From: Enterococcus caccae ATCC BAA-1240
GTDB lineage: Bacteria; Bacillota; Bacilli; Lactobacillales; Enterococcaceae
Direction of reading: 5' to 3'
Length of the DNA: 64,000 nt
NCBI RefSeq assembly: GCF_000407145.1
Contig: NZ_KE136472.1
Coordinates: 248,001-312,000, forward strand
The position numbers and the translations under genes were made by a program. This document shows positions 1-64,000 of the stretch, in pieces. Under the pieces are notes generated by a model. The model searched no databases. It was not told where the DNA came from and saw only the letters and a program-made list of their open reading frames with translations. Each line of letters opens with the position of its first letter. The first letter of the stretch is position 1.

Positions 1-792
1 TTTGCGAATGCGGTGGAAGATAATCCATTTATGGCGGGTGCTTTTCACGGTGTTGGTGAAGCTGACTGTGTAATCAATGTGGGCGTTAGTGGACCAGGTG
101 TTGTCAAAAGAGCTTTGGAAAAAGTCAAAGGTGAACCGTTTGATGTTGTGGCAGAAGTTGTCAAACAAACGGCATTCAAAATCACTAGAATGGGCCAACT
201 AGTTGGGAAAATTGCGTCAGAGCGATTGAATGTTCCTTTTGGGATCGTAGATTTATCTTTAGCACCAACACCAGCCGTAGGCGATAGCGTCGCTTATATT
301 TTAGAAGAAATGGGCTTAGAAAGTGTAGGGACTCATGGTACTACTGCTGCTTTAGCTTTATTAAATGATGCTGTCAAAAAAGGCGGCGTGATGGCTTGCA
401 ATCATGTTGGCGGATTATCAGGTGCATTTATACCTGTGTCAGAAGATGCCGGAATGATCGCTGCAGTTAATAATGGTGCATTGAATTTAGAAAAATTAGA
501 AGCAATGACAGCCATCTGTTCGGTTGGCTTAGACATGATTGCTATACCAGGTGAAACTTCAGCTGAGACTATTGCAGCAATGATAGCAGATGAAGCTGCG
601 ATTGGTGTGATCAATCATAAAACGACTGCTGTTCGGATCATCCCAGCTAAAGGGACAAGTGTTGGTGATATGGTCGAGTTTGGCGGTTTGCTGGGTAGAG
701 CGCCAGTTATGAAGGTCAACGACTATGCTTCAACCGATTTTATTCTCCGCGGTGGACGCATTCCAGCGCCAATTCATTCGTTTAAAAATTAA
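1..792 (+). CDS. UPF0210 (PFL/DUF711 family) protein, 3' part
   Basis: The reading frame is open from base 1, so the start lies outside the window; about 263 codons are present and end at TAA 790-792. The sequence has the glycine-rich stretches of the UPF0210 family, such as [20 protein letters not shown] and [13 protein letters not shown] near the visible start, and ends with [13 protein letters not shown] as these proteins usually do. The family is conserved in Firmicutes and archaea and is usually encoded next to a small ACT-domain protein, which would lie upstream. Its biochemical role is not established. The GTG at 13 is internal and is not the real start. Confidence 0.9.
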
Positions 793-815
793 ATTAGAAA
801 AATGAGTATAAGTAT

Positions 816-842
816 TTGTGATAAAAAGATGTATGGTATAAT
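816..842 (+). promoter_or_regulatory. Probable promoter of the DUF1149 gene
   Basis: A perfect -10 TATAAT (837-842) is preceded by the extended element TGG. A weak -35 TTGTGA lies at 816-821 with a 15-base spacer. The transcript would carry a leader of about 80 bases with a small hairpin (845-853 pairing with 859-867) before the AAAAAAGGAG ribosome site. Confidence 0.5.
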
Positions 843-930
843 AAAAAACATAGATAGACTATGTTTTGCCCAGTTTTTACCGGGTCTCAATAATAGTTAT
901 TGAACTTAAAAAAAAAGGAGATTTTAATTC

Positions 931-1317
931 ATGGAAATAAAACGTCAACAAGAAGTCGTAGAGGCTTTTCATTACGATATGCGTACGCAAGATATGGAAG
1001 AAGTAGAAACAGATCTTAGAGTGGGCTTTTCTCCAATTGAATCAACAGATGAAAATTACCCAAAAGAAAATTCAATTATCGCAGCTCGCTTGGAGTTTCG
1101 TCTTGTTTTTGAGGAGTATGTTTTATCAGGTTCAGTGAGTCAAATCAACCACGTGATCAATCATAAAATTGAAAAACAAGAAGATATTTCACAAGAAGAA
1201 GTAGATGAATTAGTTAGTCCATTATTTAGCATTGTTCAACGTATGGCCTATGAAGTGACTGAAATTGCTTTGGATAAGCCGGGAATTCAGTTAAACTTCC
1301 AATCTGCTCCAGAATAA
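931..1317 (+). CDS. DUF1149 family protein
   Basis: This 128-residue soluble protein belongs to DUF1149, a family found in Lactobacillales and predicted to have a SecB-like fold; its function is not known. It begins MEIKRQQEVVEAFHYD and contains the long acidic middle and the ASARLEF-type strand region expected of the family (here IIAARLEFRLVFEEYVLSG). The ATG at 931 follows a strong AAAAGGAG site. It is monocistronic: its own promoter lies upstream and a perfect hairpin terminator starts 23 bases after the stop. No signal peptide or membrane segment is visible. If the SecB-like assignment is right it may act as a cytosolic chaperone, but that is inference. Confidence 0.85.
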   Translation: MEIKRQQEVVEAFHYDMRTQDMEEVETDLRVGFSPIESTDENYPKENSIIAARLEFRLVFEEYVLSGSVSQINHVINHKIEKQEDISQEEVDELVSPLFSIVQRMAYEVTEIALDKPGIQLNFQSAPE

Positions 1318-1340
1318 TAAAGTCAGATTTTAAAATCGAA

Positions 1341-1380
1341 GAGTTTGTGATAGTTTTAAACTATCACAAACTCTTTTTTT
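1341..1380 (+). terminator. Intrinsic terminator after DUF1149 gene
   Basis: A perfect 16-base-pair stem (1341-1356 with 1358-1373) is followed by a run of T. Confidence 0.9.
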
Positions 1381-1554
1381 CTATCATTACGGAAACAAAA
1401 TAATATCTTTTGACCTATTAAATCAGGTACAATAGACGTATCACTGAAAATGAATTCATTTTATTTTTAGGGCGGATCATTGAAGAATGCTCCCCGGGAA
1501 CCTTTACTTCCTTTGATGTACTTGTCATTTAACTTAAATTTAGGAGGGAAAAAA

Positions 1555-2946
1555 ATGACAACACTCATCACTGTTTTAGTGGTCCTTGCATTTCTTGCAG
1601 TGTTATACGTCTTTTATCGTATGCAAGCAAAACACTATAAGTTTTCAACTCGTGTTTTTGCCGCATTAGGTGTCGGTATTGTATTAGGTGGAATTATTCA
1701 ATTCGCATTCGGTACCCAAGACAAAGTCACAACGCAAGCAATGGAATGGATCAGTATTGTAGGTAATGGATATGTAGCGTTTTTACAAATGCTCGTAATC
1801 CCCTTGGTATTTGTTTCTATCGTAGGAGCATTTACTAAGATGAAAGAATCCAAGCAAGTTGGAAAAATTAGCTTTACTGTCCTAGCGACCTTGTTAGGAA
1901 CAACGGCTATAGCAGCGTTGGTTGGAATTGGAACAACATTATTGTTTGGACTACAAGGTGCAAAATTTACAGAAGGAACGGCAGAAACGGCACGGATCGC
2001 AGAACTTGCGACACGACAGGAAACCGTTGAAAACCTATCGATTCCTCAACAAATTTTATCTTTTATTCCTAAAAATGTTTTTGCAGATTTTGCTGGTACT
2101 CGTCCAACTAGTACGATTGGTGTGGTGATTTTTGCTGCATTCGTTGGGATTGCCTATTTAGGTATTAAAAGAAAAGCACCGAAAGAAGCAGAATTTTTTG
2201 CAAACTTGATCGACAGCCTTTATAAAATCACGATGCGTATCGTAACATTGGTTTTACGCTTGACACCTTATGGGGTTTTAGCGTTGATGACCAACGTTGT
2301 TGCGACAAGTGATTTTGATGCAATCCTTAACTTAGGAAAATTTGTATTCGCTTCTTATACCGCATTGATCATTGTGATGCTGGTTCACTTAGTAATCTTG
2401 ATGGCAGTCAAAGTAAATCCTGTAAACTATTTGAAAAAATCGTTTCCAGTGTTGAGTTTTGCTTTTACTTCAAGATCGAGTGCAGGAGCAATGCCTCTAA
2501 ATATTGAAACACAAACAAAAGCTTTAGGTGTTGATGATGCTACAGCAAACTTTGCTGCAAGTTTTGGTATGTCAATTGGACAAAATGGCTGTGCAGGGGT
2601 TTATCCTGCGATGTTGGCAACAATCGTTGCACCAACTGTGGGAATCAATGTCTTTAGTTTAGAATTTATTTTAATGTTAGTTGCAATCGTAACAATTAGC
2701 TCATTCGGCGTTGCTGGTGTCGGTGGTGGGGCAACATTTGCTTCATTGATTGTATTAGGTGCGATGAATTTACCAGTTGCAATCGTTGGATTGGTTATTT
2801 CTGTAGAACCATTGATCGATATGGCTAGAACAGCAGTTAACGTTAGTGACAGTATGGTAGCTGGTATTGTGACTAGTTCACGCATCAACGAGCTAGATCG
2901 TGATGTTTTAAACGATAGCAATCTAGTTATTGAAGAAAATGCCTAA
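1555..2946 (+). CDS. tcyP: L-cystine/dicarboxylate:cation symporter, TcyP-like
   Basis: A 463-residue membrane transporter of the dicarboxylate/amino acid:cation symporter (DAACS) family, most like TcyP, which imports cystine. It starts with a hydrophobic helix (TTLITVLVVLAFLAVLYVF) and a short basic segment, as TcyP does. The serine-rich reentrant hairpin FTSRSSAGAMPLN and the late motif GVAGVGGGATFAS are typical substrate- and ion-binding elements of the family. The frame extends upstream to a TTG at 1480, but the ATG at 1555 has an excellent AGGAGGG site and gives the normal family length. The roughly 110-base untranslated stretch before it has no T-box or other riboswitch core that I recognise. 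Substrate specificity (cystine versus other dicarboxylic amino acids) is assigned from family resemblance only. Confidence 0.85.
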   Translation: MTTLITVLVVLAFLAVLYVFYRMQAKHYKFSTRVFAALGVGIVLGGIIQFAFGTQDKVTTQAMEWISIVGNGYVAFLQMLVIPLVFVSIVGAFTKMKESKQVGKISFTVLATLLGTTAIAALVGIGTTLLFGLQGAKFTEGTAETARIAELATRQETVENLSIPQQILSFIPKNVFADFAGTRPTSTIGVVIFAAFVGIAYLGIKRKAPKEAEFFANLIDSLYKITMRIVTLVLRLTPYGVLALMTNVVATSDFDAILNLGKFVFASYTALIIVMLVHLVILMAVKVNPVNYLKKSFPVLSFAFTSRSSAGAMPLNIETQTKALGVDDATANFAASFGMSIGQNGCAGVYPAMLATIVAPTVGINVFSLEFILMLVAIVTISSFGVAGVGGGATFASLIVLGAMNLPVAIVGLVISVEPLIDMARTAVNVSDSMVAGIVTSSRINELDRDVLNDSNLVIEENA

Positions 2947-2982
2947 GAAGTGATTCACTTCTCTTCCCCAAGAGAGTTAAAA

Positions 2983-3022
2983 AAAGTAAGGTATGATCAT
3001 TATTGATCGTACCTTACTTTTT
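2983..3022 (+). terminator. Intrinsic terminator after tcyP
   Basis: A 17-base-pair stem (2983-2999 with 3004-3020) with one G-U wobble and a TTTTT tail. Confidence 0.9.
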
Positions 3023-3119
3023 AGTTTGAGTAGAGCAAATTTATTTTCATAAAACTTAGCATACGCTATGATAGAAAGTATATAATAGAAAAGAATGATA
3101 TAAGAATAGGGGAGAAACT

Positions 3120-3491
3120 ATGTTTACCAACCAAATCAAAATAATGTTATATGTAACGAATGTAGAAGAATCAAGCCAATTCTGGCAAAAAATTGGCTTT
3201 GTAGAAAAGGAAAGAGATGCTGTTGATGGCACATTAGTTGTAGAAATTGCACCAAGTGAAACCGCGGAAACAATGATTGTGTTATACGACCTAGAATTTA
3301 TCCAACAACATTCACCAGAAGTTGCAGGAAATACACCTTCGCTGATGTTTTTTGCAGATGATGTCATTCGTTTATACAAAAACATGAAGGATGCTGGCGT
3401 GCGCGTCGGGGAACTAGTTCAATTACCTACTGGATTAGTGTTCAATTTTGCGGATAATGATGAGAATTATTTTGCGGTATCTGGACAATAA
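3120..3491 (+). CDS. VOC superfamily (glyoxalase/bleomycin-resistance fold) protein
   Basis: A 123-residue single-domain protein. The opening IKIMLYVTNVEESSQFWQKIGF is the classic first strand and helix of the vicinal-oxygen-chelate fold, and the second half (PSLMFFADDVIRLYKNMKDAG ... FNFADNDENYFAVSGQ) repeats the motif. The usual metal ligands are not clearly preserved at the first position, so it may bind a small molecule rather than act as a glyoxalase. The substrate is unknown. It stands alone between two strong terminators, with TATAAT at 3081-3086 as a probable -10 element and a GGGGAG ribosome site. Confidence 0.8.
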   Translation: MFTNQIKIMLYVTNVEESSQFWQKIGFVEKERDAVDGTLVVEIAPSETAETMIVLYDLEFIQQHSPEVAGNTPSLMFFADDVIRLYKNMKDAGVRVGELVQLPTGLVFNFADNDENYFAVSGQ

Positions 3492-3494
3492 GAA

Positions 3495-3549
3495 GGAAAC
3501 AAAACAGCCCAGGCTTTTCTTTTTGAAAATCCTGGGCTGTTTTGTTTCC
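3495..3549. terminator. Strong hairpin terminator after VOC gene
   Basis: A perfect 19-base-pair stem (3495-3513 with 3531-3549). It carries A- and T-rich flanks on both sides. Confidence 0.85.
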
Positions 3550-3693
3550 TGACCTGTGCATTTATACACAAGCAAATAGCTCGCTTTTCTTATTTCTTTT
3601 TTTATATACTAAATACGTATGAATAGAAAAAGAGAACTGTATAGTTATTATGGAGATAGCAAAACAGTTTCTAAGAAAAAGGAGAAAGATAAA

Positions 3694-4635
3694 ATGGATT
3701 ACCGCGTATTACTTTATTATAAATACACGACAATTGAAAACCCAGAAGAATTTGCAAAGGAGCATTTAGCTTTTTGTAAGTCGTTGAACTTAAAAGGAAG
3801 AATTCTAGTAGCAACTGAAGGAATTAATGGGACTCTTTCAGGGACGATTGCGGATACTGATGCTTATATGGAAGCGATGTTAGCTGATGATCGTTTCAAA
3901 GATACCTATTTCAAGATCGATGAAGTAGCAGAAAATGCCTTCCATAAAATGTTCGTTCGTCCTAGAAAAGAACTTGTTTCTTTAAGCTTGGAAGAAGATG
4001 TGAATCCGTTAGAATTAACTGGGAAATATTTAGAACCGGTGGAATTTAAAGAAGCATTGCTAGATGAAGATACAGTTGTAATCGATGCTAGAAATGATTA
4101 TGAATATGACTTGGGTCATTTCAGAGGGGCTGTTCGTCCTGACATTCGTAACTTTAGAGAATTACCACAATGGATTAGAGACAACAAAGAACAATTTATG
4201 GACAAAAAAGTTGTCACTTACTGTACTGGTGGTATTCGTTGTGAGAAATTTTCTGGCTGGTTGATCAAAGAAGGCTTTGAAGATGTCGCTCAACTTCATG
4301 GTGGAATCGCTGTTTATGGAAAAGATCCGGAGACAAGAGGCGAATTATGGGATGGAAAAATGTATGTTTTTGATGAACGAATTAGTGTTGAAATCAATCA
4401 TGTTGATAAAAAAATCATCGGTAAAGACTGGTTTGACGGCACGCCTTGTGAACGCTACATCAATTGTGCCAATCCGTTCTGTAACAAACAAATTTTAGCA
4501 TCAGAAGAAAACGAAGCGAAGTATCTTGGCAGCTGTTCAGATGAATGTCGCCATCATCCTGCCAATCGTTATGTAATGAGAAATGAACTGTCAGAACAAG
4601 ATGTGAAGGCTAGACTTGAAGCCATTGCAAATTAA
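3694..4635 (+). CDS. trhO: tRNA uridine(34) hydroxylase TrhO (rhodanese domain)
   Basis: A 313-residue cytosolic protein of the YceA/TrhO family, which hydroxylates uridine 34 in tRNA as a step toward 5-methoxyuridine-type wobble modifications. The N-terminal part begins [21 protein letters not shown] rhodanese domain follows, with the active loop [14 protein letters not shown]; the first Cys of this loop is the expected catalytic residue. The C-terminus has a cluster of Cys and His ([10 protein letters not shown] ... [10 protein letters not shown]) typical of Firmicute members and possibly metal-binding. An in-frame TTG-type extension to 3619 exists, but ATG 3694 follows AAAAAGGAG and matches the family start. 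It is monocistronic, with a terminator downstream. Confidence 0.92.
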
Positions 4636-4672
4636 TTAATTTAAATCCAAAACAATATTTCAACATAAAAAC

Positions 4673-4725
4673 ACCGACCTCTAAACGTCAGATTTCAGAT
4701 TGAACGTTTGGGGGTCGGTTTAGTT
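4673..4725. terminator. Hairpin terminator between trhO and the convergent SLC13 gene
   Basis: A 16-base stem (4673-4688 with 4704-4719), near perfect, followed by TTTAGTTT on the plus strand. On the minus strand an A/T-rich tail also follows, so it may serve both convergent genes. Confidence 0.8.
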
Positions 4726-4748
4726 TATTATTACTTTGCCTTGCTTTT

Positions 4749-5852
4749 TTATAATATAAAGCCAAAAAGCATGATGAAGAACAGTAAAAATACTACGTTT
4801 ATGGCAGTAAACTGCCAAAGAAAAACTTTTGATTGTTTAGGATAGTACTCTTTATATAGTTTAAAACCAATCAAATTAGCTAATGAAGCAATGATCGTTC
4901 CTAAGCCTCCCACATTAACACCCCAAAAAAGTGCCTGAGATTGATCTGTAAATGGTGCAATCAAAATAGCAGCAGGAACGTTACTGATGATTTGGCTAAC
5001 GAGAATACTACCAAAAAATGTTTGTGTATTGGTGGTGAATTGTTCTCTAATGAAAGTCGAAAGCAGTTCGATCTGAGCAAAATTACCCACAGCAATAAAG
5101 AAAAAGATAAAGGTCCATAACAGTTTATAATCAATTTGTCTAAGTACATTTTTATCATAAATGGTTAGGATGATCACGGCAATCGGAATTACAACATAAT
5201 ATGGGAGTATGTTAAAAATCCCTAAAAGAATGGAACAGCCAATGAAACTAAAAAATGGTATTTTTCTTTTGTCGATCTTGGGAACCAGAGTGTGATGTTT
5301 TGGAAGTACTCTTTTTTTTATGAATAGAAATGAAATCAATAAAAATATAATTGAAGAAATGAGTAGTACGATGGACCATTTAAAAAATGTCACAGTGGAA
5401 AGTGAATAATAAGAAAATAAGAACAGGTTTTGTGGGTTGCCAAAAGGAAAAAAACTACTACCTAAATTTGCGGCAACAATCAACAGGACGGCACCAAAAA
5501 TTTTGTCGCCCATTTCTGGAAACTTCTTGATAATCGTGAGATAAATCGGCATCAATGTAAGAATCGCAACATCGTTTGTTAGGATCATAGAGCTGAAAAA
5601 CGATAAAAAGACAATATTTCTGATTAGGTCACGAGAGGTCGAAGAAAAATCAATCATTTTATCAGCAAAATAGGTTAGAATACCAAATTTTTCAAGATTT
5701 TTTATGAATAGCATCAAACCAAGTAAACAAAAAATAACTTTAAAATCAATTGAATGTAACGAGAATTTACCGAAATAACAACTAATAATGGCTATCAAAA
5801 AAGACAGAGAAAATAATAAATCCTCGGTAAAAAAAGTATATAGTCGTTTCAT
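4749..5852 (-). CDS. SLC13/ArsB-NhaD-type anion permease
   Basis: A 367-residue integral membrane protein with about ten hydrophobic segments. The motifs LTNDVAILTLMPIYL (first half) and SNVPAAILIAPFTDQ (second half) are the paired asparagine/proline hairpins of the ion-transporter superfamily that includes SLC13, CitM and ArsB. The stretch ANLGSSFFPFGNPQNLFLF is also characteristic. It probably exchanges or co-transports an anion with Na+ or H+; the substrate cannot be read from sequence. It is shorter than classical SLC13 carriers (about 430-470 residues). It stands alone, on the opposite strand to trhO, and is very phenylalanine- and isoleucine-rich even for this genome. Confidence 0.8.
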   Translation of the reverse strand: MKRLYTFFTEDLLFSLSFLIAIISCYFGKFSLHSIDFKVIFCLLGLMLFIKNLEKFGILTYFADKMIDFSSTSRDLIRNIVFLSFFSSMILTNDVAILTLMPIYLTIIKKFPEMGDKIFGAVLLIVAANLGSSFFPFGNPQNLFLFSYYSLSTVTFFKWSIVLLISSIIFLLISFLFIKKRVLPKHHTLVPKIDKRKIPFFSFIGCSILLGIFNILPYYVVIPIAVIILTIYDKNVLRQIDYKLLWTFIFFFIAVGNFAQIELLSTFIREQFTTNTQTFFGSILVSQIISNVPAAILIAPFTDQSQALFWGVNVGGLGTIIASLANLIGFKLYKEYYPKQSKVFLWQFTAINVVFLLFFIMLFGFIL

Positions 5853-5952
5853 TACAAGGCTCCTTTTTTGAGAATTATAGTCTAAAGACTGTTCAAATTT
5901 ACTTTAAAAAAGAATAATTATCAAGTATAAAGTAAGTTCAAGCAATTTAAAA

Positions 5953-5983
5953 ATGGATCACTCATTCATGAAGAGCGATCCAT
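5953..5983 (-). terminator. Terminator of glnPQ operon
   Basis: An 11-base-pair stem (5953-5963 with 5973-5983) with one wobble. Read on the minus strand it is followed by a T-rich tail and lies 10 bases past the glnQ stop. Confidence 0.7.
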
Positions 5984-5992
5984 TCTTTATTT

Positions 5993-6730
5993 CTAAATAT
6001 TAAGTACTTTATCCAAGAAATCTTTCGTCCGTTCATTTTGTGGATTTTCAAAGATTTGTTGTGGTGTACCGTCTTCTAAGAAATTACCGCCATCAATAAA
6101 CATGACGCGATTGGCTACTTCTTTTGCAAAGCCCATTTCGTGTGTTACGATAACCATCGTCATTCCTTGTTTGGCTAATTTTTTCATAACATTCAACACA
6201 TCACCGACCATTTCAGGATCGAGTGCAGATGTTGGTTCATCGAATAGCATGATATCAGGATTCATTGCTAAGGCACGAGCGATTGCTACACGTTGCTTTT
6301 GTCCGCCCGATAATGATTCTGGGTAACTATCTTTTTTATCGGCCAAACCAACAGTATCTAAAAGTTTGATGGCTTTTTCTTCTGCTTCTTTCTTTGACAA
6401 GCGGCCTAGATCCGTTGGTGCCAAAGTAATATTTTCTAAGATTGATAGGTGAGGAAACAAATTAAAATGTTGGAAAACCATTCCAATATGCTGACGCACT
6501 TTGTTGATATTCGTATTTTTATCCGTTAAATTTGCTCCATCGATGATAATATCACCGCTAGTGGCTTCTTCAAGCTGATTCAAACAGCGAAGAAAAGTAC
6601 TTTTACCAGACCCAGAAGGACCAATGACACAAACAACATCGCCTTCTTGAATGGAAACGTTGATGTCGTTCAGTACGGTGTTATCGCCATATTTTTTTAC
6701 TAAATGTTCTACAAGAATTTTTTCAGCCAT
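5993..6730 (-). CDS. glnQ: Amino-acid (glutamine-type) ABC transporter ATP-binding protein
   Basis: A 245-residue ATPase of the polar-amino-acid importer class. It shows Walker A (GPSGSGKST), the Q-loop, the signature [16 protein letters not shown] and Walker B ([13 protein letters not shown]), followed by the H-loop IVTHEMGF, all intact. It lies one base downstream of the stop of glnP, so the two genes form one transcript and presumably one complex at the membrane. The strong lactococcal GlnPQ resemblance of the partner suggests glutamine and glutamate (possibly asparagine) as substrates; this is inference from family. Confidence 0.93.
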
Positions 6731-6731
6731 A

Positions 6732-8891
6732 TTATTTCACCTTCTTTTCTAAAACTTTCGCTAATTTCGTCAAGGCTGTAATCAAGATCAAGTACATCAT
6801 TGCGATCACGAAGTATACCATAGTACTTTGTAAGTTTCTAGCAACAATGATTTTACCTGTTTGTAGTAGCTCAATCAAACCGATTGCAGATAGAATCGTT
6901 GTATCTTTTAAAGAGATAACAAATTGATTGACGAAAGAAGGAATCATGATTTTGATTGCTTGCGGTAAAATGATTTTTTGCATGGTCCGATTATAAGAAA
7001 GTCCTAAACTACGAGAAGCTTCCATTTGTCCAACGGGTACTGCATTGATCCCACCACGGACGATTTCAGAGATATACGCACTTGCGTTTAAGGTCAGAGT
7101 AATGATCCCTGCAAGAAAAACAGGAATGTTGAAACCTAAAATACCTGGTAAGCCGAAGTAGATGAAGAAGGCCAATACCATTAAAGGAATACCGCGAATG
7201 ATATCTACATAAATAGTGGAGATCACGCGTAATGTTTTAGAAGGAGAAGCGCTGAATAACCCAAAGATCACTCCAACGATCAACGCTAAAATAAATGAAA
7301 TCAGTGTTAACTGAATAGTCATCCATAAGCCGCTTAATAGACGTTTCCAGTTATTTTGAATCATACCAGTGAAGGTTGATTCATCGACTTTATTTTCGGT
7401 AGAACCATCTTTTACGTATTTTCCGATGATTTCGTCATACTCGCCAGTACGTTTTAATTCAGCTAAACCTTCGTTGAACATTTGAACCAATTCAGGATTT
7501 TTGCCTTTTTTGACTGCGAAACCATATTTTCCACCTTCTTCACGAGGAATCGGTGTTGCTAATGGTTGTTTTTGAGCGACGCCATAGCCGATTACTGGAT
7601 AGTCATCCATCATTGCATCGATTTCACCTATTTCAAGCGCGCTATACAACGCATCCGTTGTATCTAAATATTTGACTGAGTAGCCATATTTAGTTTTATT
7701 CGCTTCAAGAAAATCAGCACTTTCAGTTCCAATTTTAGCACCAACTTTTTTGCCTTTTAAATCTTCGTATGAGTGAATATCATCATTGCCTTTTTTGACA
7801 GCGATTTGAATGCCGCTGTTAAAATAAGGAGTAGAGAAGTCAAATGATTTCTCACGTTCATCTGTGATTGTCATTCCAGCGATCATAGCGTCTGCTTGTC
7901 CAGATTCAACTGCTTGGACGGCAGAACTAAAACCGATAAATTTAAATTCGATAGTAAAGTCTTGTAATTCAGCAATGCGGTTAACTAAATCCACATCGAT
8001 TCCCTCATACTTACCATTCGAATTTTGGAATTCAAAAGGAGCAAAAGTCGAATCACTTGCGATTACGTATGAGTCTTTTTTAGGTTGAATCTTCTTCATT
8101 TTAGAGTCAGAATCGGTTTTTGTCTCAGTTCCAGTAGAAATATATTTAGCTAAAATATCTTCATACTTACCTGAGCTTTTTAGTTCTTTCAAACCAGCAT
8201 TGAACTTTTCGATCAATTCTTTATTTTGTCCTTTTTTTACAGCAAAGCCGTAAGAACTGCCTGTTTCTTTTTTACCAACTAATTGTAGATTTTGACCATT
8301 TGTTACGGCATAACCTAAAACGGGATAATCATCAAAAATCGCATCTGCTTCGCCATTTTCCAGTGCTTGATAAAGTCCTGTTGCATCATCAAAGTTTTTG
8401 ATCGTATAATTATATTTATCTTGGTTTTTTTCTAAGAAAGTGGCACTTTCGGTTCCCACTTTAGCTGCTACCGTTTTTCCTTTTAGATCTTCATAGCCTT
8501 TGATTTTGTCACTGCCTTTTTTGACAGCCATCTGCAGACCACTATCAAAATAAGGTTCTGAAAAGTCAAATGATTTTTTTCGTTCATCTGTTATACTCAT
8601 TCCAGCAATCATACCATCCACTTGTTTTGATTGGACGGCTTGGATGGCACTATCAAAGCCAAGAGGTTTTAAGTTTACTTTAAAGTCCTGATTATCAGCA
8701 ATCGCATGAAGCAAATCCACATCGATTCCAACATACTCACCTTTAGAGTCTTGAAATTCAAAAGGTGCAAATGTCAAATCTGTTCCTATAGTATATGTTT
8801 TTTCCTCAGCCTGCGCATTCTGCCCAAGGGTAAATGTTAGTAGACTTACCATCATTACAACGAATGAAAGTAAAAAATGTTTCCTTTTCAT
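6732..8891 (-). CDS. glnP: Fused substrate-binding/permease subunit GlnP with two binding domains
   Basis: A 719-residue protein made of three parts. A signal peptide (residues 1-28, ending AQA) leads to two tandem type-3 substrate-binding domains (about 31-255 and 275-495), each starting with a [17 protein letters not shown] motif. A permease domain (about 507-719) carries the EAA-type loop [22 protein letters not shown]. This is the architecture of lactococcal GlnP, in which two differently tuned binding domains feed one translocator. The frame continues upstream to 9017, but ATG 8891 has an AGGAGG site and begins a normal signal sequence ([17 protein letters not shown]). It is the first gene of the glnPQ operon. 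Confidence 0.93.
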
Positions 8892-8921
8892 AAAATACCT
8901 CCTATATTTGCATATTGGATA

Positions 8922-8951
8922 ATTATATAGTAATAAAAGGCAAAAACACAA
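8922..8951 (-). promoter_or_regulatory. Probable glnPQ promoter
   Basis: On the minus strand, TTGTGT (complement of 8946-8951) and a perfect TATAAT (complement of 8922-8927) are 18 bases apart. They lie 30 bases upstream of the glnP start codon. Confidence 0.55.
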
Positions 8952-9143
8952 GTCATTCACAATGGGAAAGTCAAAAAAAAATGATTTTCTAACATTGTAT
9001 GTAAAAAGACCTAACATGGTAAGGGTGCTTTTTAGATCAGAAATGGCATCTAATACATATCATTTCAAAAAGTATGCAAACAAAAGATTAAATAAAATGT
9101 AAATTAGCGAAAATTACATATACGCAAACTATTCTAAAACTAG

Positions 9144-9157
9144 CGAAAATATGTTCG
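9144..9157 (+). promoter_or_regulatory. LexA/SOS-box upstream of uvrB
   Basis: The sequence CGAAAATATGTTCG matches the Gram-positive LexA operator CGAAC-N4-GTTCG at nine of ten fixed positions. It lies just upstream of a TAAAAT (9164-9169) that could be the uvrB -10 element, so LexA binding would block the promoter. From general knowledge uvrB is a standard SOS gene in Firmicutes. Confidence 0.75.
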
Positions 9158-9349
9158 GTATGTTAAAATAATTGTAGAAGTTTCTTTTCAATTTTAAAGT
9201 GAAAATTCTTCTATAACTAGAATAATTGATCAAGTCAAAAAAAGTTTTTGTGGTGGTGGTTCATCACAGATTCTTTGTTTAGACTAGTAATTTTCCTTGT
9301 TTTGATTGAATTGAATCAACAACTATTTAAGGGAAGAGGAGGATGTTGG

Positions 9350-11344
9350 ATGATAGAAAGAGAGACCTCCAATACATTTGACTTAGTATCGAAATATAAG
9401 CCGGATGGAGATCAGCCAGAAGCAATTAAAAGGTTAGTCGAAGGAATTGAAGGCGGGGAAAAAGCACAAATTTTATTAGGTGCTACAGGAACGGGTAAAA
9501 CATTTACAATGTCCAATGTTATAAAAGAAGTAAATAAACCGACATTAGTCATTGCTCATAATAAGACATTAGCTGGACAGCTTTATGGAGAATTTAAAGA
9601 ATTCTTCCCGAATAACGCGGTCGAGTATTTTGTTAGTTATTATGATTATTATCAACCAGAAGCATATGTTCCTTCTAGTGATACATATATAGAAAAAGAT
9701 GCCAGTATCAATGATGAAATCGATAAATTACGGCATTCGGCAACCAGTTCATTATTAGAAAGAAATGATGTGATCGTCGTTGCATCCGTTTCTTGTATTT
9801 TTGGATTAGGAGATCCTAAAGAATATAGTGAACAAGTGGTTTCTATTCGCGTAGGAATGGAAATGGACCGCAGTCAGCTATTGACTGATTTAGTCAATAT
9901 TCAATTTGAGCGAAACGATATAGACTTTCAACGTGGACGTTTTCGTGTAAGAGGAGATGTTGTTGAAATTTTTCCTGCGTCACGAGATGACCATGCTTTA
10001 CGAGTTGAGTTTTTTGGTGATGAAATTGAACGTATTAGAGAAGTAGATGCATTGACTGGAGAAGTAATGGGGGAGACCGAACATGTAGCGATTTTCCCTG
10101 CAACCCACTTCGTAACAAACGAAGATCATATGGAACATGCCATTTCTCAAATTCAAGAAGAGTTAGAAGATCGATTAAAAGTATTGCATAGCGAAAATAA
10201 ATTATTAGAAGCGCAACGCTTAGAGCAACGGACGAATTATGATATTGAGATGATGAGAGAAATGGGCTATACATCTGGTATTGAAAACTATTCTCGCCAT
10301 ATGGACGGACGCTCCGAAGGTGAACCACCATATACGTTAATCGATTTCTTTCCAGATGATTTTTTGCTTGTGATCGATGAGTCTCATGTATCGATGCCTC
10401 AAATTCGTGGCATGTATAATGGGGACCGTGCTAGAAAGCAAATGCTAGTAGATTACGGTTTCCGTTTGCCTAGTGCTTTGGATAATAGACCTTTACGTTT
10501 AGAAGAATTTGAAAAACATGTCCATCAAGTTGTGTATGTGTCGGCAACTCCGGGGCCTTATGAATACGAACAGACTGATACCGTCATTCCGCAAATCATT
10601 CGACCTACAGGGCTGTTAGATCCATTGATCGAAGTACGTCCGATCATGGGACAAATCGATGATTTAGTTGGTGAGATCCATGAGCGTGTAGAAAAAGATC
10701 AACGTGTATTTATTACAACTCTAACCAAGAAAATGTCTGAGGATTTAACCGATTATCTTAAAGAGTTAGGGATTAAAGTTAAGTATCTTCATAGTGATAT
10801 CAAAACATTGGAACGAACAGAGATTATTCGTGATCTGCGTTTAGGTGAGTTTGATGTATTGATTGGCATCAACTTGCTTCGTGAAGGATTAGATGTACCG
10901 GAAGTATCCTTGATTGCCATTTTAGATGCAGATAAGGAAGGTTTCTTGAGAAGCGAGCGGTCATTGATTCAAACAATAGGACGTGCAGCAAGAAATGCAG
11001 ATGGTAGAGTCATCATGTATGCAGATAAAATGACAGACTCTATGCAAAAAGCTATTGATGAAACTGCTCGTCGTCGCTCGATTCAAGAAAAATACAATGA
11101 AGAACACGGCATTATACCGAAGACGATCATTAAAGATATTCGTGAGCTGATTTCGATTTCTAAGACGAATGAAAAAGGTGAAACGATTAAGATCGATAAG
11201 TCTTATCATGAATTGAGCCGTCAAGAGAAAGCTGATTTATTGATGAAACTAGAAAAAGAAATGCGAGATGCTGCTAAAGCATTAGACTTTGAGACTGCGG
11301 CAACTTTACGTGATACCATATTAGAATTAAAAGCAGGAGAGTAA
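9350..11344 (+). CDS. uvrB: UvrABC excinuclease subunit B
   Basis: A 664-residue DNA damage-verifying helicase of nucleotide excision repair. It carries Walker A GATGTGKT (residues 44-51), the beta-hairpin region [12 protein letters not shown] used to clamp DNA, the DESH box ([10 protein letters not shown]), helicase motif VI (QTIGRAARN) and a C-terminal UVR coiled coil ([22 protein letters not shown]) that contacts UvrC. The start ATG 9350 follows AGAGGAGG; the upstream TTG/GTG-type extension to 9248 would add a non-family segment. An SOS box lies upstream, and uvrA follows after 191 bases. Confidence 0.97.
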
Positions 11345-11535
11345 GAAATACTGTGACGCTAAGGGAGTTAAGATTCTTATAAGGACATCGATTGAGATGG
11401 TTAGAAATTATAAGGATCAACATTCCAAATGGTCACCTCACACTGTTTAAGAATGTCTATCTAGGACGAGTCTTAAATGAGATAGCATCAACTTATAAGA
11501 ATACTCGCTGTCTTTCACAGCAAAGGAGAGAAGTA
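11345..11535 (+). other. uvrB-uvrA intergenic stretch with paired palindromes
   Basis: The 191 bases between uvrB and uvrA hold no gene and no clear terminator, so co-transcription is likely. The 8-base palindrome CTTATAAG occurs at both ends (11376-11383 and 11492-11499) within an 11-base inverted repeat. This could fold the interval into a long hairpin loop, but it is weak evidence in AT-rich DNA. Confidence 0.35.
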
Positions 11536-14352
11536 ATGGCAAATGATAAAATCGTCATTCATGGCGCACGCGCACATAATTTAAAAGATATAGATGTTAC
11601 GATTCCTCGTGACAAAATGGTAGTAGTGACTGGATTATCTGGTTCAGGAAAAAGTTCGTTGGCTTTTGATACGCTATATGCAGAAGGTCAGCGTCGATAT
11701 GTGGAGAGTCTTTCAGCTTATGCAAGACAATTTTTAGGTCAAATGGATAAACCCGATGTCGATAGTATTGATGGATTAAGTCCAGCGATTTCGATCGATC
11801 AAAAGACAACAAGTAAAAATCCCCGTTCAACAGTTGGAACAGTTACAGAAATCAATGATTATCTAAGACTGCTATTCGCTCGTGTTGGGCATCCGATTTG
11901 TCCTAACGACGGGACTGAAATCACCAGTCAATCTGTTGAACAGATGGTAGACAAAGTCTTAGAGTTGCCAGAAAAAACCAAGCTCCAAGTATTAGCACCA
12001 GTAGTTGTTAAGAAAAAAGGGCAGCATAAAAAAGTATTTGAAATGATTCAGCGAGAAGGTTATGTTCGGATGCGGGTTGATGGTGAGACGTATGACGTAA
12101 GTGAAGCACCTGAACTCGAAAAAAATAAAAAGCATGATATTGCGATCGTGATTGATCGTATCGTGGTAAAAGAAGGGATTCGTTCTCGTTTATTTGACTC
12201 GTTTGAAGCAGCGTTACGATTAGCTGATGGTTATGCATTAGTAGATGTGATCGATGGAGAAGAAATGCTGTTTAGTGAACATTATGCATGTCCTTACTGT
12301 GGCTTTACAGTGGGGGAACTAGAGCCAAGACTCTTTTCATTTAATGCGCCATTTGGTGCATGCCCTGATTGTGATGGATTAGGGATAAAATTAGAAGTCG
12401 ATCGTGATTTAGTGATTCCAGACTCGACGAAAACTTTGCGTGAAGGCGCAGTCGCACCTTGGAATCCGATTAGCTCTCAGTATTATCCTCAAATGCTAGA
12501 ACAAGCAGCTGACAGTTTCAATATCGATATGGACACACCGTTTAACGAACTACCAGAAGAACATCAAGATATCATTTTAAATGGATCGAATGGCGAACCA
12601 TTCCATTTCCATTACGAAAATGATTTTGGTGGAGTTCGTGATGTGGAAGTACCATTTGAAGGAGTTTTAACCAATATCAAGCGTCGATACCATGAGACAA
12701 ATAGCGACTTTACTCGTGACCAAATGCGTTTATATATGACTGAGTTAACCTGTCAAACATGTAAGGGATATCGTTTAAATCCTCAAGCATTATCAGTCAA
12801 AATCGATAATACGAATATTGGTCAAGTCAGCGAATTAGCAATCAAAAATGCTGTACAATTCTTTGAGACAGTTACATTATCTGAACAAGAACAAATGATT
12901 GCAAAACCTATTTTAAAGGAAGTTGAGGATCGTTTGAACTTTTTGAAAAATGTTGGACTGGATTATTTGACCCTTAGCCGGGCAGCTGGAACACTATCTG
13001 GTGGAGAAGCACAGCGAATTCGTTTAGCAACGCAAATTGGTTCTAATTTATCTGGAGTATTATATATATTGGATGAACCTTCAATCGGACTCCATCAAAG
13101 GGATAATGATCGTTTGATCGAATCCCTTAAGAAAATGCGAGACTTAGGAAATACATTGATTGTAGTAGAACATGACGAAGATACGATGCGAGCATCTGAT
13201 TATTTAATTGATGTTGGACCAGGTGCTGGACATTTAGGTGGTGAAATAGTAGCTTCTGGAACACCAGATGAAGTAGCCAAAAATCCAAATTCTTTAACGG
13301 GGCAATATCTTTCAGGAAAAAAAGTGATTCCTGTTCCTAAAGAACGACGTACAGGCAATGGAAAAAAAATCAAAGTAACCGGTGCTGCTGAAAATAATTT
13401 AAAAAATGTTACAGTAGAATTTCCACTAGGAGAATTTGTAGCGGTGACGGGTGTTTCTGGTTCTGGAAAGAGTACCTTAGTCAACCAAATTTTGAAAAAA
13501 GCTTTGGCACAAAAAATCAATCGTAACTCGAATAAACCAGGGAAACATAAGAGTATTACTGGGTATAAACATATCGAAAAAATAATTGATATCGATCAAA
13601 GTCCGATTGGTCGTACACCACGGAGTAATCCTGCAACCTATACGAGTGTTTTCGATGATATTCGGGATTTATTTGCAAAAACCAATGAGGCTAAAGTCCG
13701 TGGCTATAAAAAAGGTCGCTTTAGTTTTAATGTTAAAGGCGGACGCTGTGAAGCATGTCGTGGCGACGGAATTATTAAAATTGAAATGCACTTTTTGCCA
13801 GATGTCTATGTACCTTGTGAAGTTTGTCATGGGAAACGATATAATTCTGAAACCCTAGAAGTTCATTATAAAGGAAAGAACATTTCTGATATATTAGATA
13901 TGACGGTTGAAGATGCAGTAGAATTCTTTCAACATATCCCTAAAATCCATCGCAAATTAAAAACAATCGTTGATGTAGGATTAGGCTATGTCACTTTGGG
14001 ACAACCAGCAACTACATTGTCTGGTGGCGAAGCTCAACGGATGAAACTAGCTAGCGAACTGCACAAAAATTCAAATGGTAAAAACTTCTATATACTTGAT
14101 GAACCGACGACCGGACTTCATACAGATGATATTGCACGTTTACTAGTTGTTTTGGAAAGATTAGTTGAAGCTGGAAATACAGTCCTTGTGATTGAACATA
14201 ATTTAGATGTAATTAAATCAGCGGATCATGTTATTGATTTGGGACCAGAAGGTGGCGACGGTGGGGGAACGATCGTAGCAATTGGGACACCGGAGGATAT
14301 TGCTAAAGTTAAAGCGAGCTATACTGGTAAATATTTGAAACAAGTATTGTAA
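11536..14352 (+). CDS. uvrA: UvrABC excinuclease subunit A
   Basis: A 938-residue damage-recognition ATPase with two ABC-type nucleotide-binding domains. Walker [10 protein letters not shown] lies near residue 33, with GVSGSGKST in the second half. Two LSGGEAQR signatures and zinc-binding CX2C pairs (CPYCGF...[14 protein letters not shown]...CEVCHG) are present. All motifs are intact and the length is normal. ATG 11536 follows AAAGGAGAG; the longer frame from 11392 is not supported by a ribosome site. It acts with UvrB, encoded immediately upstream. Confidence 0.97.
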
Positions 14353-14781
14353 ATTGGTATACTCCATTTTGAAACAGTAGTATTGTTTTTAAAGAAAGTA
14401 TGAAGTTTGAAATAAAATGATTTATTGCTATTGATTTCTTTAAGTCTTTAAAGTAAAATCACATTCAGATAGATATATTGTTCAACCTAATTGGTATATA
14501 TCTTTCCTTCTATAAATGATCCGTTCAAAAAGAAAAGCGCAACCTTCACTGATGAAGGTTGTCTTTTTTTTGAACTTTTATATTTGTGAAAAATATAATA
14601 TAATTATTATATAAATAAAAATGAGAATTAAATGATAAGGTAAATGAAAACTTATGTTTTTTAATCACTTTAATTTAAAATAAGTCAAAAAAAGAAAGTA
14701 TTTATACGTAAGTTGAATGATATTTTATTGAAAAGCATGATATTCTATAAATATCAAAAGAGTATGAAAGGATGATTTTTC
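14353..14781. other. AT-rich gap after uvrA
   Basis: These 429 bases hold no credible gene. The only clear element is a terminator at 14540-14571, so uvrA mRNA would have a 3' tail of about 190 bases. The remainder is very A+T-rich. Confidence 0.6.
14540..14571 (+). terminator. Terminator downstream of uvrA
   Basis: A perfect 9-base-pair stem (14540-14548 with 14553-14561) with a T-rich tail (TCTTTTTTTT). Confidence 0.85.
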
Positions 14782-14988
14782 TTGGAAAAAAGAGAAGTAA
14801 AGATTGGTGAACATTATGTTTGTCATGGATCAAATTTTTCTTGGTTTTTTGTAGGGGAAGCAATCTCCAAAAAGGAAAAAGATGTACAAATTAAAGTGAT
14901 TAAATGCCATCCTTCTGATCGTCCAGTCATAAGTTGTGATGATCCTATTTTGAATTTAGCATACTTCGATGTAATTGAAGGAGCATAA
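14782..14988 (+). CDS. Small hypothetical protein, 68 aa
   Basis: I do not recognise this protein. It starts at TTG 14782, ten bases after an AAAGG ribosome site, and reads MEKREVKIGEHYVCHGSNFS. It is soluble, slightly basic in the first half and acidic in the second (NLAYFDVIEGA), and holds three cysteines. A very long perfect hairpin terminator follows 44 bases after the stop, which supports a real transcription unit. It sits in an AT-rich patch between uvrA and rapZ where enterococci commonly carry variable small genes. A function cannot be proposed. Confidence 0.55.
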   Translation: MEKREVKIGEHYVCHGSNFSWFFVGEAISKKEKDVQIKVIKCHPSDRPVISCDDPILNLAYFDVIEGA

Positions 14989-15032
14989 CAAGATAAAGAA
15001 TACGTAATTAAACTTATTTTATTTGGGCAAAA

Positions 15033-15085
15033 TATAAACAAGAGATCAAAACAACTATTTGTTTTGATCTCTTGTTTATATTTTT
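15033..15085. terminator. Very strong hairpin after the 68-aa gene
   Basis: A perfect stem of about 21 base pairs (15033-15053 with 15060-15080) with T-rich tail ATTTTTG on the plus strand. Confidence 0.85.
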
Positions 15086-15292
15086 GTGATTATTTTAATA
15101 ATATTTACTCGAATAATTAATTTTTTTATTATTTTTTAATAAGAAGTCAAAAGTACTTTGATGACTAGTCGATGCATGACACTGTGGATTATATTCTACT
15201 TTTGTAAGTTTATTAATTGATAAAAAGAGAATACTAGGCGCTATTACTTCTAGTAGATAGCCAAAATAAGAAGGAGTTATTTTTTAGTTGAT

Positions 15293-15590
15293 GTTACGAA
15301 TAACGTACACTTTAAGACTGCATAGAATGACACGACTGATCTATATGGTTAAGGATTAGGAAATCAACAAAAAGTGAATCATCAAAACTCTTTAAGCGAA
15401 AATGTTATTAATACGAGTAATATCAATACTGGCTACAGATGGCAAACAGATAGTATCGAAATAATGAACAGGTAAGTGAATAATAATTTTGAGCAAAACA
15501 ACTAGACAGTCTTGCAACGTTTTATTGAGTTCGATTCATAAGAAAGCCTGAATAAAATGGTAGAATTGTTTGAAAAGCTTTCTTTGATAC
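15293..15590 (+). pseudogene. Decayed coding frame of unknown family
   Basis: One reading frame starting at GTT 15293 gives protein-like sequence interrupted by several stops: VTNNVHFKTA, stop, NDTTDLYG, stop, then a 45-residue open run (GLGNQQKVNHQNSLSENVIN ... SIEIMNR), stop, VNNNFEQNN, stop, TVLQRFIEFDS, stop, ESLNKMVELFEKLSLIR. The first stop, TAG, sits where a Trp codon would fit. The polar, Asn/Gln-rich composition recalls small secreted helical proteins, but I cannot name the family. It could be chance. The persistence of one frame across about 300 bases argues for a relic gene. Confidence 0.35.
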
Positions 15591-15598
15591 GCCCGGGA

Positions 15599-15607
15599 TG
15601 CTATAAT
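15599..15607 (+). promoter_or_regulatory. Extended -10 promoter of rapZ operon
   Basis: TGCTATAAT, a perfect extended -10 element, lies 31 bases upstream of the rapZ start. No convincing -35 hexamer is present, which is normal for this promoter class. Confidence 0.6.
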
Positions 15608-15638
15608 TAGTAAAATGTTTCCAAAGGAGCGCTAAAAA

Positions 15639-16523
15639 ATGGCTGATAATTTACAGTTAGTAATAATTACTGGAATGAGCGGAGCAGGTAAAACTGTCGC
15701 TATTCAAAGTTTTGAAGATATGGGGTATTTTTGTATTGATAATATGCCTCCTAGTTTGATTCCAAAGTTTTGGGAGTTGATCAAAGAATCTGGAAAAGTA
15801 ACGAAAATAGCATTAGTGATCGATTTACGTTCACGTAACTTTTTTAGAGAAATTCAAGATATGCTAGTTGAATTGGAAAACACCAATTTGATCGATACAA
15901 CTATCATGTTTTTGGATGCGACAGATGAAGAACTTGTTTCACGCTACAAAGAAACTCGTCGTGCCCATCCATTAGCTATGGATGGTCTAATTACAGAGGG
16001 CATCAGAAAAGAGCGAGCGATACTTGAAGAAATCAGAGGGGATGCTCAACTGGTAATCGATACAACTGATTTATCTCCAAGGCAGTTACGCGAAAGAATC
16101 AACGAAGAATTTAAATCGAGAGATACACACGAATTTCGCGTTGAACTTGTTTCATTTGGATTTAAATACGGGTTACCAATTGATGCCGATATTGTAATGG
16201 ATGTTCGCTTTTTACCAAATCCACACTATATTCCAGAACTGAGACCGCTGACAGGCCAGGATCAGTCTGTATATGATTATGTTATGAGTTTCCCCGAGAC
16301 TGAAAATTTTTATACGCGATTTATTGATTTATTAAAAAATGTGATGCCAGGTTATGAAAAAGAGGGGAAATCAAGTATAACGATTGCAATCGGTTGTACG
16401 GGAGGTCAACATCGTTCAGTTGCACTAACAGAGCGTGTTGGTAAAGAGCTTGGTAAAGAGTATCATGTCAATATTACGCATCGCGATAAAGGAAAGAGAA
16501 AAGAGACGGTGAACCGCTCATGA
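15639..16523 (+). CDS. rapZ: RNase adapter / nucleotide-binding protein RapZ (YvcJ)
   Basis: A 294-residue P-loop protein. Walker A GMSGAGKT is at residues 12-19, and the family motifs [10 protein letters not shown] and [15 protein letters not shown] are present. In E. coli RapZ directs RNase E to the small RNA GlmZ and senses glucosamine-6-phosphate. In Firmicutes the orthologue YvcJ binds and hydrolyses nucleotides and has been linked to competence and cell-envelope metabolism. It is the first gene of the conserved rapZ-yvcK-whiA operon and overlaps yvcK by four bases (ATGA), indicating translational coupling. Confidence 0.95.
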
Positions 16524-17518
16524 AAATGAAAACTTATCGTATTAGAAAACCTAAAATTGTTGTTGTTGGTGGTGGAACGGGGTTACCAGTCATCTTAAAA
16601 AGTTTACGGAATCAAAGTGCTGATATCACGGCTGTCGTAACGGTAGCAGATGATGGAGGAAGTAGTGGTGAAATTAGAGAATCGATGAATATGACACCAC
16701 CAGGAGATCTCCGAAATGTCTTGGTGGCCTTATCTGATATGCCACAGCTTTATGAAGACATTTTTCAATATCGTTTTGATAAATCAGACAACTATTTTGC
16801 CAATCATGCCATTGGTAATTTAATCATTGCGGCAGTGTCAGAAATGCGTGGCAGTACGTATGAAGCAATTCAACTGCTTTCAAAAATGATGCATGTTGAT
16901 GGTCATATCTATCCTTCGTCAGAAAGACCATTGACCCTTCACGCTGTTTTTAAAGATGGTACAACTGCTGTTGGAGAGTCCAGTATTGCTGTTGATCGAA
17001 AAACAATCGATCATGTTTTTGTTACCAATACCAATGACAATGAACAACCTAAAGCTGCTCGAAAAGTTGTTAAAGCAATAGAAGAAGCGGATATGATCGT
17101 TTTAGGACCTGGGAGCATGTTTACAAGTATCTTGCCTAATTTGGTGATCGACGAGATAGGGGATGCGATTATCAATGCGGAAGGGGAAGTAGTTTATATT
17201 TGTAATATCATGACACAAAAAGGGGAAACGGAGCATTTTACGGATGCTGATCATGTTTGTGTGTTACATGAACATTTGAATAGTAAATTTGTTGACACTG
17301 TTTTGGTCAATACTGAAAATGTTCCTGACGATTATATGGATCCAGAAATTTATGATGAATATTTAGTTCAAGTAGAACATGATTTTCAAAAATTACGTGA
17401 TGAAGGTTGTCGAGTCATTTCTACGGACTTTTTAAAATTACGTGATGGCGGAGTGTTTCATGATGGGGATAAAGTTGTAGATGAATTATTCCGGATTGTT
17501 TTTGGTGCAAGGTATTAA
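16520..17518 (+). CDS. yvcK: Gluconeogenesis factor YvcK (2-phospho-L-lactate transferase-like)
   Basis: A 332-residue protein of the YvcK/CofD-like family. It begins with a Rossmann-type glycine loop ([16 protein letters not shown]), then [19 protein letters not shown] and [14 protein letters not shown], all hallmark motifs. In Bacillus and Listeria YvcK binds UDP-sugars and is needed for cell shape and wall precursor supply on gluconeogenic carbon sources. Its start ATG overlaps the rapZ stop, and whiA follows after a short gap. Confidence 0.95.
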
Positions 17519-17548
17519 CGAGTAAAAATAAGAGAGGAGGTGCTGAGG

Positions 17549-18484
17549 TTGTCTTTTGCAGCAGATGTGAAAAAAGAACTGACAACATTAGAAGTACATC
17601 GTGAACATGCTAGAGCAGAATTGGCTGCCTTGATTCGAATGAACGGGTCATTAAGTATTGTGAATCAGCAATTTGTTTTGAATGTTCAAACAGAAAATGC
17701 GGCCATTGCCAGACGAATCTATTCTCTTTTGAAAGATCATTATGATGTTCGATCGGAATTGCTGGTCCGAAAAAAAATGAAACTTAAAAAAAATAATGTT
17801 TATATTGTACGACTAAAGCAAGATACAAAAAGTATTTTGGCAGATTTAGATATATTAGATGGGATGATGTTTAATACTCATGTATCAGAGGATATTATTG
17901 GAAATGCTCAAAAAATGAGATCCTATTTGAGAGGAGCTTTCATGGCTTCTGGATCAGTCAATAATCCGGAAACGAGTCGTTATCATCTGGAAATATTTTC
18001 AATTTATGAAGAGCATAATGATGATATTTGTCAGATGTTAAACTATTATGACTTAAATGCTCGAACATTGGAACGGCGAAATGGGTATATTTCTTATTTG
18101 AAAGGTGCTGAACGAATTGCCGATTTCTTGACGTTGATCGGTGCAACTAATTCAATGTTAAAATTTGAAGATGTTCGAATCGTTCGTGACATGCGTAATT
18201 CAGTGAATCGATTAGTTAACTGTGAAACTGCCAACCTGAATAAAACTATTGATGCTGCATCGAAACAAATTGAAAATATTCAGTATATCGAAAGTGTTGT
18301 GGGACTCTCAGCCTTGCCAGAAAAATTACAGGAGATTGCTGAATTACGTTTAGAATATCCTGAAGTTAGCTTGAAAGAGTTGGGAGAAATGATTCCTTCA
18401 GGAGCGATTTCAAAATCAGGCATTAACCACCGAATCCGTAAAATCAATGAATTTGCAGAGAAATTAAGAGAACAAAGTGCATGA
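17549..18484 (+). CDS. whiA: Sporulation/division regulator WhiA
   Basis: A 311-residue DNA-binding protein with an N-terminal LAGLIDADG-like domain and a C-terminal helix-turn-helix ([31 protein letters not shown]). In Bacillus it influences cell division and chromosome segregation. A frame exists from GTG 17540, but that codon overlaps the AGAGGAGG ribosome site. TTG 17549 is correctly spaced and gives the family-typical N-terminus [11 protein letters not shown]. It is the last gene of the rapZ operon. Confidence 0.93.
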
Positions 18485-18663
18485 AATCCTCAGAATTTTT
18501 GTGATTAAATGATAGTTATAAAGTAAATAAGGTGAGAGTTTAGCGGAACGCTTTTGTAGAAAAGAAGATGTGGATCTGGTTTTAAATTTAGGGCAATATA
18601 CCCCAAATAGGTTGAAGATGTCGTAGAGAAAAGTTGTACTCTAATTATGAAAAATAAACAAAG

Positions 18664-18700
18664 TGAGTGGGATATAACTCGAAGAGTTATATCCCACTCA
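18664..18700. terminator. Long hairpin downstream of whiA
   Basis: A perfect 17-base-pair stem (18664-18680 with 18684-18700) closed by a GAA loop. No T-run follows on the plus strand, so termination efficiency is uncertain. The same core, a GGGATATAACTC/GAGTTATATCCC-type hairpin, recurs in variant form at 33223-33276, 42546-42582 and 54054-54099. Confidence 0.6.
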
Positions 18701-18710
18701 CGTGGAATCC

Positions 18711-18932
18711 GGATAAACGGTGGGAGCAGAAGCAATCCCTTCGGAAATAAGCTGAAATTGCTGTAAAACACAACGAGGAACGAGTTGATGTTGCACAGTA
18801 CCTACTTGGTCACAAAAATTTGAAGAGCACCGATTAGGAATCATTCAACATCTGAATTAAAAATTCCGTGTTTCTTGTCATTTTCGTGAATTCCTTCTTA
18901 TTTCTCGGGATTAAACACTTCTGTCCCATCCT
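18711..18932 (-). repeat. Dispersed intergenic repeat, copy A (inverted relative to copy B)
   Basis: Bases 18711-18790 match the reverse complement of 50270-50352 almost exactly (shared core GAAATTGCTGTAAAACACAA). Bases 18899-18932 match the other end of that copy (TCTCGGGATTAAACRCTTCT). Relative to copy B it lacks about 35 bases and carries about 90 bases of unrelated sequence in the middle. It has no coding capacity of its own. Confidence 0.8.
18784..18837 (+). pseudogene. Possible tyrosine-recombinase C-terminal remnant
   Basis: The frame reads VDVAQYLLGHKNLKSTD and then TAG. The LLGHKNLKST stretch closely resembles the conserved box of phage-type integrases that carries the catalytic Leu-Gly-His motif. 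Nothing else of an integrase is visible on either side, and part of the peptide is encoded by sequence shared with the dispersed repeat. It may therefore be a tiny relic or a coincidence. Confidence 0.3.
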
Positions 18933-18939
18933 CTTTTGT

Positions 18940-19461
18940 TTAATGACCTTCGATGTAACGAATTAATTCTTCTTTAGTCACTGATTCATCAAAAATGTGC
19001 TCTCCAATTATGATTGTTGGGACAAATTTGATATTAGCTGCTTCTGCTTCTGCAATGATCTCTTGAATGATCTTAGGTTCTTCTTTTTTTGATAACTGTA
19101 GATTATCTTCAGCAAATACCGCGACATCTTCTAAAGAAAGATTTCCCCACTGATCTTGTGTATCATACATTTGTTTCAAATCAGTCAAAGCTTTTTCAGG
19201 TAAATCATAGTTGATATGATGATGCATGACATTTCCGCGTTGCAAACTTTCTTTCTCTTTATCAAAGAGTTTAATGATTCGTTGAACTTTGCCATCTTTA
19301 ACATACTCATTCAGCAAATCAAAGGACTCTTCAAACCACTTTTTACAATAAGGGCAGCGGACGTTCATAAATTCTACCATTTTTATTGGCGCTGAGTCTT
19401 GTCCAATTGCCAAACCATTTTTTGTTGTTACTTTTGTTGCATCAATAACTGAAATATCCAT
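18940..19461 (-). CDS. Cytosolic DsbA/thioredoxin-fold protein
   Basis: A 173-residue protein with one thioredoxin fold and a CPYC active site at residues 36-39 (EFMNVRCPYCKKWFEES). A second half reads AEAANIKFVPTIIIGEHIFD, where VPT is the cis-proline loop. There is no signal peptide or lipobox, so it should act in the cytosol as a thiol oxidoreductase or reductase; the substrate is unknown. It lies just downstream of clpP on the same strand but behind clpP's terminator. It resembles the DsbA-family gene found next to clpP in other enterococci. Confidence 0.85.
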   Translation of the reverse strand: MDISVIDATKVTTKNGLAIGQDSAPIKMVEFMNVRCPYCKKWFEESFDLLNEYVKDGKVQRIIKLFDKEKESLQRGNVMHHHINYDLPEKALTDLKQMYDTQDQWGNLSLEDVAVFAEDNLQLSKKEEPKIIQEIIAEAEAANIKFVPTIIIGEHIFDESVTKEELIRYIEGH

Positions 19462-19528
19462 CTTGTTAACATCCTTTCATTTCTTCTAATCTAAGTGTAT
19501 CTCTTTTTATCGTTAGATTAAATAAAAA

Positions 19529-19559
19529 TGCCCAAAATTTTCAAAAGAAATTTTGGGCA
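19529..19559 (-). terminator. clpP terminator
   Basis: A stem of about 13 base pairs (19529-19542 with 19547-19559). On the minus strand it is followed by TTTTTATTT, five bases after the clpP stop. Confidence 0.85.
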
Positions 19560-19564
19560 AGTTA

Positions 19565-20161
19565 TTATTTGCTTAAAGAGCTACTATTTTCCATAACTTC
19601 ATCGATCAAACCGTATTCTTTTGCTTGTTGAGCAGTCATAAAATTATCACGATCTGTGTCTCGTTCAATAACTTCAAGTGGTTGACCAGTGCGTTCTGCT
19701 AAAATTTTATTTAGACGGTCGCGAGTGTCAAGAATGTGTTTAGCTGCGATTTCAATCTCAGTTGCTTGACCTTGAGCGCCACCTAATGGTTGATGGATCA
19801 TGATTTCAGCATTAGGCAAAGCAAATCGTTTGCCTTTTGTACCAGCGGTTAACAAGAAGCTGCCCATAGAAGCGGCCATACCAAGTACAATTGTTTGCAC
19901 ATCGGCTTTAACAAAGTTCATCGTATCGAAAATTGCTAATCCAGCAGAAACACTTCCACCTGGTGAATTGATATAAATATAAATATCTTTTTCAGAATCT
20001 TGTGCATCCAAAAATAATAATTGCGCAATGACTGAGTTGGCAACATTATCATCGATTGGACCACTCAACATAATGATTCTATCTTTTAATAAACGTGAAT
20101 AAATATCGTAGGCTCTTTCTCCACGAGATGATTGTTCAATGACTGTTGGTATTAAATTCAT
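19565..20161 (-). CDS. clpP: ATP-dependent Clp protease proteolytic subunit
   Basis: A 198-residue serine protease that forms the tetradecameric chamber working with ClpX, ClpC and ClpE. The catalytic triad is Ser98 (GMAASMGSF), His123 ([10 protein letters not shown]) and Asp172 (RDTDRDNF), all at the standard positions, and the length is normal. The start follows AGGAGG. It has its own promoter, overlapped by a CtsR operator. It is the protease for Spx and for ComK-type substrates presented by MecA and SpxH, whose genes are also in this window. Confidence 0.97.
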
Positions 20162-20231
20162 AGTATATTCCTCCTATATAAAAAACTCTTCAAATCATTT
20201 TATCACAAAGCATACCTGAATGCTTAAAAAA

Positions 20232-20260
20232 AGTATACTTTATTGGTCAAAAAAGGTCAA
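20232..20260 (-). promoter_or_regulatory. clpP promoter
   Basis: On the minus strand TTGACC (complement of 20255-20260) and TATACT (complement of 20232-20237) are separated by exactly 17 bases. Confidence 0.85.
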
Positions 20261-20261
20261 C
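20245..20261. promoter_or_regulatory. CtsR operator at clpP
   Basis: GGTCAAAAAAGGTCAAC is a tandem heptad repeat matching the CtsR consensus RGTCAAA-N-A-N-RGTCAAA at all but the last base. It covers the -35 element of the clpP promoter. CtsR is the Gram-positive repressor of clp genes that releases on heat shock. Confidence 0.9.
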
Positions 20262-20325
20262 GTTAATGCTCGTAAAAATTCAATAGATTTAATGTTTAAA
20301 TCTTTGTTTTTCTTCTCTTATTTTT

Positions 20326-20353
20326 TTGCGCATATGAAAGAGTATGTTATACT
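20326..20353 (+). promoter_or_regulatory. Promoter of the 171-aa membrane-anchored protein gene
   Basis: TTGCGC (20326-20331), 16 bases, then TATACT (20348-20353) with an extended TG at 20345-20346. Confidence 0.6.
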
Positions 20354-20387
20354 AAAAAAACAAGAACAAAAAGAGTGAGGGATCCGA

Positions 20388-20903
20388 ATGGTTGTTTTTA
20401 TTGCAGGGATAACGGGCGTTTTGATTGGAGCAGTTATTGTATCAGTAGGTGTAGCTTTACGCGTAACCTATGAAGAACGTAAATCGGTACGTTATCGAGA
20501 GTTAGAAAACTTTGTTAAGGAAATAGAGACACTGAATTTGTTGAATAAAAAAATCAATGAGATTTTACAAAAAAGAGATATTTATGTAGATAAATCAGTG
20601 AACTTTATTTCAATGGATGATTGTTATATCAGTATTGATGATTTTATTTATCTAGAATCATTTTCGGCTCAAAATAATTTTTATTTGCCTACATATTTGA
20701 TTGAAGAGTTTTTCAAGAAAATTGCACACAGAAAAGTCATTTTAACACCAGATGAAGTAATTTCAATGGGCGGTAGTACGTATAAAGGCGGTCGTGTTAT
20801 CTTAGAAAGCTTTTCTGAAGAGTTACTTTCTATCATTGAAGACAAGAAAAGACAAATGAAGCGTTTAACACATAAACCGTTATATTATTTTCAAAGAGGT
20901 TAA
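20388..20903 (+). CDS. Hypothetical membrane-anchored protein, 171 aa
   Basis: I do not recognise a named family. Residues 1-26 form a hydrophobic anchor (VFIAGITGVLIGAVIVSVGVAL). A charged, probably coiled-coil segment follows (about 28-65, YEERKSVRYRELENFVKEIE ... INEILQKRD), and then a mixed soluble domain of about 100 residues. With a single N-terminal anchor the main domain may be cytosolic. It has its own promoter and terminator, so it is monocistronic. It is divergent from clpP with 226 bases between, and the ilv operon starts downstream. The context gives no functional clue. Confidence 0.8.
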   Translation: MVVFIAGITGVLIGAVIVSVGVALRVTYEERKSVRYRELENFVKEIETLNLLNKKINEILQKRDIYVDKSVNFISMDDCYISIDDFIYLESFSAQNNFYLPTYLIEEFFKKIAHRKVILTPDEVISMGGSTYKGGRVILESFSEELLSIIEDKKRQMKRLTHKPLYYFQRG

Positions 20904-20908
20904 ATCTA

Positions 20909-20943
20909 ACTGTCCCTCCAATTATTTGGAGGGGCTGTTTTTT
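20909..20943 (+). terminator. Terminator after the 171-aa gene
   Basis: An imperfect stem (20909-20922 with 20927-20937) built on CCCTCCAA/TTGGAGGG, followed by seven T. Confidence 0.85.
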
Positions 20944-20991
20944 TATAGTCAAAAAAGACTGAATAAGAATAGAAAGATTTTTTGTTTTTAG

Positions 20992-21006
20992 AATTTTCTG
21001 AATCTT
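20992..21006 (+). promoter_or_regulatory. CodY-like box upstream of the ilv promoter
   Basis: AATTTTCTGAATCTT matches the CodY consensus AATTTTCWGAAAATT at 13 of 15 positions. It ends 14 bases before the ilv -35 hexamer. CodY represses branched-chain amino-acid synthesis genes in Firmicutes when isoleucine and GTP are plentiful. Confidence 0.6.
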
Positions 21007-21020
21007 TTTATCAAATTTTA

Positions 21021-21049
21021 TTGACATTCTCATTTTTTAGGTTTATAGT
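21021..21049 (+). promoter_or_regulatory. ilv operon promoter
   Basis: Consensus TTGACA (21021-21026), a 17-base spacer, then TATAGT (21044-21049). A perfect 16-base palindrome (21051-21066) follows and spans the expected transcription start. Confidence 0.85.
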
Positions 21050-21120
21050 TAACAAAAGCTTTTGTTTATCACATGATATTTTAATCTTTATAGATTTTTT
21101 GGAAAAAGGAGACCATTGCC

Positions 21121-21177
21121 ATGAAAAAGACAAACAACAATCACGTATTAGTCATTATTTTATCGTGTAGGACTTAG
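21121..21177 (+). CDS. ilv operon leader peptide (attenuator peptide)
   Basis: An 18-codon frame, MKKTNNNHVLVIILSCRT, starts at ATG 21121 after an AAAAGGAGA ribosome site and ends at TAG 21175-21177. Six consecutive codons encode Val, Leu, Val, Ile, Ile and Leu, as expected of a peptide whose translation senses charged branched-chain tRNAs. It lies between the ilv promoter and an intrinsic terminator upstream of ilvD. Bases within its coding sequence can pair with the downstream leader. It is too short for standard gene callers. The function is inferred from this arrangement and from known ilv/leu leaders. Confidence 0.85.
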   Translation: MKKTNNNHVLVIILSCRT

Positions 21178-21274
21178 AACACTGAGAAATTTCGCAGATG
21201 TTTGAGTCCTGTTTGTCTTTGGTAGATGGGGTTCTTACTAAGACATCCCATTTAATTGATGGGGTGTTTTTTTT
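21126..21274 (+). promoter_or_regulatory. ilv transcription attenuator
   Basis: Alternative pairings are visible. AAAGACAAAC (21126-21135) is perfectly complementary to 21211-21220. AGGACT and the bases following it (21169-21181) pair with 21199-21210. ATGGGGT (21226-21232) can pair with 21245-21251 as an antiterminator. The terminator is 21243-21251 with 21259-21267, followed by eight or more T. A ribosome stalled on the Val/Leu/Ile codons would prevent the first pairing and so could shift the fold. Which conformer forms when is inferred, not shown. Confidence 0.75.
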
Positions 21275-21372
21275 GTAGAAAGAGCTGTAAAGAAACAAAA
21301 GGAATAAAGAAAAAAATCATAAGAAAAATAAATATGTTCTTTTGATGATAACAGAATTGGAGTGGATGAAAA

Positions 21373-23064
21373 ATGCGTAGTGACCAAATCAAAAAGGGGA
21401 TAGAAGCTGCCCCGGCTAGAAGTTTGCTTTATGCAACTGGACAGGTAAAAAATGCTAAAGATATGAACAAACCATTTATTGCAATTTGCAATTCTTATAT
21501 CGATATTGTTCCAGGTCATGTGCATTTAAGAGAGCTGGCTGATGTCGCAAAAGAAGCGATCCGTGAAGCAGGAGGTATTCCTTTTGAATTCAATACGATC
21601 GGTGTTGATGATGGCATTGCTATGGGACATATCGGTATGCGTTATTCATTGCCAAGCAGAGAAATCATTGCGGATGCTGCAGAAACTGTGATTAATGCTC
21701 ATTGGTTCGATGGTGTTTTTTACATTCCAAACTGTGACAAAATTACTCCAGGAATGTTGATGGCTAGTGTTCGAACCAATGTTCCAGCAATTTTTTGTTC
21801 TGGTGGACCGATGAAAGCAGGTGTTGATCCAAGAGGACATACCACGACATTATCGAACATGTTTGAAGCAGTTGGTACCTTTAAAGAAGGCAAAATGACT
21901 GAGGAAGAATTTAATTTTATGGAACAAAATGCTTGTCCGACTTGTGGGTCATGTGCTGGCATGTTTACTGCCAATTCTATGAATTGTTTGATGGAAGTAT
22001 TAGGAATGGCTCTTCCTGGAAATGGCACGATTTTAGCAGTATCAGATGAACGTAGAGAATTGGTTAGACAATCTGCTTTTCATTTAATGGATCTAGTTAA
22101 AAAACAAATCAAACCAAGAGATATTATTACGAAAGAAGCTATTGATGATGCTTTTGCATTAGATATGGCAATGGGCGGTTCTACAAATACTGTATTGCAT
22201 ACTTTAGCAATTGCTAATGAAGCTGAGATTGATTATAACCTGGAAGAAGTTAATGCAATTGCGGAGCGCGTTCCCTATCTTTCTAAAATAGCGCCATCAT
22301 CTGCGTATTCAATGCATGATGTTCATGAAGCTGGAGGTGTTCCAGCTATTATGAAAGAACTGGTTGATTTAGGAGACGCGATTCATCCAGACCGAATTAC
22401 CGTTACTGGGAAAACAATTCGGGAAAATGTTCAGGATGCAGTGATCAAAAATGAAGAAGTTATTCATCCAAAAGAAAATCCGTATAGCCCGGTTGGCGGC
22501 TTATCGATCCTTTATGGAAATATTGCACCAAAAGGCAGTGTCATCAAAGTTGGCGGAGTGGACCCTTCAATTAAAAAATTTGTAGGTAAAGCGATTTGCT
22601 TCAGTTCTCATGATGAAGCCGTAGCTGCAATCGATGATCATACTGTCAAAAAAGGGCATGTTGTCGTGATTCGTTATGAAGGACCAAAAGGTGGTCCAGG
22701 CATGCCTGAAATGCTTGCTCCAACATCAAGTATTGTGGGCCGTGGTTTAGGGAAAGACGTTGCTTTGATTACGGATGGTCGTTTTTCAGGCGCAACACGA
22801 GGAATTGCTGTAGGACATATTTCACCAGAAGCTGCTGCGGGTGGTCCAATCGCATTAGTTAGAGACGGTGATGAAATCGAAATTGATTTAATAAACCGAA
22901 CGTTAGAATTACATGTGTCTGATGAAGAATTGGCAAAAAGAAATGACCAATTGCCGCAATTCAAAGCGAAGGTGAAAACAGGATACCTAGCTCGTTATAC
23001 GGCATTAGTGACTTCAGCACATACAGGAGGAATCATGCAGATTCCAGAAGATTTGCTAGACTAG
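21373..23064 (+). CDS. ilvD: Dihydroxy-acid dehydratase
   Basis: A 563-residue enzyme that dehydrates 2,3-dihydroxy-isovalerate and 2,3-dihydroxy-3-methylvalerate, the third common step of valine and isoleucine synthesis. Iron-sulfur region cysteines are visible at 121 ([15 protein letters not shown]) and in the cluster [19 protein letters not shown] (188-194). The VDDGIAMGH and [15 protein letters not shown] motifs are intact and the length is normal. ATG 21373 is the first gene start after the attenuator. ilvB follows after 13 bases, so the operon order is ilvD-B-N-C. From general knowledge E. faecalis lacks these genes. Confidence 0.96.
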
Positions 23065-23077
23065 AGGAGGGAAGCTC

Positions 23078-24772
23078 ATGGCAGAACAACAGAGAAAAAT
23101 GAAAAATGGTTCAAAAATTTTGATTGATGCGTTGTTGAAGCAACAGGTAGAAATGATTTTTGGTTATCCCGGTGGAGCAGTTCTTCCTTTATATGATGCC
23201 TTGTATGACGGTGATATTCCTCATATCTTGACTCGCCATGAACAAGGAGCCGTTCATGCGGCAGAAGGTTACGCCAAAGCGACTGGTAAACCTGGCGTTG
23301 TGATTGTAACAAGTGGACCTGGTGCTACAAATGCGATCACAGGCATTGCAGATGCGATGAGCGATTCGATTCCATTGGTTGTTTTCACAGGTCAAGTGAT
23401 TACGGATGGTATTGGAAAGGATGCGTTTCAAGAGGCAGATGTGATTGGATTGACGATGCCGATTACTAAAAATAATTATCAAGTTCGAGAGACTAAAGAA
23501 CTACCAAGAATTATAGAAGAGGCCTTTCACATCGCAACAACGGGTAGAAAAGGACCTGTTGTAATCGATTTGCCAAAAGACATAACGATAATGGAAACGG
23601 ACGTAGAAACTGATGTAAAGTTGAACTTGCCAAGCTATCAGCCAACCGTAAAACCAAACAAACTTCAAGTAAAAAAACTCATGGAGGCTCTAACTAAGGC
23701 TAAAAAACCTTTAGTATTGGTTGGTGCAGGTGTTTTACATGCGGATGCTGGTAAAGAATTAGTAGAATTTATTAATAGATACCAAGTGCCAGCATTGAGT
23801 TCTTTACTAGGATTAGGGGCTGTTCCGACTGACAATGAATTATTCTTAGGAATGGGTGGAATGCATGGCTCATTTGCAGCTAACATGGCATTGACAGATT
23901 GCGATTTGCTAATCAATATTGGTTCTCGTTTTGATGATCGATTAGCCAGTGCACCAAAAGAATTTGCTTCAAATGCAATTATTGCCCATGTGGATATTGA
24001 CCCAGCAGAAATCGGTAAAATTATAGATACTCAAATTCCGATCGTGGCCGATGCCAAAGAGACCTTAAAAGAAATGCTGAAAATTGACGCAGAATGTATC
24101 GATACAACTGATTGGAAAAAACTAAATCTTTCCAGAAAAAGATTACATCCGTTCAAATATGATAATGAACAAAGCGTGGAAATCAAACCTCAGAAAGTAA
24201 TTGAGTTCATTGGGGAGTTGACTAACGGAGAAGCGATTGTAGCAACGGATGTAGGTCAGCACCAAATGTGGGCAGCGCAGTTTTATCCATTTAAAAATGA
24301 GAAGCAACTAATAACAAGTGGTGGACTAGGGACAATGGGCTACGGTGTTCCTGCTGCAATCGGTGCAAAACTGGGCTGTCCAGAGAAAGAAGTCGTTCTT
24401 TTTGTTGGTGATGGTGGATTCCAAATGACAAATCAAGAATTAGCTATTTTAAATATTTATAATATTCCAATCAAAATCGTGATTTTAAACAATCAATCTT
24501 TAGGAATGGTTCGCCAATGGCAGGAAAGTTTTTTCAATGAGCGCCGTTCAGAATCAGTTTTCGAAACTCAGCCGGACTTTGTAAAAATGGCAGAAGCCTA
24601 TCATATCAAAGGTGTTAGACTTGAGGATCCAGCAACTGTTGAGTCGGACTTGGTGGAAGCTTTTAAGGAAACTGGTCCCATTTTGATTGAAGTGATGGTT
24701 TCACCGACGGAACATGTATTACCGATGGTTCCTGCGGGAAAAGCAAATTATCAGATGCTGGGGGTGGACTAA
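23078..24772 (+). CDS. ilvB: Acetolactate synthase, large (catalytic) subunit
   Basis: A 564-residue thiamine-diphosphate enzyme that condenses pyruvate with pyruvate or 2-ketobutyrate. It shows the catalytic Glu motif (TRHEQGAVHAAEGYAKATGK), the RFDDR segment of the FAD-binding middle domain, and the ThDP motif VGDGGFQMTNQELAILN. Pairing with ilvN directly downstream marks it as the biosynthetic, feedback-regulated form rather than the catabolic AlsS type. The start follows AGAGGAGGG. The stop is separated from ilvN by one base. Confidence 0.96.
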   Translation: MAEQQRKMKNGSKILIDALLKQQVEMIFGYPGGAVLPLYDALYDGDIPHILTRHEQGAVHAAEGYAKATGKPGVVIVTSGPGATNAITGIADAMSDSIPLVVFTGQVITDGIGKDAFQEADVIGLTMPITKNNYQVRETKELPRIIEEAFHIATTGRKGPVVIDLPKDITIMETDVETDVKLNLPSYQPTVKPNKLQVKKLMEALTKAKKPLVLVGAGVLHADAGKELVEFINRYQVPALSSLLGLGAVPTDNELFLGMGGMHGSFAANMALTDCDLLINIGSRFDDRLASAPKEFASNAIIAHVDIDPAEIGKIIDTQIPIVADAKETLKEMLKIDAECIDTTDWKKLNLSRKRLHPFKYDNEQSVEIKPQKVIEFIGELTNGEAIVATDVGQHQMWAAQFYPFKNEKQLITSGGLGTMGYGVPAAIGAKLGCPEKEVVLFVGDGGFQMTNQELAILNIYNIPIKIVILNNQSLGMVRQWQESFFNERRSESVFETQPDFVKMAEAYHIKGVRLEDPATVESDLVEAFKETGPILIEVMVSPTEHVLPMVPAGKANYQMLGVD

Positions 24773-24773
24773 G

Positions 24774-25256
24774 ATGAGACGTATCATTACCGCAACAGTC
24801 AATAATAATTCCGGTGTTCTAAATCGCTTTAGTGGAGTATTAACACGTAGGCAAGTTAATATAGACAGTATTTCTGTTGGACCAACAGAATTAGACAATG
24901 TATCACGAATCACGATTGTGGTCCAAGTCGCAGATTTGAACGAAGCAGAACAAGTGATCAAGCAATTAAATAAACAAATTGATGTAATCAAGGTCTCTGA
25001 TATTACGGATGAGCCGCATTTAGAAAGAGAATTAGCATTGGTTAAAGTAAATGCCCCCGCAGCCGTTCGAGCTGAACTATTTTCAGTGATCGATCCATTT
25101 AGAGCAAATGTTATCGATGTCGGTACACGCTCTGTAGTGATTCAAGTCACAGGTACCAGTGAAAAAATCAGTGCGTTCGTTGATGTTGTTGCACCATATG
25201 GCATCAAACAACTAGCGCGAACAGGTGTTACAGGTTTTACTAGAGGAAACAACTAA
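24774..25256 (+). CDS. ilvN: Acetolactate synthase, small (regulatory) subunit
   Basis: A 160-residue regulatory subunit with an N-terminal ACT domain (MRRIITATVNNNSGVLNRFS) that binds valine for feedback inhibition. A C-terminal domain (VNAPAAVRAELFSVIDPFRANVIDVG) follows, and the length is standard. The longer frame from 24714 lies inside ilvB; ATG 24774 begins one base after the ilvB stop and uses a GGGGGTGG-type ribosome site within ilvB. The family symbol ilvH is also used. Confidence 0.95.
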   Translation: MRRIITATVNNNSGVLNRFSGVLTRRQVNIDSISVGPTELDNVSRITIVVQVADLNEAEQVIKQLNKQIDVIKVSDITDEPHLERELALVKVNAPAAVRAELFSVIDPFRANVIDVGTRSVVIQVTGTSEKISAFVDVVAPYGIKQLARTGVTGFTRGNN

Positions 25257-26306
<1,050 letters not shown>

Positions 26307-26321
26307 ATTAGAAACTAAACA

Positions 26322-26367
26322 AGAGGCTGAGAAACTAGCTGAATGCTTCCATCTCAGTCTCTTTTTT
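26322..26367 (+). terminator. Terminator between ilvC and ilvA
   Basis: An 11-base-pair stem (26322-26332 with 26352-26362), one wobble, a 19-base loop and seven T. It ends only 15 bases before the ilvA ribosome site. ilvA expression would then rely on readthrough or on a promoter I cannot see. Confidence 0.8.
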
Positions 26368-26396
26368 TATTACATAATAAAGGTGGGGAGAATTTG

Positions 26397-27650
26397 TTGA
26401 AACTAACAAAAGCAAAAGTTGAAGAAGCATACGATACGCTAAAAGATGTAGTAACGAAAACACCATTACAGTACGATTTGTATCTATCGCAAAAATATCA
26501 ATGCAATGTTTATTTAAAAAGAGAAGATTTACAAAAAGTTCGTTCATTCAAATTAAGAGGGGCGTATTATGCGATTAAACAAACTCCTCATGATATGTTA
26601 AAAAATGGTGTTGTTTGTGCTAGTGCAGGAAACCATGCTCAAGGAGTAGCATTTACTTGTCATGAAATGAAAGTTGCTGCTACGATTTTTATGCCAACGA
26701 CAACACCTCAACAAAAAATTTCTCAAGTAAAATTTTTTGGAGGAGATGAAGTAACTGTAAAATTGATTGGAGATACTTTTGATGCTTCTGCAAAAGCGGC
26801 CAAAGAATATGCCCAAACCAATAACCAAGCATTTATTGATCCTTTTAATGATTTAAATATTATGGCTGGGCAAGGAACTGTGGCAGTTGAAGTATTTCAA
26901 GAAGCAAAAGAATCTGAATTTCAAGTAGATTACTTATTAGCAGCAATCGGCGGTGGTGGATTAGTTAGTGGAGTTTCAACCTATACCAAAAGTGTCAGTC
27001 CTACCACAGCTGTAATTGGCGTAGAACCACTTGGTGCTCAATCAATGCGGGCTGCATTTGATGAAGGCAAACCAGTAATGCTAGATAGTGTGGAAAAATT
27101 TGTTGATGGAGCAGCAGTTAAGCAAGTTGGAAATTTAACGTATGAACACGCGCTTGAGTATGTTGATGAACTGGTGGCCGTTGATGAAGGACAAGTGTGC
27201 TCAACGATTTTAGAACTCTATACCAAACAAGCAATCGTTGTAGAACCAGCTGGTGCGTTAAGTGTCTCAGCTTTAGAGTTGATTAAAGACGATATTAGAG
27301 GGAAAAATGTGGTTTGTATCATCAGTGGAGGCAATAATGATATTAATCGTATGGAAGAAATTGAAGAACGTTCATTGATCTTTGAAGGGTTGAAACATTA
27401 TTTCGTCATAAACTTTCCTCAACGTCCAGGCGCATTGAGAGAATTTGTAACAGATATTTTAGGACCAAATGATGATATTACCCGTTTTGAATATACAAAA
27501 AAAGTTAACCGTGGTACTGGGCCAGTTGTTTTGGGAATTTTACTACAAGATAAAGAAGAACTACCGAATTTACTACAAAAAATGGTAGCATTTGATCCAA
27601 AATACATTGATCTTAGCGATAATCCATCATTGTATGCACTACTTGTTTAA
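26397..27650 (+). CDS. ilvA: Threonine dehydratase (biosynthetic)
   Basis: A 417-residue pyridoxal-phosphate enzyme converting threonine to 2-ketobutyrate, the committed step to isoleucine. The PLP lysine is in VRSFKLRGAYYAI, and the glycine loop is SAGNHAQGVAF/AIGGGGLVSG. A single C-terminal ACT-like domain (YFVINFPQRPGALREFVTDI) gives the Firmicute short form, which has a simpler isoleucine response than the two-ACT E. coli enzyme. The start is probably TTG 26397 (or the adjacent TTG 26394), following GGTGGGGAG. The upstream frame to 26343 runs through the terminator and is not credible. Confidence 0.93.
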   Translation: MKLTKAKVEEAYDTLKDVVTKTPLQYDLYLSQKYQCNVYLKREDLQKVRSFKLRGAYYAIKQTPHDMLKNGVVCASAGNHAQGVAFTCHEMKVAATIFMPTTTPQQKISQVKFFGGDEVTVKLIGDTFDASAKAAKEYAQTNNQAFIDPFNDLNIMAGQGTVAVEVFQEAKESEFQVDYLLAAIGGGGLVSGVSTYTKSVSPTTAVIGVEPLGAQSMRAAFDEGKPVMLDSVEKFVDGAAVKQVGNLTYEHALEYVDELVAVDEGQVCSTILELYTKQAIVVEPAGALSVSALELIKDDIRGKNVVCIISGGNNDINRMEEIEERSLIFEGLKHYFVINFPQRPGALREFVTDILGPNDDITRFEYTKKVNRGTGPVVLGILLQDKEELPNLLQKMVAFDPKYIDLSDNPSLYALLV

Positions 27651-28259
27651 CTATTAAAAATACGGTAAACAACTACTGGTGAAGCGTGAATGCTACATTA
27701 AAGAATCCCAAATAATCAAGGAATAGTTGAAGAGCCATTAACTGACCGATCAAGTCTGAGGTTTTAGATTGAAACACTAGCTTCACTAAAAACAGCAGTC
27801 TCACTTTAAGAGGAAATCAAACAGGAACGGCTATTTTTCTGTGGAGGTCAGTATAGATGAACTTGCGTTGTTTGGACATTGAAAAATAGATCGTAAATAA
27901 CAAGGCAACATGTTAGCTGAGATTGGATAATTTACTTGAGTAACTTCTTGTAAATTATTCAATTTTTTTGTATAAAAAAAATTGTCTAAAATTTACTTAA
28001 AAAAGAAAAAAATGGAGAGAGAGTTCTTGCCATTTTACAAGAAAGAACGTATATTTAACTTACTACATTAATTCGGTCAGAAAAACACCGACCGTCAAAG
28101 ATCATGAGCCCGATAGAAATTTTTTTACACTTCAACAGACCACCTTTTTCTGGTCAAACACGACTTATTTTTTCTATCACCTATCATTTTAATCATGCAT
28201 CCTTTGTTAAAATTTACTCGAAAAATAAAAAAGAATATTAGTAAAGTTGGAAAATATAA
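27651..28259. other. 600-base gap between ilvA and oatA
   Basis: No gene is supported here. A terminator lies about 280 bases past ilvA (27923-27969). Before it, one frame gives a few short protein-like runs broken by stops (for example NNQGIVEEPLTDRSSLRF), and a 10-codon frame at 27857 has a good GGAGG site. Either could be relics or chance. The rest is AT-rich and precedes the oatA start. Confidence 0.5.
27923..27969 (+). terminator. Intrinsic terminator 270 bases after ilvA
   Basis: A 13-base-pair stem (27923-27935 with 27950-27962) with one G-U pair, and TTTTTTT following. Confidence 0.8.
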
Positions 28260-30128
28260 ATGAATAATAATAAAAGATTAGAAAATCGCCGTTATATTAC
28301 CGGGTTCGATGGGATTCGAACGATTGCGGTTGTTGGCGTGATTCTGTATCACTTGTTCCCTAATATAATGCACGGGGGCTATTTAGGTGTCCCTATCTTT
28401 TTTGCAGTCTCTGGTTATTTAATTACTGATTTACTTAGGCAAGAATGGTTACAAACTGAAACAATCGATATCAAAAGTTTTTATATTCGCCGTATGAAAC
28501 GGCTCTATCCAGGCTTAGTTGCCATGCTGGTAGCAGCTTCAGCCTATATTGTATTTTTCCAGCAAGATTTACTCAATAATTTACGTAGTGTGTTTGCCAG
28601 CAGTGTATTGTACTATAATAATTGGTGGCAGATATTTAGAGGGTTTTCCTATTTTGATCGATTTACAACACAGTCTCCCTTTACACATATCTGGTCACTA
28701 GCCGTTGAGGCACAGAATTATTTGATATGGCCTTTGTTATTTATTGTTCTTAAAAAGTACGTGAAACACAGCGGTAAAATAGTTGGTTTGATTATGGCCA
28801 TGGCAGTCGGATCGGGTATCTTGATGGCAGTGTTGTACACTCCAGGTGCAGATCCAACAAGAGTTTACTATGGAACGGACACAAGACTATTTTCAATCTT
28901 AATGGGAAGTGGATTAGCTTTTGTTTGGCCTAGTTTTCGTTTGAAAGAGGAAATTCCAGTAAAGGCCAAGAACTTACTAAATGGAGTGGGCATTGCCTCA
29001 TTAGTTGTCATCTTGATGTCCTTCTTGTTTTTAGCAGACCATCTAGCTTTTGTTTATTACGGCGGAATGTTTATTGTCAGTATTTTTGCTACGATTCTAG
29101 TGGCAGTCACAGCTCATCCAGGGGCTGATTTGAATCGTTGGTTAACGAATCCTGTATTTACCTGGTTTGGAAAAAGAAGTTATGGGATTTATCTATATCA
29201 ATTTCCTGTTATGATCTTTTATGAAGCGAAGATAAAGAATTTGAGCGATCATGTATTTTTACATTCATTGATTGAGATTGCCTTGATTTTAGGAATCAGT
29301 GAATTGTCATATCGATTTATTGAAAAACCCCTAGGGAAATTTTATTATCAATACACTTGGTTTGCTATTAAAGATTTTTTCCGCAAACCGTGGGTCACTG
29401 TACCAAAGATTACCGCGTTGATTAGTGTAGTTTTGTCTTGTTTTGCTCTTTTTGCTCTTGCTATTGCACCTTCAAATGAAGTAACTGCTGACCAAAAGCA
29501 ACTACAAAAGAATATTGAAACAAATAAAAAGAAGGCAGAGCAAAGAAAAGCTGAAGAAAAAGCCAAAAATGAAGGTAAAACTTCAGATTCAACAAGTCGA
29601 TCAACTCAAGTACCAGAAACTAACTTCGATTTAACGGTGGAAGAAGTTAAAAAAGCACAAGAAATGGAAATCACTGCTTTTGGAGATTCGGTCATTTTAG
29701 ATGCTGCAGCTGGATTGCAAGAAATTTTTCCTAAATTAATCGTTGATGGTGAAGTCGGCAGACAACTTTATACGAGTACACCGATTATTGAAAAATTAGA
29801 TAAAGAAAAGTTATTAAAAGAGAACGTTTTAGTTGGTCTTGGAACGAATGGTTCCTTTACTGAGGCTCAATTTGATGAGTTCATGACAGCAATCGGTTCT
29901 AAACGAAAAGTTTATTGGATCAATGTTCGTGTCCCAACACGTAGATGGCAAAATGAGGTCAATGCTATGTTGGAAACGATGAAAAAGAAATATAAAAATC
30001 TGGAAGTTATTGACTGGTATGGTTATAGCAACGAACATGATGAATGGTTTTACGATGATCGGGTTCATCCGAATGTAGATGGTCAAGTGAAATATTCAAG
30101 TTTTATTGCAAAGCAGCTTGTAAAATAA
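28260..30128 (+). CDS. oatA: Peptidoglycan O-acetyltransferase, OatA-like
   Basis: A 622-residue membrane protein in two parts. An N-terminal acyltransferase-3 domain of about eleven helices (RRYITGFDGIRTIAVVGVIL ... YHLFPNIMHGGYLGVPIFF, then RRMKRLYPGL) carries the typical His and Arg residues. After a charged linker rich in Lys, Glu, Ala and Ser (about 405-450) comes an extracellular SGNH domain, with Ser in AFGDSVILDA and the Asp/His pair in DDRVHPNVDG. OatA acetylates the C6 hydroxyl of N-acetylmuramic acid and gives lysozyme resistance. Size and layout match the enterococcal OatA. The ribosome site is weak (TTGGAAAATATAA). Confidence 0.88.
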   Translation: MNNNKRLENRRYITGFDGIRTIAVVGVILYHLFPNIMHGGYLGVPIFFAVSGYLITDLLRQEWLQTETIDIKSFYIRRMKRLYPGLVAMLVAASAYIVFFQQDLLNNLRSVFASSVLYYNNWWQIFRGFSYFDRFTTQSPFTHIWSLAVEAQNYLIWPLLFIVLKKYVKHSGKIVGLIMAMAVGSGILMAVLYTPGADPTRVYYGTDTRLFSILMGSGLAFVWPSFRLKEEIPVKAKNLLNGVGIASLVVILMSFLFLADHLAFVYYGGMFIVSIFATILVAVTAHPGADLNRWLTNPVFTWFGKRSYGIYLYQFPVMIFYEAKIKNLSDHVFLHSLIEIALILGISELSYRFIEKPLGKFYYQYTWFAIKDFFRKPWVTVPKITALISVVLSCFALFALAIAPSNEVTADQKQLQKNIETNKKKAEQRKAEEKAKNEGKTSDSTSRSTQVPETNFDLTVEEVKKAQEMEITAFGDSVILDAAAGLQEIFPKLIVDGEVGRQLYTSTPIIEKLDKEKLLKENVLVGLGTNGSFTEAQFDEFMTAIGSKRKVYWINVRVPTRRWQNEVNAMLETMKKKYKNLEVIDWYGYSNEHDEWFYDDRVHPNVDGQVKYSSFIAKQLVK

Positions 30129-30136
30129 ATATTAAT

Positions 30137-30177
30137 GAGGATGGAGCAAAACGGATGTCTAGTTTTATTCCATCCTC
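30137..30177. terminator. Hairpin after oatA
   Basis: A 16-base stem with two mismatches (30137-30152 with 30162-30177). The downstream T content is modest, so its strength is uncertain. Confidence 0.55.
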
Positions 30178-30289
30178 TTACTTTATCGTAAAACTGACAT
30201 CCAGTGAATAATTAGCAACTATGTTTAATACGAAAAAAACTAGTTAGTAAAGGCTTTTTTTATAGCTAGAAGAATAAGAAAGGTCCAAT

Positions 30290-30341
30290 AACTAAAAACA
30301 CTGAAACAAATGTCCTATGATTTGTTTCAGTGCTTTTAGTT
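30290..30341. terminator. Bidirectional terminator between oatA and the GNAT gene
   Basis: A 21-base stem with few mismatches (30290-30310 with 30321-30341), A-rich on the left arm and T-rich on the right. It overlaps the stop codon of the minus-strand GNAT gene. Confidence 0.8.
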
Positions 30342-30861
30342 AGCTTAGTATCAATTGATATGCGATTCGATCACCATCCAGAACGGGTAATAAAATTTCT
30401 CCTTGATAGTTGAAACCTGCTTTTTTTATTAGTCGTTGCATTGTGTCATTTTTGGGGTGTGTGTCGATTCGAACATCTAGATAGTTATTTAGTCTAGCAG
30501 TTGTAATGAGGTAATTCATTAAAAGCAACGCTAAACCATTACCTTGATAGTTTGGATCAAGAGCTACACGATGGATTGTCGCATAAGGTTGATTAGTTTT
30601 TTGCCACTGGCCATTTGTGATTTGTTCATAAGGGAGTTCAATATCAGTTGAAAGAATCCCCAGACCTGCTATTTCATGGTCAACAATTAATACATAACAT
30701 TGTTGAACTAAGATATCTTGCTCTAGTTGCTCTTTACTGGGACCATCACCATTTTGCCACTGCGGAATATTTTTATCATGGAGGAGTTGTCTTGCAGAGG
30801 TAATAATTTCCATGATTTTATTAAGATCGTTGGGTACAGCTTTTCTTAAATAGACAACCAT
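30340..30861 (-). CDS. GNAT family N-acetyltransferase
   Basis: A 173-residue acetyltransferase. The acetyl-CoA loop VALDPNYQGNGLALLLMNYL (motif A) and the closing PKNDTMQRLIKKAGFNYQGE (motif B) are clear. Substrate unknown. The N-terminal part (IITSARQLLHDKNIPQWQNG) is typical of a subset of enterococcal and lactococcal GNATs of uncharacterised role. It sits 24 bases downstream of the Nudix regulator gene on the same strand, so the two are probably co-transcribed. Confidence 0.85.
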   Translation of the reverse strand: MVVYLRKAVPNDLNKIMEIITSARQLLHDKNIPQWQNGDGPSKEQLEQDILVQQCYVLIVDHEIAGLGILSTDIELPYEQITNGQWQKTNQPYATIHRVALDPNYQGNGLALLLMNYLITTARLNNYLDVRIDTHPKNDTMQRLIKKAGFNYQGEILLPVLDGDRIAYQLILS

Positions 30862-30885
30862 ATTATTGTCCCTTCTTATTGGTAA

Positions 30886-31722
30886 TTATTTTTTGTATGA
30901 ATCTTCTGGTCTCAACTGATATATTTTTGAAGGTCGACCAATCCCTACAGGCCGTTCCCCAATCTCTTCAAAGTGATGGAGCATTGCTTTTTTAAAGTTG
31001 GAGTGATCGATCGTTTTGTAATCCACACCAGAAAACTTAGCAAAAACTTTGCGTGCTTCTGTGATTGTAAAGTCATTGCCTAAAACTTGAAGTACTTGGG
31101 GATCATGCTCCATTTTATTGGCTACTCGATTGAATGCTTTTAGAATGATTTCACTATGGTCAAAAGCTAGAGTATCTTTCCCAGTCGAAGCTCCTGTGTT
31201 GAGATCTAGAATAATTTCCACATCACCATTAGTAAGAGCTAGGATATTTTCTTTTCGATCCATTGTAAACCAGCGAACTTCTTTTGCATCATCGCCAGCT
31301 ATTAACGGCTCTTCACCAATAAAGGCTAGATAGCTAACAGTCACGACCCAGCCACGTGGATCACGATCAGGTCGGCTAAAACTATGAAGTTGTTCAATAT
31401 TATCTTTAGAAATAATTACGCCAGTTTCTTCTTGTGTCTCTCGTAGAACACTTTCTCCAGTGGATTCATTTCGATTTACAAACCCACCAGGTAAAGCCCA
31501 TGAATTTTGATAGGGATGACCTTTTCTTTTGATTAGTAGGATTTTTAATTGATCTTCTTCTTTGTTATAGCACATCAATACAATATCTACAGTCAGAGAA
31601 GGTTTTTCGTATTCAGGAAGTTCTTGTTGATGGTACCATGTCAAAAACTTAGCTTCATCCGCTTGTTGTTCGTAATATTGTTTTTCTTCTTCCTTAGAAT
31701 TAAAGTATGTCAAGTTATTCAT
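30886..31722 (-). CDS. Nudix-domain regulator with winged helix (NrtR-like)
   Basis: A 278-residue protein. Residues about 42-185 are a Nudix domain with a complete Nudix box at 80-102 (GGFVNRNESTGESVLRETQE then ETGV). Residues about 205-275 form a winged-helix DNA-binding domain (NDFTITEARKVFAKFSGVDY ... GIGRPSKIYQL). This layout is that of NrtR, a repressor of NAD synthesis and salvage genes that senses ADP-ribose. The box being intact means enzymatic activity is possible. The ATG at 31722 directly abuts its GAGAGG site; a TTG three codons on (31713) is better spaced and may be the true start. Confidence 0.8.
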   Translation of the reverse strand: MNNLTYFNSKEEEKQYYEQQADEAKFLTWYHQQELPEYEKPSLTVDIVLMCYNKEEDQLKILLIKRKGHPYQNSWALPGGFVNRNESTGESVLRETQEETGVIISKDNIEQLHSFSRPDRDPRGWVVTVSYLAFIGEEPLIAGDDAKEVRWFTMDRKENILALTNGDVEIILDLNTGASTGKDTLAFDHSEIILKAFNRVANKMEHDPQVLQVLGNDFTITEARKVFAKFSGVDYKTIDHSNFKKAMLHHFEEIGERPVGIGRPSKIYQLRPEDSYKK

Positions 31723-31738
31723 CCTCTCTACATTAGAT

Positions 31739-31750
31739 AAAAGTACTTTT
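31739..31750. promoter_or_regulatory. Candidate operator in the Nudix-regulator promoter
   Basis: AAAAGTACTTTT, a perfect 12-base palindrome, lies just downstream of a TACAAT -10 element (complement of 31757-31762) and upstream of the start codon. An autoregulatory operator fits this position, but the recognised sequence of this regulator is unknown. Confidence 0.35.
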
Positions 31751-32053
31751 TACTTTATTGTATCATTATCAACAAGAAAAACAACTAAAGACTATGAGTT
31801 CGTGAAAGAAAAAGGGAATATTGTTCGGATAAAATCTATAGACATACAGATGAATAATGATAGGATTTTCTTTCTCCAAGAGTTGTTTGTAATAAAACTT
31901 CATAACAAGGTGTGAACAATATGAATAGAACCATTGAATCAATAAATAGATATTTTTTATTTTAGTTAACTATAAAAAAAAAGAGGTTGACATTAGTGGT
32001 GTAACATAGTATTTTAAAATTATAAAATATTATTAATAGTTTGGAGAGAACGA
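31751..32053. other. Divergent intergenic region, Nudix regulator / bioY
   Basis: About 300 bases holding the outward promoters of the two genes and no gene. A 14-codon frame at 31921 (MNRTIESINRYFLF) is too short to support. Confidence 0.5.
31963..32015 (+). promoter_or_regulatory. bioY promoter with possible BirA-type operator
   Basis: TTGACA (31987-31992), a 17-base spacer and TATTTT (32010-32015) form the promoter. TAGTTAACT (31963-31971) and GGTTGACAT (31985-31993) resemble the two half-sites of the biotin repressor BirA (TTGTTAACY and its complement). Their spacing of 13 is shorter than usual, so the operator call is tentative. Confidence 0.4.
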
Positions 32054-32605
32054 ATGAAAACGAAAGATATCACGAAAATCGCTATTATGATTAGTATTAT
32101 TATTGTTCTAGGATTTTTTCCGCCGATACCAATTGGTTTACTACCAGTACCTATTGTGATTCAAAATGCCGGATTTATGCTTAGTGGTTTGCTACTGGGA
32201 AAAAAGAATGGAACGATTGCAACATTGCTTTTCCTAGTACTTGTAGCTATTGGTTTTCCTGTACTGGCTGGAGGACGAGGAGGGGTCACGGTTTTTCTTG
32301 GGATTACAGCGGGGTATCTTTTTGCCTATCCTTTTGCAACGTTTTTAATAGGTTGGGCAAATGAAAAGTTCAATCCTAATAATCAAAACGTTATATATGC
32401 TTTTGGAATCAGCTTCGTTTTTGGTGCATTATTTATTGATCTTTGTGGAGCAATTGGGATGACGCTATTATCTGATATGAGTTTATCAAAAAGTTTGATA
32501 GCGAATCTAACATTTATCCCAGGAGATACGGTCAAAGCGTTTTTAACTGCTTTTATAGCACAAAGAATTTCAAAATCTCTTAGTCAAAGGAGAGTAAATG
32601 GATGA
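32054..32605 (+). CDS. bioY: Biotin transporter BioY (ECF S component)
   Basis: A 183-residue membrane protein with six hydrophobic segments. The BioY signature region GGRGGVTVFLGITAGYLFAYPFATFLIGW is present, as is the N-terminal VVIQNAGFMLSGLLLG-like segment (here IVIQNAGFMLSG). It binds biotin and works with the shared ECF energising module encoded elsewhere, since none is next to it. The start follows TTTGGAGAG. The stop overlaps the start of the CHY zinc-finger gene by four bases (ATGA), so the two are translationally coupled. Confidence 0.92.
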   Translation: MKTKDITKIAIMISIIIVLGFFPPIPIGLLPVPIVIQNAGFMLSGLLLGKKNGTIATLLFLVLVAIGFPVLAGGRGGVTVFLGITAGYLFAYPFATFLIGWANEKFNPNNQNVIYAFGISFVFGALFIDLCGAIGMTLLSDMSLSKSLIANLTFIPGDTVKAFLTAFIAQRISKSLSQRRVNG

Positions 32606-32928
32606 AAATATATGGTGCAACGATTGATAATGAAGGACGATGCCTGCATTATCAATCGTCCGTGGATATCGTGGCCAATAAATGCTATTTTTGTAAAAAA
32701 TATTATGCTTGTTTTCATTGTCATGATGAACTAGAAGACCATCTTTTTTCAGCTTGGCCAATCTCAAAGGATTCAAATGAAAAAATAGTTCTTTGCGGTG
32801 TTTGTCAAAGTGAAATGACAGCCAAAGACTATCAAGAGCATGCTAAATGTTTAAATTGCGGGCATTTATTTAATCCTGGTTGCTCATTACATAGTCAGAT
32901 TTATTTTTGTTCATCAATAAGAGCTTGA
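32602..32928 (+). CDS. CHY zinc-finger protein
   Basis: A 108-residue cysteine-rich protein. The motif order GRCLHYQS, CYFCKKYYACFHCHDELEDH, CGVCQSEMTA and CLNCGHLFNPGC matches the CHY zinc finger, which binds several zinc ions. Function in bacteria is not known. Eukaryotic homologues are ubiquitin ligases, which does not transfer here. Coupled to bioY by a four-base overlap. Confidence 0.85.
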   Translation: MKIYGATIDNEGRCLHYQSSVDIVANKCYFCKKYYACFHCHDELEDHLFSAWPISKDSNEKIVLCGVCQSEMTAKDYQEHAKCLNCGHLFNPGCSLHSQIYFCSSIRA

Positions 32929-32961
32929 GATAGAAAGGAGCAATCTGGAAATAAGTGAGTC

Positions 32962-33099
32962 ATGATTTTTCAACCATTTTTACGTAGTTATTGGGTGAAA
33001 AAAGTGAATGACGAACGGATGTTGGATAGTCTCTACTTACTTATACGAGCTAGGCGCATTTATCCCAGTTTTTCCTATGATAAGTCAGATAGAAAATAA
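32962..33099 (+). CDS. Doubtful short ORF, 45 codons
   Basis: An ATG frame starting MIFQPFLRSYWVKKVNDERM and ending DKSDRK, basic, with no similarity that I recognise. An AAAGGAG sequence occurs 21 bases upstream, too far for normal initiation. It lies directly after the CHY gene and could be a relic or chance. Confidence 0.2.
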   Translation: MIFQPFLRSYWVKKVNDERMLDSLYLLIRARRIYPSFSYDKSDRK

Positions 33100-33222
33100 C
33101 TAAGGGGAGTTCAATTATTGTAGACTGATGCTCGTAATAAATACCTCTCATACTCATTTGTTTTTAGAATCAGAAAGTAAAGTTAAACTTCTTTTCATTC
33201 TTCATAATAAATCCAAAAAAAG

Positions 33223-33276
33223 AAAATAGAGGAGGCTGGGACATAACTCTACGAGTCACATCCCGGCCTTCTCTAT
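33223..33276. terminator. Bidirectional hairpin before telA end
   Basis: An imperfect stem of more than 20 base pairs (33223-33249 with 33253-33276) flanked by AAAA on the left and TTTTT on the right. The inner part (GGGACATAACTC / GAGTCACATCCC) is a variant of the hairpin family seen at 18664-18700. Confidence 0.8.
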
Positions 33277-33286
33277 TTTTAGTTTA

Positions 33287-34474
33287 TTATTGAGTGAGCT
33301 CTAATAATTTACTCTTTAAATCTTGTTCCATATGACCCAATTCGATTTCAGCAGCACGGCGTTTTTCTTTACCTTCTTGCTGAATTCTCAAGGTTTCTTG
33401 GATTGTTTCAACTAAATCATTTTGTGTTTTTTGTAGAGTTTCGATGTCAACGATCCCGCGCTCATTTTCTTTAGCTGTTTCGATTGCAGAGATTTTCAGC
33501 ATTTCAGAATTTTTCTTTAACAGGTCATTCGTTGTTTCAGAAACTTGACGTTGCGCAGTAACCGCATCTTTTTGACGTAAAAGTGTCAAAGCAATCACTA
33601 CTTGGTTTTTCCAAAGTGGAATTGCGGTGTTGATAGATGCTTGAATTTTTTCTGCCAAAGCTTGATTTGTATTTTGAATCAAACGAATTTGAGGTGCTTG
33701 TTGGATCGTGATTTGACGTGCTAAACGTAAATCATGCGTTCGTTTATCTAAACGGTCTAAAAATTGTGTATAGTCATTAGCAATTTGAACATCCATTTGA
33801 TCACCAGATTCTTCAGCTTTTTTCATGGCCTCAGGGATGATCGTGGTTTGTAATTCTTCCATTTTTAATTCGCCAGCCGCAATATAAATATTCAATGCAT
33901 CAAAATAGTCTTTATTTTTATTATATAATTGATCCAGCATTAAGTTATCTTTCAAAAGACCATTTTTTTCGTGGTCTAATTTTATCGATATTTTATCGAT
34001 TTGGGCCCCGATTTTTTGATATTTAGCAGTGATCTCGAAAACTGATTGTTTTACCTTACCAAGCATTTTTGAAAAGAAATTTCCTTCTCCAACTCTAAGC
34101 TGATCAGGATTAGCTTCGCTTAAACGGTACATTAAGTCAGTTAAAGAGTCGCCAACTGGGCCTATGTCTTGTGCTTGGACATGGTTTAACATTGATTGCG
34201 AAAATTCACTTAATTTCGTTTGGGCGGCAGAGCCATAAGTAATCACAGCTTGCGAATCTTGAACATCGATTTTTGAAGCAAGTTCTCTTGCTTGAGCTTG
34301 TCTGTCTGCAGGTAATTTATCGACTAAGCGATCAGCTACTTGCTGATCTTGCAGCGCAGAAATTTCACTTTGTTGCGTTGTTGTCAGCGAATCAACAGGC
34401 GTTGAAAAGGGATTATTTAATAAATCATCCAGCGTATCATTTACTGGTGTTACATCTTTTTGATTATTTTCCAT
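33287..34474 (-). CDS. telA: Toxic anion resistance protein TelA family
   Basis: A 395-residue soluble, highly helical protein of the TelA/KlaA family. The body shows the conserved segments ([58 protein letters not shown]). First named for tellurite resistance, it is now regarded as a general envelope-stress or antimicrobial tolerance factor in Listeria and relatives. The mechanism is unknown. ATG 34474 follows AGGAGG; the longer frame to 34555 lacks a site. It follows xpaC on the same strand, as in other Firmicutes. Confidence 0.9.
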
Positions 34475-34693
34475 TATTGGTCCTCCTAAATTTAAAAGCT
34501 GAAAGAGCTTGATCAGATTCAACACAAAGAGAGATAAAAAATAACGGATATGCATTTGTCTTATTTATTTTTATCTTTTTTCGGAAACCTCAATATTCAG
34601 AGTTTTAATTCTTTTGAATTGATGAGATTGAAACTGAGCGTAGTGGCTAGCCTGTAAAGCTAGATCATATAGTAGCTACAAAATTTCTGCAGA

Positions 34694-35359
34694 CTATTCC
34701 TGATTATTACTACTTTCATTATCTCTTTTTAAGCTGTTTTTAGCAACAGAAATCTCAACATCTAAGTCTTCTAAATCTTCTGCTACAAACTGTTCGTAAT
34801 CTTTTTTGATCAGTTTTGAGACTTGATCAATGATTTGCGCACTTTCTTCTAACTTTTCATATGTTTGTTTGTTTTTAATCTCATGAGCGTCTATTTCTAA
34901 GTACTTGCTCGTTAAATCAACTAAGTTTGGTAAATGCGTGTACAGAAAGTGATTGGCCAAATGCAATTTCTTTGGTTCTTTCACTAATTCTTTAAAGAGC
35001 GCTTTTGAAACTTTTAATGTATCATTACGCAAATCGATTGCTCTTAATTTAGTAGAGGCATTCATATTCTCTTGTAATCGAACGATTTGTCTCTTAGTAC
35101 TATTCATTGTATCTCGGAAAAAGTCGATCTCTTGATCGGTCATCCCTAATTGTGCATAGTGTTCTTCTTTGGTTTTTGTAAGATTAGGTAATGGATTTTC
35201 CGTTTTTCTCGTTTTTTTCTTTGACCCAACAAAAAGTAAAATCAGTGCGATCAAAAGAACCACAGCAATAACTGGTGTGTGGATATCAGTAACAAGGCGC
35301 AAAATCAAACCTATTAAAAGTAAACCTGCAACTATTTTGATACTGTTTCTATTTCTCAT
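34694..35359 (-). CDS. xpaC: XpaC-like protein (5-bromo-4-chloroindolyl phosphate hydrolysis family)
   Basis: A 221-residue protein with two N-terminal membrane helices (residues about 8-23 and 28-46), then a long helical cytosolic domain rich in Lys, Glu and Leu. The family is named after a Bacillus gene associated with hydrolysis of a chromogenic phosphate, but enzyme activity is not established. It lies upstream of telA (220 bases apart) and almost certainly works with it at the membrane. The start follows GGAGGG. Confidence 0.82.
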   Translation of the reverse strand: MRNRNSIKIVAGLLLIGLILRLVTDIHTPVIAVVLLIALILLFVGSKKKTRKTENPLPNLTKTKEEHYAQLGMTDQEIDFFRDTMNSTKRQIVRLQENMNASTKLRAIDLRNDTLKVSKALFKELVKEPKKLHLANHFLYTHLPNLVDLTSKYLEIDAHEIKNKQTYEKLEESAQIIDQVSKLIKKDYEQFVAEDLEDLDVEISVAKNSLKRDNESSNNQE

Positions 35360-35634
35360 TCAAGTTCCCTCCAATCATTCATTCCATCGGAAGCGACGAG
35401 CCTCCGCTACATAAGTTATTTTAGCACATTCTTATGTATAAAGAATATCAGTCCAAAGGTTGATTTTGATATTTAGAGAAAATGTAAGAATTGGCAAGGG
35501 AAAATCGTGTTTTTTCCTACTTTAGATGTAGTGTGAATGAAATTGTTCACAAAAAAGTCAAAAGAAAAAAGAGAAAAAATTAAAAACGTGATGTATAATA
35601 GAAGATAACGATTTTGGTAAAAAGGAGAAACATT

Positions 35635-36327
35635 GTGAAGAAAATAAAAATCATAACGATATTTTTAATAGGATTGTTGGTCACAGGATGTTCTTCACAT
35701 AAAGTGGAGGAAGAAGAAGATTTCGACGTTTTTAGAGATCAAACTAGTTCAAGCATTGAGGAATCAAGTTCATATGGTGACGATGAAGTATTTTATGAAC
35801 CTCGTGATAAAACGACAAATGATACTGTTGATGAAAAGACTTCAGCGACAGAAGAACCTAAAGAACAACCTAAAGATCCAAAAGGCAAAATAGAAGTTAT
35901 TAAGACTAAAAATGGCAATTTTAAAATAGAAATGACAGATGGCTGGCAGACAGTTGAGGCAAAAGAGTTGAGTGATAATGCTGATGTCAGTTTGAAGAAT
36001 GCCGTTAATGAAGAATATTACATGGTTTTAAGTGAAGCTAAAAAAGGTTTTGACAACTTCGATGGGTTCAAAAACTCGGTTGATTTATCTGACTTGGGAG
36101 AGACCAAAAACGAAAAAAAGGAAGAGATTAGCTATCATGATTTAAAAGGAGAACGCCGTATGTTTACAGCGGTTAAAGATGGCGTTGAAGTTTATTATAT
36201 CTATGATTTAATGGAAGGAAAAGATCATTATTTACAATGTATCAGTTGGACTTTAGGTAGTAAGAAAAGTGCTAATGAAGCTGATTTAATTAAAATCATG
36301 AACTCTCTAGTCGAATTGGAAAAATAA
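35635..36327 (+). CDS. Predicted lipoprotein, 230 aa
   Basis: A secreted, lipid-anchored protein. The signal peptide MKKIKIITIFLIGLLVTGC ends in a lipobox LVTGC, so Cys19 would be lipidated. An acidic, Ser/Thr/Pro-rich linker follows (about 22-85), then a compact domain (TKNGNFKIEMTDGWQTVEA ... MEGKDHYLQCISWTLGSKKS) that resembles PsbP/DUF-type lipoprotein domains. I cannot name the family with confidence. GTG 35635 is chosen because AAAAGGAG is correctly spaced before it; TTG 35614 precedes that site. TATAAT at 35594-35599 is a likely -10. Confidence 0.8.
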   Translation: MKKIKIITIFLIGLLVTGCSSHKVEEEEDFDVFRDQTSSSIEESSSYGDDEVFYEPRDKTTNDTVDEKTSATEEPKEQPKDPKGKIEVIKTKNGNFKIEMTDGWQTVEAKELSDNADVSLKNAVNEEYYMVLSEAKKGFDNFDGFKNSVDLSDLGETKNEKKEEISYHDLKGERRMFTAVKDGVEVYYIYDLMEGKDHYLQCISWTLGSKKSANEADLIKIMNSLVELEK

Positions 36328-36352
36328 GAAAAGAATCAAAAATCAAGATATT

Positions 36353-36396
36353 TAGAGAGTAGTAAGACTGATTTTAGTTTTATTTCTCTCTATTTC
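36353..36396 (+). terminator. Weak terminator after the lipoprotein gene
   Basis: TAGAGAG (36353-36359) pairs with CTCTCTA (36386-36392), with further partial pairing inside and a short T tail. Confidence 0.5.
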
Positions 36397-36522
36397 TTCT
36401 GAAATGATTTAAATAATCGCAAAAATCTCTATTTAAGGTCTATAAAGGATTCACAAAAAGATCGATAAGTGATAAAATTTCAAAATTGAGGTATTATATC
36501 CATAGAAAGATTGGTGAACTGC

Positions 36523-37107
36523 ATGATGAACTTCAAAGAGTTTGAAGAAAAGACGATTTCTAGAAAAGAGATATTTAAAGGTCAGATCATTGACGTTGTT
36601 TTAGATGAAGTCCGCTTACCAAACGGTGAAACAAGTACCAGAGAATTAGTTTTCCACCCTGGCGCTGTGGCAGTCATTCCGATTACAGCAGATAACAAGA
36701 TGATCATGGTTAAACAATTTCGTAAACCAATGGAAAAAGTCCTTCTAGAAATTCCAGCTGGAAAGATTGATCCTGGTGAGCAGGATCATCCGAAAGAAAC
36801 TGCAGAACGGGAATTGGAAGAAGAGACTGGTTATCGTGCGGATACATTTACGTTTGTAACATCTATGTATGTTTCTCCAGGTTTTGCAAATGAACTCCTT
36901 CATATTTATTATGCTGAAGATTTACAAAAAGTTCCCGATCCTCGTCCTAAAGATGATGATGAAATTTTAGAACTATATACCTTAACCTTAAATGAAGCAA
37001 AAGCAGAAATTGAAAGTGGCTTGATTTGTGATGCAAAAACAATTTTTGCTGTACAATATTGGGAATTACAACAACTGAAGAAGCTGTTGAAGGAGGATGG
37101 ACAATGA
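36523..37107 (+). CDS. nudF: ADP-ribose pyrophosphatase (Nudix)
   Basis: A 194-residue Nudix hydrolase of the ADP-ribose pyrophosphatase group, splitting ADP-ribose to AMP and ribose-5-phosphate. The Nudix box (GKIDPGEQDHPKETAERELE then EETGY) and the GAVAVIPI and MYVSPGFANE segments match Bacillus NudF. The start is ATG 36523 or 36526; GGTGA at 36512-36516 is the likely ribosome site, and the TTG at 36511 is rejected. First gene of an operon with a small membrane protein, mtnN and probably pncA, all linked to nucleoside and NAD turnover. Confidence 0.9.
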   Translation: MMNFKEFEEKTISRKEIFKGQIIDVVLDEVRLPNGETSTRELVFHPGAVAVIPITADNKMIMVKQFRKPMEKVLLEIPAGKIDPGEQDHPKETAERELEEETGYRADTFTFVTSMYVSPGFANELLHIYYAEDLQKVPDPRPKDDDEILELYTLTLNEAKAEIESGLICDAKTIFAVQYWELQQLKKLLKEDGQ

Positions 37108-37400
37108 GTAAAGGTCCGCTGATTACTCGGACGGAATTGCGGAAACGAAAAGAAGAAGAAGAGAAAGCCGCACAAAAACTATTTGAGCAAGAACAAAAAT
37201 TAGCGGACAAAGAGTACCGTAAAAAGGAAAAAGAAATTTCTAATTTTTATCGAAAAGAGCATAAAAAACAAAAAGAAATAACCAAGTCACGTTCAAATGA
37301 GCAAACAAAAATTCGTGAACGCAGTAATACGTTAACTAAAGCGATCATTGTTGTGGCGATTTTGTTAGCTATTGTAATATTTATAGTATTGAATTTATAG
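37104..37400 (+). CDS. Small basic coiled-coil protein with C-terminal membrane anchor
   Basis: A 98-residue protein. Residues 1-72 are extremely charged (ELRKRKEEEEKAAQKLFEQE ... EYRKKEKEI) and predicted helical. Residues 75-97 form one membrane helix (KAIIVVAILLAIVIFIVLNL). It would be a tail-anchored protein with its charged part in the cytosol. Its ATG overlaps the nudF stop (ATGA) after an AAGGAGGA site, so its translation is coupled to nudF. Function unknown. The gene is commonly found between nudF and mtnN in enterococci, to my knowledge, which suggests a shared process. Confidence 0.85.
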   Translation: MSKGPLITRTELRKRKEEEEKAAQKLFEQEQKLADKEYRKKEKEISNFYRKEHKKQKEITKSRSNEQTKIRERSNTLTKAIIVVAILLAIVIFIVLNL

Positions 37401-37416
37401 AGAAGAGGATGTCACA

Positions 37417-38109
37417 ATGAAAATTGGAATTATCGGTGCGATGGATCAAGAAGTGAAAATTTTAAAAGAAGCGTTATCTGATACTCGATCTTGGGAAAGA
37501 GCAGGTGCATTATTTATTTCAGGTTCTTTGGGACGTCACGAAGTAATTGTTGTTCGTTCTGGAATAGGCAAAGTGTTGTCTGCTGTAACCACGACGTTAT
37601 TGATTCATCAATATGGTGTAAACATGGTGATCAACACAGGATCTGCTGGTGGTATTGGAAAAGGTTTAGCGGTTGGGGATGTAGTGATTGCAGATAAACT
37701 AGCCTATTTCGATGTAGATGTGACAGGCTTTGGCTACGAACTTGGCCAATTACCTGGCATGCCTTTGTATTATGAATCCAGCGAGTATTTAAAATCAGAA
37801 ATGAAAAAAGCTGCTGAAAAAACAGGAATGTCGATTCATCATGGATTGATTGTAACGGGAGATTCCTTTGTGAATGATAAGGAAAAAGTGAAGGACATCA
37901 TCACTGAATTTCCAGAAGCGCTAGCGTGTGAGATGGAAGGCGCGGCTATCGCTCAAGCTGCAGCACAATTCAATATTCCATTTTTAGTGGTTAGAGCGAT
38001 TAGCGATACTGCAGATCATGAAGCTTCTCAAACGTTTGATGAATTTATTGAAGAAGCAGGAGAAAAATCTGCTCAAATGGTGATTCATTTTGTAGAGCAC
38101 CTTGTTTAG
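37417..38109 (+). CDS. mtnN: 5'-methylthioadenosine/S-adenosylhomocysteine nucleosidase
   Basis: A 230-residue enzyme (also called Pfs) cleaving adenine from methylthioadenosine and S-adenosylhomocysteine. This recycles SAM by-products and supplies the S-ribosylhomocysteine used for AI-2 synthesis. MKIGIIGAMDQEVKILKEAL, the catalytic Glu-containing EMEGAAIAQAA and the Asp in VRAISDTADH are all present. It is 16 bases after the small membrane protein gene, with a good AGAGGA site. Confidence 0.95.
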   Translation: MKIGIIGAMDQEVKILKEALSDTRSWERAGALFISGSLGRHEVIVVRSGIGKVLSAVTTTLLIHQYGVNMVINTGSAGGIGKGLAVGDVVIADKLAYFDVDVTGFGYELGQLPGMPLYYESSEYLKSEMKKAAEKTGMSIHHGLIVTGDSFVNDKEKVKDIITEFPEALACEMEGAAIAQAAAQFNIPFLVVRAISDTADHEASQTFDEFIEEAGEKSAQMVIHFVEHLV

Positions 38110-38136
38110 GCCATTATACTAATTGGAGGATCTGGA

Positions 38137-38685
38137 ATGAAAGCGTTGATTTCAATTGATTATACGAATGATTTTGTTGCAACGGACGGGGCATTAACGA
38201 CTGGTGATGCAGGACAAGCAATTGAGCAATCACTCGTTGCTGTGACTAAAATGTTTACTGAAAATAAAGATTTTGTGGTTTATGCGGTTGATCGGCACGA
38301 GCAAAATGATCCCTATCATCCAGAAAATGCTCTATTTCCAGCCCATAATCTCGCGGATACGATCGGTCGAAAACTGTATGGAAATCTTGCAAAAGTTTAT
38401 GAGGATAGTCGTGAACAAGCAAATGTTTATTGGCTTGACAAACGTCATTATTCAGCTTTTAGTGGAACTGATTTAGATATTCGTTTGCGAGAGAGAAAGA
38501 TTTCAGAAGTTCATTTAGTCGGTGTTTGCACAGATATTTGCGTTCTACACACGGCTGTGGACGCTTATAATTTAGGCTATAAAATTGTTATCCATAAAAA
38601 TTCTGTTGCAAGTTTTGATCCAGTGGGACATGAATGGGCTTTAACGCATTTTAAACAAACACTTGGTGCAGAGATAGTAGAATAA
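38137..38685 (+). CDS. pncA: Nicotinamidase / isochorismatase-family hydrolase
   Basis: A 182-residue cysteine hydrolase that deamidates nicotinamide to nicotinate in NAD salvage. The catalytic Asp is in IDYTNDFVATDGAL, the metal-binding Asp/His in AVDRHEQNDPYHPE, and the nucleophile Cys in LVGVCTDICVLHTAVDA. This is the Firmicute form that tolerates a GALTTGDAG opening. It lies 27 bases after mtnN behind an AATTGGAGGA site and is probably the last gene of the nudF operon. Confidence 0.92.
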   Translation: MKALISIDYTNDFVATDGALTTGDAGQAIEQSLVAVTKMFTENKDFVVYAVDRHEQNDPYHPENALFPAHNLADTIGRKLYGNLAKVYEDSREQANVYWLDKRHYSAFSGTDLDIRLRERKISEVHLVGVCTDICVLHTAVDAYNLGYKIVIHKNSVASFDPVGHEWALTHFKQTLGAEIVE

Positions 38686-38689
38686 ATAG

Positions 38690-38816
38690 AAACAGACTAA
38701 GAATAGAGGGTAAACCCTGTACCGACCCCAAAAAGTTAGATTTTTAGGTCTAACCTTTTGGGGTCACTACACTTATCAACGGGTGAGTTCCCCTCTATTC
38801 TTGGTTTGTTTTTTTG
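38690..38816 (+). terminator. Large nested terminator after pncA
   Basis: An outer imperfect stem of about 20 base pairs (38690-38710 with 38791-38811) with a T-run at 38809-38815. Its loop is occupied by a second, independent palindrome (38718-38771), described separately. Confidence 0.8.
38718..38771. mobile_element. 54-bp palindrome resembling fused IS3-type ends
   Basis: The two 23-base arms (38718-38740 and 38749-38771) are inverted repeats matching at 20 of 23 positions. The element starts with TG and ends with CA, the terminal dinucleotides of IS3-family insertion sequences, and carries the block GACCCCAAAA. Only 8 bases separate the arms and there is no transposase. No clear target duplication is visible. 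It could be an internally deleted IS or a passive repeat. Confidence 0.4.
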
Positions 38817-38836
38817 ACGACAAAAAGACACTATTT

Positions 38837-38866
38837 TTGTATTAACTAGGCAATCACGATTATAAT
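38837..38866 (+). promoter_or_regulatory. Possible ltrA promoter
   Basis: TTGTAT (38837-38842), 18 bases, then a perfect TATAAT (38861-38866), 45 bases before the ltrA start. Confidence 0.5.
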
Positions 38867-38910
38867 AAAAATGAACGACGATAACTATCAATCAGAATGG
38901 AAGTGATCGA

Positions 38911-40011
38911 ATGCAGGTGCTAAAAAAAGAGGTTTCCGAGTTCGAACTGTTTTATGATTTGATTTTTGCCTATGCAATTAGTCGCATTGCATCAATTTTA
39001 TTTGTTGGTGCAAATCAATTATTTTCTTTCCAAAGTTTAGGTGAATTTTTGATGTTGACACTGGTCTTTTGGACCATTTGGACCTATCAAACAGTTTTTG
39101 CTAATCGCTTTTCGATCAAAAATAAAATCAGTGCATTATTTTTATTTTTTGATATGTTTTGGGTAATTGTTTTGGCTCAATCGATCAATGTTGATTTTGA
39201 GAAGACACATTTCACCTTCGCGGGAGCGACTTCGATTTTATTTTTCAGTATCGCTTTACAATATTATTTAAAAATGAAAAGTACCGAAGATCTTGTGGTA
39301 AAAAAGTTATGTTATCAATTAGCGATTGTTTTATGTGCAAGTGGATTGATTGGATTTATTACTATTTTACCGTGGGGAGCATATGCTATTCGTTTTTCTT
39401 TGTATGCGTTTTCTATTTTTATCACAGCCTTTTTCCCAATTGTCATGAAAAAAGCTTTAGAGGATTTTCCTACAAATTTTGGGCATTTGACGGAACGGTA
39501 TAGTCTGTTTACACTATTATTGTTCGGTGAAGCCGTGATTGCTGTAGCTAGTACGATTGTTTTTAATAAGATAAGTATTGGTAGTGTTTTGTTCTTTCTA
39601 TTTGTTGTCGTGATGTTTCTTTTTTATAATGCAGTTTACAAGTCAGGAATCGATCGGCAAAAATCAACGGCGGGTTTAGTATTGATCCATTCTCATTATT
39701 TTATTTTTGTGGGTCTAGGCTTATCAATCGTTTTATATGAAAATTATGTGAATGGTGAGATCCAACCGCTCTTTTTTTCATTATGTTTGGCAATAAGTTT
39801 GGTTTGTTTCTTAGGTGGAACGCTTGCCAATATGATTATTTATAGTAAACGAGAGCATAACTATTTACCATTCATCAGTAAAAGTGTTCTGTATTTTGCT
39901 GCTTGGGTCGTGGTAAGTTTATTGTTAAAGGATTTTATGATACCATTTTTAGTTGCTAATAGTACATTCTTACTATTTTTACTTTATAAGGTCAAACAAG
40001 AGCTAGTATAG
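38911..40011 (+). CDS. ltrA: Low-temperature requirement protein A (LtrA) family
   Basis: A 366-residue integral membrane protein with about ten helices. The start VSEFELFYDLIFAYAISRIA is the family signature, and LTERYSLFTLLLFGEAVIAV is the second conserved box. LtrA was identified in Listeria as needed for growth in the cold; the molecular role is unknown. It is monocistronic, with a promoter upstream and a strong terminator downstream. Confidence 0.85.
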   Translation: MQVLKKEVSEFELFYDLIFAYAISRIASILFVGANQLFSFQSLGEFLMLTLVFWTIWTYQTVFANRFSIKNKISALFLFFDMFWVIVLAQSINVDFEKTHFTFAGATSILFFSIALQYYLKMKSTEDLVVKKLCYQLAIVLCASGLIGFITILPWGAYAIRFSLYAFSIFITAFFPIVMKKALEDFPTNFGHLTERYSLFTLLLFGEAVIAVASTIVFNKISIGSVLFFLFVVVMFLFYNAVYKSGIDRQKSTAGLVLIHSHYFIFVGLGLSIVLYENYVNGEIQPLFFSLCLAISLVCFLGGTLANMIIYSKREHNYLPFISKSVLYFAAWVVVSLLLKDFMIPFLVANSTFLLFLLYKVKQELV

Positions 40012-40014
40012 ATA

Positions 40015-40064
40015 ATCGTCCAAAAAACGCAGTCGAAAGAAGCAGATTGCGTTTTTTGGACGAT
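40015..40064. terminator. ltrA terminator
   Basis: A perfect 17-base-pair stem (40015-40031 with 40048-40064) followed by TTGTTTTTTT. Confidence 0.9.
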
Positions 40065-40158
40065 TTGTTTTTTCATATGGATATAATCATTTTTATCTTC
40101 TCTTATATCATTGTTTTTTATTTGAAACACTAAGAGGGAATAGGATTTTTCTGCTAAT

Positions 40159-40290
40159 TTAGCTGTAGGAACTTCGATTTGCTCTGAGATGAAAACCATT
40201 TTTTTCCAGTTGCTTCATAATAATTTCTGACAAGTTTCTTTTTAAAGGTAGGAAAATTTGAGCAGCATCTGTGTTAGTGAATGGCCGCAT
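40159..40290 (-). CDS. Doubtful 43-codon ORF after the GIY-YIG gene
   Basis: ATG 40290 lies directly after the stop of the GIY-YIG gene and reads MRPFTNTDAAQIFLPLKRNL onward to RSSYS. A second frame from 40199 continues with protein-like sequence (VFISEQIEVPTAKLAEKSYS). Together they look like one small gene broken by a frameshift. No similarity is recognised and there is no clear ribosome site. Confidence 0.25.
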   Translation of the reverse strand: MRPFTNTDAAQIFLPLKRNLSEIIMKQLEKNGFHLRANRSSYS

Positions 40291-40292
40291 TA

Positions 40293-40568
40293 TTAATCCC
40301 ATTCTTTAACTCCCTGTTCTTGCAAATAAGTGATTTTCTGTTTTCTCGTTAATTTTTTAAACGCATATTCTGCTTTGGTTGCTTCGCTACGGTTGCTAAA
40401 TACTTCAGTATGGATCATTTTGGCAGGTAAACGAGAAGGAAGCCGCGTGTATTTTGCTCCAGTACCACTATTGTGCTCTTTTAAACGCCGTTCAGGGTCT
40501 GTGGTATAACCGCCATAAAAAGTGTCATCTTTACAATATAAAACATAGAAATAATGCTCAGTTTCCAT
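40293..40568 (-). CDS. GIY-YIG nuclease-domain protein (YazA-like)
   Basis: A 91-residue single-domain member of the UPF0213/YazA group. The GIY-YIG core appears as YFYVLYCKDDTFYGGYTTD, followed by the conserved Arg (PERRLKEHN) and KYTRLPSRLPAKMIHTE. Metal-dependent nuclease activity is likely by fold but its biological role is unknown. It overlaps trmN6 by 11 bases, and this pair is widely conserved, as yabB-yazA in Bacillus. Confidence 0.9.
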   Translation of the reverse strand: METEHYFYVLYCKDDTFYGGYTTDPERRLKEHNSGTGAKYTRLPSRLPAKMIHTEVFSNRSEATKAEYAFKKLTRKQKITYLQEQGVKEWD

Positions 40569-41292
40569 ATAGCATCGCCTTCATTTCTGGTGAGTATGTA
40601 TTTTGTTCATCATAAGTAAATAATGGAGGTAATATACGAAACCCTTCTCTTTTCCCTTGCTTGATTCCCTCTATTAATAATGTGTTGGCTTCTTTTCCAG
40701 GTTTAGGATAGACAAAACGAATGCGTTTGGGAGCGATGTTCGCTGATGTCATTGCATGTAAAATATCTAAAAAACGATCGGGACGATGGACCATTGCTAA
40801 ACGACCGTTTGTTTTTAGCAGTTGTGCGGAGACTTCGATTACCTCTGTAAGTGTAGTATGGATCTCATGACGTGCAATTGCTAAATGAGGGTTAGGATTT
40901 TTTTGACTTGTCGGCAATTCCTTAAAATAAGGTGGATTACATAAAACTAAATCGACGGAGTCAGGTTTGACCACGGTTGTTGCTTGCTTTAAATCGAGTT
41001 CTACCATTGTCAATTGTTCGTCTAAATGGTTCAATTGAATACTTCTTTTACCCATATCTGCTAAACGTTCTTGCAGTTCGATTTGTGTGATTTGAGCGTT
41101 GGTTTTACGACTTGCAAATAATCCAACGGCACCATTTCCAGCACAAAGGTCAACGATGGTACCGTTTTTGGGGTATGCAGGGAAATTTGCTAATAAGACT
41201 GCATCAATAGAAAATGAAAAAACTTCTTTGCTTTGAATGATTTGAATATCATCTGCAAATAATTGATCGATTCGTTCGCCAGGTAATAACAT
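40558..41292 (-). CDS. trmN6: tRNA1(Val) adenine-37 N6-methyltransferase (YabB/TrmN6)
   Basis: A 244-residue SAM-dependent methyltransferase. The SAM loop is TIVDLCAGNGAVGLFASRK and the catalytic motif for adenine N6 methylation is LCNPPYFKE. It modifies tRNA at position 37 in E. coli; target specificity here is by family. It is the first gene of the pair with the GIY-YIG protein, and the start follows AAGGAATG. Confidence 0.9.
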   Translation of the reverse strand: MLLPGERIDQLFADDIQIIQSKEVFSFSIDAVLLANFPAYPKNGTIVDLCAGNGAVGLFASRKTNAQITQIELQERLADMGKRSIQLNHLDEQLTMVELDLKQATTVVKPDSVDLVLCNPPYFKELPTSQKNPNPHLAIARHEIHTTLTEVIEVSAQLLKTNGRLAMVHRPDRFLDILHAMTSANIAPKRIRFVYPKPGKEANTLLIEGIKQGKREGFRILPPLFTYDEQNTYSPEMKAMLYGN

Positions 41293-41322
41293 ATAAGGTT
41301 CATTCCTTTAATTTTTCTTGGT

Positions 41323-41739
41323 TTAAACGCGTTTGACTAAGTAATATTTTGTTGTACCAACAAAAGGCGTATCAGCTAATTGTCCAAAAACGTGATAGCC
41401 ATGTTTTTCGTAGAATGTTTTTGCTTGATAATCTTGAGTATTGATCGTAATGAGGTCAGAACTTTCTTGCAGTGCGAATGTTTCAGCTTTTTTAAGTAAT
41501 TGGCTGCCGTAACCACGACCACGATACGCTTTCTTGAGCGCCAACAATGAAATATGTGTTGCGTTCATCCATTTATTCGCTGTGATTCCACCGATATATT
41601 GCTGCTCATCATAAAGGGCTATAGAAAAGCTTGTATTTGATTCAGCTGGAATATTTTTGACCTCTTCTTGATTTTTGGAAAGTAAGACAATCAAGTTGGC
41701 TTCATTTTCATTTTTTGCTAATGGTTTAAATTCGATCAT
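41323..41739 (-). CDS. GNAT family N-acetyltransferase
   Basis: A 138-residue acetyltransferase with motif A ALKKAYRGRGYGSQLLKKAE and the terminal QAKTFYEKHGYHVFGQLAD, followed by a closing strand KYYLVKRV. Substrate unknown. It lies 30 bases upstream of trmN6 on the same strand and may be co-transcribed. The start follows GGAGGCG. Confidence 0.85.
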   Translation of the reverse strand: MIEFKPLAKNENEANLIVLLSKNQEEVKNIPAESNTSFSIALYDEQQYIGGITANKWMNATHISLLALKKAYRGRGYGSQLLKKAETFALQESSDLITINTQDYQAKTFYEKHGYHVFGQLADTPFVGTTKYYLVKRV

Positions 41740-41838
41740 AAAAGGGCGCCTCCAGTTTTTATAACACTCTTTGGTGGAACGAAAGGTATCCTTATATTAT
41801 ACTACGATTAAGATACAGAAGAAACCTTTGAAAAAGAC

Positions 41839-41867
41839 TTGTCAAAATCATTTGTTTTCGGCATACT
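41839..41867 (+). promoter_or_regulatory. plsC promoter
   Basis: TTGTCA (41839-41844), a 17-base spacer and CATACT (41862-41867), 30 bases before the plsC start. Confidence 0.55.
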
Positions 41868-41897
41868 TATAGCTAGTAAAAAGAAAGGAAGAAGAAC

Positions 41898-42518
41898 ATG
41901 TTTTTTACGTTTATGCGTGGTGTTGTCCGTGTTGTTTTATTTATTATAAACGGCAATGCACACTATGAAAAGAAAGACCGTATTCCTCAAAATGAAAATT
42001 ATATTTTAGTTGCTCCTCACAGAACTTGGTGGGAGCCGTTATATTTAGCTGTGGGTGGATCACCGAAGAAATTTAGTTTTATGGCGAAAAAAGAGCTATT
42101 TAAAAATCCGTTCCTAAGCTTTATTTTAAAACATGCCAACGCATTTCCAGTTGATCGGGAAAAACCAGGTCCAAGTGCAATTAAAACGCCTGTTAAAACA
42201 TTGAAAAATACTGATTTAAGTTTAGTGATGTTCCCAAGTGGTACTCGTCATTCTTCTGAGTTGAAAGGCGGAGTAGCATTGATTGCAAAAATGGCTAAAG
42301 TTAAAATAGTTCCGGCCGTTTATCAAGGACCACTGACATTGAAGGATCTGTTTAAGCGTCGTCGAGTGACTGTTCGGTTTGGTGAGCCAATCGATGTTAG
42401 TGACATTACTAAGATGGATAAAGAAGGGATTGCAGAAGTTGAGCGTAGAATGCAAGCGACTTTTGATCGTTTAGATGAAGAGATCAATCCTGACTTTAAG
42501 TATGAAGTGAAAGAATAG
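41898..42518 (+). CDS. plsC: 1-acylglycerol-3-phosphate O-acyltransferase (PlsC family)
   Basis: A 206-residue membrane-associated acyltransferase that would convert lysophosphatidate to phosphatidate. Motif I is APHRTWWEPLYL with His41; the fifth residue after it is Glu46 instead of the usual Asp (HX4E rather than HX4D). Motif III is FPSGTR (112-117) in place of FPEGTR. The rest of the fold is normal, including AFPVDREKPG and KIVPAVYQGP. It is monocistronic with promoter and terminator. Because of the two motif changes, substrate or activity may differ from classical PlsC. Confidence 0.85.
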   Translation: MFFTFMRGVVRVVLFIINGNAHYEKKDRIPQNENYILVAPHRTWWEPLYLAVGGSPKKFSFMAKKELFKNPFLSFILKHANAFPVDREKPGPSAIKTPVKTLKNTDLSLVMFPSGTRHSSELKGGVALIAKMAKVKIVPAVYQGPLTLKDLFKRRRVTVRFGEPIDVSDITKMDKEGIAEVERRMQATFDRLDEEINPDFKYEVKE

Positions 42519-42545
42519 AAAATTTAGCAGTACCATGATCCGTTT

Positions 42546-42589
42546 GAGCTTGTGTATGACTCGAAGAGTTATATTTCAAGCTTTTTTTG
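42546..42589 (+). terminator. plsC terminator
   Basis: An imperfect stem built on AGCTTG/CAAGCT outside and GACTC/GAGTT inside, followed by TTTTTTT. Confidence 0.75.
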
Positions 42590-42637
42590 TTTTCAGACAA
42601 TTTCTATACGTTTGAACCATATATTTCTCTGTAAATT

Positions 42638-42646
42638 TGGTATAAT
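42638..42646 (+). promoter_or_regulatory. Extended -10 promoter of sbcD operon
   Basis: TGGTATAAT, a perfect extended -10 element, 32 bases before the sbcD ATG. Confidence 0.6.
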
Positions 42647-42677
42647 AGTAAGAAGGACTTTTTTAGGTGGTGGAAAA

Positions 42678-43817
42678 ATGCGTTTTTTACATACAGCAGA
42701 TTGGCATATTGGCAAAAAATTACATGGCTATGATTTATTAGAGGAACAAGCAGATGCATTTCAGCAGATTCTCACGATTGCCAAAGAGGAACAAGTGGAT
42801 GCGATTGTTGTTGCGGGCGATCTATATGATCGATCAGTTCCTTCAGTCGAAGCTATCGAGGTATTCAATCGAATGATCGTAGAAATGAATTTACAAGAAA
42901 AATTTCCCGTGTTGGCCATTTCTGGAAACCATGACAGTAGCACACGTTTAGAAACGGGGGGACCATGGTTTGTTCAGTCGAATTTCCATTTGAATACTCG
43001 TTTAGATCAAGCGTTCCAACCAGTAGAAATGGGGAATACTCAATTTTTCTTATTGCCCTATTTTGAACCGATTTCAGCTCGATTATTTTTTGACAATGAA
43101 GAAATTCGGACAATTGAACAAGCAATGAAAGAAGTCGTTACAGCAATGAAAAAGCAATTCAAACCTGATATGTCACACGTTTTAGTTAGTCATTTTTTTG
43201 TAGCTGGTAGTGAAAAATCAGATTCAGAAACCAAACTGATGGTAGGAGGATTGGACACGGTACCGTTGTCATTGCTAGAATCCTTTGACTATGTGGCATT
43301 AGGGCATTTACATGGAAAAAATGCTTTACAAGCTGAAAATGCGCGTTATAGTGGATCGCCTTTAAAGTTTTCATTATCAGAAATGAATCAGAAAAAAGGC
43401 GTTTGGATCGTTGACACTCAAATAGATGAAACAACATTTGAATTTAAAGAAATCGTACCATTAAGAGACGTGATGCAAATAGAAGGTAGCTTTAAAGAGC
43501 TGACGATGCCAAGATTTTATGAGTCGATCAATCGTGAAAATTATTTACATATTCAATTAACAGATCGTGCAGTTATTCCTAATATGATGAATCAGCTACG
43601 TCAAATTTATCCACGAGTGATTGGTGTTGAGCGATTATTTGGTCGAGAAGAGCAACAAAAAAACAATCAAACAAAAAAAGAAATCAAAACCATAGCGCCA
43701 ACAGAATTAGTTGATCAATTCTTTTCAGAAGTAACAGGAGAAGAGCTTACTGGTCAACAACAGGTGTGGGTCAAAGAGAAACTTGCAGATATTCATCAAG
43801 CAGAAAGAGGGAAATAG
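42678..43817 (+). CDS. sbcD: Exonuclease subunit SbcD (Mre11-type nuclease)
   Basis: A 379-residue metallophosphoesterase nuclease. All five phosphoesterase motifs are visible: HTADWHIGK, VVAGDLYDR, ISGNHDS, VSHFFVAG and ALGHLHG. With SbcC it forms the bacterial Mre11-Rad50 complex that cuts DNA hairpins and processes double-strand ends. ATG 42678 follows GGTGG; the longer frame from 42552 crosses the plsC terminator and is rejected. sbcC starts one base after its stop. Confidence 0.95.
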   Translation: MRFLHTADWHIGKKLHGYDLLEEQADAFQQILTIAKEEQVDAIVVAGDLYDRSVPSVEAIEVFNRMIVEMNLQEKFPVLAISGNHDSSTRLETGGPWFVQSNFHLNTRLDQAFQPVEMGNTQFFLLPYFEPISARLFFDNEEIRTIEQAMKEVVTAMKKQFKPDMSHVLVSHFFVAGSEKSDSETKLMVGGLDTVPLSLLESFDYVALGHLHGKNALQAENARYSGSPLKFSLSEMNQKKGVWIVDTQIDETTFEFKEIVPLRDVMQIEGSFKELTMPRFYESINRENYLHIQLTDRAVIPNMMNQLRQIYPRVIGVERLFGREEQQKNNQTKKEIKTIAPTELVDQFFSEVTGEELTGQQQVWVKEKLADIHQAERGK

Positions 43818-43818
43818 G

Positions 43819-46800
43819 TTGAAACCATTAACACTAACATTGAAAAATTTTGGCCCTTATATTGATGAAACAATTGATTTTAATATGTTTGAAGATTCAT
43901 CCTTGTTTTTGATCAGTGGAAAAACAGGTTCTGGTAAAACAACGATTTTTGATGGAATGAGTTATGCTTTATTCGGAGAAAGTTCTGGAAAATTACGCCA
44001 AGGAAAAGAAATGCGCTCTACTTTTGCTGATCCATCGGAGCCAACAGAAGTTCATTTGGCCTTTTCTCATGGAGACTATTTTTATGATATTACGAGAAAA
44101 CCTGAACAAGAGCTTTATAAAAAACGTGGAGACGGTACTCGGACGCAAAGTGCGAAAATTTCATTAATTGTGAAAGATCATTCTGGAAAAGAGTTGAGAG
44201 AATATACGAAGCGTCGAGAAGTGGATAGTTTTATTCAAGAATTATTGCATTTAGATGCGACTCAATTTGCCCAAATCGTTCTTTTACCGCAAGGAGAATT
44301 TCGAACGTTTTTAATTGCAAATAGTAATGATAAAGAAAAAGTTCTCCGTAACTTGTTTGGAACGCAATTGTATCAACTATTAAATGAACAACTAAAGTTA
44401 CAATTAAAGACAGTCAATAAAGATATTGAAACAACACAACAAACGATTCAAGCAAAATTAGATCAATTGTACTGGCAAGAACCCTTGTTAGAAGAATTAG
44501 CTGTAGAACAGCAATTATCCGTATTAGAGCAGCAACAAGAAGCGATGATTAAACAACAAGAAGCAGAAGAATCAGAGCTATCTAGCTTGAAAAAACAAAA
44601 AGAGCAAAAAGAACAAGAGAGGTTTGCTGTAGAAGAACTAGCAAATGAATTTACAAAACAAAGTCAGCTTAAAAGGCAAAAAGAAGAACTTGATCAAGCT
44701 ACTGAAATGATTGAAAAATTACGATATGAAGAGCAGCAACTTCAATGGGTGCAAAAGCATCAAGGAATGATTGAAAAAATCGATGAAAAAGTTAACTTGA
44801 TTTCAACGTATGAACAAGAATTAAGAGCCAATCAAGCCAATCAAGAAACTCAGAATCAATTGATTCAGCAATTAAAACAAAAGCAAAAAGATAATCTGAA
44901 TCAAGTTATTGAAGTAAATCAGGCTAAAGAACAAGTAACAAAATGGCAATTTGAAATCCCTTTGTATGAAGAAAAGGAAAAACTAGCCAATACACTCGAA
45001 AAAGATCAGTCAGAGTTATCGGTTTTAGAAGAACTACTTACAAAATCGAAAGAAAAACAAGCGAATGCTGAACAAGCATATCAAACTAAACTTGTTATCA
45101 TCGAAGGGAGAGCACAGGTTGAAAAAGAACAATTAGAATTAGCACGTCATCAAGATCAATGGCAAACTTTTTTAGAGAACTGGAAAAAACAGCAAGATCT
45201 TGACGTTAAGAAAATGGCCGCAACAGATCAACTAGCTGTGAAAGAAGCAAGCCAAAAGCAAGCAGAGGTCAAGAAAGAAATACTCTATCAACAAGTTGCC
45301 CAACAAAAAAGTCAGTGGGCAAAGATGCAGATCAGTCGGTTAAGTTTATTTTTAGTTGAAGGTGAACCTTGTCCAGTCTGTGGTTCGATAGAACATCCAA
45401 ATCAGAAAGAGCATCAAGAGTTTACATTGGAAGAAATTCAATCTATTGAAAATGAACTCAATGAAATTGAGCAAGCAGCTCAAAAGCAAGAAGCGGATGT
45501 TGCCAAATTACAAACGCAAGCAGCTCAATTGAGGCAGGATGAACAAGAATTACAGAAGGAATTAAACGCCCAAAATGGTAAAGTTAGTTCTTTGCTTGAA
45601 CAGCTACAAGACAAACAAGTTGTCCTCATAAAAGCACCATTATCTCTAGATAAAATAGATCAAGTGACCGCTGATTTTAAACGCAAAACGGATAAACTCA
45701 ATCTTAAGTTAAAACAAATCGAAGCCGCAAAAGATAGCATTATTGAACTAGAGAAAAACGTGGCGGAGCAGCAACTTCAAGTACTTGAACAAGAAAAAAA
45801 TGTTAACCAAAAAAAGCAAGAGCAAGCTATAAATCAAACAAAATTAAAAACAATCTCAGAACAATTAAGTGACAAACAGTCTTCTTTAACTGAAATAATG
45901 GAGAAAAAACAACAACTTGAACAACAAATAGTCCAATGGGAAAGACAAAAACAGGAAATTGAAGAGCAACTTTCAAAGGCACAAGAGAATCAATTGCTAC
46001 TCAAAAATAGTAAAGAACACCTCGCAAAAGAACAAGCTACAAATTTAACGGAAAAACAATCGTTAGAAAAACAGTTGACTGCAGCGTTAAAAGAATCACA
46101 TGTTGAATTAGATGAAAAAATCGTACGGGTTCTTTTGAGAGAGGTCCCTAAATTGGATGCAATCAAAGATGAACTAACTGCTTTTGATAAGAAAAAAGAT
46201 CAACTGACATTCCAATTGGTAGAACTAGAGAAAAAATTGGAAAATAAAACACAGCCGGAAATCACTGGTTTATTAGATGAAATTGAACAATTAAGTGTGA
46301 CACTTCAAAAGAAGGAAGCCAATTACTATCAACAACAAGAAAAAATCCAAGCTAATGAAAAAATTCAACAACAAGTCAAAGAATTAATCGCTTCGATTGA
46401 ACAACAATGGGAAGAAGTAACTGCTTTACATCAATTGGCTGCTACTGTTAATGGTGACAATCCCAGAAAAACCAGTCTTGAAAGATATGTCTTACAAACT
46501 TATTTAGAAGAAGTTTTGAAAGTTGCAAATCAACGTTTAGGTTTATTAACGAAGAATCGGTATCAATTTGAATTGAATCAGGATTCTGGAAGTTATAAAA
46601 ATCAAACGGGACTTGAAATCAATGTGTATGATGATAATGCGGGAAGCTCGCGTAGCGCTCACACCTTATCTGGGGGAGAAAGTTTTATTGCTGCACTAGC
46701 TTTAGCATTGTCTCTGGCAGAAGTAATACAAGAACAGGCTGGTGGTGTGTTGATTGAAGCTCTATTTATCGATGAAGGATTTGGATCTTTAGATGAAGAA

Positions 46801-46962
46801 GCCTTGGAAATGGCAATGGAGGCATTGGAAACAATCGAAAACGAAGGAAGAATGATTGGCATCATCAGCCATGTAAGTGAGTTAAAAGCAAGAATTCCAC
46901 AACAACTACAAATCAAAACGAATGGAAATGGTCAAAGTCTAGTGACCTATCAAATGGCTTAA
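43819..46962 (+). CDS. sbcC: Exonuclease subunit SbcC (Rad50-type SMC ATPase)
   Basis: A 1047-residue ATPase. The N-terminal Walker A is ISGKTGSGKTTIFD. Long Gln/Glu/Lys-rich coiled-coil arms flank the zinc hook CPVC at residues 518-521, and the C-terminal half carries the signature LSGGESFIAALALALSL and Walker B ALFIDEGFGSLD. The start is TTG 43819 after AGAGGG, giving MKPLTLTLKNFGPY. The unusually high glutamine content of the arms is normal for enterococcal SbcC. The gene is followed after 20 bases by the SNF2-type ATPase. Confidence 0.95.
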   Translation: MKPLTLTLKNFGPYIDETIDFNMFEDSSLFLISGKTGSGKTTIFDGMSYALFGESSGKLRQGKEMRSTFADPSEPTEVHLAFSHGDYFYDITRKPEQELYKKRGDGTRTQSAKISLIVKDHSGKELREYTKRREVDSFIQELLHLDATQFAQIVLLPQGEFRTFLIANSNDKEKVLRNLFGTQLYQLLNEQLKLQLKTVNKDIETTQQTIQAKLDQLYWQEPLLEELAVEQQLSVLEQQQEAMIKQQEAEESELSSLKKQKEQKEQERFAVEELANEFTKQSQLKRQKEELDQATEMIEKLRYEEQQLQWVQKHQGMIEKIDEKVNLISTYEQELRANQANQETQNQLIQQLKQKQKDNLNQVIEVNQAKEQVTKWQFEIPLYEEKEKLANTLEKDQSELSVLEELLTKSKEKQANAEQAYQTKLVIIEGRAQVEKEQLELARHQDQWQTFLENWKKQQDLDVKKMAATDQLAVKEASQKQAEVKKEILYQQVAQQKSQWAKMQISRLSLFLVEGEPCPVCGSIEHPNQKEHQEFTLEEIQSIENELNEIEQAAQKQEADVAKLQTQAAQLRQDEQELQKELNAQNGKVSSLLEQLQDKQVVLIKAPLSLDKIDQVTADFKRKTDKLNLKLKQIEAAKDSIIELEKNVAEQQLQVLEQEKNVNQKKQEQAINQTKLKTISEQLSDKQSSLTEIMEKKQQLEQQIVQWERQKQEIEEQLSKAQENQLLLKNSKEHLAKEQATNLTEKQSLEKQLTAALKESHVELDEKIVRVLLREVPKLDAIKDELTAFDKKKDQLTFQLVELEKKLENKTQPEITGLLDEIEQLSVTLQKKEANYYQQQEKIQANEKIQQQVKELIASIEQQWEEVTALHQLAATVNGDNPRKTSLERYVLQTYLEEVLKVANQRLGLLTKNRYQFELNQDSGSYKNQTGLEINVYDDNAGSSRSAHTLSGGESFIAALALALSLAEVIQEQAGGVLIEALFIDEGFGSLDEEALEMAMEALETIENEGRMIGIISHVSELKARIPQQLQIKTNGNGQSLVTYQMA

Positions 46963-46982
46963 ATAGTCTAGGAGGTGAGAAC

Positions 46983-49900
46983 ATGAAGTGGAGTATCCCA
47001 GAACGAATCGTTGAGCGCGGTCGAGAGTATATGAAAGAAGGCAGAGTTTTGTCAGTCATTCAAGATTCGGATCGGAAAGTGTGGCATGCTGAAGTTTTAG
47101 GAAGTGAATTGTATCGTGTGCAATTAGACGGTACAGCCAAAGAAAATGATATCTGTGAATGCCCTTATTGGAAGGATCATGGCTACTGCAAACATACAGT
47201 AGCTGTTGAATTGTACCTGCGCCAAAAAGGAACTGCTCGAGTTATAAAAGCCGATCAGCCTGTTTCATTTGAAAAACGAACCTTGTCTATCTCAGAGATG
47301 TTTACTAAAGGTTTCGCCAAATTGAATCACTCAGAGGAAAAAATCAAAATTACCCCTCTTACAGTTGAATATATTGTAGATGTGATCGAAACAAATAGTT
47401 ATTATCCAGAATTAGCAGTGTTAGGGATCTCATTGCGTTTGGGTTATCGAGGTGTGAAGCCTAAAACATATATTATTAAAAATATTGGGGAGTTTTTCCA
47501 AACTTTTCAAAAAGAAGGCACATTTTTGATTAACAAGCAGCATCATTTTGATCTAATGAAAGAAGCTTTTCCAATCGAAAGTCAAGAGCTGTTGGCACAA
47601 TTAGCGGCGATTTATCAAACAAGCCAATTATTAGGTGCCAATGGACTTCAGGTCAAAGGGAAAATCGATAAACGATATCTTGTGTTACCGATCGATCAAG
47701 GACAGGCTTTACTTGAAAAAATGAGCAAAGTTCCTCATTTTCAGTTAAATGATGAAGGTAAAAAGTATCGACACTTGTCTTTTATAAAAGGAGATTTACC
47801 GATTTATTTTGATTTAAGTAAATTGGAAAGTAATCAGTATAGATTGAGGATCGATGACCAGTTGACCACCTTTTTGACTCATTACCAATGGGGGTTTAGT
47901 AATGAACAAGTATATATTTTTACGCAAGAGCAAGAAGCAATCTATACCACCTTGTTACAGTTATTAAAACGTGTGGAAAAACCGGAGATTCTATATGAAA
48001 AAGCTGAGTTATCTGATTTGTTTGGTTCAGTAATTCCCTTATTGAAAAAAATTGGGACAGTATCTGTTAGTCATGAAGTAGCCGACGAAGTGGTTTATCA
48101 TCCTCTTGAAACGATTTTTATTTTTCGGAAAATTAAAGGCATGATCAAAGTACGTCTGGACTTTACTTATGGAGAGGTAGTCTTTTCAACGGATGAAGAA
48201 CACTCAATTGCATCAAGGGATAACCAAGAAGTAGTGCGCGATAGTAAAAAGGAACAGGAAATCGTAGAGCAGTTCGCCGCTTTTGGTTATCAAAAAACAG
48301 CAGATGGTTATGAAAAAGCGTTACCTGTGGGCGAGCGTTTGTATTATTTTTTTAAAGCGGAAGTGCCAACATTTCGTCGTTTAGGGGAAGTTCGTATGGG
48401 TAAAAAATTGCGGGAACTTTACTTAGATGCAGCGCATCATCAACCAATGATCGAAGTTTCTGAATCGGATTCTTGGTTGGATGTTCGCTTTGATGTTACA
48501 GGGATTGCAGAACAAGAAATTGACGCAGTTTTGGCCAGTTTATTGCGTAATGATCGTTTTTATACGTTGGAAACTGGGGAAGTTCTATCGTTAGATTCTG
48601 AAGAGTTTCAACAGACCAGTGAAGTACTAACAATGCTGAGACAGAATATGAAAAATGTGCAGGGAACGATCCAGGTACCAAGAAATCAAGGGTTGATGAT
48701 CGAAAACATGTTGGAAAATAATAGTCAAGCGCATTTTTCAGATTCTTTTAAAGTAATGGTTTCAAATTTGACGCATCCAGAAAACTTTGCAGTAACACTG
48801 CCTGAAAAAATTCAAGCAACACTTAGGTCTTACCAAATCGATGGATTTAAATGGCTAAAAATGCTTAGTTATTATCAATTTGGTGGGATTTTAGCGGATG
48901 AAATGGGCTTAGGGAAGACGTTACAAACGATTACCTATTTATTGTCTGAAAAAGAAGAACAAAAGCAAAAAGGAGCCGCTTTGATTGTAGCACCTGCTAG
49001 TCTGATCTATAATTGGGCAGCAGAGATTAAAAAATTTGCACCTGATTTACAAGCTGAAGTTGTTGCTGGTAATAAAGCGGAGCGTGAAAGACTGGCTAAT
49101 CAACCTGATTTAGATGTTGTGATTACCTCATATGCGAGTTTAAGGCAAGATATTGAGATGTACCAAGCGTTGAATTTAGGATACTTGATTTTAGATGAGG
49201 CTCAAATGGTGAAAAATAGTGGGACAAAAACAGCTCAAGCGTTGAAAAGTTTAACAGTACCTCAACGATTTGCATTAAGTGGAACCCCTATTGAGAATAA
49301 TATTGATGAATTATGGTCGATCTTCCAAATGATTTTACCAGGACTATTTCCGTCTAAAACATTGTTTAGATCGATGAAACCAGAAGAAATTGCTAAAATG
49401 ATTCAGCCGTTTATTCTAAGAAGAGATAAGAAAACGGTTCTGGCTGATTTACCAGATAAGATCGAAAGTAATCTATACAGTGTATTAACGGAAGAACAAA
49501 AAACAGTTTACTTGGCTTATCTGAAACAAATGCAAGAAGATGTCAGTCAAATGGATCAAGACACCTTCAAGAAAAACCGTTTAAGCATTTTAGCTGGTTT
49601 AACTCGTTTACGTCAAATTTGCTGTGATCCTCGTTTGTTTATCGACGATTACACAGGTGGTTCCGGTAAATTAGAACAAGTCAAAGACTTATTGGTAGCA
49701 GCTAAAGAAAACAATCGGCGTGTATTACTTTTTTCACAGTTTACGAGTATGTTATCCATTATTGAAAGTGAATTATCTGAGCTAGGCCTAACGACATTTT
49801 ATTTACGTGGAAGTACGAAACCGAAAGAACGAATGGAAATGGCAGATGCGTTCAACGCTGGTGAGAAGGATGTCTTTTTGATCTCGTTGAAAGCTGGAGG

Positions 49901-50180
49901 AACTGGATTAAACTTAACCGGAGCGGATACCGTGATTCTGTATGACTTATGGTGGAATCCAGCAGTAGAAGAGCAAGCTGCTGGACGAGCACACCGTATT
50001 GGACAAAAAAACGTTGTTGAAGTTTGGCGAATGATTGCAGAAGGAACAGTTGAAGAAAAAATGGATTCCTTACAGCAAGAAAAACGTGAGTTATTCCAGA
50101 AAGTGATTCAAGGAAATGAAGAACAACTAGCTAAAATGACAGAAGATGATATTCGGACGATTTTGAGTATTGGTGAATAA
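46983..50180 (+). CDS. SWIM-domain SNF2-family helicase/ATPase
   Basis: A 1065-residue DNA-dependent ATPase. A SWIM zinc-binding motif opens the protein (about 58-75, CECPYWKDHGYCKHTVAVEL), followed by the bacterial SNF2-associated domain. The SNF2 motor begins near residue 600: motif I ILADEMGLGKTLQTI, motif II LILDEAQMVKN, motif III LSGTPIEN, and the C-terminal lobe VLLFSQFTSML, SLKAGGTGLNLTGAD and AAGRAHRIGQ. All catalytic motifs are intact. Such proteins remodel protein-DNA or nucleic-acid structures; the substrate in bacteria is not established. Its 20-base spacing from sbcC and strong AGGAGGTG site place it in the sbcDC operon, pointing to DNA repair. Confidence 0.9.
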   Translation: MKWSIPERIVERGREYMKEGRVLSVIQDSDRKVWHAEVLGSELYRVQLDGTAKENDICECPYWKDHGYCKHTVAVELYLRQKGTARVIKADQPVSFEKRTLSISEMFTKGFAKLNHSEEKIKITPLTVEYIVDVIETNSYYPELAVLGISLRLGYRGVKPKTYIIKNIGEFFQTFQKEGTFLINKQHHFDLMKEAFPIESQELLAQLAAIYQTSQLLGANGLQVKGKIDKRYLVLPIDQGQALLEKMSKVPHFQLNDEGKKYRHLSFIKGDLPIYFDLSKLESNQYRLRIDDQLTTFLTHYQWGFSNEQVYIFTQEQEAIYTTLLQLLKRVEKPEILYEKAELSDLFGSVIPLLKKIGTVSVSHEVADEVVYHPLETIFIFRKIKGMIKVRLDFTYGEVVFSTDEEHSIASRDNQEVVRDSKKEQEIVEQFAAFGYQKTADGYEKALPVGERLYYFFKAEVPTFRRLGEVRMGKKLRELYLDAAHHQPMIEVSESDSWLDVRFDVTGIAEQEIDAVLASLLRNDRFYTLETGEVLSLDSEEFQQTSEVLTMLRQNMKNVQGTIQVPRNQGLMIENMLENNSQAHFSDSFKVMVSNLTHPENFAVTLPEKIQATLRSYQIDGFKWLKMLSYYQFGGILADEMGLGKTLQTITYLLSEKEEQKQKGAALIVAPASLIYNWAAEIKKFAPDLQAEVVAGNKAERERLANQPDLDVVITSYASLRQDIEMYQALNLGYLILDEAQMVKNSGTKTAQALKSLTVPQRFALSGTPIENNIDELWSIFQMILPGLFPSKTLFRSMKPEEIAKMIQPFILRRDKKTVLADLPDKIESNLYSVLTEEQKTVYLAYLKQMQEDVSQMDQDTFKKNRLSILAGLTRLRQICCDPRLFIDDYTGGSGKLEQVKDLLVAAKENNRRVLLFSQFTSMLSIIESELSELGLTTFYLRGSTKPKERMEMADAFNAGEKDVFLISLKAGGTGLNLTGADTVILYDLWWNPAVEEQAAGRAHRIGQKNVVEVWRMIAEGTVEEKMDSLQQEKRELFQKVIQGNEEQLAKMTEDDIRTILSIGE

Positions 50181-50183
50181 AAA

Positions 50184-50352
50184 ACGAGGATGGGACAGAA
50201 GCGTTTAATCCCGAGAACTAAGTAGGTACTGTACAACAATGTTTATCTGCGACGAGCCTTTAGCGAGAAAGCATCAACTCATTCCTCGTTGTGTTTTACA
50301 GCAATTTCAGTTTATTTCCGAGGGGATTGATTCTGCTTTTACCGTTTATTCG
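50184..50352 (+). repeat. Dispersed intergenic repeat, copy B
   Basis: The longest copy in the window. It begins GGATGGGACAGAAGCGTTTA, right after the SNF2 stop, and ends CCGTTTATTCGC. Its reverse complement matches copy A (18711-18790 and 18899-18932), and its two ends match the shorter copy C. It is non-coding and followed directly by a terminator hairpin. Confidence 0.8.
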
Positions 50353-50358
50353 CATTTA

Positions 50359-50407
50359 GGGTGTGAAACAAAAGTGATTTTTACTTTTGTTCCACACCCA
50401 TTTTTTT
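50359..50407. terminator. Bidirectional terminator between SNF2 and HAD genes
   Basis: A 17-base stem with one mismatch (50359-50375 with 50383-50399) followed by seven T. Confidence 0.88.
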
Positions 50408-50412
50408 GTTTA

Positions 50413-51123
50413 TTATGAAAATAGTGATTGAATTGTCGGGAATAAATCCTCAAATGAAGTGACTTCTTTAATGTGGTAGGGTTTTTCGCCAACTGGCATT
50501 TCTCGTAAACGATGATTGAACCACAAAGATTTCCAGCCACCATTTTTTGCGCCAGCAATATCATTTTCAAAACTATCTCCAACATACAACGTGTGTTCAC
50601 ACTCCATGTTGAACTCTTTTGCAGCAAGGTCAAAAATTTCTCTTTCAGGTTTTTGAAAACCAGTACTTTGGGAAATAATGATATTATCAGTAGGAACCCA
50701 ATTTTCCAATTGAAGTTGTTTTACCTTTTTGAATTGATGATCTGTTGGACCATTTGTGATGATTCCCATCGGAATATTTTTTTCTTTCAAGAAATCAAAT
50801 ACTTTTTTTACTTCTGGATGCATCACAATATTATCCAATTCATCTTCGTAGGTTTTTTGAAAAGTTAGACCGTCAGTTTGTGAAACGGCTGGATAACTTA
50901 GATCTTTTAACGACTCATTGATGCGATAAAAGCGCATAAATTCTAGTGTCCATTCACCAGACATGACTTTCGGAAAGGTTTCGTCGCTATGGAATCGAAA
51001 ACGAATATACAGCGCATGCATATCTTCTCCTTTTACACAAGGAAAGACCGATTTGATTGCATTTCTAAACGGTTGTTGCTGGTCATAAATTGTATCATCC
51101 ACATCAAAAACAATGGTTTTCAT
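50413..51123 (-). CDS. HAD-superfamily hydrolase (phosphatase)
   Basis: A 236-residue HAD-like hydrolase with a cap. Motif I is VFDVDDTIYDQ with the nucleophilic Asp7 and Asp9. Motif II is GIITNGPTDHQ, motif III Lys lies in FQKPEREIFDLA, and motif IV is LYVGDSFENDIAGAKNGGWK. The closest resemblance is to the YjjG/YfnB-like nucleotide or sugar-phosphate phosphatases, but substrate is unknown. The start follows AAGGGGTG. Confidence 0.88.
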   Translation of the reverse strand: MKTIVFDVDDTIYDQQQPFRNAIKSVFPCVKGEDMHALYIRFRFHSDETFPKVMSGEWTLEFMRFYRINESLKDLSYPAVSQTDGLTFQKTYEDELDNIVMHPEVKKVFDFLKEKNIPMGIITNGPTDHQFKKVKQLQLENWVPTDNIIISQSTGFQKPEREIFDLAAKEFNMECEHTLYVGDSFENDIAGAKNGGWKSLWFNHRLREMPVGEKPYHIKEVTSFEDLFPTIQSLFS

Positions 51124-51180
51124 TTAAAAAGTTACACCCCTTATAAATTTTCAGAAAAATTTTCCAAATCCTTTTTCATT

Positions 51181-51339
51181 GTAGCGAACTTTTTCACAAA
51201 AGAACAGAAAGAATTTTTTAATTTAGATGAGAATGTCGATGAAAATAAACTACTAAAAGAAGAGTTTCAGATAATGCAAGCTACAAAAAAGCACTTTCTC
51301 GATCAGAAAGTGAATAAAAAAACATATTTTGTCTATTGA
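51181..51339 (+). pseudogene. Orphan C-terminal coding remnant
   Basis: The frame reads VANFFTKEQKEFFNLDENVD, then ENKLLKEEFQIMQATKKHFL, then DQKVNKKTYFVY and a TGA. It looks like the end of a real soluble protein, but no ATG, GTG or TTG precedes it in frame near a ribosome site, and upstream bases belong to the HAD gene's leader on the other strand. The family is not recognised. Confidence 0.4.
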
Positions 51340-51400
51340 TTCTTCAAAAAAGTATTATCGAAAGTAGTTTTTTGAAGTGGTGGAAAAACTCTACATTTAG

Positions 51401-51468
51401 TATAATAAAAACAGAAACACCGATCAGGCCTATCTTCCCCAAGACATAAGCAACTCATCGGTGTTTTT
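51401..51468 (+). ncRNA. Candidate short RNA with terminator hairpin
   Basis: A perfect TATAAT (51401-51406) is followed within nine bases by a hairpin (51415-51424 pairing with 51457-51466, 32-base loop) ending in six T. The transcript would be about 55-60 bases. No good -35 hexamer is present. The loop contains CAGGCCTATCTTCCCCAAGA. The call rests only on the promoter-like and terminator-like elements being so close. Confidence 0.3.
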
Positions 51469-51562
51469 TATGATGTACATGTATATGTCTAATTTAACAA
51501 ATTGCTTGCTACTTTTCAAGTTATTAACATAACAGCGATCAGCGCCTTTCAAAATGTATAAA

Positions 51563-51592
51563 AAACTGGAGAGAATGTCTTCTCTCCAGTTT
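51563..51592 (-). terminator. Terminator of the small membrane protein gene
   Basis: A perfect 13-base-pair stem (51563-51575 with 51580-51592). On the minus strand it is followed by a T-rich tail. Confidence 0.85.
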
Positions 51593-51625
51593 ATGAATTC
51601 ATTGATCACGAACTGTTGCTCTTGT

Positions 51626-51973
51626 TTATTTCCTTTTTTTCGTATCCCCAATAACGAAAGTCGCTCCAAATATAATCGATAATACAGACCAAATATATAG
51701 GTCTCCATAACCACCTGCGAGCAAGAAAGCGATGATTCCCCCTGCAATATAAAATCCAGCAGCGACAAAACCGCCATTACCAGTTGTATTTCTAGTTGCA
51801 ATCGCAATAATTCCAGCCACTAATAGGCAGATAGCTAGTAACATTCCAGCACTTCCACCAGCTTCGCCATTGTTTTGCATGCTGTTTGCTAATCCTGCAA
51901 CACAGGATTGAAATAAGACTAATAATGAGAGAATAATACTGATAATGCCAATCACTAATTTTGTTGTTTTCAA
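51626..51973 (-). CDS. Small membrane protein, 115 aa
   Basis: Four hydrophobic segments are visible: LVIGIISIILSLLVLFQSCV, AGMLLAICLLVAGIIAIAT, GFVAAGFYIAGGIIAFLLAG and IWSVLSIIFGATFVIG, with a basic tail DTKKRK. It resembles small DUF4064- or TM2-like proteins of lactic acid bacteria, but I cannot fix the family. TTG 51973 is chosen because AGGAG lies seven bases upstream; the frame extends to 52009 without a better site. Monocistronic, with its own terminator. Confidence 0.7.
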   Translation of the reverse strand: MKTTKLVIGIISIILSLLVLFQSCVAGLANSMQNNGEAGGSAGMLLAICLLVAGIIAIATRNTTGNGGFVAAGFYIAGGIIAFLLAGGYGDLYIWSVLSIIFGATFVIGDTKKRK

Positions 51974-52161
51974 TTTAACACTCCTTATAAACTTAAATAG
52001 GGTATACAACTCTATCTATAATATAGGTAAAAGAAATTTTTTTCAATATGAATTTTGGTTATTTATTATTCTATTTTGAATTATTTTTGACCTAAAGTGA
52101 ATAGAACTATTTTTTGTCAAATGGGTTTACCAACATAGTGTTAATTTAACTCTTTCAAACT

Positions 52162-52190
52162 TTGCATACAAGTCTTTCTTTGCGTATAAT
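52162..52190 (+). promoter_or_regulatory. Promoter of the ABC exporter gene
   Basis: TTGCAT (52162-52167), a 17-base spacer and TATAAT (52185-52190), 30 bases before the start codon. Confidence 0.7.
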
Positions 52191-52220
52191 AGTGGTAGTG
52201 TCAAAAGAAAGAGGGAGATT

Positions 52221-53936
52221 ATGTTAAAACGATTTTTTAGTTATTATCGACCATACAAGCACTTATTTATTTTAGATTTCGGTTGTGCTGTTTTAGCAGG
52301 TTTACTGGAATTATCATTTCCAGTGGTAGTAAATCAAGTCATTGATAAAATCATGCCCAAGGGGAATTTCCGATTAATTGCATTAGCCTGTGCAGGGTTG
52401 CTTTTATTTTATATACTAAATACTATTTTGCAGTATATTGTGGTCTTTTTTGGTCATAAATTGGGTGTAAATATTGAAACAGATATGCGTCGGGAATTAT
52501 ACGGACACTTGCAGACGCAGCCATTTGAATATTATGATAATCAAAAGACGGGGAAATTGATGAGCCGATTGACAACGGATTTGTTTGAAATCTCAGAGGT
52601 TGCTCACCATGGACCAGAAGATGTTTTTATTACGGTTATGACGTTAGTCGGATCTTTTTATTTGATGCTTAGAATCCATGTACAACTAGCTTTGGCTACG
52701 TTTATTGTTTTGCCATTCATTACAATTGCCTTGGTCTTTTTCAATAAAAAGATGACAAAAGTCAATACTAAGATTTATGATAATCTCGGTGACTTTAACG
52801 CAGGTGTTGAGGCATCAGTTAGCGGAATTCGGGTGACTCAATCTTTTGCCAATGAGCCTTTTGAGCGTCGCCGTTTTGAAGGATTGAATCAAGCGTATCG
52901 CCAATCAAAAATCACCTTTTATAAAGTAATGGGGATTAGTTCAGCTTATAATTACTTTTTAATTCGTTTGATTAACTTGTTTACACTGATCTTTGGAGCC
53001 TATTACACAATCAAAGGCGAGATTACTGATGGGCAATTTGTCGGATTTATTCTATTATCCAACGTTTTTGTTCGTCCAATCGAAAAAGTCAATAATATGA
53101 TTGAAAGTTATCCGAAGGGGATTGCTGGTTTTAAACGATTTACTGAAGAAATCGATAAGAAGCCAACTATTCAAGACAAACCAGATGCAGTTTCAATTGA
53201 TCATTTACATGGAGATATTATTTATGATGATGTTTCATTTTCATATGCAGATTCTACAAAAGTGTTAAATCATATCAATTTGCAGATTGTCCCGGGCGAA
53301 ACAGTCGCTTTTGTCGGGCAAAGTGGTTCAGGAAAAACGACACTGTGTAACTTATTACCACGCTTTTATGAAGTAACTGAAGGGAAAATCACAATTGATG
53401 GTATCGATGTTCAAGATATGACACTGGCTTCTTTGAGAAGCCAAATTGGAATCGTCCAACAAGATGTTTTCTTATTTCCAGGAACAATTCGAGAGAATAT
53501 TGCATATGGAAAACTTGATGCAACTGAAGAAGAAATCCAAAAGGCAGTTCGATTAGCTCATTTAGAAAAAGTAGTTGATCAACTGTCGGAAGGATTAGAT
53601 ACAATGATCGGGGAGCGTGGGGTTAAACTATCTGGTGGTCAAAAACAACGGGTAGCGATTGCACGGATGTTCTTAAAAAATCCACCGATTTTGATTCTGG
53701 ACGAGGCAACTTCTGCCTTAGATACGGAAACTGAACAAGTAATTCAAGAATCCTTGAATTCATTAGCTGAAGGTAGGACAACCTTGATTATTGCTCATCG
53801 CTTAGCAACAATCAAACATGCGACAAGAATCATCGTTGTGAGCGATCAAGGGATCTTGGAAGAAGGAACACATAAAGAACTACTTGAAAAAGGTGGACAT
53901 TACCGTCGCCTACATGATGCACAATTTAGAGAGTAA
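52221..53936 (+). CDS. ABC transporter, fused permease/ATPase (MsbA/LmrA type)
   Basis: A 571-residue half-transporter that would dimerise. Residues 1-310 hold six membrane helices and the coupling segment QPFEYYDNQKTGKLMSRLTT. Residues about 330-571 are the ATPase: Walker A GQSGSGKTTL, Q-loop VQQDVFLFPGTI, signature [15 protein letters not shown], Walker B PILILDEATSALD and H-loop IAHRLATIK. All motifs are consensus, so it should be active alone. Substrate unknown; drugs, lipids or peptides are typical for the group. It has its own promoter. Confidence 0.9.
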   Translation: MLKRFFSYYRPYKHLFILDFGCAVLAGLLELSFPVVVNQVIDKIMPKGNFRLIALACAGLLLFYILNTILQYIVVFFGHKLGVNIETDMRRELYGHLQTQPFEYYDNQKTGKLMSRLTTDLFEISEVAHHGPEDVFITVMTLVGSFYLMLRIHVQLALATFIVLPFITIALVFFNKKMTKVNTKIYDNLGDFNAGVEASVSGIRVTQSFANEPFERRRFEGLNQAYRQSKITFYKVMGISSAYNYFLIRLINLFTLIFGAYYTIKGEITDGQFVGFILLSNVFVRPIEKVNNMIESYPKGIAGFKRFTEEIDKKPTIQDKPDAVSIDHLHGDIIYDDVSFSYADSTKVLNHINLQIVPGETVAFVGQSGSGKTTLCNLLPRFYEVTEGKITIDGIDVQDMTLASLRSQIGIVQQDVFLFPGTIRENIAYGKLDATEEEIQKAVRLAHLEKVVDQLSEGLDTMIGERGVKLSGGQKQRVAIARMFLKNPPILILDEATSALDTETEQVIQESLNSLAEGRTTLIIAHRLATIKHATRIIVVSDQGILEEGTHKELLEKGGHYRRLHDAQFRE

Positions 53937-53950
53937 AAAGAGTTATGATA

Positions 53951-54050
53951 GAAGTCTTTAGCCCTGAAAAATAAGAAAAACTTACGAAAATTGTTGTAAA
54001 TTTTCGCTTATTTCCGAGGGAGCTACTTCTGTTTCTGCTATTTATTCAGG
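53951..54050 (+). repeat. Dispersed intergenic repeat, copy C (short)
   Basis: A diverged, shorter version of copy B in the same orientation. AGAAGTCTTTAGCCCTGAAA aligns with the first bases of B, and CTTATTTCCGAGGGAGCTAC ... TTTATTCAG aligns with its last 45 bases. The middle of B is missing. Like the others it abuts a hairpin. Confidence 0.65.
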
Positions 54051-54053
54051 TTC

Positions 54054-54099
54054 AAAGAGAGTGAGGTATAACGATTTAAGTTATACCTCGCTCTCTTTT
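54054..54099. terminator. Bidirectional terminator between ABC exporter and trpS
   Basis: A stem of about 19 base pairs (54054-54072 with 54080-54099) with one mismatch, AAA on the left and TTTT on the right. Confidence 0.88.
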
Positions 54100-54105
54100 A
54101 TCTTA

Positions 54106-55482
<1,377 letters not shown>

Positions 55483-55881
55483 ATGTTGACACTTTATACT
55501 TCCCCAAGTTGTACGTCTTGCCGTAAGGCTCGTGCGTGGTTGCAAGAACACGAAATTCCATTCAAGGAAAGAAATATTTTTTCAGAACCATTGAATATTT
55601 CTGAACTGAAAGCAATTTTGCGAATGACAGAAGATGGAACAGAGGAGATTATCTCCACTCGTTCTAAGGTTTTCCAAAAACTTAATATGGATTTGGATGA
55701 ACTTCCGTTGCAGGACTTGCTAGAGTTAGTAAAAGAGAATCCTGGATTGTTGCGTCGACCAATAATGATTGATGAAAAAAGATTACAAGTTGGTTTTAAT
55801 GAGGATGAAATTCGACGTTTCTTGCCAAGAGGAGTTAGGCAGTTGGAATTACGTCAAGCGCAATTGATGGCAGGTTTATAA
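55483..55881 (+). CDS. spx: Redox-responsive transcriptional regulator Spx
   Basis: A 132-residue ArsC-fold protein that binds the RNA polymerase alpha subunit and controls the disulfide-stress response. The redox switch CTSC is at residues 10-13 ([17 protein letters not shown]), and RSKVFQKLN and [14 protein letters not shown] are family-typical. ATG 55483 has GGAG eight bases upstream; GTG 55474 overlaps that site. Spx is kept low by ClpXP with the adaptor SpxH; clpP and spxH are both in this window. Confidence 0.95.
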
Positions 55882-55890
55882 AATGTACAG

Positions 55891-55926
55891 GAGAACCTTT
55901 GTCCTTGTGACAGAGGTTTTCTTTTT
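55891..55926 (+). terminator. spx terminator
   Basis: An imperfect stem (GAGAACCTTTGTC with GACAGAGGTTTTC) followed by TTTTTC. Confidence 0.7.
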
Positions 55927-56062
55927 CTATATGTTTTTACATAGTAACTGATTTATTTACTTTTTATAACTAGTTGTAAAAAAAATGAATATACGTTTAT
56001 AGAACAAGAGTTAAGGAATATACTAAGACAAGAGTTTATTTAGGAATATTATTACTTTTCCC

Positions 56063-56090
56063 TTTACATTTGGCGTGATTCCGCTACAAT
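56063..56090 (+). promoter_or_regulatory. mecA promoter
   Basis: TTTACA (56063-56068), a 16-base spacer and TACAAT (56085-56090). Confidence 0.65.
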
Positions 56091-56137
56091 GTACGTAAGA
56101 ATAAGTTTCCTGATTAGCAAAAGTGAGGTGTAGCGAC

Positions 56138-56788
56138 ATGGAAATGGAACATATCAATGAAAATACCATACGTGTGTTGATTGGCAATGAAGATCTAGCC
56201 GATAGAGGAATAACTTTTTTAGACCTATTAGGCAACCACAAAGAAGTAGAGAATTTTTTCTACAGTATTTTAGAAGAGGTTGATGTGGAAGACGAATTTC
56301 AAGGCAGTGAAGCTGTTACCTTTCAGGTTCTGCCAAAAAGTGATGGGTTAGAACTATTTATTAGTAAGAATGCATCAATCGATGAAGTTTCTAATTTTGA
56401 AGGCTTTAGCGATTTAAATTCAGAAGAAGTTAGTAATATAATTCGTAAACAAATAGAAGAGGATTTTGCTGATGAAACGCAAGAATTTGCTGATAATACA
56501 GTAAAAAATTTAGTGTTTGAGCTTAATGATTTTGATACAATGATCCAATTAGCAAATGAAGTTTTCTTGCAGTCTGTGATAGCGAATTTATATACATTTA
56601 AAGGGACATATTATCTCCAAACTATTTTCTTATTAGATGAATTGGGAAAAAATGATGTAGAAAATGAAGTGGCACAATTATTAGAATATGCAAATCTATC
56701 TGCTGTTACACCTGAGGCCTTGAATGAATATGGCACTTGTATTATGGAACGTAATGCGTTAGAACTAACAAGATACTATTTTGAATAA
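56138..56788 (+). CDS. mecA: Clp protease adaptor MecA
   Basis: A 216-residue adaptor that delivers substrates to ClpC-ClpP. The N-terminal substrate-binding part begins MEMEHINENTIRVLIGNEDL, followed by an acidic linker and the ClpC-binding C-terminal domain (FELNDFDTMIQLANEVFLQS ... LNEYGTCIMERNALELTRYY). This is not the beta-lactam resistance gene of the same name. ATG 56138 is preceded by GTGAGGTG; five extra codons upstream are not needed. The gene precedes coiA as in Bacillus. Confidence 0.94.
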   Translation: MEMEHINENTIRVLIGNEDLADRGITFLDLLGNHKEVENFFYSILEEVDVEDEFQGSEAVTFQVLPKSDGLELFISKNASIDEVSNFEGFSDLNSEEVSNIIRKQIEEDFADETQEFADNTVKNLVFELNDFDTMIQLANEVFLQSVIANLYTFKGTYYLQTIFLLDELGKNDVENEVAQLLEYANLSAVTPEALNEYGTCIMERNALELTRYYFE

Positions 56789-56791
56789 ACT

Positions 56792-56836
56792 AAAAAGACT
56801 GAGACAAAACGAGTACCGTTTTGTCTCAGTCTTTTT
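56792..56836. terminator. mecA terminator
   Basis: A perfect stem of about 19 base pairs (56792-56810 with 56818-56836) with A and T tracts on both sides. Confidence 0.9.
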
Positions 56837-56884
56837 GATGATAACTCTTTTTTCTCGCGTACCTTAATATAAGAGGTGAGACCT

Positions 56885-58075
56885 ATGTTGAATGCATATT
56901 CAAAAAATAAAAAAATCATAACACTCTTGAATTTATCTAGAGAGGAAATCGAACAATTAAAATCTGAAAGTTATTTTTGTCCAGCTTGTGGTCATCCAGT
57001 TCAAATAAAGAACGGCAAAGTAAAAGTACCGCATTTTTCTCATTATAAAAAAAGTACCTGCAGTCTTTATTCTGAAGGCGAAACAGTTGAGCATTTAAGC
57101 TTAAAAAAAATGTTTGCTAATTGGTGTGAAGAGGAAGGCATCTCTTATGAACTAGAAAAATATTTACCAGCTTTAAATCAACGACCGGATCTTCTGATCG
57201 GAAATATAGCTGTGGAAATTCAATGTAGTGCTCTAAGTATTACACGATTAGTAGAGCGAACCAATACTTATCAAAAAAATGGTTATACGCCACTCTGGAT
57301 CTGCGGGAAGAAGCTAGTTGCCAGCCATCAGATTTTAAATGAATTAGCTAAAAATTTATGTTATTATTCAGAAAACTTAGGTTTTTATTTGTGGACAGCA
57401 GACTGGGAACAAGCAGAATTAGCGTTGTATTTTCATATTGAAGAAGATTGGAAAAAAAGACCGTATGCATCAAAGAAAGCATGGACTTTTTATAGCGAAC
57501 CACTAATGAAAATCTTACATTTTCCGAGCCAAGGGAATATCCATGTTCGACGTAAATATAAAATGGGCAATTTAATACAAGATTATTATACAGACTTAAA
57601 TAGAAAATTATATAGAAGAGATAAGAAGATTCGTTTAGTTCAATCAACATTATATAACAAACGTTTTCATTTGATTCAATTACCAAATTGGTTTTATTTT
57701 CCAGGTCTTCATATTTTCTGCTGCAGAGGGTCAGATTTATTGCTGAAAGTTCAAATTTGGAAATTGGTACAGTTTTTTGATCAGAATGTTATTAGCCATT
57801 TGGAGATCATTCAAGCTTTTGAAAACGAGATAGAAGAATCAAGAGGATTGTTTTATGAATTGCCAAATATTCCGTTTCAGGTAATTAAAATCTATTGTCT
57901 AAACCGATTACTGGATGATCTGATCAAATGCAACCATTTAGTGAAAGTTCAAACAGGTTGGAAATTCGACCTGGGTAATCCAGACCAAAGTGTTCCAGCT
58001 ATCATAGAATGGTTGAAAAGAATTGAAAATAAGTGTTTAATCACTGCTACTCCTTTTAAAAATATGATAAGATAA
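56885..58075 (+). CDS. coiA: Competence protein CoiA-like nuclease
   Basis: A 396-residue protein of the CoiA family, linked to processing of incoming DNA during competence. An N-terminal zinc-ribbon-like segment (YFCPACGHPVQIKNGKVKVP, then HFSHYKKSTC) is followed by a PD-(D/E)XK-type nuclease core (RPDLLIGNIAVEIQCSALS), so the catalytic Asp and Glu-X-Gln are present. The C-terminal half is less conserved. ATG 56885 is seven bases after AGAGGTG. It is followed closely by pepF. Enterococci are not known to be naturally competent, so its present role is uncertain. Confidence 0.87.
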   Translation: MLNAYSKNKKIITLLNLSREEIEQLKSESYFCPACGHPVQIKNGKVKVPHFSHYKKSTCSLYSEGETVEHLSLKKMFANWCEEEGISYELEKYLPALNQRPDLLIGNIAVEIQCSALSITRLVERTNTYQKNGYTPLWICGKKLVASHQILNELAKNLCYYSENLGFYLWTADWEQAELALYFHIEEDWKKRPYASKKAWTFYSEPLMKILHFPSQGNIHVRRKYKMGNLIQDYYTDLNRKLYRRDKKIRLVQSTLYNKRFHLIQLPNWFYFPGLHIFCCRGSDLLLKVQIWKLVQFFDQNVISHLEIIQAFENEIEESRGLFYELPNIPFQVIKIYCLNRLLDDLIKCNHLVKVQTGWKFDLGNPDQSVPAIIEWLKRIENKCLITATPFKNMIR

Positions 58076-58112
58076 GTTTGTTGTAAGAATAATACGAAAA
58101 GGGGTAGATGGA

Positions 58113-59930
58113 ATGAGTGAAGCAAAGCAATTGCCAGAACGTTCAAGTTTGCCAATCGAGAAAACATGGGACTTAACGAAAATATTTAAAGATGATCAAG
58201 CTTTTGATGAGGCGTTTCAAGGATTGGCTAACGAGTTGAAAGAAGTTGAACAATTTAAGGGCACTTTAGATAAAGGTAGCGATGCATTTCTAGGAAGCAT
58301 TGAAATGCTATTAGCTATTTATCGTAAAGTAGAAGTTATTTATGTATACGCTCATTTAAAAAATGACCAAGATACAACCAATACAACGTATCAAGCAATC
58401 TATGCTAGAGCAAGTTCTCTATTAGCTCAGGCAAGCGAAGCTGTTGCGTGGTTCGAACCAGAAGTTTTATCGTTGAATGATGAAAAAATTTGGCGTTATT
58501 TTGATGAGAATCCTAAATTGGAAATCTATCGTCATTTTGTTGAAAATATCTTAAGTGATCGTCCGCATATACTATCTGCGGATCAGGAAGCACTCTTAGC
58601 AGGTGCTGGTGAAATTTTTGAAGCATCAAGTAATACATTTTCAATTTTGAATAATGCTGATTTAAAGTTTCCTATTATCGAAAATGAGAATGGCGAAAAA
58701 ATCCAATTAACCCATGGTGTCTATGGACAATTGATGGAAAATACGCATAGAAGTGTGCGTGAAGAAGCTTTTAAAGCACTTTATAGTGTTTATGAACAAT
58801 TTAAAAATACGTTTGCACAAACATTAAGTTCACATGTTAAAGCACACAATTACAAAGCAAAAATTCGTAACTATTCTTCTGCAAGGGAAGCTGCCTTGAG
58901 TAATAATCATATCCCAGAACAAGTGTACGATACATTGTTAGATGTAGTGAACAAGAATTTACGGTTGCTTCATCGCTATGTGTCCTTGCGTAAACAATTG
59001 TTGAAAGTAGAAGAGCTTCATATGTATGATATGTATACGCCTATTTTAGGAGAAGCTTCGATCAAGTATTCGTACGATGAAGCAAAAGAAAAAGCATTGG
59101 CAGCATTGAAACCAATGGGAAATGAATATTTAAAAGTTGTAGAATCTGCTTTCAATGATCGATGGATTGATGTTGTTGAAAATAAAGGAAAACGTAGTGG
59201 AGCCTATTCATCAGGTGCTTACGATACAGTACCGTATATCCTAATGAATTGGCATGATAGTTTGGATCAATTGTATACGCTAGTTCATGAAATGGGTCAT
59301 AGTGTTCATAGTTATTTTACTCGAAGTAATCAACCTTATGTTTATGGAGATTATTCAATTTTTCTAGCAGAAATAGCTTCTACGACAAATGAAAACCTTT
59401 TAACTGAATTTTTATTAGAAACAGAAACAGATCCTCGGATTCGGGCGTATGTTTTGAATCATTATTTGGATGGTTTCAAAGGAACCATTTTCCGCCAAAC
59501 ACAATTTGCAGAATTTGAACATTTCATCCATACGGAAGATGCTAAAGGAACACCTCTAACTAGTGAGTATTTGGGTGAATACTATGAAAACTTGAATCAC
59601 AAGTATTATGGTCCTGACGTGAATAAAGATCCAGAAATTTCTTTAGAATGGTCTCGAATTCCACATTTTTATTATAATTATTATGTATATCAGTATGCTA
59701 CTGGTTTTTCGGCAGCATCAGCACTAGCAAATAAAATTTTAGCTAATGAACCACAGGCTTTAGAAAACTATTTAACGTATCTGAAATCGGGTAGCAGTGA
59801 TTATCCAATAGAAGTGATGAAAAAAGCTGGAGTAGATATGACAAAACCAGAATATATCGAAGATGCAATGACTGTTTTTGAAGCAAGACTAAATGAACTG
59901 GAACAACTTATAGAATCTATAGACCAATAA
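58113..59930 (+). CDS. pepF: Oligoendopeptidase F
   Basis: A 605-residue zinc metallopeptidase (M3 family) that trims cytosolic oligopeptides of roughly 7-17 residues. The zinc motif HEMGHSVHSYF is intact, the downstream Glu lies in FLAEIASTTNENL, and the length is standard. It follows coiA after 37 bases behind an AAAGGGGTAG site, so the two are likely one transcript. A strong terminator follows. Confidence 0.95.
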   Translation: MSEAKQLPERSSLPIEKTWDLTKIFKDDQAFDEAFQGLANELKEVEQFKGTLDKGSDAFLGSIEMLLAIYRKVEVIYVYAHLKNDQDTTNTTYQAIYARASSLLAQASEAVAWFEPEVLSLNDEKIWRYFDENPKLEIYRHFVENILSDRPHILSADQEALLAGAGEIFEASSNTFSILNNADLKFPIIENENGEKIQLTHGVYGQLMENTHRSVREEAFKALYSVYEQFKNTFAQTLSSHVKAHNYKAKIRNYSSAREAALSNNHIPEQVYDTLLDVVNKNLRLLHRYVSLRKQLLKVEELHMYDMYTPILGEASIKYSYDEAKEKALAALKPMGNEYLKVVESAFNDRWIDVVENKGKRSGAYSSGAYDTVPYILMNWHDSLDQLYTLVHEMGHSVHSYFTRSNQPYVYGDYSIFLAEIASTTNENLLTEFLLETETDPRIRAYVLNHYLDGFKGTIFRQTQFAEFEHFIHTEDAKGTPLTSEYLGEYYENLNHKYYGPDVNKDPEISLEWSRIPHFYYNYYVYQYATGFSAASALANKILANEPQALENYLTYLKSGSSDYPIEVMKKAGVDMTKPEYIEDAMTVFEARLNELEQLIESIDQ

Positions 59931-59931
59931 A

Positions 59932-59980
59932 AAAGAACGCTCAGATTTCTCAACGAAGAGGAATTCTGAGCGTTCTTTTT
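59932..59980. terminator. Bidirectional terminator between pepF and spxH
   Basis: A perfect 15-base-pair stem (59932-59946 with 59966-59980) with A and T tracts on both sides. Confidence 0.9.
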
Positions 59981-59984
59981 TTAA

Positions 59985-60635
59985 TTAAAGTAAATGCAAA
60001 TGACCATGAGGCACTCGGGAATCTTCATAATGATTTAATTCGAACTTTTCATGAAAATACTGTAGAGTATCTTCTGACGTTTCGCAAAGTCGTTTGATTT
60101 CATCCATTGAATCACAATCTTCCACAAGTACGCCAAAGTCACGATCACACGTATAATTGTAAACTACTGCAGACGGGTGCTTTACAATACCCATTTCACG
60201 AGCAATTTGTTGATCTGTTTGAAAAGATTCTTTTACAAATTCAGATTGGCGATCCGCTTTGAACATGTCTAAATCGCCTCCAGCTTCTACTACTAGCTTT
60301 TCAGCTAGCTCTGAAGAGTAAGGAATGTTATCTACTGCTACAGCTTGTTGCAAACCAAGAAGTAAATGACGTCCTTTTTTCTTACCTTGTAATTGTGCGG
60401 CTTTATAATCTAATGCAGCTGAATAAATATCTTCAAACAATTGATTACGTTGTTCGATATCATGTGTTGGAATTTCAAACAACTTTATAAGATGGTTTAT
60501 GGTCTGCATATTAACGAGTGGAATGAAACGAAATTGAATTTTTTTATTCTCAGTTTCAACCAATTTTAAAATATCCTTTTCTACGTTGAGACAAATGCCC
60601 CCCAAAGGATTAACGAACAGATAGATTTCAATCAT
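59985..60635 (-). CDS. spxH: ClpXP adaptor SpxH (YjbH), DsbA-like fold
   Basis: A 216-residue protein of the YjbH/SpxH family, which presents Spx to ClpXP for degradation. It begins MIEIYLFVNPLGGICLNVEK; the CXXC of Bacillus YjbH is here GGIC, leaving only Cys15. The PSAVVYN segment is the cis-proline loop. A histidine-rich tail (RVPHGHLHLL) recalls the zinc-binding His-rich region of YjbH, here at the other end. The start follows GGAGG. Position between pepF and yjbK matches the Bacillus order. Confidence 0.85.
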   Translation of the reverse strand: MIEIYLFVNPLGGICLNVEKDILKLVETENKKIQFRFIPLVNMQTINHLIKLFEIPTHDIEQRNQLFEDIYSAALDYKAAQLQGKKKGRHLLLGLQQAVAVDNIPYSSELAEKLVVEAGGDLDMFKADRQSEFVKESFQTDQQIAREMGIVKHPSAVVYNYTCDRDFGVLVEDCDSMDEIKRLCETSEDTLQYFHEKFELNHYEDSRVPHGHLHLL

Positions 60636-60752
60636 TCATACTTCCTCCAATTTGACTCTTTTGCGACTAGACATCATTTCTCAACTAAGTGTTCCTAATT
60701 TATCAGAAAAACGAAGAAAAATGAAATGATATGTTTTCACTATTATAACTTC

Positions 60753-61337
60753 TTAATCTTTGTCTTTTGAGCTCAACATCATGCGCTGAATTTTGTTTGG
60801 TGACGGGGATTCTTTGATTTTCAAAGTATCCAATAAGGCAAGAAAATCTTTCTTACCATCAGTTGCGTCATCTACTTCTAATTCCAACTCAAAATCATGT
60901 TGCTCGTTGTACCAACTTTCATCTAGTGCGAGTAAACCTTGGGGAAGTTTTATTTCTGCTCGTTTAGTTGTTAAGCTGCCGATTAAACGTAAATCATTTT
61001 TGTCGATTCCTAAATCCTTTAACTTATTGTAAACATTCCCAAAATCTGGGAGTGAAGCCGATTCAATGATCATATTTGCATCTTGAATAGAGAGCATATC
61101 ATTGATTTCCAACAAGCCAACTTTTTCAGGAACTTTCAAAGTGATTTCTGCATTATTTGATAGTACACGAACTCTCAGACCCATATGTCTTTTCTTTAAT
61201 TGAAAATCAACTGAGTCAAAATAATAATTGATTTGTGTGAAAAATTGTTCTTCTTTTAACTGAAAGTAGTCAACGGTACGTGAGAATTCTTCTCTAGATA
61301 ATAATGTTTTAAATTCTATTTCTAAATTTTCGCTCAC
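60753..61337 (-). CDS. CYTH-domain (triphosphate tunnel) protein YjbK
   Basis: A 194-residue protein with the CYTH fold. The defining EIEFK motif (NLEIEFKTLL) is followed by alternating charged strands (MGLRVRVLSNNAEITLKVPE, LEINDMLS, ALDESWYNEQHDFELELEVD). Such enzymes hydrolyse inorganic triphosphate or cyclise nucleotides; the Firmicute members next to relQ have no proven role. GTG 61337 gives the family-typical MSENLEIEFK start; a GTG at 61352 overlaps the AAGGTGG site. Confidence 0.85.
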   Translation of the reverse strand: MSENLEIEFKTLLSREEFSRTVDYFQLKEEQFFTQINYYFDSVDFQLKKRHMGLRVRVLSNNAEITLKVPEKVGLLEINDMLSIQDANMIIESASLPDFGNVYNKLKDLGIDKNDLRLIGSLTTKRAEIKLPQGLLALDESWYNEQHDFELELEVDDATDGKKDFLALLDTLKIKESPSPNKIQRMMLSSKDKD

Positions 61338-61485
61338 GTGTTTTTGACCCACCTTCTTTAATTTAATTCAATTTTTGCATACTTTCCCTATTTACGTCAA
61401 GAAAAGTGAACTAGAAGTTAAAAAGTTTCCTATTGTTGAAAAAATTTATACAATTTATCAAATTGCCCTATTTTTCTCTTCTCTG

Positions 61486-61494
61486 TGGTAAAAT
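61486..61494 (+). promoter_or_regulatory. Extended -10 promoter of relQ
   Basis: TGGTAAAAT, an extended -10 element, 39 bases before the relQ start. No good -35. Confidence 0.45.
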
Positions 61495-61532
61495 AAGCTG
61501 TGAATCAAATTCAAAGAAATTGAGGGATTAGG

Positions 61533-62213
61533 ATGGAGAAAGAGTGGGAGCTTTTTCTGGCACCGTATGAACAGGCTGTTGGAGAAATGAAAGTTAAGCT
61601 GCGCGGCATCCGCAAGCAGTTTCGAGAGCAAAATAAACATACACCTATTGAGTTTGTTACAGGGCGAGTGAAGCCTGTTGATAGTATTTTGACGAAAGCT
61701 ACGTTACGTAATATTTCTGTCGATCGTTTAGAAGAAGAAATGCAGGATATTGCAGGTCTTAGAATCATGTGCCAATTTGTTGAAGACATCCGTCAAGTCG
61801 TGGACATTATCCGTAATCGAAAGGATTTACAGATTATTCAAGAACGCGACTATATCACGAATAAAAAAGAGAGCGGTTATCGTTCTTATCATTTAGTGAT
61901 TGAGTATCCAGTTCAATTGATTACGGGGGAGAAAAAGATTCTAGCTGAAATTCAAATTCGCACCTTAGCAATGAATTTTTGGGCTACGATCGAACATTCA
62001 TTAAACTATAAATATCAAGGGGCATTTCCAGAAGAAATGAAAGAACGATTGCAACGGGCCGCTGAAGCCGCGTATCAATTGGATGAAGAAATGTCCACGA
62101 TTCGCGAAGAAATCCAAGAAGCTCAACATTTGTTCTCTCATGGTCGAGGAAAATCAAAAGATGATTACTATCAAAGGTTTTCCGATAAACAAGTTGAACT
62201 AGATAAAGAATAG
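61533..62213 (+). CDS. relQ: Small alarmone synthetase RelQ (GTP pyrophosphokinase)
   Basis: A 226-residue single-domain (p)ppGpp synthetase without hydrolase, TGS or ACT domains. Core motifs are DIAGLRIMCQFVEDIRQVVD, ESGYRSYHLVIEYPVQL and EIQIRTLAMNFWATIEHSLN. It makes basal alarmone and influences stress and antibiotic tolerance in E. faecalis. The conserved order relQ-nadK-rluD puts it first in an operon; nadK follows after 10 bases. Confidence 0.96.
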   Translation: MEKEWELFLAPYEQAVGEMKVKLRGIRKQFREQNKHTPIEFVTGRVKPVDSILTKATLRNISVDRLEEEMQDIAGLRIMCQFVEDIRQVVDIIRNRKDLQIIQERDYITNKKESGYRSYHLVIEYPVQLITGEKKILAEIQIRTLAMNFWATIEHSLNYKYQGAFPEEMKERLQRAAEAAYQLDEEMSTIREEIQEAQHLFSHGRGKSKDDYYQRFSDKQVELDKE

Positions 62214-62223
62214 GAGGAGGAAT

Positions 62224-63021
62224 ATGAAAGTAGCAATTGTGCATAATCATGAACACAAATCAAGTGAAGTTACCCGTCATTTACTCCTACTTTTGAAAAA
62301 AAATAATATTGAAATCGACGACCATCGACCGGACCTTGTGATTTCTGTTGGTGGAGATGGCACGCTATTGTCTGCGTTTCATCGCTTTAGCCATCGACTG
62401 GATGATGTCAGTTTTTTAGGAGTGCATACAGGTCATTTAGGTTTTTATACAGATTGGCGAGACTATGAGCTAGAAGAATTAGTTCAAAGCCTATTAGTTC
62501 ATCAAGAAAAAAGCATTAGTTATCCTTTGCTTGATGTGAAAATCAGTTTTCATGGAAATAAACCAGAGAAGCATTTTTTAGCACTGAATGAATCAACGAT
62601 TAAACGAGCCAATCGAACGATGGTTGCAGATGTACTAATCAAAGATGAACTGTTTGAAAAGTTTCGAGGAGATGGCTTGTCTGTTTCCACACCTACAGGA
62701 TCAACTGCTTATAACAAGAGTATTGGTGGGGCAGTGTTACATCCTAGTATCAACGCTTTTCAGTTAGCAGAAATTGCTTCATTGAATAATCGTGTTTTCC
62801 GAACATTGGGCTCACCGATCGTGATTGCTCATACTGAATGGTTGGAAATCAAGCTACAGGAAAGTAACGATTATTTGATTACGGTTGATCAATTAGATAT
62901 TTATCAGGATGATATCAAATCGATTTACTATCGTATTGCGGATGAGCGGATTCATTTTGCATCATATCGACATATGCATTTTTGGCATCGAGTAAAAGAT
63001 GCCTTTATTAGTGAGGATTAA
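62224..63021 (+). CDS. nadK: NAD kinase
   Basis: A 265-residue kinase phosphorylating NAD to NADP. The GGDGT motif (VISVGGDGTLLSAF) and the NE-containing LALNESTIKRA are intact, together with STPTGSTAYNKSIGG. Strong TAGGAGGAGG site. It lies between relQ and rluD as in most Firmicutes. Confidence 0.96.
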   Translation: MKVAIVHNHEHKSSEVTRHLLLLLKKNNIEIDDHRPDLVISVGGDGTLLSAFHRFSHRLDDVSFLGVHTGHLGFYTDWRDYELEELVQSLLVHQEKSISYPLLDVKISFHGNKPEKHFLALNESTIKRANRTMVADVLIKDELFEKFRGDGLSVSTPTGSTAYNKSIGGAVLHPSINAFQLAEIASLNNRVFRTLGSPIVIAHTEWLEIKLQESNDYLITVDQLDIYQDDIKSIYYRIADERIHFASYRHMHFWHRVKDAFISED

Positions 63022-63028
63022 TACATTA

Positions 63029-63922
63029 ATGGAATTTAGTTGGACAGTTGAAAAGAAAGAAGCACAACAAGTAAAAGCATTTTTAAAAGAGCGGGGAATT
63101 TCCAAAGGACTATTAGCTAAAATCAAATTTCAAGGTGGGAAAATCGAGGTTAATCAGTCCGTTGAAAATGTGTTATATCAGTTATCTTTGGGCGATCAGG
63201 TCAAGATCACGATTCCCGATGAAAAAGAACATGAAACGTTACTGATAGATGATGCACCTATCGATATTGTTTTTGAAGATGAACATTATTTAGTGGTTAA
63301 TAAACCAGCAGGGATTGCATCGATTCCAGCTCAATATCATCCTAATGGGACTATGGCCAATCGGGTCAAAGCGTATTTTAAAGCCCAAAACTATCAGGAT
63401 CAGGTCATCCATGTGGTAACCCGTTTAGATCGTGATACGACAGGCTTGATGTTGTTTGCAAAACATGGTTTTGCTCATGCGATGCTTGATCAAGAACTAC
63501 GCAAAAAAGCGGTAGTCAAAATTTATCAAGCATTAGTTGGTGGCAATGTGTCCTGCTTAAAAGAGCATGAAACAATAACACTGCCAATTGGTCGGGATTT
63601 AACGTCTATCTTAAAAAGAAAAACAGTTGAGGGTGGACAACAGGCGGAAACAGAATATTGGTTGATGAAACGAAAAAAGGATGAAGCATTAGTAAATATT
63701 CAGTTGCATACAGGAAGAACCCATCAAATTAGAGTCCATTTTGAAGCAATTGGATGTCCTTTGTTGGGAGATGACATGTATGGTGGTAAAATGGATAGTG
63801 GGATCGATCGTCAAGCGCTACACTGTTGTCAATTAAGTTTTATCCATCCGTTTACGCAACAACACTTGAAATTGACTTCTCCTTTAGCAGAAGATATGAA
63901 AAAGATTGTAGATCGACTTTAG
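63029..63922 (+). CDS. rluD: RluD-family pseudouridine synthase
   Basis: A 297-residue RluA/RluD-type enzyme that isomerises uridine in RNA. An S4-like N-terminal region (KAFLKERGISKGLLAKIKFQ) precedes the catalytic domain, where the catalytic Asp is in VTRLDRDTTGLMLFAKH and the second motif is IQLHTGRTHQIRVHFEAIG. The exact target (23S rRNA or other) is not known for this paralogue. ATG 63029 is seven bases after the nadK stop; the frame further upstream lies inside nadK. Confidence 0.92.
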   Translation: MEFSWTVEKKEAQQVKAFLKERGISKGLLAKIKFQGGKIEVNQSVENVLYQLSLGDQVKITIPDEKEHETLLIDDAPIDIVFEDEHYLVVNKPAGIASIPAQYHPNGTMANRVKAYFKAQNYQDQVIHVVTRLDRDTTGLMLFAKHGFAHAMLDQELRKKAVVKIYQALVGGNVSCLKEHETITLPIGRDLTSILKRKTVEGGQQAETEYWLMKRKKDEALVNIQLHTGRTHQIRVHFEAIGCPLLGDDMYGGKMDSGIDRQALHCCQLSFIHPFTQQHLKLTSPLAEDMKKIVDRL

Positions 63923-63941
63923 AGTGAAAGGAGTGGTTTGG

Positions 63942-64000
63942 GTGAATGAAGGACAAGAAATGGAAGATCATTTTTCTTTGCTGTTAGAAAAATTGAAAGA
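63942..64000 (+). CDS. Start of a further gene (possibly MgtE magnesium transporter)
   Basis: GTG 63942 has an AAAGGAG site eight bases upstream and opens a frame reading VNEGQEMEDHFSLLLEKLK to the window end. An internal ATG at 63960 could also be the start. Position after rluD and the short acidic helical start fit the N-terminal domain of an MgtE-type transporter in related genomes, but 20 codons cannot establish that. Confidence 0.4.
   Translation, partial: MNEGQEMEDHFSLLLEKLK

Follow-up and report, generated by a model that had tools for sequence, protein, structure and literature searches.

We conclude that the element upstream of ilvD in the window (the whole stretch analysed, 64,000 nucleotides of Enterococcus caccae ATCC BAA-1240) is, with high probability, a ribosome-mediated transcription attenuator of ilvDBNCA, homologous to Rli60 of Listeria. 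A broader proposition we hold with only moderate confidence: that this leader is one member of a single homologous family of retargetable leader-peptide attenuators, found in the order of Enterococcus with its Listeria-like genomes and in the staphylococci. T-boxes control amino acid genes in cis by antitermination, with a specificity set by a codon, and pair directly with tRNA without a ribosome. The proposed family would be their ribosome-read counterpart. A fixed chassis of hairpin, antiterminator and terminator would be combined with a run of codons fitted to the gene behind it: Leu for leuA; Ile, Val and Leu for ilvD and ilvB; Ile for ridA, ilvE and BASS-type transporter genes; and Ile, Leu or Val for livJ-type genes.

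All of the features described below lie on the forward strand. The leader peptide ORF, MKKTNNNHVLVIILSCRT, read from the sequence at 21121–21177, has 18 codons and ends with the stop codon TAG (21175–21177); its Shine-Dalgarno sequence, AGGAG, occupies 21107–21111. Within it are the six consecutive sensor codons that the preliminary description had picked out, Val-Leu-Val-Ile-Ile-Leu (GTA TTA GTC ATT ATT TTA, 21145–21162). Transcription would start from a predicted sigma-70-type promoter, TTGACA-17-TATAGT (21021–21049; 11 of 12 matches). This was the best of four promoter-like sites found in a scan in which shuffled sequences give 2.2 expected, so that the number of such sites in the region is barely above chance.

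Downstream, four segments can be paired in alternative ways. Segment 1, the 5′ strand of the protector (21106–21135), comprises the Shine-Dalgarno region and the first codons. It includes the perfect 10-base match noted earlier: AAAGACAAAC (21126–21135) is the exact reverse complement of A′, GTTTGTCTTT (21211–21220). This match proves to be part of a longer protector, for the leader's own Shine-Dalgarno region also pairs with the antiterminator strand. Hairpin B (21169–21210) is formed by AGGACTTAGA (21169–21178) and TTTGAGTCCT (21201–21210), the stop codon lying within its 5′ strand. Segment 2, GATGGGGTTCTT (21225–21236), is the 5′ strand of the antiterminator and pairs with segment 1 too. 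Segment 3, AAGACATCCCAT (21240–21251), serves either as the 5′ arm of the terminator or as the 3′ strand of the antiterminator, and segment 4 (21259–21274) contains the 3′ arm of the terminator and the U-run. The intrinsic terminator expected after the peptide is thus present, as a terminator-like stem at 21240–21270 with a U-run to 21274. It is one of two such sites found by a scan (0.2 expected); the other, at 20912–20935, is directly behind the gene upstream of the leader. The RNA 21056–21275 folds at −60.9 kcal/mol (z −4.68), and none of 200 shuffles was as stable. Nowhere in the window did any Rfam family reach its gathering score. An ORF upstream of the leader (20388–20903, 171 residues) has no NCBIfam or Pfam match; the closest named species keep its DNA ahead of their ilvD.

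How might these segments exchange partners? When the Ile-, Val- and Leu-tRNAs are charged and plentiful, the ribosome would traverse the leader peptide and depart. Hairpin B would then close across the stop codon, and segment 1 would be bound to A′ and to segment 2, leaving segment 3 free to join segment 4 as the terminator. When those tRNAs are scarce, the ribosome would stall at the branched-chain amino acid (BCAA) codons and cover the first codons. Segment 2 would then pair with segment 3, the terminator would be blocked and transcription would reach ilvD.

The operon behind the leader begins with ilvD (dihydroxy-acid dehydratase, 21373–23064; TIGR00110, 791.5 bits), which is 86% identical to ilvD of E. 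crotali, E. ureasiticus and E. quebecensis. It continues with ilvB (acetolactate synthase large subunit, 23078–24772; TIGR00118, 787.8 bits), ilvN/ilvH (acetolactate synthase small subunit, 24774–25256; NF008864, 200.5 bits), ilvC (ketol-acid reductoisomerase, 25311–26306; NF004017, 559.2 bits) and ilvA (threonine ammonia-lyase, 26397–27650 with a predicted start, the first ATG of the ORF being at 26343; NF006390, 648.5 bits). The leader ORF, translatable as predicted from its sequence, therefore carries its regulatory codons ahead of the matching biosynthetic operon. Immediately upstream of the −35 element is a candidate CodY-box-like site, AATTTTCTGAATCTT (20992–21006). It agrees at 13 of 15 positions with AATTTTCWGAAAATT, which we take to be the CodY-box consensus and against which candidate sites were scored. 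Scored against this consensus, the best site upstream of the leader reaches 13–14 of 15 in 53 of 66 relatives; mononucleotide shuffles attain 13 of 15 in 0.8% of cases. A CodY-like site at the promoter, to which CodY may bind, suggests a second, global layer of control, as in Listeria.

If the leader peptide is read by ribosomes, is it kept in related bacteria? Among 105 genomes of the Enterococcaceae a search with IlvD matched 70; in 66 of these the identity is at least 80% over nearly the whole length, the other four containing only a paralogue of 43–45% identity. (One ilvD, G070:C9:70337–72015, is split into two pieces that overlap, through either a frameshift or a fault of assembly.) We read the upstream regions of all 66 genes, that of L051 only as far as 358 bases. 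A BCAA-rich leader peptide is kept in 66 of 66. The preliminary description had considered such a leader unusual in an enterococcus; it is instead the norm of the family. All six of the best six residues are Ile, Leu or Val in 59 leaders and five of the six in the remaining 7. A stricter scan with a Shine-Dalgarno filter recovered 65, missing L059 because its Shine-Dalgarno sequence is GGGGA. All 66 leaders differ from one another. By contrast, a scan upstream of all ten IlvD paralogues of 43–45% identity found no leader of their own; the single match, near the paralogue L074, was rejected, since it is the leader of the main ilvD, which adjoins that paralogue divergently.

In 57 of the 66 leaders the GGACU (or GGGCU) of hairpin B begins five bases ahead of the stop codon. 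The remaining nine (L013, L017, L025, L033, L036, L039, L042, L050 and L051) have an ORF that stops before or at the AGGAC strand, yet they retain the GGAC motif. The hairpin is thus kept as RNA, and the tail of the peptide is separable from it. The common peptide ending, Arg-Thr-stop, probably reflects this RNA pairing and not a function of the peptide.

Do the alternative pairings themselves coevolve? In the alignment of these leaders (A1), 96.3% of the cells of hairpin B and the terminator are paired. Nine pairs are changed on both sides, against 4.3 in shuffles, and 41 cells are so changed, against 9.1, a count reached in none of 500 shuffles; slid controls were far lower. The outer pairs of hairpin B are almost invariant, while its inner pairs covary. 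Since the register of the protector shifts between genera, we tested it without an alignment. The duplex formed by each leader's own segment 1 with its strand of A′ and segment 2 has a mean of −19.8 kcal/mol over the 66, against −13.6 kcal/mol for cross-genus swaps, and is better than 90% of such swaps in 49 of 66. For the terminator the corresponding values are −19.9 and −16.4 kcal/mol, 40 of 66 beating 90% of swaps. The antiterminator behaves differently. Within the Enterococcaceae it shows no covariation beyond shuffles (413 of 500 were as high); its core is invariant, 91.5% of cells are paired, and strands exchanged between genera bind as well as its own (−12.2 against −12.3 kcal/mol; the own duplex beats 90% of swaps in 8 of 66). 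Such invariance would be expected if each strand must suit two partners, and is by itself no evidence. The compensatory conservation predicted earlier therefore holds for hairpin B, the terminator and the protector; the antiterminator shows no covariation inside the Enterococcaceae, and does so only in the wider family described below.

We simulated the ribosome with a crude equilibrium model without kinetics, in which 30 bases around the ribosome are masked and the RNA ends just past segment 3. In the window the probability of the antiterminator is 0.57–0.81 with the A-site at codons 2–11, 0.19 at codon 12 and 0.175 from codon 13 onward, which is the value obtained with no ribosome. The modelled fall occurs within the BCAA run. 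Over the 66 leaders the mean is 0.85 with the A-site at codon 2, 0.69 at the first BCAA codon and 0.33 at the stop codon; on the run as a whole it is 0.54, against 0.49 without a ribosome. The modelled probability on the run exceeds both the stop and the no-ribosome values in only 39 of 66 leaders. It exceeds the no-ribosome value by more than 0.3 in only 3 of 66, and the stop value by that margin in 16 of 66. The masking model thus supports a switch in the window, and across the 66 relatives only weakly. The conservation and covariation support the ribosome-stalling control of the ilv operon put forward in the preliminary description.

To look beyond the Enterococcaceae we used covariance models. 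The first, R1, contains hairpin B and the terminator with no more than four bases ahead of the hairpin, so that it carries next to nothing of the ORF. At E 0.01 it found 145 of 395 genomes in the order and 42 of 398 in the class. Forty R1-matching loci beyond the 66 were read, picked to cover second copies and other families. The second model, R2, was built on 70 members: 24 of the 66, those 40 and six staphylococcus-like loci. At E 0.001 its matches covered 180 of 395 genomes in the order, from 36 of 80 genera, and 55 of 398 in the class, from 10 of 145. In a sample of the phylum it found 2 of 279, the genome of the window itself and another from the same order, and nothing beyond that order. 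These samples overlap, and the filters used in large searches lose weak matches. R2 also gave weak scores in the window, 22.9 bits on the strand opposite the leader and 17.6, 17.5 and 15.9 bits at other places (E 0.02–0.5), all of which we ascribe to chance.

Of the 30 class matches of R2 outside the order, 29 fall in one genus, f17/g93. Two of its loci (L142, L143) have as leader a 26-residue peptide with IIILL and three more Leu. We take this genus to be Staphylococcus, because its leader fits the description of that of S. aureus and because L190 scores 91.1 bits as rli60. Likewise the genus f7/g23 is taken for Listeria, because L191 scores 169.9 bits as rli60 and has a peptide of 13 residues, as reported for Rli60. 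The other 11 of the 13 loci compared with Rfam matched no family at E 0.05. Among named records, the core pattern was matched in 30 of 30 stretches by Enterococcus, the records nearest the window possibly having been left out.

In the alignment of the 70 members (A4; 69 distinct rows), made with the model itself so that the helix counts lean towards it, 162 cells of the two helices are changed on both sides, against 32.8 in shuffles (none of 500 as high). The antiterminator is outside the structure of the model and leans less towards it. Eight of its nine pairs are changed on both sides, as are 46 cells, against 12.1 in shuffles (again none of 500), and 83.6% of its cells are paired. Its own duplex has a mean of −11.5 kcal/mol over the 70 members, against −5.4 kcal/mol when shuffled, and is within the best 5% of shuffles in 58 of 70. 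Against strands swapped between target classes (mean −9.0 kcal/mol), 27 of 70 beat 90% of the swaps. Protector, antiterminator and terminator are thus mutually exclusive and covary, the antiterminator doing so in the wider family though not within the Enterococcaceae alone. Whatever the target, the outer AGGAC/GUCCU pairs and the 3′ RUUYG hardly change and are conserved beyond what pairing needs, while the inner pairs covary; a pause hairpin or a contact with the ribosome are our guesses at the cause.

What genes do these elements precede? We read 125 loci (123 distinct places; sets of 40 and 60, with 25 more from class searches), picked for diversity and hence a non-random set. The target classes were defined by one representative each with an NCBIfam match and extended with tblastn. 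The first gene is ilvD at 46 loci, leuA at 25, ilvB at 16, a BASS-type transporter gene at 14, a LivJ-type binding protein gene at 11, a branched-chain aminotransferase gene at 6, ridA at 3 and a gene for an alcohol-dehydrogenase-like oxidoreductase at 2. The remaining two are brnQ (L265; PF05525, 468.7 bits), with the leader MQTQMKAIIIVI, and an M20-family peptidase gene (L268), with the leader MFNFGILLYLIL. The BASS protein is below the PanS and BASS-subfamily cut-offs, and the LivJ-type protein and the oxidoreductase are below theirs; these are family names only.

This distribution bears on the rival that survives best, improbable as we hold it to be: that the leader is mainly a terminated, trans-acting small RNA, and that ilv is controlled by CodY alone. 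In its favour, Rfam lists rli60 among the sRNAs and there is a CodY-like site. Yet the 125 chosen loci include 104 ahead of ilvD, ilvB, leuA, ilvE or livJ-type genes and a single one ahead of brnQ; at the remaining 20 the gene is of the BASS-type, Rid-family, oxidoreductase or M20 kind. Moreover, Rli60 is reported to have regulated a lux reporter in cis in E. coli, which according to the same paper lacks CodY (PMC5864092).

Is the codon run matched to the gene? In front of leuA the run letters are Leu 0.91, Ile 0.04 and Val 0.04, and all are Leu in 17 of 25. The run is dominated by Ile ahead of BASS-type (0.82) and LivJ-type (0.85) genes, is Ile 0.73 and Val 0.27 ahead of the aminotransferase, is Ile alone (1.0) ahead of RidA and the oxidoreductase, and is mixed ahead of ilvB and ilvD. 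The share of Leu is 0.92 in 18 distinct LeuA peptides and 0.33 in 130 others (permutation p ≤ 5e-5, uncorrected for relatedness). Neighbouring paralogues may differ in their codons. One genome (G370; L295, L299) has two adjoining livJ-type genes with leaders ending SIIIII and VVVIVI; another (G107; L167, L168) has livJ-type genes with IVIIII and LLLLL leaders. L297 and L298 are also livJ-type paralogues, in a set with Ile-, Val- or Leu-coded leaders. Ile-rich leaders stand before BASS/SBF-type transporters at L172, L173, L176, L195, L245, L250, L261–L264, L266, L269, L271, L272 and L296; at L296 the BASS-type gene is followed by an oxidoreductase gene like that of L194. These leaders suggest that the BASS-type transporters may carry branched-chain 2-oxo or 2-hydroxy acids. 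After the Rid-family gene with an Ile-only leader at L163, L164 and L165, no ilvA match occurs in the stretches read. The commonest Ile, Leu or Val codons in the peptides are ATT (287) and TTA (227), and (ATT)n read one frame over is (TTA)n, so that a shift of one base could swap Ile for Leu sensing. Against this, TTG occurs in some leuA leaders, and the pattern may be mere codon bias where genomes are AT-rich.

The functions of family members other than those of Listeria and S. aureus are predictions drawn from their sequences. If retargeting is true, the codon run could be used to annotate substrate: livJ-type paralogues would be specialized for Ile, Leu or Val, and the BASS transporter would be a carrier of branched-chain 2-oxo or 2-hydroxy acids. 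The run would thus yield testable substrate predictions for uncharacterized transporters.

A second copy is found in the window's own genome. There R2 has two matches at E 0.001, the ilvD leader and C2:615637–615768 (L159; 48.1 bits; fold z −3.83), which precedes leuA and whose leader, MNKQTTTITFLLLLKDSSH, contains Leu codons. All 20 genomes drawn from the genus have two matches, and the second precedes leuA in 9 of the 9 read. The bacterium may therefore read its supply of Ile, Val and Leu for ilv, and of Leu for leu, through two copies of one device. The same genome contains 24 T-box matches (RF00230) of at least 77 bits (L077–L100), 19 of them over the Rfam cut-off; at the ilv leader site the T-box model has no match, in keeping with the earlier remark that no T-box core is present. 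It would appear that one genome can combine T-boxes with leaders read by ribosomes, the second kind governing ilvD and leuA.

Could the element nevertheless be a ligand riboswitch, or a relic tRNA sensor, in which the AGGAC/GUCCU hairpin senses and the short ORF is incidental? The conservation of the outer pairs and of RUUYG beyond pairing needs speaks for it, and we consider it slightly less probable still than the trans-acting RNA. The site has no T-box match; an incidental ORF would not keep its BCAA run in every one of the 66 relatives, nor vary its residues with the downstream gene; and mutation of the start codon or of the ribosome-binding site of Rli60 is reported to have lowered ilvD transcription under low BCAA (PMC5864092). 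A constitutive terminator with a chance ORF, for all that the terminator is strong and that AT-rich DNA yields short hydrophobic ORFs, can be dismissed as very improbable, since 118 of 125 loci have an ATG with a Shine-Dalgarno sequence and three or more Ile/Leu/Val codons in a row (six of the other seven have no Shine-Dalgarno sequence of the pattern, and in L269 the run is broken), as do only 49 of 2074 positions taken at random within these loci and 31 of 2500 on the antisense strand.

We return to the ribosome-mediated attenuator and its nearest known relative. At a relaxed threshold the best Rfam match of the window leader is rli60 (RF02414; 45.8 bits, E 2.8e-5 in a 401-base search), and the leader aligns across the full length of that model. 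It has the BCAA leader peptide upstream of ilvD that characterizes RF02414, but falls short of the gathering score of 60 bits; for this reason we call it a homologue of Rli60 and not a member of RF02414. Rli60 was examined with a reporter and with start-codon, ribosome-binding-site and terminator mutants, and was judged a ribosome-mediated attenuator (PMC5864092). It shares with the window leader the BCAA peptide, the AGGACUU…AGUCCU hairpin and the antiterminator and terminator before ilvD, and it has a CodY site where the window has its candidate. The peptides differ in length, 18 codons in the window against 13 in Listeria. The Listeria operon is ilv-leu, whereas the window's ORF list, followed to position 31000, shows no leu genes behind the ilv genes.

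The ilvD leader of S. aureus, reported as an attenuator, with suppressor mutations in peptide and terminator (PMC5794164), likewise has a BCAA leader peptide and a terminator before ilvD. The core model also finds the staphylococcus-like loci, one of which, L190, exceeds the rli60 cut-off. In the S. aureus proposal GAAUGG pairs with the U-tract of the terminator; here, by contrast, the equivalent strand pairs with the 5′ arm of the terminator, and this pairing covaries over the family. Leader peptides in Firmicutes were reported earlier for hisS (PMC2965389), and a Veillonella ilvD RNA motif has also been reported (PMC8632094). A 2018 review describes the mechanism as common for BCAA operons of Gram-positives, enterococci going unmentioned in its main text (PMC6123439). 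In the open-licence literature (titles and beginnings of abstracts, among the matches listed) we found nothing on such an enterococcal leader or on a retargeted family. The window element itself belongs to a known kind of leader; what appears new is the proposed retargeted, codon-matched family. Through it the attenuators of Listeria, S. aureus and the enterococci would be joined in one RNA family whose target genes are of eight or more kinds, every kind being represented by no fewer than two loci.

In the classical leader-peptide attenuators of Proteobacteria, such as those of ilvGMEDA and leu in E. coli, the position of the ribosome sets the choice between alternative RNA pairings. The enterococcal leader would follow the same logic. 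It differs from them in that its protector takes in the leader's own Shine-Dalgarno region.
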